From contig JAHFCY010000022.1 in the NCBI GenBank assembly GCA_023249255.1, positions 7,251 to 22,249 of the forward strand: a stretch of DNA of 14,999 bases, given 5' to 3'. Positions within the stretch are counted from its first letter, which is position 1. Every line of letters begins with the position of its first letter. Below the pieces are notes generated by a model that saw only the letters and a list, made by a program, of their open reading frames with translations, did no database searches and was not told where the DNA came from. The stretch is from Candidatus Lindowiibacteriota bacterium. Its GTDB lineage: Bacteria > Lindowbacteria > 2-12-FULL-62-27. The translations under genes and the position numbers were made by a program. Shown here piece after piece: positions 1 through 14,999 of this stretch.

Positions 1-797
1 CGACGGCGCTTCTCATGGATCTTCACGACGTCCAGAGCGGAAATTTTTTCGTCCGGCGCAATGTCAGCGGTCTTGAGCGCCTTTCGCATGCCTACGGCGT
101 CGATCCCGTTGAAGGACTTGTCGTCGACGCGCAGAACGTGCCGGTGCAGGTCCAGTCCCAGCAGGGATTTTTCATGGTCCAGTCCGTCGTGAATTATCCC
201 TACATCCCGCGCGTGACCGATCTTTCGCGGGAACACGCCGTCACGCGAAAAATTCCCGAACTTGCCCTGCCGTACGTGTCGGCGCTCACCGTCCGGGACT
301 CGTCCGGCGTCACCGTGCTGGCGAGAAGTTCCGCGGAGAGTTACCGGATCGCGCGGCCGTTCATCGTGCCGCCGGGCGAGCACGTGAACATCGATAATGC
401 CGACAGCGGCCCGTTCGTTCTCGGTGTTTCCATCCAGGGCGTCCGTCACAGCGCGTTCGCCGACACCGTCCCGCCGGTCCAGCACGCCGAAGGACCGGTG
501 CGCGTGATCGTGCTGACGAATTCGACGTTTCTGGATGAAGCCCGCGGCGCCGGCCCGGCCAACATGTCGTTCGCGGCCAACCTCGTCGACTGGCTGACGG
601 CATCCGAGGACATGATCGCCATCCGTTCCAAAACAAATACCTACCGCCCGCTGGAAAAAGTTTCGGACCGACGCAGGAATTTCATCAAGGTCTCCGACAT
701 CTTTCTCATGCCTCTCTGTGTCGCCGCGTTCGGCGTCATTCGCTGGCAGTACCGCCGCAACCGCCGCCGCCAATTCGAACCGCGGGCCTCCGCATGA
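1..797 (+). CDS. GldG-like ABC-transporter auxiliary protein, C-terminal part (5' end outside window)
   Basis: This is the C-terminal part of a GldG-like auxiliary protein (ABC_transp_aux / 'Gldg family'), which works with an ABC-2 type ATPase and permease in the inner membrane. The frame is open to the left edge (codons from position 3, before the ATG at 15), so the gene starts upstream and the ATG is internal. Visible family traits are the YGVDPVEGLVVDAQN segment, the later YPYIPRVTD segment, and a single C-terminal membrane helix (about residues 228-243 counted from the ATG at 15) followed by an Arg-rich cytoplasmic tail. Most of the visible part would be periplasmic. The stop overlaps the next start by 4 bp (ATGA), so the two are translationally coupled. 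In this family the ATPase and permease genes usually lie just upstream, which cannot be checked here. The substrate is unknown; a gliding role should not be assumed from the name. Confidence 0.8.
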   Translation, partial: TALLMDLHDVQSGNFFVRRNVSGLERLSHAYGVDPVEGLVVDAQNVPVQVQSQQGFFMVQSVVNYPYIPRVTDLSREHAVTRKIPELALPYVSALTVRDSSGVTVLARSSAESYRIARPFIVPPGEHVNIDNADSGPFVLGVSIQGVRHSAFADTVPPVQHAEGPVRVIVLTNSTFLDEARGAGPANMSFAANLVDWLTASEDMIAIRSKTNTYRPLEKVSDRRRNFIKVSDIFLMPLCVAAFGVIRWQYRRNRRRQFEPRASA

Positions 798-1303
798 GCC
801 CGCGGACGTTGGCCGTCCTGACCGGCGTTGCCGCCGTCCTTGCGCTCGTTTACGTTGTGAGCACGCGCGAGCCCGCCCCTCCCCCGGCGCCGGCGTGGAT
901 CTCTTTCGACACATCGGCGATCCATCGCGTCGAAATTCAGAATCCTCTCCATGGAAAACTTTTTCTTGAACGCGACGGACAGACGTGGAAAGGCATGCAG
1001 GACACGGTTGAGGTCATTCCCGACACCGGTGCGGTCGACGAACTTCTGACCATGTTTCTTTCCCTCAAATCATCCGAGCTTGTGTCCGAATCGCCCGAAA
1101 AGTATCGCCTCTTCGCGCTCGACACCGCAAACGAACTGCTCGTCCGCCTGAACGACCCGCCGGCCGCGGTTGTCCATGTCGGCCGGGACGGACCCGGCGG
1201 CGAGTTCACCTACCTGCGCCGCAACGACGATCCGGTCGTGTGGGCCGTGACCGGATTTCAAGGCTGGAAAATCTACCGATTTTTCCGCCCCGCGCAGCCT
1301 TGA
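794..1303 (+). CDS. DUF4340 domain membrane-anchored protein
   Basis: A 169-residue protein with an N-terminal membrane anchor (about residues 4-23) followed by a proline-rich stretch and a periplasmic DUF4340-type domain. The family signature is the run of beta segments containing YRLFALDTAN, VVHVGRDGPG, FTYLRRNDD and the final WKIYRFFRP. The start is fixed by the 4-bp ATGA overlap with the GldG-like gene; DUF4340 proteins commonly sit directly after GldG-like genes and are thought to be part of the same transporter complex, with no known biochemical role. At 169 residues it is shorter than many family members, which often carry more than one repeat, so this appears to be a single-unit version. 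It is the last gene of the operon: a new promoter and hairpins follow within 20-60 bp. Confidence 0.82.
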   Translation: MSPRTLAVLTGVAAVLALVYVVSTREPAPPPAPAWISFDTSAIHRVEIQNPLHGKLFLERDGQTWKGMQDTVEVIPDTGAVDELLTMFLSLKSSELVSESPEKYRLFALDTANELLVRLNDPPAAVVHVGRDGPGGEFTYLRRNDDPVVWAVTGFQGWKIYRFFRPAQP

Positions 1304-1320
1304 GCCGGACAATTCTCGAG

Positions 1321-1349
1321 TTGACCTCGCGCGGCGGATACGGTAGAGT
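1321..1349 (+). promoter_or_regulatory. Putative sigma-70 promoter for the PilZ gene
   Basis: TTGACC at 1321-1326 and TAGAGT at 1344-1349 are separated by exactly 17 bp and match the -35 and -10 consensus at 5/6 and 4/6 positions. Transcription would start near 1356 and give a leader of about 70 nt containing the two hairpins at 1365-1404. This is inferred from the sequence only. Confidence 0.45.
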
Positions 1350-1360
1350 CTCCGGCGGAA

Positions 1361-1404
1361 GCAGGGGCGAGGCACCGCCTCGCCCGTACCGTTGAGGGCA
1401 ACGG
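1361..1404 (+). repeat. Two tandem perfect hairpins in the PilZ leader / downstream of the DUF4340 gene
   Basis: The first hairpin pairs GGGCGAGGC (1365-1373) with GCCTCGCCC (1377-1385), 9 perfect base pairs around a 3-nt loop. The flanking G1361/C1389 and A1363/T1387 also match, which suggests an older, longer palindrome. The second pairs CCGTTG (1389-1394) with CAACGG (1399-1404), 6 base pairs around AGGG. No T-run follows, so a standard intrinsic terminator is unlikely. It could be a REP-like dispersed palindrome, a mRNA-stabilising 3' structure for the upstream operon, or a 5' leader structure of pilZ. Confidence 0.55.
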
Positions 1405-1415
1405 CGTGACGACAA

Positions 1416-1421
1416 AGGAGG
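1416..1421 (+). promoter_or_regulatory. Strong ribosome binding site for the PilZ gene
   Basis: AGGAGG ends 4 nt before the ATG at 1426. It is the best Shine-Dalgarno match in the window and fixes this start. The short spacing is slightly below the usual optimum. Confidence 0.7.
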
Positions 1422-1425
1422 CCGG

Positions 1426-1749
1426 ATGAAAGAGCGGCGAAAAGGTGTGCGGGCGATCGCGTTTTTCCGCACCGAGGTCATTCATGAGAAAAAAATATAC
1501 GCGGGCTACATCGTCAACATCAGCGCCGTCGGTTGCGCGTTTGCGCATGAAAATCTCTCCGACCTCGAACTTGGAACCGAGGTCAAGATCAAGTTTCGTC
1601 TGGATGGCCGCACGCTGAATCAGGCGGCGGAAGTCCGATGGCGCGACGCCACCCTCATGGGACTGAAATTCAAAGGCCTGACGGCTTCGGCCTCCAAAAC
1701 GCTCCGAAATTACATCCGCGCGGTGACGCTCCGAAGAATTCCGCTGTAA
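1426..1749 (+). CDS. PilZ domain protein (c-di-GMP binding)
   Basis: A 107-residue stand-alone PilZ domain. The N-terminal Arg cluster supplies the RxxxR motif (R5 to R9) and the second element NISAVG (N31-G36) fits the (D/N)xSxxG motif, so both halves of the c-di-GMP site are present. The late GLKF segment and a short C-terminal helix also fit the family. Small PilZ proteins act as second-messenger receptors that change motility, exopolysaccharide or envelope processes by protein contact; the target here is unknown. It has its own promoter-like sequence and strong ribosome site, so it is probably not cotranscribed with the GldG-like operon. The gene ends 3 bp before the stop of the oppositely oriented phosphatase gene, leaving no room for a separate terminator. 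Confidence 0.85.
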   Translation: MKERRKGVRAIAFFRTEVIHEKKIYAGYIVNISAVGCAFAHENLSDLELGTEVKIKFRLDGRTLNQAAEVRWRDATLMGLKFKGLTASASKTLRNYIRAVTLRRIPL

Positions 1750-1752
1750 CTC

Positions 1753-2391
1753 CTACGTCCCTTCCAGCGTTCTCAATCGTTCCGGCAGGTGGCTCGTATC
1801 GCCGAGGACTTTCAAGAGCGGGCCGTGATGGGTGCTGAACTCCACGATGCTGACGCTTGCCACCGGCGCGCCAAGCCGGTACCGAAACCGCCCCACGTCG
1901 ATGCCCAGGAGCGCGCAGAGGATAATCCGGATCGTCGCTTTGTGTGAAATCACCATGATGTTTCCGGTTCGGTGTTCCTTGCGAATCCGGCCGATGACCG
2001 GCAGGGCCCGCGCGGCGATTTGATTGGCGGTCTCCCCGCCCGTCGGCGCGTTCCATCCTGGGTCGGCCGTCCATTTCAGGTAATCCTCCGGCCAGCGCCG
2101 TCTGACAACCTCCGTTGTGTGGCCTTCCCACTTTCCGTATGAAATCTCTTTCAGGCCGGGATCGGTGATCAGTTTGTGTTTTGTTGCGCGAGCCAGGGGC
2201 GCCGAGGTCTGCCTCGTTCTCAACATCGGGCTTGCGTAGATGGCTTTCCAATCCACTTTTTCGTAATACTCACCGAGCACCTGCGCCATTTCCTGTCCCT
2301 CGGATGTGAGCGGCGGGTCGCTTGCACCGCAAAAACGGTTGTCCCGGCTCAATGCTGTCTGACCGTGCCGGACGAAATAAAGTTTGATCAT
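1753..2391 (-). CDS. Histidine phosphatase family protein (phosphoglycerate mutase-like)
   Basis: A 212-residue cytoplasmic enzyme of the histidine phosphatase (dPGM-like) superfamily. The catalytic motif VRHGQT places the phosphorylated His at H9 with R8. R58 (in SPMLRTRQT), E82 (in KEISYGKWEG) and the second His, H150 (in VISHKATIR), complete the usual phosphate pocket. The length fits CobC/GpmB-type phosphatases rather than the longer cofactor-dependent mutases. The substrate cannot be assigned: alpha-ribazole phosphate, sugar phosphates and nucleotides are all used in the family, and no cobalamin genes are nearby. The start is supported by a GGGAGG ribosome site. It is convergent with pilZ and divergent from the sigma-54 activator gene. 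Confidence 0.88.
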   Translation of the reverse strand: MIKLYFVRHGQTALSRDNRFCGASDPPLTSEGQEMAQVLGEYYEKVDWKAIYASPMLRTRQTSAPLARATKHKLITDPGLKEISYGKWEGHTTEVVRRRWPEDYLKWTADPGWNAPTGGETANQIAARALPVIGRIRKEHRTGNIMVISHKATIRIILCALLGIDVGRFRYRLGAPVASVSIVEFSTHHGPLLKVLGDTSHLPERLRTLEGT

Positions 2392-2397
2392 CTCCGT

Positions 2398-2403
2398 CCT
2401 CCC
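2398..2403 (-). promoter_or_regulatory. Ribosome binding site of the histidine phosphatase gene
   Basis: On the minus strand GGGAGG lies 6 nt upstream of the ATG whose first base is 2391. It supports this start over any internal one. Confidence 0.6.
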
Positions 2404-2436
2404 GTATGGATTTATCGCACCCCGCGTCTACTTTTG

Positions 2437-2465
2437 TTGACTTGAGGCTTTGGATACCGTATCCT
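2437..2465 (+). promoter_or_regulatory. Sigma-70-like promoter of the sigma-54 activator gene with overlapping palindrome
   Basis: TTGACT (2437-2442) and TATCCT (2460-2465) are spaced by 17 bp. A start site about 7 bp downstream would leave only some 6-7 nt before the ATG at 2479, and no Shine-Dalgarno sequence is visible, so the mRNA may be leaderless or nearly so. A perfect 6-1-6 palindrome, GGATAC-C-GTATCC (2452-2464), covers the -10 box and could be an operator, possibly for autoregulation. Confidence 0.5.
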
Positions 2466-2478
2466 ATTGTGAACTGAT

Positions 2479-4041
2479 ATGGAACAGAAAAAGATCAGAA
2501 AATCAGACAGCGTCCAATTTGAAAAATCGCCCGTTGTGGCGCCGCCGGTGCAAAATCACCAGGACAAATTGAAAAAATTGATCGAGACGATCACGCTCGT
2601 GAACAGCGAGACGGGTCTGGATGATGTCCTGCGGCGCGTCCTGACCTGCGCGGCTGACATCGTGGGTGCCGAGGCGAGCGCGGTGTTGCTCATTGATTCG
2701 ATGGGGAAAAATTTACGGTTTGCGGCGGCCACGGGTCCGGCCTCATCGGAGGTGAAAAGATTCACGGTGCCGCTGGGGCGGGGAATTGCCGGCTGGGTTG
2801 CCGAGCACGGGCAGACGGTGGTGGTGCCGGAGACGTCGAAGGACCCGAGGTTTTACGGCAAGATCGCGGCCGAACTGGACGAACAGCATGAGTCGATGGC
2901 GGCGGTCCCGCTGAAAGTTAAGGGCCGGACGGTCGGCGTGATGGAGGTCATCCATTCCTCGGTGGAGATTCAGTTCAGCAAAGAGGACGTGGAAATTCTC
3001 GAGGCACTCGCGGGTCCGGTGGCGCTGGAGATTGAAAAGGCCCAACTCTACGACCGGCTGGCCGAGCAGAACCGGAATTTGAAATCGGCGCTGTCGGCGA
3101 AATTTTCATTTTCGGACATTCTGACGAAGGACGCGATGATGGATCAGATCATCGAGACGGGCAAGATGGTGGCGAAGACGGGATCGACGGTGATGATCAC
3201 GGGCGAGAGCGGCACCGGCAAGGAACTTCTGGCGCAGGCGATCCACAACGAAAGCGCCCGGCGCAACGGGCCGTTCATGACGATCAGTTGCGGCGCGATC
3301 CCGGAACATCTTCTGGAGGCCGAACTGTTCGGCTACGAGAAAGGCGCGTTCACGGGCGCGGCGTCCCGCAAGTTGGGCAAGGTCGAGTTGGCGGACGGAG
3401 GGACGTTATTTTTGGACGAAGTCGGCGAACTGCCGCTGTTATTGCAGGTGAAACTTCTGCGGGTCCTGCAGGAGCGGACGATCGAGCGCCTGGGCGGCAC
3501 GGAATTTCACAAAGTCGATGTGCGGGTGATCGCGGCGACGAACAGGCGGCTGGAGGACGAAGTGCGGGAGAAGCGCTTCCGGGAGGATTTGTTTTACCGG
3601 CTGAATGTGGTGCCGCTGGCCGTCCCGCCGCTTCGGGCCCGCAAAGCCGACGTTTTGCTCCTGGCGGATCACTTCCTGAAGAATTTCACCAAACAGATGC
3701 AAAAAACAGTCGCCGGATTTTCAGAGCGCGCCGTCCGGCTTCTGGAGGACTACCAGTGGCCTGGCAATGTCCGGGAATTGGCCAATGCGATCGAGCGAGC
3801 GGTTGTTTTGTGTACGACGGACAAGATCGAATTCAAGCATCTCAGTCTAACGCAGATGAAGGAGCTGTCGGACGACCGGATCGTCACGTTCAAAGACGCC
3901 CAGCACCGATTCAAGCGCGACTACATCATCAAAACCCTCGCCCTCACCAACGGCAACCAGACATCCGCCGCCAAAATGCTGGACATCCAGCGGACCTATC
4001 TGTCGAGATTGATGAAGGAGTTGAATATTCCATCGAGTTGA
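2479..4041 (+). CDS. GAF domain sigma-54-dependent transcriptional activator
   Basis: A 520-residue bacterial enhancer-binding protein with the order GAF - AAA+ - Fis-type HTH. The GAF sensor covers about residues 45-195 and is followed by a coiled linker. The AAA+ domain has Walker A GESGTGKE (242-249), the sigma-54 contact loop GAFTGA (289-294), Walker B GGTLFLDE (307-314) and the WPGNVREL segment. The Fis-type helix-turn-helix lies at about 491-517. All residues needed for ATP hydrolysis and sigma-54 contact are present, so it should be an active activator of RpoN promoters. There is no receiver domain and no adjacent histidine kinase, so the input is probably a small ligand or a partner sensed by the GAF domain, as in NorR- or FhlA-like proteins. 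The ATG at 2479 is the first in frame. I found no -24/-12 promoter in the intergenic regions of the window, so its targets are probably elsewhere. Confidence 0.93.
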
Positions 4042-4116
4042 AGAAGGCTGGAGAGGCTTGGAGAAGTCTGAAGAAGTGGTACGAAGAACGTCAGCCGTCT
4101 TCTCCCGTCTTCCCCG
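4042..4116. repeat. Purine-rich convergent spacer with imperfect inverted repeat
   Basis: This spacer separates two convergent genes. Its left half consists of repeated GGAGA/GAAGAA-type purine units and its right half of pyrimidine units such as CTTCTCCC and GTCTTCCCC. GGAGAAG (4060-4066) is the exact complement of CTTCTCC (4099-4105). A shorter hairpin, GAAGA (4083-4087) with TCTTC (4098-4102), is nested inside. It may act as a bidirectional terminator or be a decayed dispersed repeat; there is no clear T-run. Confidence 0.3.
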
Positions 4117-5076
4117 TCAGAGCCAGTGTTTTCGTTTGAAGACCAGAAGAAGGGCGAGAAGCGTGAGGGACATGAGGAAGAGCACGAAAAAAAAGCTGGT
4201 GTGTCCCCCCGAAAATGGAAGCCACGCGATGTTCATGCCGTAAAATCCGGTGATGACCGTAAGGGGCAGAGTCATCGTCGCCACAATCGAGAGAAATTTC
4301 ATGATGGCGTTGGACTGGTTGTCCAGCGCCGCCTGATACATGCTAAGCGCCCCGATCGAAAGATCACGCAGGCCGTTTAAGGCCTCGGTGATGCGTCTGA
4401 TTTCGTCCAGCGCGTCGCGCAGATGCACGCGGCTTTCAACCGAGATCAGCGGGTTGGCCCGTTCGAGGGTTGTGACCAGAAGATCGCGTACCGGACCAGC
4501 CGCACGCCGAAGCAGAAACACCTCGCGCTGGGCGTTGACCAATTTCTCGCCAGCCACGACCGTCGGGTCCTGAATCGACGCCTCTTCCAACTCCTCGATC
4601 CGGTCCTCCAGTTCCCGAACCACCGGATCGAAATAATCGATCGCGTCCGAACACAGCCCGGCCAGGATGATCGACGGATGAGCGCTTCGCCGAAGAAGTT
4701 GAGGCAACCGCTCGCGCACGGCCGCAATGCTGCTGATGGGCCGCCGGTGAACCGAAACCAGAAACCGCTCCCCTAAAAAGAGTTTCAGCCCGATCGTGTC
4801 GTGGGGCCTTTCGCCCGCCTCGTGGTTGATCGTCCGCACGGCGAGGAACACATAATTCAAAAACGTTTCGACTTTGGGACGAAGGACCGCCTCCATTGCG
4901 TCCTCGATCGACAGCGGATGGAATCCAAACGGCTCGACGAGCCCGGCGAATTCGACTGGATCTTTTCCAAGAATGTCGAGCCAGACCGTTTCGCCGTTTG
5001 AGATCAATTCCTTGAGGCGGTCGACCGGAACAATTTCCGTCGAAGTTTCACGGATGACGACGAGTTTTGTTTCCAT
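4117..5076 (-). CDS. corA: CorA-family divalent cation (Mg2+/Co2+) transporter
   Basis: A 319-residue inner-membrane protein of the CorA metal ion transporter family, close to the usual length. The large cytoplasmic alpha/beta and coiled-coil N-domain covers about residues 1-255. The two C-terminal membrane helices are at about 258-279 and 293-312, and the signature GMN follows the first (G280-M281-N282, in FYGMNIAW). The C-terminus ends in the basic FKRKHWL typical of the family. It should form a pentameric channel that lets Mg2+ (possibly Co2+ or Ni2+) enter. The loop after GMN reads IAWLPFSGGH and lacks the acidic residue of the better known MPEL loop, so ion preference is uncertain; a Zn2+ transporter of the ZntB type is an alternative. 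No good ribosome site or promoter is evident upstream. Confidence 0.88.
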   Translation of the reverse strand: METKLVVIRETSTEIVPVDRLKELISNGETVWLDILGKDPVEFAGLVEPFGFHPLSIEDAMEAVLRPKVETFLNYVFLAVRTINHEAGERPHDTIGLKLFLGERFLVSVHRRPISSIAAVRERLPQLLRRSAHPSIILAGLCSDAIDYFDPVVRELEDRIEELEEASIQDPTVVAGEKLVNAQREVFLLRRAAGPVRDLLVTTLERANPLISVESRVHLRDALDEIRRITEALNGLRDLSIGALSMYQAALDNQSNAIMKFLSIVATMTLPLTVITGFYGMNIAWLPFSGGHTSFFFVLFLMSLTLLALLLVFKRKHWL

Positions 5077-5128
5077 GACCCGCCGTATTACTTGTCAATT
5101 CAAAATTTCGCAAGGCAAAAAGTAACAA

Positions 5129-5230
5129 TTCAACTTCCTCAGAAAAATTATAAGGAAGCCAGGAAGCCACGAACGTATCCGGTTTTGCTTCCTCCTAGAT
5201 TCTTGGATTCCTTATAAAATTTTCAACTTC
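5129..5230. repeat. MITE-like inverted-repeat element flanked by 9-bp direct repeats
   Basis: TTATAAGGAAGCCAGGAA (5148-5165) is complementary at 16 of 18 positions to TTCTTGGATTCCTTATAA (5200-5217). AGGAAGCC is repeated in tandem at 5153-5160 and 5161-5168, and GCTTCCT (5187-5193) is the complement of AGGAAGC. The whole is bounded by identical TTCAACTTC copies at 5129-5137 and 5222-5230, which could be a target-site duplication. It has no coding capacity. It could be a non-autonomous mobile element, a REP-like palindrome or a large transcribed hairpin. Confidence 0.5.
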
Positions 5231-5260
5231 ATACCTCAATAGATACGGCAAAAATTAAAT

Positions 5261-5288
5261 TTGACATTGTCGGATTTTTTGTAATAAT
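5261..5288 (+). promoter_or_regulatory. Strong sigma-70-like promoter upstream of the PorV-like operon
   Basis: A perfect -35 TTGACA (5261-5266) is followed after 16 bp by AATAAT (5283-5288, 5/6 of the -10 consensus). Transcription would begin near 5295, about 200 nt before the ATG at 5498, so the CRP-type site at 5314-5329 would lie just downstream of the start, a position more typical of repression. Confidence 0.5.
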
Positions 5289-5313
5289 TGTAATGTTTGT
5301 AAAGTCTCCTGTC

Positions 5314-5329
5314 TGTGATCTATTTCACA
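5314..5329. promoter_or_regulatory. CRP-type operator, perfect TGTGA-N6-TCACA
   Basis: TGTGA (5314-5318) and TCACA (5325-5329) are separated by 6 bp, which is the full consensus of Crp/Fnr-superfamily cAMP-CRP sites. No CRP gene is present in the window. Confidence 0.5.
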
Positions 5330-5358
5330 CTGCCATGTATGAAATTGTATATGTTGTG

Positions 5359-5374
5359 TGTGAAATAATTCGCC
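5359..5374. promoter_or_regulatory. Second, degenerate CRP-like site
   Basis: TGTGA (5359-5363), a 6-bp spacer and TCGCC (5370-5374) match 8 of the 10 conserved bases. It is centred 45 bp from the perfect site and about 67 bp upstream of a start that would follow the -10-like TATACT at 5422-5427, compatible with class I activation of a second promoter. That -10 has no good -35 partner, as expected for an activator-dependent promoter. Confidence 0.25.
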
Positions 5375-5497
5375 AGAACCCGAAATCTTGCTGAAGTACA
5401 GCTTCCATAGCCATATTCTAATATACTCTTAGTCAATTTGTTAAGATATTATTTCTCACCTGCTTCGGGCGCGCACGTATATTGCAGATAACTCTAC

Positions 5498-6418
5498 ATG
5501 ACACCAATGGGGAGTGGCATCCTTCGAATAGGGGCGGTTGTTTTTGTGGTGTGGGTTGGAGCAGATCTGGGAGCCGGGTCGGCGGCGGTTGCGCGGGGAA
5601 CTCTGGTTGGCACGACGAGCGCAACGTTTTTGAAAATCGGGACGCAAGCGCGCGCGATGGGTCTTGGTGAAGCCGTGACGTCACTGGCGGATGGTGTGTC
5701 CTACGTCGGATACAATCCGGCGTGCGTGAAGATTGACGGACTGGCGCTGACGGCAAGCCACACGGCGTTGTTTGACGGCGTGAACCTCGAAGATGTGACG
5801 CTGGGGTTGGCGTTCGGAAAATCGGCGGGGATGATCGTCCGCGGAAACGGAATCCTGTTTGACAAAACGGAGCGGACAGACATTTCCGGAAACAGTCTGG
5901 GGACGTACAGCGCGTCCTCGTATTCGGCCGGTCTCGGATTTTACGTGCGCGGCGGCGACCTCACGTTTGGACTTCTCGGAAAAACCATCCAGCAAAACAT
6001 CGCGGGATTTCGGGCTTCCACCATGGCCGCGGACGCCGGCATCCGGTATCTGACTCCCTTGCCGGGCATAACGCTCGGCGTATCGGTTCTCAATGTCGGC
6101 CGGCCGGTGAAATTTATTGCGCAGGAGGACGAGTTGCCGCGCGCGCTTCGGGCCGGCATCGGCGCCGATTTCGGATATTTTCGGTTGGGGCTGGACGCCG
6201 TGAAGTACAGGGATCAGGACGTCTTTTTGTCGGCCGGCGCCGAGGTGACGATTTTCAAGGCATTGAGTTTTCGGGCCGGATACAGTAACCAGTCGGAATT
6301 ATCTTCACCGTTCAAAGCCGGGATCGGCTTTCGATTCTCGTTCATCGATCTTGATTACGCTTACAACGCCGGCGACGTCTTCGGCGCGACGCACCGCGTC
6401 AGTCTGACAATCCGATGA
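5498..6418 (+). CDS. PorV/PorQ-family outer-membrane beta-barrel protein
   Basis: A 306-residue predicted outer-membrane barrel of the PorV/PorQ family (FadL-like). A hydrophobic signal sequence covers about residues 8-22 with a possible cleavage after AVA at 30-32. The mature N-terminus has the family signature: FLKIGTQARAMGLGEAV (44-60), then ADGVSYVGYNPACV (64-77). The rest is alternating beta strands with aromatic girdles, and the protein ends on a strand (HRVSLTIR). In Bacteroidota, PorV is part of the type IX secretion shuttle; members in other phyla are mostly uncharacterised. The frame is closed by TAA at 5489-5491, so only the ATG at 5498 or the one at 5507 can be the start, and neither has a clear Shine-Dalgarno sequence. 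The stop overlaps the giant gene by ATGA, which indicates coupled translation and a shared role, for example export or anchoring of that protein. Confidence 0.85.
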   Translation: MTPMGSGILRIGAVVFVVWVGADLGAGSAAVARGTLVGTTSATFLKIGTQARAMGLGEAVTSLADGVSYVGYNPACVKIDGLALTASHTALFDGVNLEDVTLGLAFGKSAGMIVRGNGILFDKTERTDISGNSLGTYSASSYSAGLGFYVRGGDLTFGLLGKTIQQNIAGFRASTMAADAGIRYLTPLPGITLGVSVLNVGRPVKFIAQEDELPRALRAGIGADFGYFRLGLDAVKYRDQDVFLSAGAEVTIFKALSFRAGYSNQSELSSPFKAGIGFRFSFIDLDYAYNAGDVFGATHRVSLTIR

Positions 6419-9400
6419 ACAGGGTCGGCCTCTCCATATTATATATAGGGCTTCTGGCGATGGGGGCGGGGGCGGCGACGCTGGACGCATCGCGGTTTCA
6501 GCACACTGCCGCCGACAGTCACCTGCTTACCCGGGACATGGCGATTTCCGTGGGGTTATCGAACGCGGCCGGGGTTTCGTCGGTTACGGTATATTACAAG
6601 AGTCCGGATTTGAGTTCGTACAGGTCGAAGGCGATGCAAAGTTCCCAACCGGCCGGGACGTACAGCGCGACCGTTTCGTCGTCCGAACTTTCGCCGCTCG
6701 GTCTCACGTATTACTTCGAAGCGGCCTACAAAGACGGCGGCGCCTTCAGGTCGGGAGACTATGCGACGGTGATTCTGATCGTGGCGCCGTCGATTCTGGA
6801 AATGCTGTACCGGGATGACGCCAGCGGAATTGACGTCAAAGTTGCCAAAGGCGAACTCATTTTCAAAATCGATCCGTCCGTGTCCGCGGGTCTCATTCCC
6901 GCCGCGATCAACACGCTCGTCATTCGCGAGGGCGGCAAGGTTCTGGCGATCGACAACGCGGCGCGGCTTGTGCGCATGCAGGTTCCGGCGACAGCCGATC
7001 TGAAAACGCTCATGCAGGATGTTGAAGCGCAATCGTCCGTTGAATATGCCCAGCCGAACGGATTGTACGAGGCGACGCTGACTCCGAACGATCCGCGCCT
7101 GGCGAGCCAGTGGGGCACGCTTAAAATCCGCATGCTGCAGGCGTGGGACGTGACGACGGGCGACCCAAACGTGATCGTGAGCGTGATCGACAGCGGCCGC
7201 GATCCGATCCATCCCGATCTGTCCGGCGTTTTTCTGCCTGGCTACGACTACTACGACAACGATCCGGACCCATCCGACGTGGCGGGCCACGGAACGATGG
7301 TATCGGGTGTGATCGCCGCCGTCGGCAACAACGGCAAGGGTGTCGCCGGTGTGAACTGGCAGTGCAGGATTCTTCCGTATCGGGTCGGCAACCAATTCCT
7401 GTCGACGTGGGCGATTATTGAAGCGCTCCGGGCGGCGGCCGACGCCGGCGCGCGTGTGGTCAACATGAGTTTCGGATCGGGCGCAGGCATGCAGGCCGAG
7501 CATGAAGCGATTCAGTATGCGTACAACAAGGGCGTGGTGTTGGTGGCGTCGGCGGGCAATTCCTACACCACGGCGCCGATTTATCCGGCGGCGTATCCCG
7601 AGGTCATCGGCGTGGTAGCAACGACCAGTGATGACCAGAAGGCGGCATTTTCGTCCTACGGCAACTGGGTCGACGTGTCGGCGCCCGGCCAGGGAATTTT
7701 GACGACGACAGTCGGCGGCGGATATGGATACGTGGATGGCACATCGTTTTCGTCCCCGTACACGGCGGGCGTGGCGAGTCTCGTGCTGTCGGTCAATCCA
7801 ACGCTGACAAACGATCAGGTCCGGGAGATTCTGCGACAGACGGCGGTCGATCTGGGCGCGCCGGGATTTGATCCGTCGTTCGGGTACGGGCGCATCAATG
7901 CGGAAGCGGCGGTGCTGGCGGCCCGGCAATCTTCGAAGGACGACGCGGCCCCGACGATTACGCACAGCGCCCCGGCGACGGTGAAACCGGGCGTGTCGAT
8001 CACGATCGCCGCGCGGATCAAGGACAATGTTTCGGTCCACAGCGCGACGCTGTCCTACCGGCGGCAGGGACAGACCAGCTACGTCGAGTCGCTCATGCGG
8101 TATCTCGGAGGCGACACGTTCGAGGGCGTTATTCCGAAAGATTTCGTCGCGCCGCCGGGGGTGGACTACAAGATCGCCGCGCGGGATATGAAAGGAAACG
8201 TGGCACAGACGTCGGCGTTTGTCGTGCCGACTGAAGACGTGACGCCGCCGAACGTTCAGCACACGCCGCCCGACTCAGCCGAAACCGGCCGACCGCTGAC
8301 TCTGACGGCGTCGATCACGGATGATGTGGCGGTGGCGGAGGCGACGATGTACGCGCGCGTTCAGGGCGAAGCGGGCTTTGAGCGCTACGAGATGCATCTG
8401 AGATCGGCCGCGCTGTACGAGGCGACGATTCCGGACACGCGGGTGCATCAGCCTGCGGTCGAATATTACTTTGCCGCCGGCGACCCGGCCGGAAATTCCG
8501 CCGTTACCGGAAATCCCGGTTCAGCCGTTCAGCCGCACAGTATTTCCGTGAAGTATGTGGATCGGAACGGGCCGGTCATCACTCACACGCCGATCGCGAA
8601 CGGACAGATGAGCTGGAGGGATGTGCATCTCACCGCAACCATCGGCGACGACGTCGGCGTGACTTCGGCGAGGATTTTTTTCCGGACACAAGGTCAGATC
8701 GCGTATGAATCGGCGCCGCTCCTGGCGAAGGGCGGCAACATATATGAAGGCGTCATTCCGGGACGTGGTGTGGTTCGTCAGGCCGTCGAGTATTATCTGG
8801 ACGCGCGGGACGCCGCGCAAAACGTGCCGAGCGGCCTGACACCCGGGACGGCACTCCGGCCGAACGTGTTCATTGTTGCCGTCGACACCATTCCGCCAAC
8901 GATTCGTCATCAGGCCGTGGGTGACACGCCCGAACAGATCATCGAAGGCGTTCCGGTCAAACTGTCGGCTGTGGCGTTGGACAACCGCGGCGTGCGCGAG
9001 GTTCTCCTGAAGTACAAAAACGTTTCGGCTCCGGCGTTCCGCCAGCGGGCCATGACGTACACGATCTCCAATCGATACGAGGCCACATTTACGGAGGCTG
9101 ACGATCAGCCGCCCGCACTTGAATACTCCCTCATCGCGTCAGACACGGATGGAAACGAAACGACGTGGGGACCCGTCAGGGTGGCGGTCCACCCCAGGAT
9201 CGCGATTCCGACTCCGCGAGGCGATACGAACGCGTACTGGGTTCCAACGGCCTCCGTGATGCTCTGGAAAGATTCGCAGGCCGGAAATTTCGTTCGACTG
9301 AATATTCCATCGGCCGACACGGCGCGGTTTGCGTGGTCGACCGATTTGACAAAGTTGGTCATGACCGGCAAACGGAGCGAGACGTGGTTTGTATACGTCA

Positions 9401-12400
9401 TCCAGTTCAAGGACACGATGCCGACCGCCTATCAGGTCACCCAGGGCAAATGGACGGACCTGTTTCCGAGTTGGTCGGCCGATGGGAAGTATTTGTTGTT
9501 CGCGTCGAATCGAAACGGCGACTGGGACATTTTCATGACGCCGTGGGATTCCGATGGCGACGGCATTCCGGATTCCAACGGCGTTCCGATTCTGATTTCG
9601 ACGGACTCGGATGTGGCGTTGGGAGCCGGAGAAATAGCTGGCGTGGCGAGGCTGTCGGCCCCGAGGACGGATGAAATCATGCGCGGCCGCGTGGCGATTC
9701 TCGGCGGCGCGTTCGGCGTTGTTGAGGCGGACCGACTCTCGCAGGTTCCGGCGGAGAGCTATCGGGTTGTCGTTTTCCCGGAGTCATCCCCGTCCGACGT
9801 GACGACCCTGGCCGAAATCCGAAACCTCACCACCATCCTCTTCGACGCCGAACTTGCGCGATGGGACGTACCGAAAACCGCATCGGGTCGCCACGACGTC
9901 TGCCTCTACGTGAAAGGCAACAGGCGCGAGACAAAGGAATGCGTGAGCGTGTGGTTGCCGAAATTGTCGATCACTCTTCAGGCGGCTCCCTCCGTGATCG
10001 GTCCGGGACAGACTGCCGTTCAGGTGGAGGGCGAGGTTTCGTACAATTATGGTTCGCCAGGCTCGGAGTTGCCCGTAACGATCCGGATCGCCGGCCAGCC
10101 GGACGTCCTTCAGACGCGAACCAACGGCTCCGGCCGATATGCGACGAGTATTCCGGCGCCGATAGACCCGGGGTTTTACCAAGTGTCTGCGACCGTAACG
10201 GACACGTACGGCTACGACGCAACGGCGACTGCGATGATCCACGTTGTCGCCGAGAAACTTGCCCTGACTTTGAATCTCACGCCGTCTGAAACGTATCCGT
10301 TCATGCCGGTTCTTGCCGCGGGGCAAGCCTCATATGGCACCGCCGCGCCGCTGATATACCGTGAAGTCGCTCTTGAAATCGTTGAAACGCAAAAACGATA
10401 TTTTGCGCTGACTGACACTGACGGCCGGTATTCCATCGCGCTCGCGGCCCCGGAAATTCCCGGCGTCTACACCGTTCACGCTCATGCAACCGACGGCGTC
10501 TCCATCGTCCACGCGGAGGCGCCGCTGAAGGTCAAAGCGCCGGAGATCGACATCAGCGAGTTGCTTGCGCCGCCCGTCGTCTTTACGGGTGCGTATACGT
10601 CCGTATCGGGCACGGCTGTTTATCATTTCTCGGGCCGGCCGCTGATCGACAAAACCGTGACGATCCGGCCGTCTTGGATATCGGCCGCCATGGACGTGAA
10701 AACGGACAGCGTCGGCCGATACATCGCCATCGCGCAGGCGCCGGCGACAGCCGGGACATATCCGATCCCGGTTTCCGTGACGGATGGATATGCGACGGCA
10801 ACCAATCAGCAAACGCTCACCGTGGCGAACTTCGCGTATGGCATTCCCATGAAACTCGAAGCGACGTTGAGACTGGATCCGGTGACGTCGAAGATCGGCC
10901 GCAAGGTCCAAGCGTCCGGTGAGATTTCGTACGTCTATCAGTCCTGGCGCTGGCCGGTCGAATCCGCGGGGGTCCAACTTGCCGTTGAAGGAACATCGAT
11001 CAGCCGGACGATTCAACTGACGGGGAACGACGGCGGAAAATATTCGACGATGCTGGATGCGCCAAAAATTCCCGATACGTACGTCGTGAGAGTTGATGCC
11101 AAAGATGTCTGGAAACTGTCGGCGTCCGCGGAAACAGACTTCATTGTGATTGATTGGCCCCTGACGATAACCGCGCATGCAGAGCCTCCGGATCCATACC
11201 GAAACGACGCGTTCCATCTCAAAGGGTCCATCCGTTATCCGGACGGATCGCCGGTTCAGGGCGCTGCCATGGAAATTCGATCTGATCCGCCGCGTTTAAC
11301 GCCTCTCAATCTCCCGGCCAATGCACGCAGCGGCGATTTTGATCTGGCGGTGATCGCGCCCAATATTCCGGACACGTATGTCCTTACCATCAGCGCTGCC
11401 GATACATTCGGCGGGACCGGCTCCGGCATCGTGACTGTGCTCGTGCGTCCGCTCAGTTTGTTGCTGACGGCATCCCTGCAGGACACGATGATTCCAGCCC
11501 GGGCGCCGGCTGTCATCTCCGGGTCGGTCGTGTATCGAGAGACGGCGAAGGCGTCGGCTTCGGCGCAGATTTCGATCAAGAGCGTCCCGGGCCGATTTGG
11601 ATCTGCGAGCGTGGCGACGACTGCGGCCGGAAATTTTCTTGAAGGTATGAATTCGTCCGGCGAGGAAGGATACGAAACCTTCGAAGTCACGGCTTCGGAT
11701 GGATGGGCGACGGCGGATACACAAGTCAGCGGGCTGGTGATCGCCGATTCCATCGTGGCCACTCTGATTCTGGACACGGACGTGGCGCCGGCCAAACGTT
11801 CGGTTCGGGATCGGCCGTCCGGCATCGGATTGACGGCCATCCCGCGCCATCCGAAAGGCCTGCCGCTCTTTCGGGAAGGAATCATGAAGGTGTGGCTGAC
11901 CGATTCGACGAGCGGCGCTGTCATCTGGCAGACGGCCGTGGCGGATTCGGCGCTCGGGCAAGGCCGGCAAATCAGACAATCCGATCGAATTCAAATACCG
12001 ATTCCGACTACCGCCGGCCAGTACCGCGTGACGTATTGGGTCGAGGACCGGTACGGCATCGGCGAGTCGTCCGTATTGCTTACGATCTATCCGGTCGAGA
12101 CGGCCAGGCTCGATCTGTATCTTGAGACAAACGTGGTTCGCGGCGGGCAGGAGTTGGTGGCGTGGGGTACGATCTCCGTTGACGAACCGGGCGTGGACAT
12201 CGCCGTCGTCGATTTGCAAAACAGCGGCACACAAGAGCGCTGGGATTGTCCGTATCGGCCTGCTGAAAAAAAATTCTACAAGACGATCAAGGCGCCGCTG
12301 GCGGAAGGGGCGTATCCCATCGTCGCGTCCCGAACCGTGAACGGCGAATTCTTGCAGGACGTGGAAATGTTGTTTGTCGTGACGGGACCGCCGCTACCGC

Positions 12401-14999
12401 CTGAAGTTATCGAGACTCCCGGCACGTCACCGTCCGTCCCGGCTCCCCGAGTGCGGAGCATTCTTGTCACGGTACCTCCGCTCATTGAAGCCGTGCCCGG
12501 TTCCCCTGTTGTGGTGGAAGGCTCCGCGCATTATTCGACCGGAGAAGAAGTGGGATCGGGGACGTCACGCCTGTTTCGGCTTGGTTCGATCGAACTTGCG
12601 GCCGTTCCGTTGTCCAATCATGGCAGATTTCGTTATCCGGCGATCGTGGCACCGTCGGTTCCGACCGACTACGAAGCGGTCGTGAATGACGGCACATTGA
12701 CAGGCCGCGCGCGATTTAAAATTGTGCCGCCACCCCCACCGCCCCCCTGGACGCCGGTGATTCCGTCCCCGCAACCCACTCCGGTGAGTCCGACATCCCC
12801 GTCGCCGATTTCCCCCGCTCAGCCGTCGGCGCGGGTTTCAGCGGACACCACGTATGACGAATTTTATCCGGTGCAGTCACCGGACGGCAAATACATCGCC
12901 TATTCGCGACGCCTTACGGGAACGTCCGATCCGCTCAATGTGTATATTCTCCGCTGTGACAGCCCGGCCGTGGTGACCGCATTCACGACAGAGAACGGCA
13001 ACGATCAATTCCCGGACTGGTCGCCGGACGGTAAATATCTGGCATTCGGCTCCAAACGCTCCGGAAACTATGACATCTGGATCAAACCTGTGGACGGAAA
13101 CGGTGATGGCGTTCCGGATACGACGGGGGAAGCGCGGCAACTGACGACGTGGGAGGGCGAGGACAACAAACCGACGTGGTCTCCGGACGGACAGAAACTG
13201 GCGTTCCATTCAGACCGCGAGGGAAATTACGATATTTTTGTCCAAAGTCTCATTGACGCCTCGCCTGCGGTCCGGCTGACCACGAGTTCCGCCTGCGACG
13301 CGCATCCGCACTGGTCGTCCGACGGCCGGTATATAGTTTTCCATTCAAACCGCCCGGGCCGAGTGGCGCTGAATCCCGAGGGAACCGACGCGATTTCGAT
13401 CGGGCTGGTTCTGGATCAAAGCGGGAGCATCGACGACTGGTCGTTTAGGGAGATGTCGGATGGCGTGATCCACCTCGTGAACAATCTAAATGCTGGAATG
13501 CCGATGTCAGTGACGCATTTCGGCCATCGCGCAAAATATGTCCAAGACTTCACGGAAGATAGAAAACTTCTGCGAAAAGCGGCGGGAGAAAGATCTTTCT
13601 ACAGCAGCACCGCGATGTACGACGGTCTCATGGAGTCCATGTCGCATCTGACGGATCGTCATGGCCGGCGGATAATTATCTTGGTGTCGGATGGATGGGA
13701 CAACGCAAGTTCGAAAACAGAAGCGGACGTTCTGACGTACGCGCGAGAATACGGTATCGTGATTCATACCGTATATGTGCAGAATCCAAACTATCCTGCT
13801 CAGACAGACCGTTTGAAAGGCTTGAGCCAGGCAACCGGTGGACAGTATCTCGAAATCGACACTTTCGAAGACGTGGGTGAGAGCCTCGTCAACATTTTGC
13901 GCATTTACAACGATCTGCTGGCGAATTTCAACATTTGGGTGATGCCGGTGTCTGGCGGCGCCGCGCGTCAGCTGACGGATCATATTGCCGACGATCTGTA
14001 TCCGGCGTTCAGTCCCGATGTGAAGAAGATTGCGTTTGTTTCATTTCGTTCCGGCCATGGAGACATTTATGTGCTCAAGTTTGATCCAAATTCCACTGAG
14101 CCGCCTAAAATACTTTATCCGCCGGTGGCCCGTGCCCGCGCCGACACAATTCTGATAACGGTAGACGTACCGGTCGGATTCGATGCTTCAGCGTCGAGCG
14201 ATTCCGACGGATGGATCGACACGTACGTATGGGATTTCGGAGATGGAACGCGAAGATTGGGTGTCACGGACAGTCATGTCTATGCGACGCCGGGAACCTA
14301 TGTCGTCCGCCTGACGGTGATCGACAACGACGGCTTGACTGGCAATGACACGCGTCTGGTGGAGGTGATGCCCAAGCCCATCGCGCCTGTTCCCGTTCCG
14401 CCTCGAAAGAAATATCCACCGGTTGCCGTGGCGCGGGTTGATACCAATCTGACGACCGTTGGCACGTGGCTGTTGGCGGACGGTTCGCAGTCGTCGGATT
14501 CGGATGGAAAGATTGACACGTATGTGTGGGAGTTTGGCGACAGTGGTGTTGGCCGGGATTCATATTCGGCGCATTCATACACCATGCCGGGAGCGTACGT
14601 CGTCCGTCTGGTTGTTACCGATACCGATGGGTTGAGCGATGACGACACGTGTATTGTGGTCATATTGCCTAAACTATCACCGCCCCATCGTCTGCCTCCT
14701 GTCGCCATTATTTTGGCGGACACGACACATCTGCAGCATGCTTGTCAGGAATGTGGAGAGGAAGGAGGAGACGACAAGGGCGGAGAGGATGATGAGGGGG
14801 TTCGACCGAATGACAACAACGGCGGCCATGGGGATCATGGCGACGATGACCACGCCGATGACGGCAAGAATTCGCAACCGACGTGTCCCGGATTTGGCAT
14901 TACATTTGACGGCCGCCGGTCGTTCGATCCGGACGGGCGGATTGTTTCTTACGCATGGCATTTCGGTGACAGCATGACCGGCGTCGGTGAGACTGTGGC
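6415..14999 (+). CDS. Giant secreted multidomain protein: subtilisin, Ig-like repeats, PD40 propeller blades, VWA and PKD domains (3' end outside window)
   Basis: The frame is open without a stop from the ATG at 6415, which overlaps the previous stop, to the window edge: 2861 complete codons. In residues: signal peptide about 1-21; Ig-like domain 25-115; propeptide-like segment 165-235; S8 subtilisin 243-503 with D259 (DSG), H292 (GHGT), oxyanion N382 (AGN) and S444 (GTSFSSP); four Ig-like repeats 511-927; two PD40 blades 974-1065 with the Ca2+-type loop DSDGDGIPD (1045-1053); a link with C1163/C1176; about nine beta-sandwich repeats 1183-2104; Pro-rich linker 2105-2138; PD40 blades from 2143; VWA 2325-2500 with MIDAS D2334/S2336/S2338, T2399, D2426; last PD40 blade to about 2557; PKD domains from 2569. 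It should be exported to the surface or medium, where the protease is likely active and VWA, PKD and Ig-like parts give adhesion and reach. The C-terminus, and any sorting or anchor domain, is not visible. Domains are from motif reading; repeat borders are approximate. Confidence 0.9.
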   Translation, partial: MNRVGLSILYIGLLAMGAGAATLDASRFQHTAADSHLLTRDMAISVGLSNAAGVSSVTVYYKSPDLSSYRSKAMQSSQPAGTYSATVSSSELSPLGLTYYFEAAYKDGGAFRSGDYATVILIVAPSILEMLYRDDASGIDVKVAKGELIFKIDPSVSAGLIPAAINTLVIREGGKVLAIDNAARLVRMQVPATADLKTLMQDVEAQSSVEYAQPNGLYEATLTPNDPRLASQWGTLKIRMLQAWDVTTGDPNVIVSVIDSGRDPIHPDLSGVFLPGYDYYDNDPDPSDVAGHGTMVSGVIAAVGNNGKGVAGVNWQCRILPYRVGNQFLSTWAIIEALRAAADAGARVVNMSFGSGAGMQAEHEAIQYAYNKGVVLVASAGNSYTTAPIYPAAYPEVIGVVATTSDDQKAAFSSYGNWVDVSAPGQGILTTTVGGGYGYVDGTSFSSPYTAGVASLVLSVNPTLTNDQVREILRQTAVDLGAPGFDPSFGYGRINAEAAVLAARQSSKDDAAPTITHSAPATVKPGVSITIAARIKDNVSVHSATLSYRRQGQTSYVESLMRYLGGDTFEGVIPKDFVAPPGVDYKIAARDMKGNVAQTSAFVVPTEDVTPPNVQHTPPDSAETGRPLTLTASITDDVAVAEATMYARVQGEAGFERYEMHLRSAALYEATIPDTRVHQPAVEYYFAAGDPAGNSAVTGNPGSAVQPHSISVKYVDRNGPVITHTPIANGQMSWRDVHLTATIGDDVGVTSARIFFRTQGQIAYESAPLLAKGGNIYEGVIPGRGVVRQAVEYYLDARDAAQNVPSGLTPGTALRPNVFIVAVDTIPPTIRHQAVGDTPEQIIEGVPVKLSAVALDNRGVREVLLKYKNVSAPAFRQRAMTYTISNRYEATFTEADDQPPALEYSLIASDTDGNETTWGPVRVAVHPRIAIPTPRGDTNAYWVPTASVMLWKDSQAGNFVRLNIPSADTARFAWSTDLTKLVMTGKRSETWFVYVIQFKDTMPTAYQVTQGKWTDLFPSWSADGKYLLFASNRNGDWDIFMTPWDSDGDGIPDSNGVPILISTDSDVALGAGEIAGVARLSAPRTDEIMRGRVAILGGAFGVVEADRLSQVPAESYRVVVFPESSPSDVTTLAEIRNLTTILFDAELARWDVPKTASGRHDVCLYVKGNRRETKECVSVWLPKLSITLQAAPSVIGPGQTAVQVEGEVSYNYGSPGSELPVTIRIAGQPDVLQTRTNGSGRYATSIPAPIDPGFYQVSATVTDTYGYDATATAMIHVVAEKLALTLNLTPSETYPFMPVLAAGQASYGTAAPLIYREVALEIVETQKRYFALTDTDGRYSIALAAPEIPGVYTVHAHATDGVSIVHAEAPLKVKAPEIDISELLAPPVVFTGAYTSVSGTAVYHFSGRPLIDKTVTIRPSWISAAMDVKTDSVGRYIAIAQAPATAGTYPIPVSVTDGYATATNQQTLTVANFAYGIPMKLEATLRLDPVTSKIGRKVQASGEISYVYQSWRWPVESAGVQLAVEGTSISRTIQLTGNDGGKYSTMLDAPKIPDTYVVRVDAKDVWKLSASAETDFIVIDWPLTITAHAEPPDPYRNDAFHLKGSIRYPDGSPVQGAAMEIRSDPPRLTPLNLPANARSGDFDLAVIAPNIPDTYVLTISAADTFGGTGSGIVTVLVRPLSLLLTASLQDTMIPARAPAVISGSVVYRETAKASASAQISIKSVPGRFGSASVATTAAGNFLEGMNSSGEEGYETFEVTASDGWATADTQVSGLVIADSIVATLILDTDVAPAKRSVRDRPSGIGLTAIPRHPKGLPLFREGIMKVWLTDSTSGAVIWQTAVADSALGQGRQIRQSDRIQIPIPTTAGQYRVTYWVEDRYGIGESSVLLTIYPVETARLDLYLETNVVRGGQELVAWGTISVDEPGVDIAVVDLQNSGTQERWDCPYRPAEKKFYKTIKAPLAEGAYPIVASRTVNGEFLQDVEMLFVVTGPPLPPEVIETPGTSPSVPAPRVRSILVTVPPLIEAVPGSPVVVEGSAHYSTGEEVGSGTSRLFRLGSIELAAVPLSNHGRFRYPAIVAPSVPTDYEAVVNDGTLTGRARFKIVPPPPPPPWTPVIPSPQPTPVSPTSPSPISPAQPSARVSADTTYDEFYPVQSPDGKYIAYSRRLTGTSDPLNVYILRCDSPAVVTAFTTENGNDQFPDWSPDGKYLAFGSKRSGNYDIWIKPVDGNGDGVPDTTGEARQLTTWEGEDNKPTWSPDGQKLAFHSDREGNYDIFVQSLIDASPAVRLTTSSACDAHPHWSSDGRYIVFHSNRPGRVALNPEGTDAISIGLVLDQSGSIDDWSFREMSDGVIHLVNNLNAGMPMSVTHFGHRAKYVQDFTEDRKLLRKAAGERSFYSSTAMYDGLMESMSHLTDRHGRRIIILVSDGWDNASSKTEADVLTYAREYGIVIHTVYVQNPNYPAQTDRLKGLSQATGGQYLEIDTFEDVGESLVNILRIYNDLLANFNIWVMPVSGGAARQLTDHIADDLYPAFSPDVKKIAFVSFRSGHGDIYVLKFDPNSTEPPKILYPPVARARADTILITVDVPVGFDASASSDSDGWIDTYVWDFGDGTRRLGVTDSHVYATPGTYVVRLTVIDNDGLTGNDTRLVEVMPKPIAPVPVPPRKKYPPVAVARVDTNLTTVGTWLLADGSQSSDSDGKIDTYVWEFGDSGVGRDSYSAHSYTMPGAYVVRLVVTDTDGLSDDDTCIVVILPKLSPPHRLPPVAIILADTTHLQHACQECGEEGGDDKGGEDDEGVRPNDNNGGHGDHGDDDHADDGKNSQPTCPGFGITFDGRRSFDPDGRIVSYAWHFGDSMTGVGETV
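7141..7923 (+). other. Peptidase S8 (subtilisin-like) catalytic domain within the giant protein
   Basis: The Asp motif VIDSGRDPIHPDL has D259 (codon 7189-7191), the His motif AGHGTMVSGVIAA has H292, the oxyanion hole is SAGNSYT (N382), and the Ser motif DGTSFSSPYTAGVASL has S444 (codon 7744-7746). The domain closes with FGYGRINAEAAV, as is usual in bacterial subtilisins. About 75 residues before it resemble an I9-type or fervidolysin-like propeptide, including the common NDPRLASQWG that precedes mature S8 domains. Nothing suggests inactivation. Confidence 0.95.
7945..9195 (+). repeat. First Ig-like repeat array, four copies of about 100 residues
   Basis: Copies begin near residues 511, 610, 719 and 826. 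Each opens with a PxIxHxP-type turn, then a strand, a D(D/N)xxV segment (KDNVSVHSATLSY, TDDVAVAEATMYA, GDDVGVTSARIFF, LDNRGVREVLLKY), a YEATI/YEGVI strand, and an EYYFAAGDPAGN-type closing strand with the xDxxGN signature. The same pattern appears once before the protease (residues about 25-115). Likely a rigid stalk or ligand-binding fold. Confidence 0.75.
9961..12720 (+). repeat. Second beta-sandwich repeat array, about nine copies
   Basis: Copies of about 95-115 residues begin near residues 1183, 1282, 1378, 1481, 1583, 1680, 1780, 1897 and 1995. The common pattern is: a leading L-rich strand, VxGxVxYxxGxPL, VxI, TDxxGRY (DTDGRYSIAL, DSVGRYIAIA, NGSGRYATSI), a xxAPxxPGxYxVxVxVTD segment and a final LxV strand. 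It resembles carboxypeptidase-regulatory-like or big Ig-like folds but matches no family I can name with certainty. The last copies are the most degraded. Confidence 0.65.
12727..12828 (+). other. Proline-rich linker in the giant protein
   Basis: Residues 2105-2138 are mostly Pro, Ser and Thr, starting with a run of seven Pro. This low-complexity linker separates the second repeat array from the PD40/VWA module. Confidence 0.8.
13390..13920 (+). other. VWA domain with complete MIDAS, inserted in a PD40 blade
   Basis: Residues about 2325-2500 form a von Willebrand A domain: ISIGLVLDQSGS carries D2334, S2336 and S2338, YSSTAMYDGL supplies T2399, and IIILVSDGWDN supplies D2426, so the metal-dependent adhesion site is intact. 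The blade before it stops after FHSNRPGR and resumes after it with FNIWVMPVSGGAARQLTD, exactly where an unbroken blade such as FHSDREGNYDIF would run on. Confidence 0.85.
14119..14999 (+). repeat. Three PKD domains, the third interrupted and cut by the window end
   Basis: PKD copies start near residues 2569, 2666 and 2762, each opening with a PPVA(x)A segment. Signatures are SSDSDGWIDTYVWDFGDG, SSDSDGKIDTYVWEFGD and SFDPDGRIVSYAWHFGD. The first two end with TPGTYVVRLTVIDNDGL and MPGAYVVRLVVTDTDGL. In the third, about 45 residues rich in Asp, Gly, Glu and His are inserted between the first strand and the rest (about 14737-14880), next to three cysteines (2777, 2780, 2824). Confidence 0.9.

Follow-up and report, generated by a model that had tools for sequence, protein, structure and literature searches.

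Multidomain cell-wall subtilisins of the C5a peptidase and lactocepin type carry a subtilisin followed by arrays of beta-sandwiches and are held at the surface by Gram-positive sortase or wall anchoring, with no propeller or VWA domain. Type A cargo proteases of the T9SS, such as the gingipains and mirolase, combine a signal peptide, an N-terminal propeptide, a protease and a C-terminal type A domain with the Sov/SprA translocon. In F. johnsoniae, all type A sorting domains use one PorV, and the type B sorting domains have cognate SprF-like barrels (PMC12618676). Type B cargo, exemplified by SprB-SprF of Flavobacterium johnsoniae and PG1035-PorP of Porphyromonas gingivalis, is very large or surface-held and is thought to be kept uncleaved in Bacteroidota by PorP/SprF-like barrels (PMC9143113), which are often encoded directly 3' of the cargo gene (PMC12618676), and its anchoring needs no sortase (PMC9143113, PMC12618676). 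Among propellers, TolB is a periplasmic component of Tol-Pal built of PD40 repeats, and the integrin I domain follows blade 2 and precedes blade 3 in a propeller of seven blades (PMC12422189).

The window, that is, the whole stretch of 14,999 nucleotides that was analyzed, contains a giant gene that shares traits with each of these systems, preceded by a gene for an outer-membrane barrel. The features are as follows.

5498..6418, plus strand: PorV/PorQ-family outer-membrane barrel gene, probable dedicated T9SS shuttle or anchor (NF033709, 123 bits; cut-off, 90)
6415..14999, plus strand: giant modular subtilisin gene, 5' 82%, continuing on contig C5 (locus L034 7681-9786, minus strand)
6415..6477, plus strand: probable Sec signal peptide, residues 1-21 (by inspection: charged start, hydrophobic core, AGA-A)
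6493..6783, plus strand: Ig-like domain of the array 1 family, residues 27-123 (internal profile, 90 bits)
6850..7059, plus strand: Fervidolysin-type propeptide, residues 146-215 (PF22148, 18 bits, below the cut-off of 21)
7168..7890, plus strand: subtilisin S8 catalytic domain, residues 252-492 (PF00082, 2e-55)
7954..9198, plus strand: array 1, four Ig-like domains, residues 514-928 (internal-repeat profiles)
9262..9684, plus strand: first PD40 run, two clear blades (residues 973-1057), perhaps with a degenerate third; limits at both ends approximate
9961..12747, plus strand: array 2, nine beta-sandwich repeats of a second type, residues 1183-2111 (internal-repeat profiles)
12844..14088, plus strand: TolB-like PD40 propeller unit of five blades, residues 2144-2558, the fourth blade split by a VWA domain
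13390..13923, plus strand: VWA domain in blade 4, residues ~2326-2503 (PF00092, 39 bits; fold match to VWA and integrin I domains)
14119..14997, plus strand: PKD domains, two complete and a third cut at the contig end, plus an acidic linker (PF18911)

The giant frame (+1) runs from the ATG at 6415 to 14997 as 2,861 codons without a stop, as a sequence-only reading of this DNA had claimed, and both orthologues described below keep the frame throughout. Across 200 windows simulated with a Markov model of matching dinucleotide content, the longest run without a stop, whatever the frame, had a mean of 295 codons and a maximum of 457, and the GC contents of the frame at the three codon positions (0.61/0.49/0.69) display a coding pattern. 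The last base of the window is the end of contig C147 in the source genome (G000, a draft of 366 contigs that is 89% complete). The frame was therefore rightly described as still open at the window edge, but what interrupts it is an assembly break, and the rest of the gene lies on contig C5. Comparison of the giant protein with its own genome retrieved 58 residues with 97% identity at the end of C5, and the ends of C147 and C5 overlap by 176 bases with 2 mismatches and the frame kept. Extension downstream, as the same reading had proposed, revealed on C5 a part of 701 codons in all that ends in a stop and includes a T9SS sorting domain, giving a full length of ~3,504 residues. The join, with its imperfect 176-base overlap and its synteny, is well supported rather than proven.

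Only two further genomes of the same family (G001 and G002) are present among those compared; the next nearest genomes are related to them no more closely than at the level of the taxonomic domain. These two genomes, which are 94 and 81% complete drafts, yielded the orthologues that the sequence-only reading had suggested seeking, full-length proteins of 4,102 residues in G001 and 3,174 in G002 that are 51-53% identical to the giant. In named genomes, only remote matches of the subtilisin or TolB type were obtained. The three giants align nearly gap-free over residues 1 to ~2,560 and likewise over the last ~300. The region in between varies in length and is swapped, consisting of PKD domains in G000, of PKD domains, a further module and a beta-helix in G001, and essentially of a Thr/Asp-rich linker in G002. 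The order of the surrounding genes is common to all three genomes. Directly 3' of the giant lies a small zinc-protease-like gene (HExxHxxGxPH; weak Pfam M10 match), followed by a second gene that has no Pfam or NCBIfam match, and both are kept in G000 (on C5), G001 and G002. The two genes are located at L032 14583-16246, L033 949-2866 and L034 6127-8165 (the last on C5 of G000), and in G001 both overlap the giant and one another by 4 bases. On the 5' side, 1.5 kb ahead of the PorV-family gene, the same strand encodes a sigma-54-dependent activator with a GAF domain (NifA-like; window 2479-4041), and a CorA-like gene on the opposite strand lies between the two. Further upstream (window 15-1303 with L002 4482-7298) are ABC transporter genes and genes for GldG/ABC_transp_aux-like and DUF4340 proteins, a set that resembles those annotated as gliding-associated in Bacteroidota and whose GldG-like gene is broken by runs of N on the contig.

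Pfam and internal-repeat profiles bear out the domain order first read from the letters alone (Ig-like, propeptide, subtilisin, arrays, PD40, VWA, PKD), with one Ig-like copy before the protease and four after it, then nine repeats of the second type, and with the third PKD domain completed by C5. Three features go beyond that reading, namely, the T9SS C-terminal domain outside the window, the position of the VWA domain within a blade, and the upstream PorV-family shuttle. The PF22148 propeptide match recurs in all three orthologues. The triad and the oxyanion Asn of the subtilisin are intact (D259 at 7189, H292 at 7288, N382 at 7558 and S444 at 7744) and invariant in all three proteins, and the closest solved structure is that of thermitase. 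By these residues the catalytic domain is a subtilase (S8), and a putatively active one. Elsewhere in G000, contig C238 (L108 2219-3886) encodes another subtilisin that bears a T9SS-type sorting domain but is much smaller.

The second PD40 unit presents whole blades at residues 2149-2195, 2197-2240, 2250-2293 and 2527-2566, with an interrupted blade between the last two. In each of the three orthologues, the match to this blade (2295-2318 in the giant) breaks off at profile position 22 to 25, immediately N-terminal to the VWA domain, and in the giant of G000 a weak remainder of blade 4 (profile positions 22-35) was detected at 2502-2519, directly after it. An AlphaFold model of the unit, built from a three-row alignment, is of moderate quality (pLDDT 71.5, pTM 0.57) and places one blade strand before the VWA domain (163-168) and one after it (363-368). 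The blades superimpose on TolB with a Z of 21.8 over 212 residues, and the insert superimposes on the integrin alpha-M I domain with a Z of 16.6. The MIDAS is complete in the giant (D2334xSxS, as DQSGS, with T2399 and D2426), and both orthologues have DESSS with the T and D, making the VWA domain a candidate metal site as judged from its motif. An arrangement in which the first PD40 run and the later five blades, spanning ~1,600 residues, form one composite propeller was also considered.

The unit shares the propeller fold and PD40 repeats with TolB but differs from this periplasmic protein in that a VWA domain is nested in a blade, five blades are found in the segment, and the whole belongs to an exoprotein. 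Like the I-domain integrin alpha subunits, it has a beta-propeller that accommodates a VWA domain with a MIDAS, but it is no integrin. In those subunits the I domain separates blades 2 and 3 of an FG-GAP propeller with seven blades, whereas the VWA domain of the giant lies in the middle of blade 4 of a PD40/TolB-type propeller, and the integrin-like topology presumably arose independently. A profile search of 386 genomes found the propeller-VWA unit in full only in the three same-family genomes, with the blades alone matched in ten others (E cut of 1e-25). This distribution agrees with the earlier statement that no named family has the architecture of the giant, and none of the NCBIfam whole-protein models scored above its own cut-off for this protein. 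Taken singly, all of the domains are well known, and other giant subtilisins are also equipped with Ig-like, propeller and PKD modules. One of them, encoded in a distant lineage (G043 C4, L057 3554-13132), has 3,192 residues with BACON, CBM96, kelch, CARDB, PKD and TIG domains and parallels the giant protease, although its propeller differs. The literature searched yielded no account of giant T9SS subtilisins, of this domain combination, or of an adhesion-type domain nested in a propeller blade; the parts are familiar, and it is their combination and the VWA-in-blade nesting for which no description was found.

The C-terminal region of the giant scored 23.5 bits against TIGR04183 (cut-off, 23), a margin of only 0.5 bit in this C-terminal scan, and 25.3 bits in the genome scan, and the orthologues scored 23.3 and 24.2 bits. 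Its AlphaFold model (pLDDT 79) shows seven strands in an Ig-like fold, and among solved structures it matches the sorting domains of PorZ, PorU and RemA best (Z of 9.7, 8.3 and 8.0), other Ig folds reaching no more than 7.9. A profile of the sorting domains of the lineage retrieved PorU (4e-9) and PorZ (4e-8) from the PDB and, weakly, the Ig domains of FlgD (E of 0.001); a profile of the three giants alone gave no significant PDB match. In G001, contigs C6, C19, C28, C34 and C40 contain many giant frames that end in T9SS sorting domains, of up to ~9,100 codons (C6), and further tail matches to sortase models occur in frames of up to ~10,450 codons (C40).

The source genome encodes a Sov/SprA homologue of 1,815 residues, the counterpart of which in G001 has 1,825 residues and is 66% identical. 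It was detected with TIGR04189, at 50-69 bits against a curated cut-off of 200, and by profile-profile comparison with three clear SprA proteins of other genomes (E of 3.6e-43 over 1,022 columns); Pfam SprA_N matched no genome and was uninformative. By these scores the translocon of the lineage appears divergent. No catalytic PorU is present among the matches listed in G000, G001 and G002, which cover only the sorting-domain segment of PorU, whereas in four comparison genomes PorU scores 618-910 bits over nearly the whole model. If the three drafts are independently incomplete, the chance that PorU is missing from all of them is estimated, from their completeness, at ~0.1%. A Peptidase_C25 match in G000 was rejected as PorU: it lies in a frame of ~800 residues with no T9SS domain, beside a TPR gene, and was read, by inspection only, as a CHAT-like protein. 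The search for GldM gave no match in any genome searched and is uninformative on the T9SS motor.

The PorV-family gene falls below the cut-offs of the PorV, PorQ and PorV2 equivalogs. Its stop overlaps the start of the giant by 4 bases (ATGA), the same overlap is present in G001 and G002, and its product is 56-64% identical to the upstream neighbors of the orthologues. The three genomes together contain 53 sorting-domain matches and 31 merged PorV-family places, 11 of which start 75-233 bases 3' of a sorting-domain match on the same strand (chance of ~0.8% each); the giants add three loci in the reverse order, with the PorV-family gene first. On the type A model, the scores of sorting domains with a linked PorV-family gene are lower than those of unlinked ones (medians of 25.5 and 36.2 bits; Mann-Whitney p of 7e-5). 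In G001, mean mutual identity is 33% among the nine linked domains and 57% among the 20 unlinked (permutation p of 6e-4), and a close neighbor (0.66 or more) exists for 18 of the 20 unlinked domains and for one of the nine linked ones. Such lower scores and greater diversity are the pattern that private recognition would produce. The distances among PorV-family proteins and among sorting domains are uncorrelated (Mantel r of 0.10, p of 0.33, n of 9), with distances near saturation. Some comparison genomes that bear PorU also pair PorV-family matches with sorting-domain genes (e.g., G003 C5 and G046 C27), so that the pairing does not need the absence of PorU; it is not confined to this lineage and, for type A-like domains, may just have gone undescribed. 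Four comparison genomes (G003, G046, G009 and G059) have 11-39 PorV-family matches each, some directly beside sorting-domain or PorU-like genes, and PorV multiplicity looks widespread among T9SS-bearing genomes.

We consider it fairly probable that the giant is a protease-adhesin exported by the T9SS, held at the outer membrane and served by a PorV partner of its own. It would leave the cell by the T9SS, given its signal peptide, its type A-like sorting domain, the Sov/SprA translocon and the PorV-family partner, and this predicted route is well supported by sequence. Because the three same-family genomes gave matches only to the sorting domain of PorU, the sorting domain of the giant is most likely retained, leaving the protein non-covalently bound to its own PorV barrel; PorV-family barrels would then hold cargo as PorP/SprF-like barrels hold type B cargo in Bacteroidota. 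Once outside, the giant would lose its propeptide and cut with the protease at its N-terminal end, while the VWA/MIDAS in its propeller and the Ig and PKD arrays could form a metal-dependent binding head and its stalk. The surface-displayed adhesin-protease of the sequence-only reading thus largely holds up in form, given the signal peptide, sorting domain, coupled PorV gene, Sov/SprA, intact triad and MIDAS; beyond form, we infer the retention on PorV, the binding of a ligand, the cleavage of a substrate and a role in nutrition or attack.

This reading has three rivals. The contig break inside the gene and the two differing positions in the overlap could mean that misassembly created the frame by fusing smaller genes, but this is extremely improbable, as the same protein is uninterrupted in two independent genomes with like flanking genes on both sides, and C5 carries on into the downstream genes of the orthologues. 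The weak FlgD match and the marginal TIGR04183 score would fit a C-terminal domain that is a FlgD-like Ig domain unrelated to the T9SS, in a protein that is exported otherwise or periplasmic. We regard this as very unlikely in view of the far better matches to PorU and PorZ, a fold ranking headed by three T9SS sorting domains, and the presence of Sov/SprA and the PorV family in the genome.

A stronger competitor, although still rather unlikely, accepts the T9SS and makes the giant ordinary type A cargo, whose sorting domain is removed and whose protease is released or covalently attached, the neighboring PorV gene being a paralogue with no private role. The type A-like character of the sorting domain, the single PorV that serves all type A domains in F. 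johnsoniae (PMC12618676) and the uncorrelated PorV and sorting-domain distances are all in its favor. It fits less well with the lack of a PorU catalytic match among those listed for the three genomes, with the translational coupling of the PorV gene to the giant in all three, and with the many further PorV-cargo neighbors with divergent sorting domains. The giant does share with the gingipains and mirolase the signal peptide, N-terminal propeptide, protease, C-terminal type A-like domain and Sov/SprA, yet it is a subtilisin rather than a C25 protease, has 3,504 residues and a propeller-VWA unit, and possesses a private PorV-family neighbor in a genome where no PorU was found.

Among the described systems, type B cargo is close in operation to the preferred reading of an outer-membrane-held giant, which shares with it its size, a probable surface location, an adjoining barrel gene and anchoring that would need no sortase. 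It has neither the TIGR04131 domain nor the adjacent PorP/SprF-family barrel of that family: TIGR04183, not TIGR04131, is among the models reported for its C-terminal 701 residues, and its barrel belongs to the PorV family and is encoded upstream rather than downstream. As we read it, the giant works with its barrel like type B cargo and yet stands outside that family. With the subtilisins of the C5a peptidase and lactocepin type it shares the subtilisin, the beta-sandwich arrays and, probably, a place at the cell surface, the propeller and VWA domain being found only in the giant. The wider picture, of a PorU-less T9SS in which many type A-like cargoes are collected and held by their own PorV-family barrels, together with an independent integrin-like arrangement in a giant protease, is put forward tentatively, as a serious possibility.

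If true, cargo-specific shuttle pairs would not be confined to type B, and private pairing would be a general option of the T9SS, while the many type A-like cargoes with PorV-family neighbors, together with the lack of a detected sortase, would suggest sortase-free display. The MIDAS domain in a TolB-type blade appears to be an independent version of the integrin arrangement and offers a way to ask how an adhesion domain is presented or restrained by the propeller that holds it. The giant gene also exemplifies the very large exoproteins to which this lineage, so far poorly sampled, devotes its genome.
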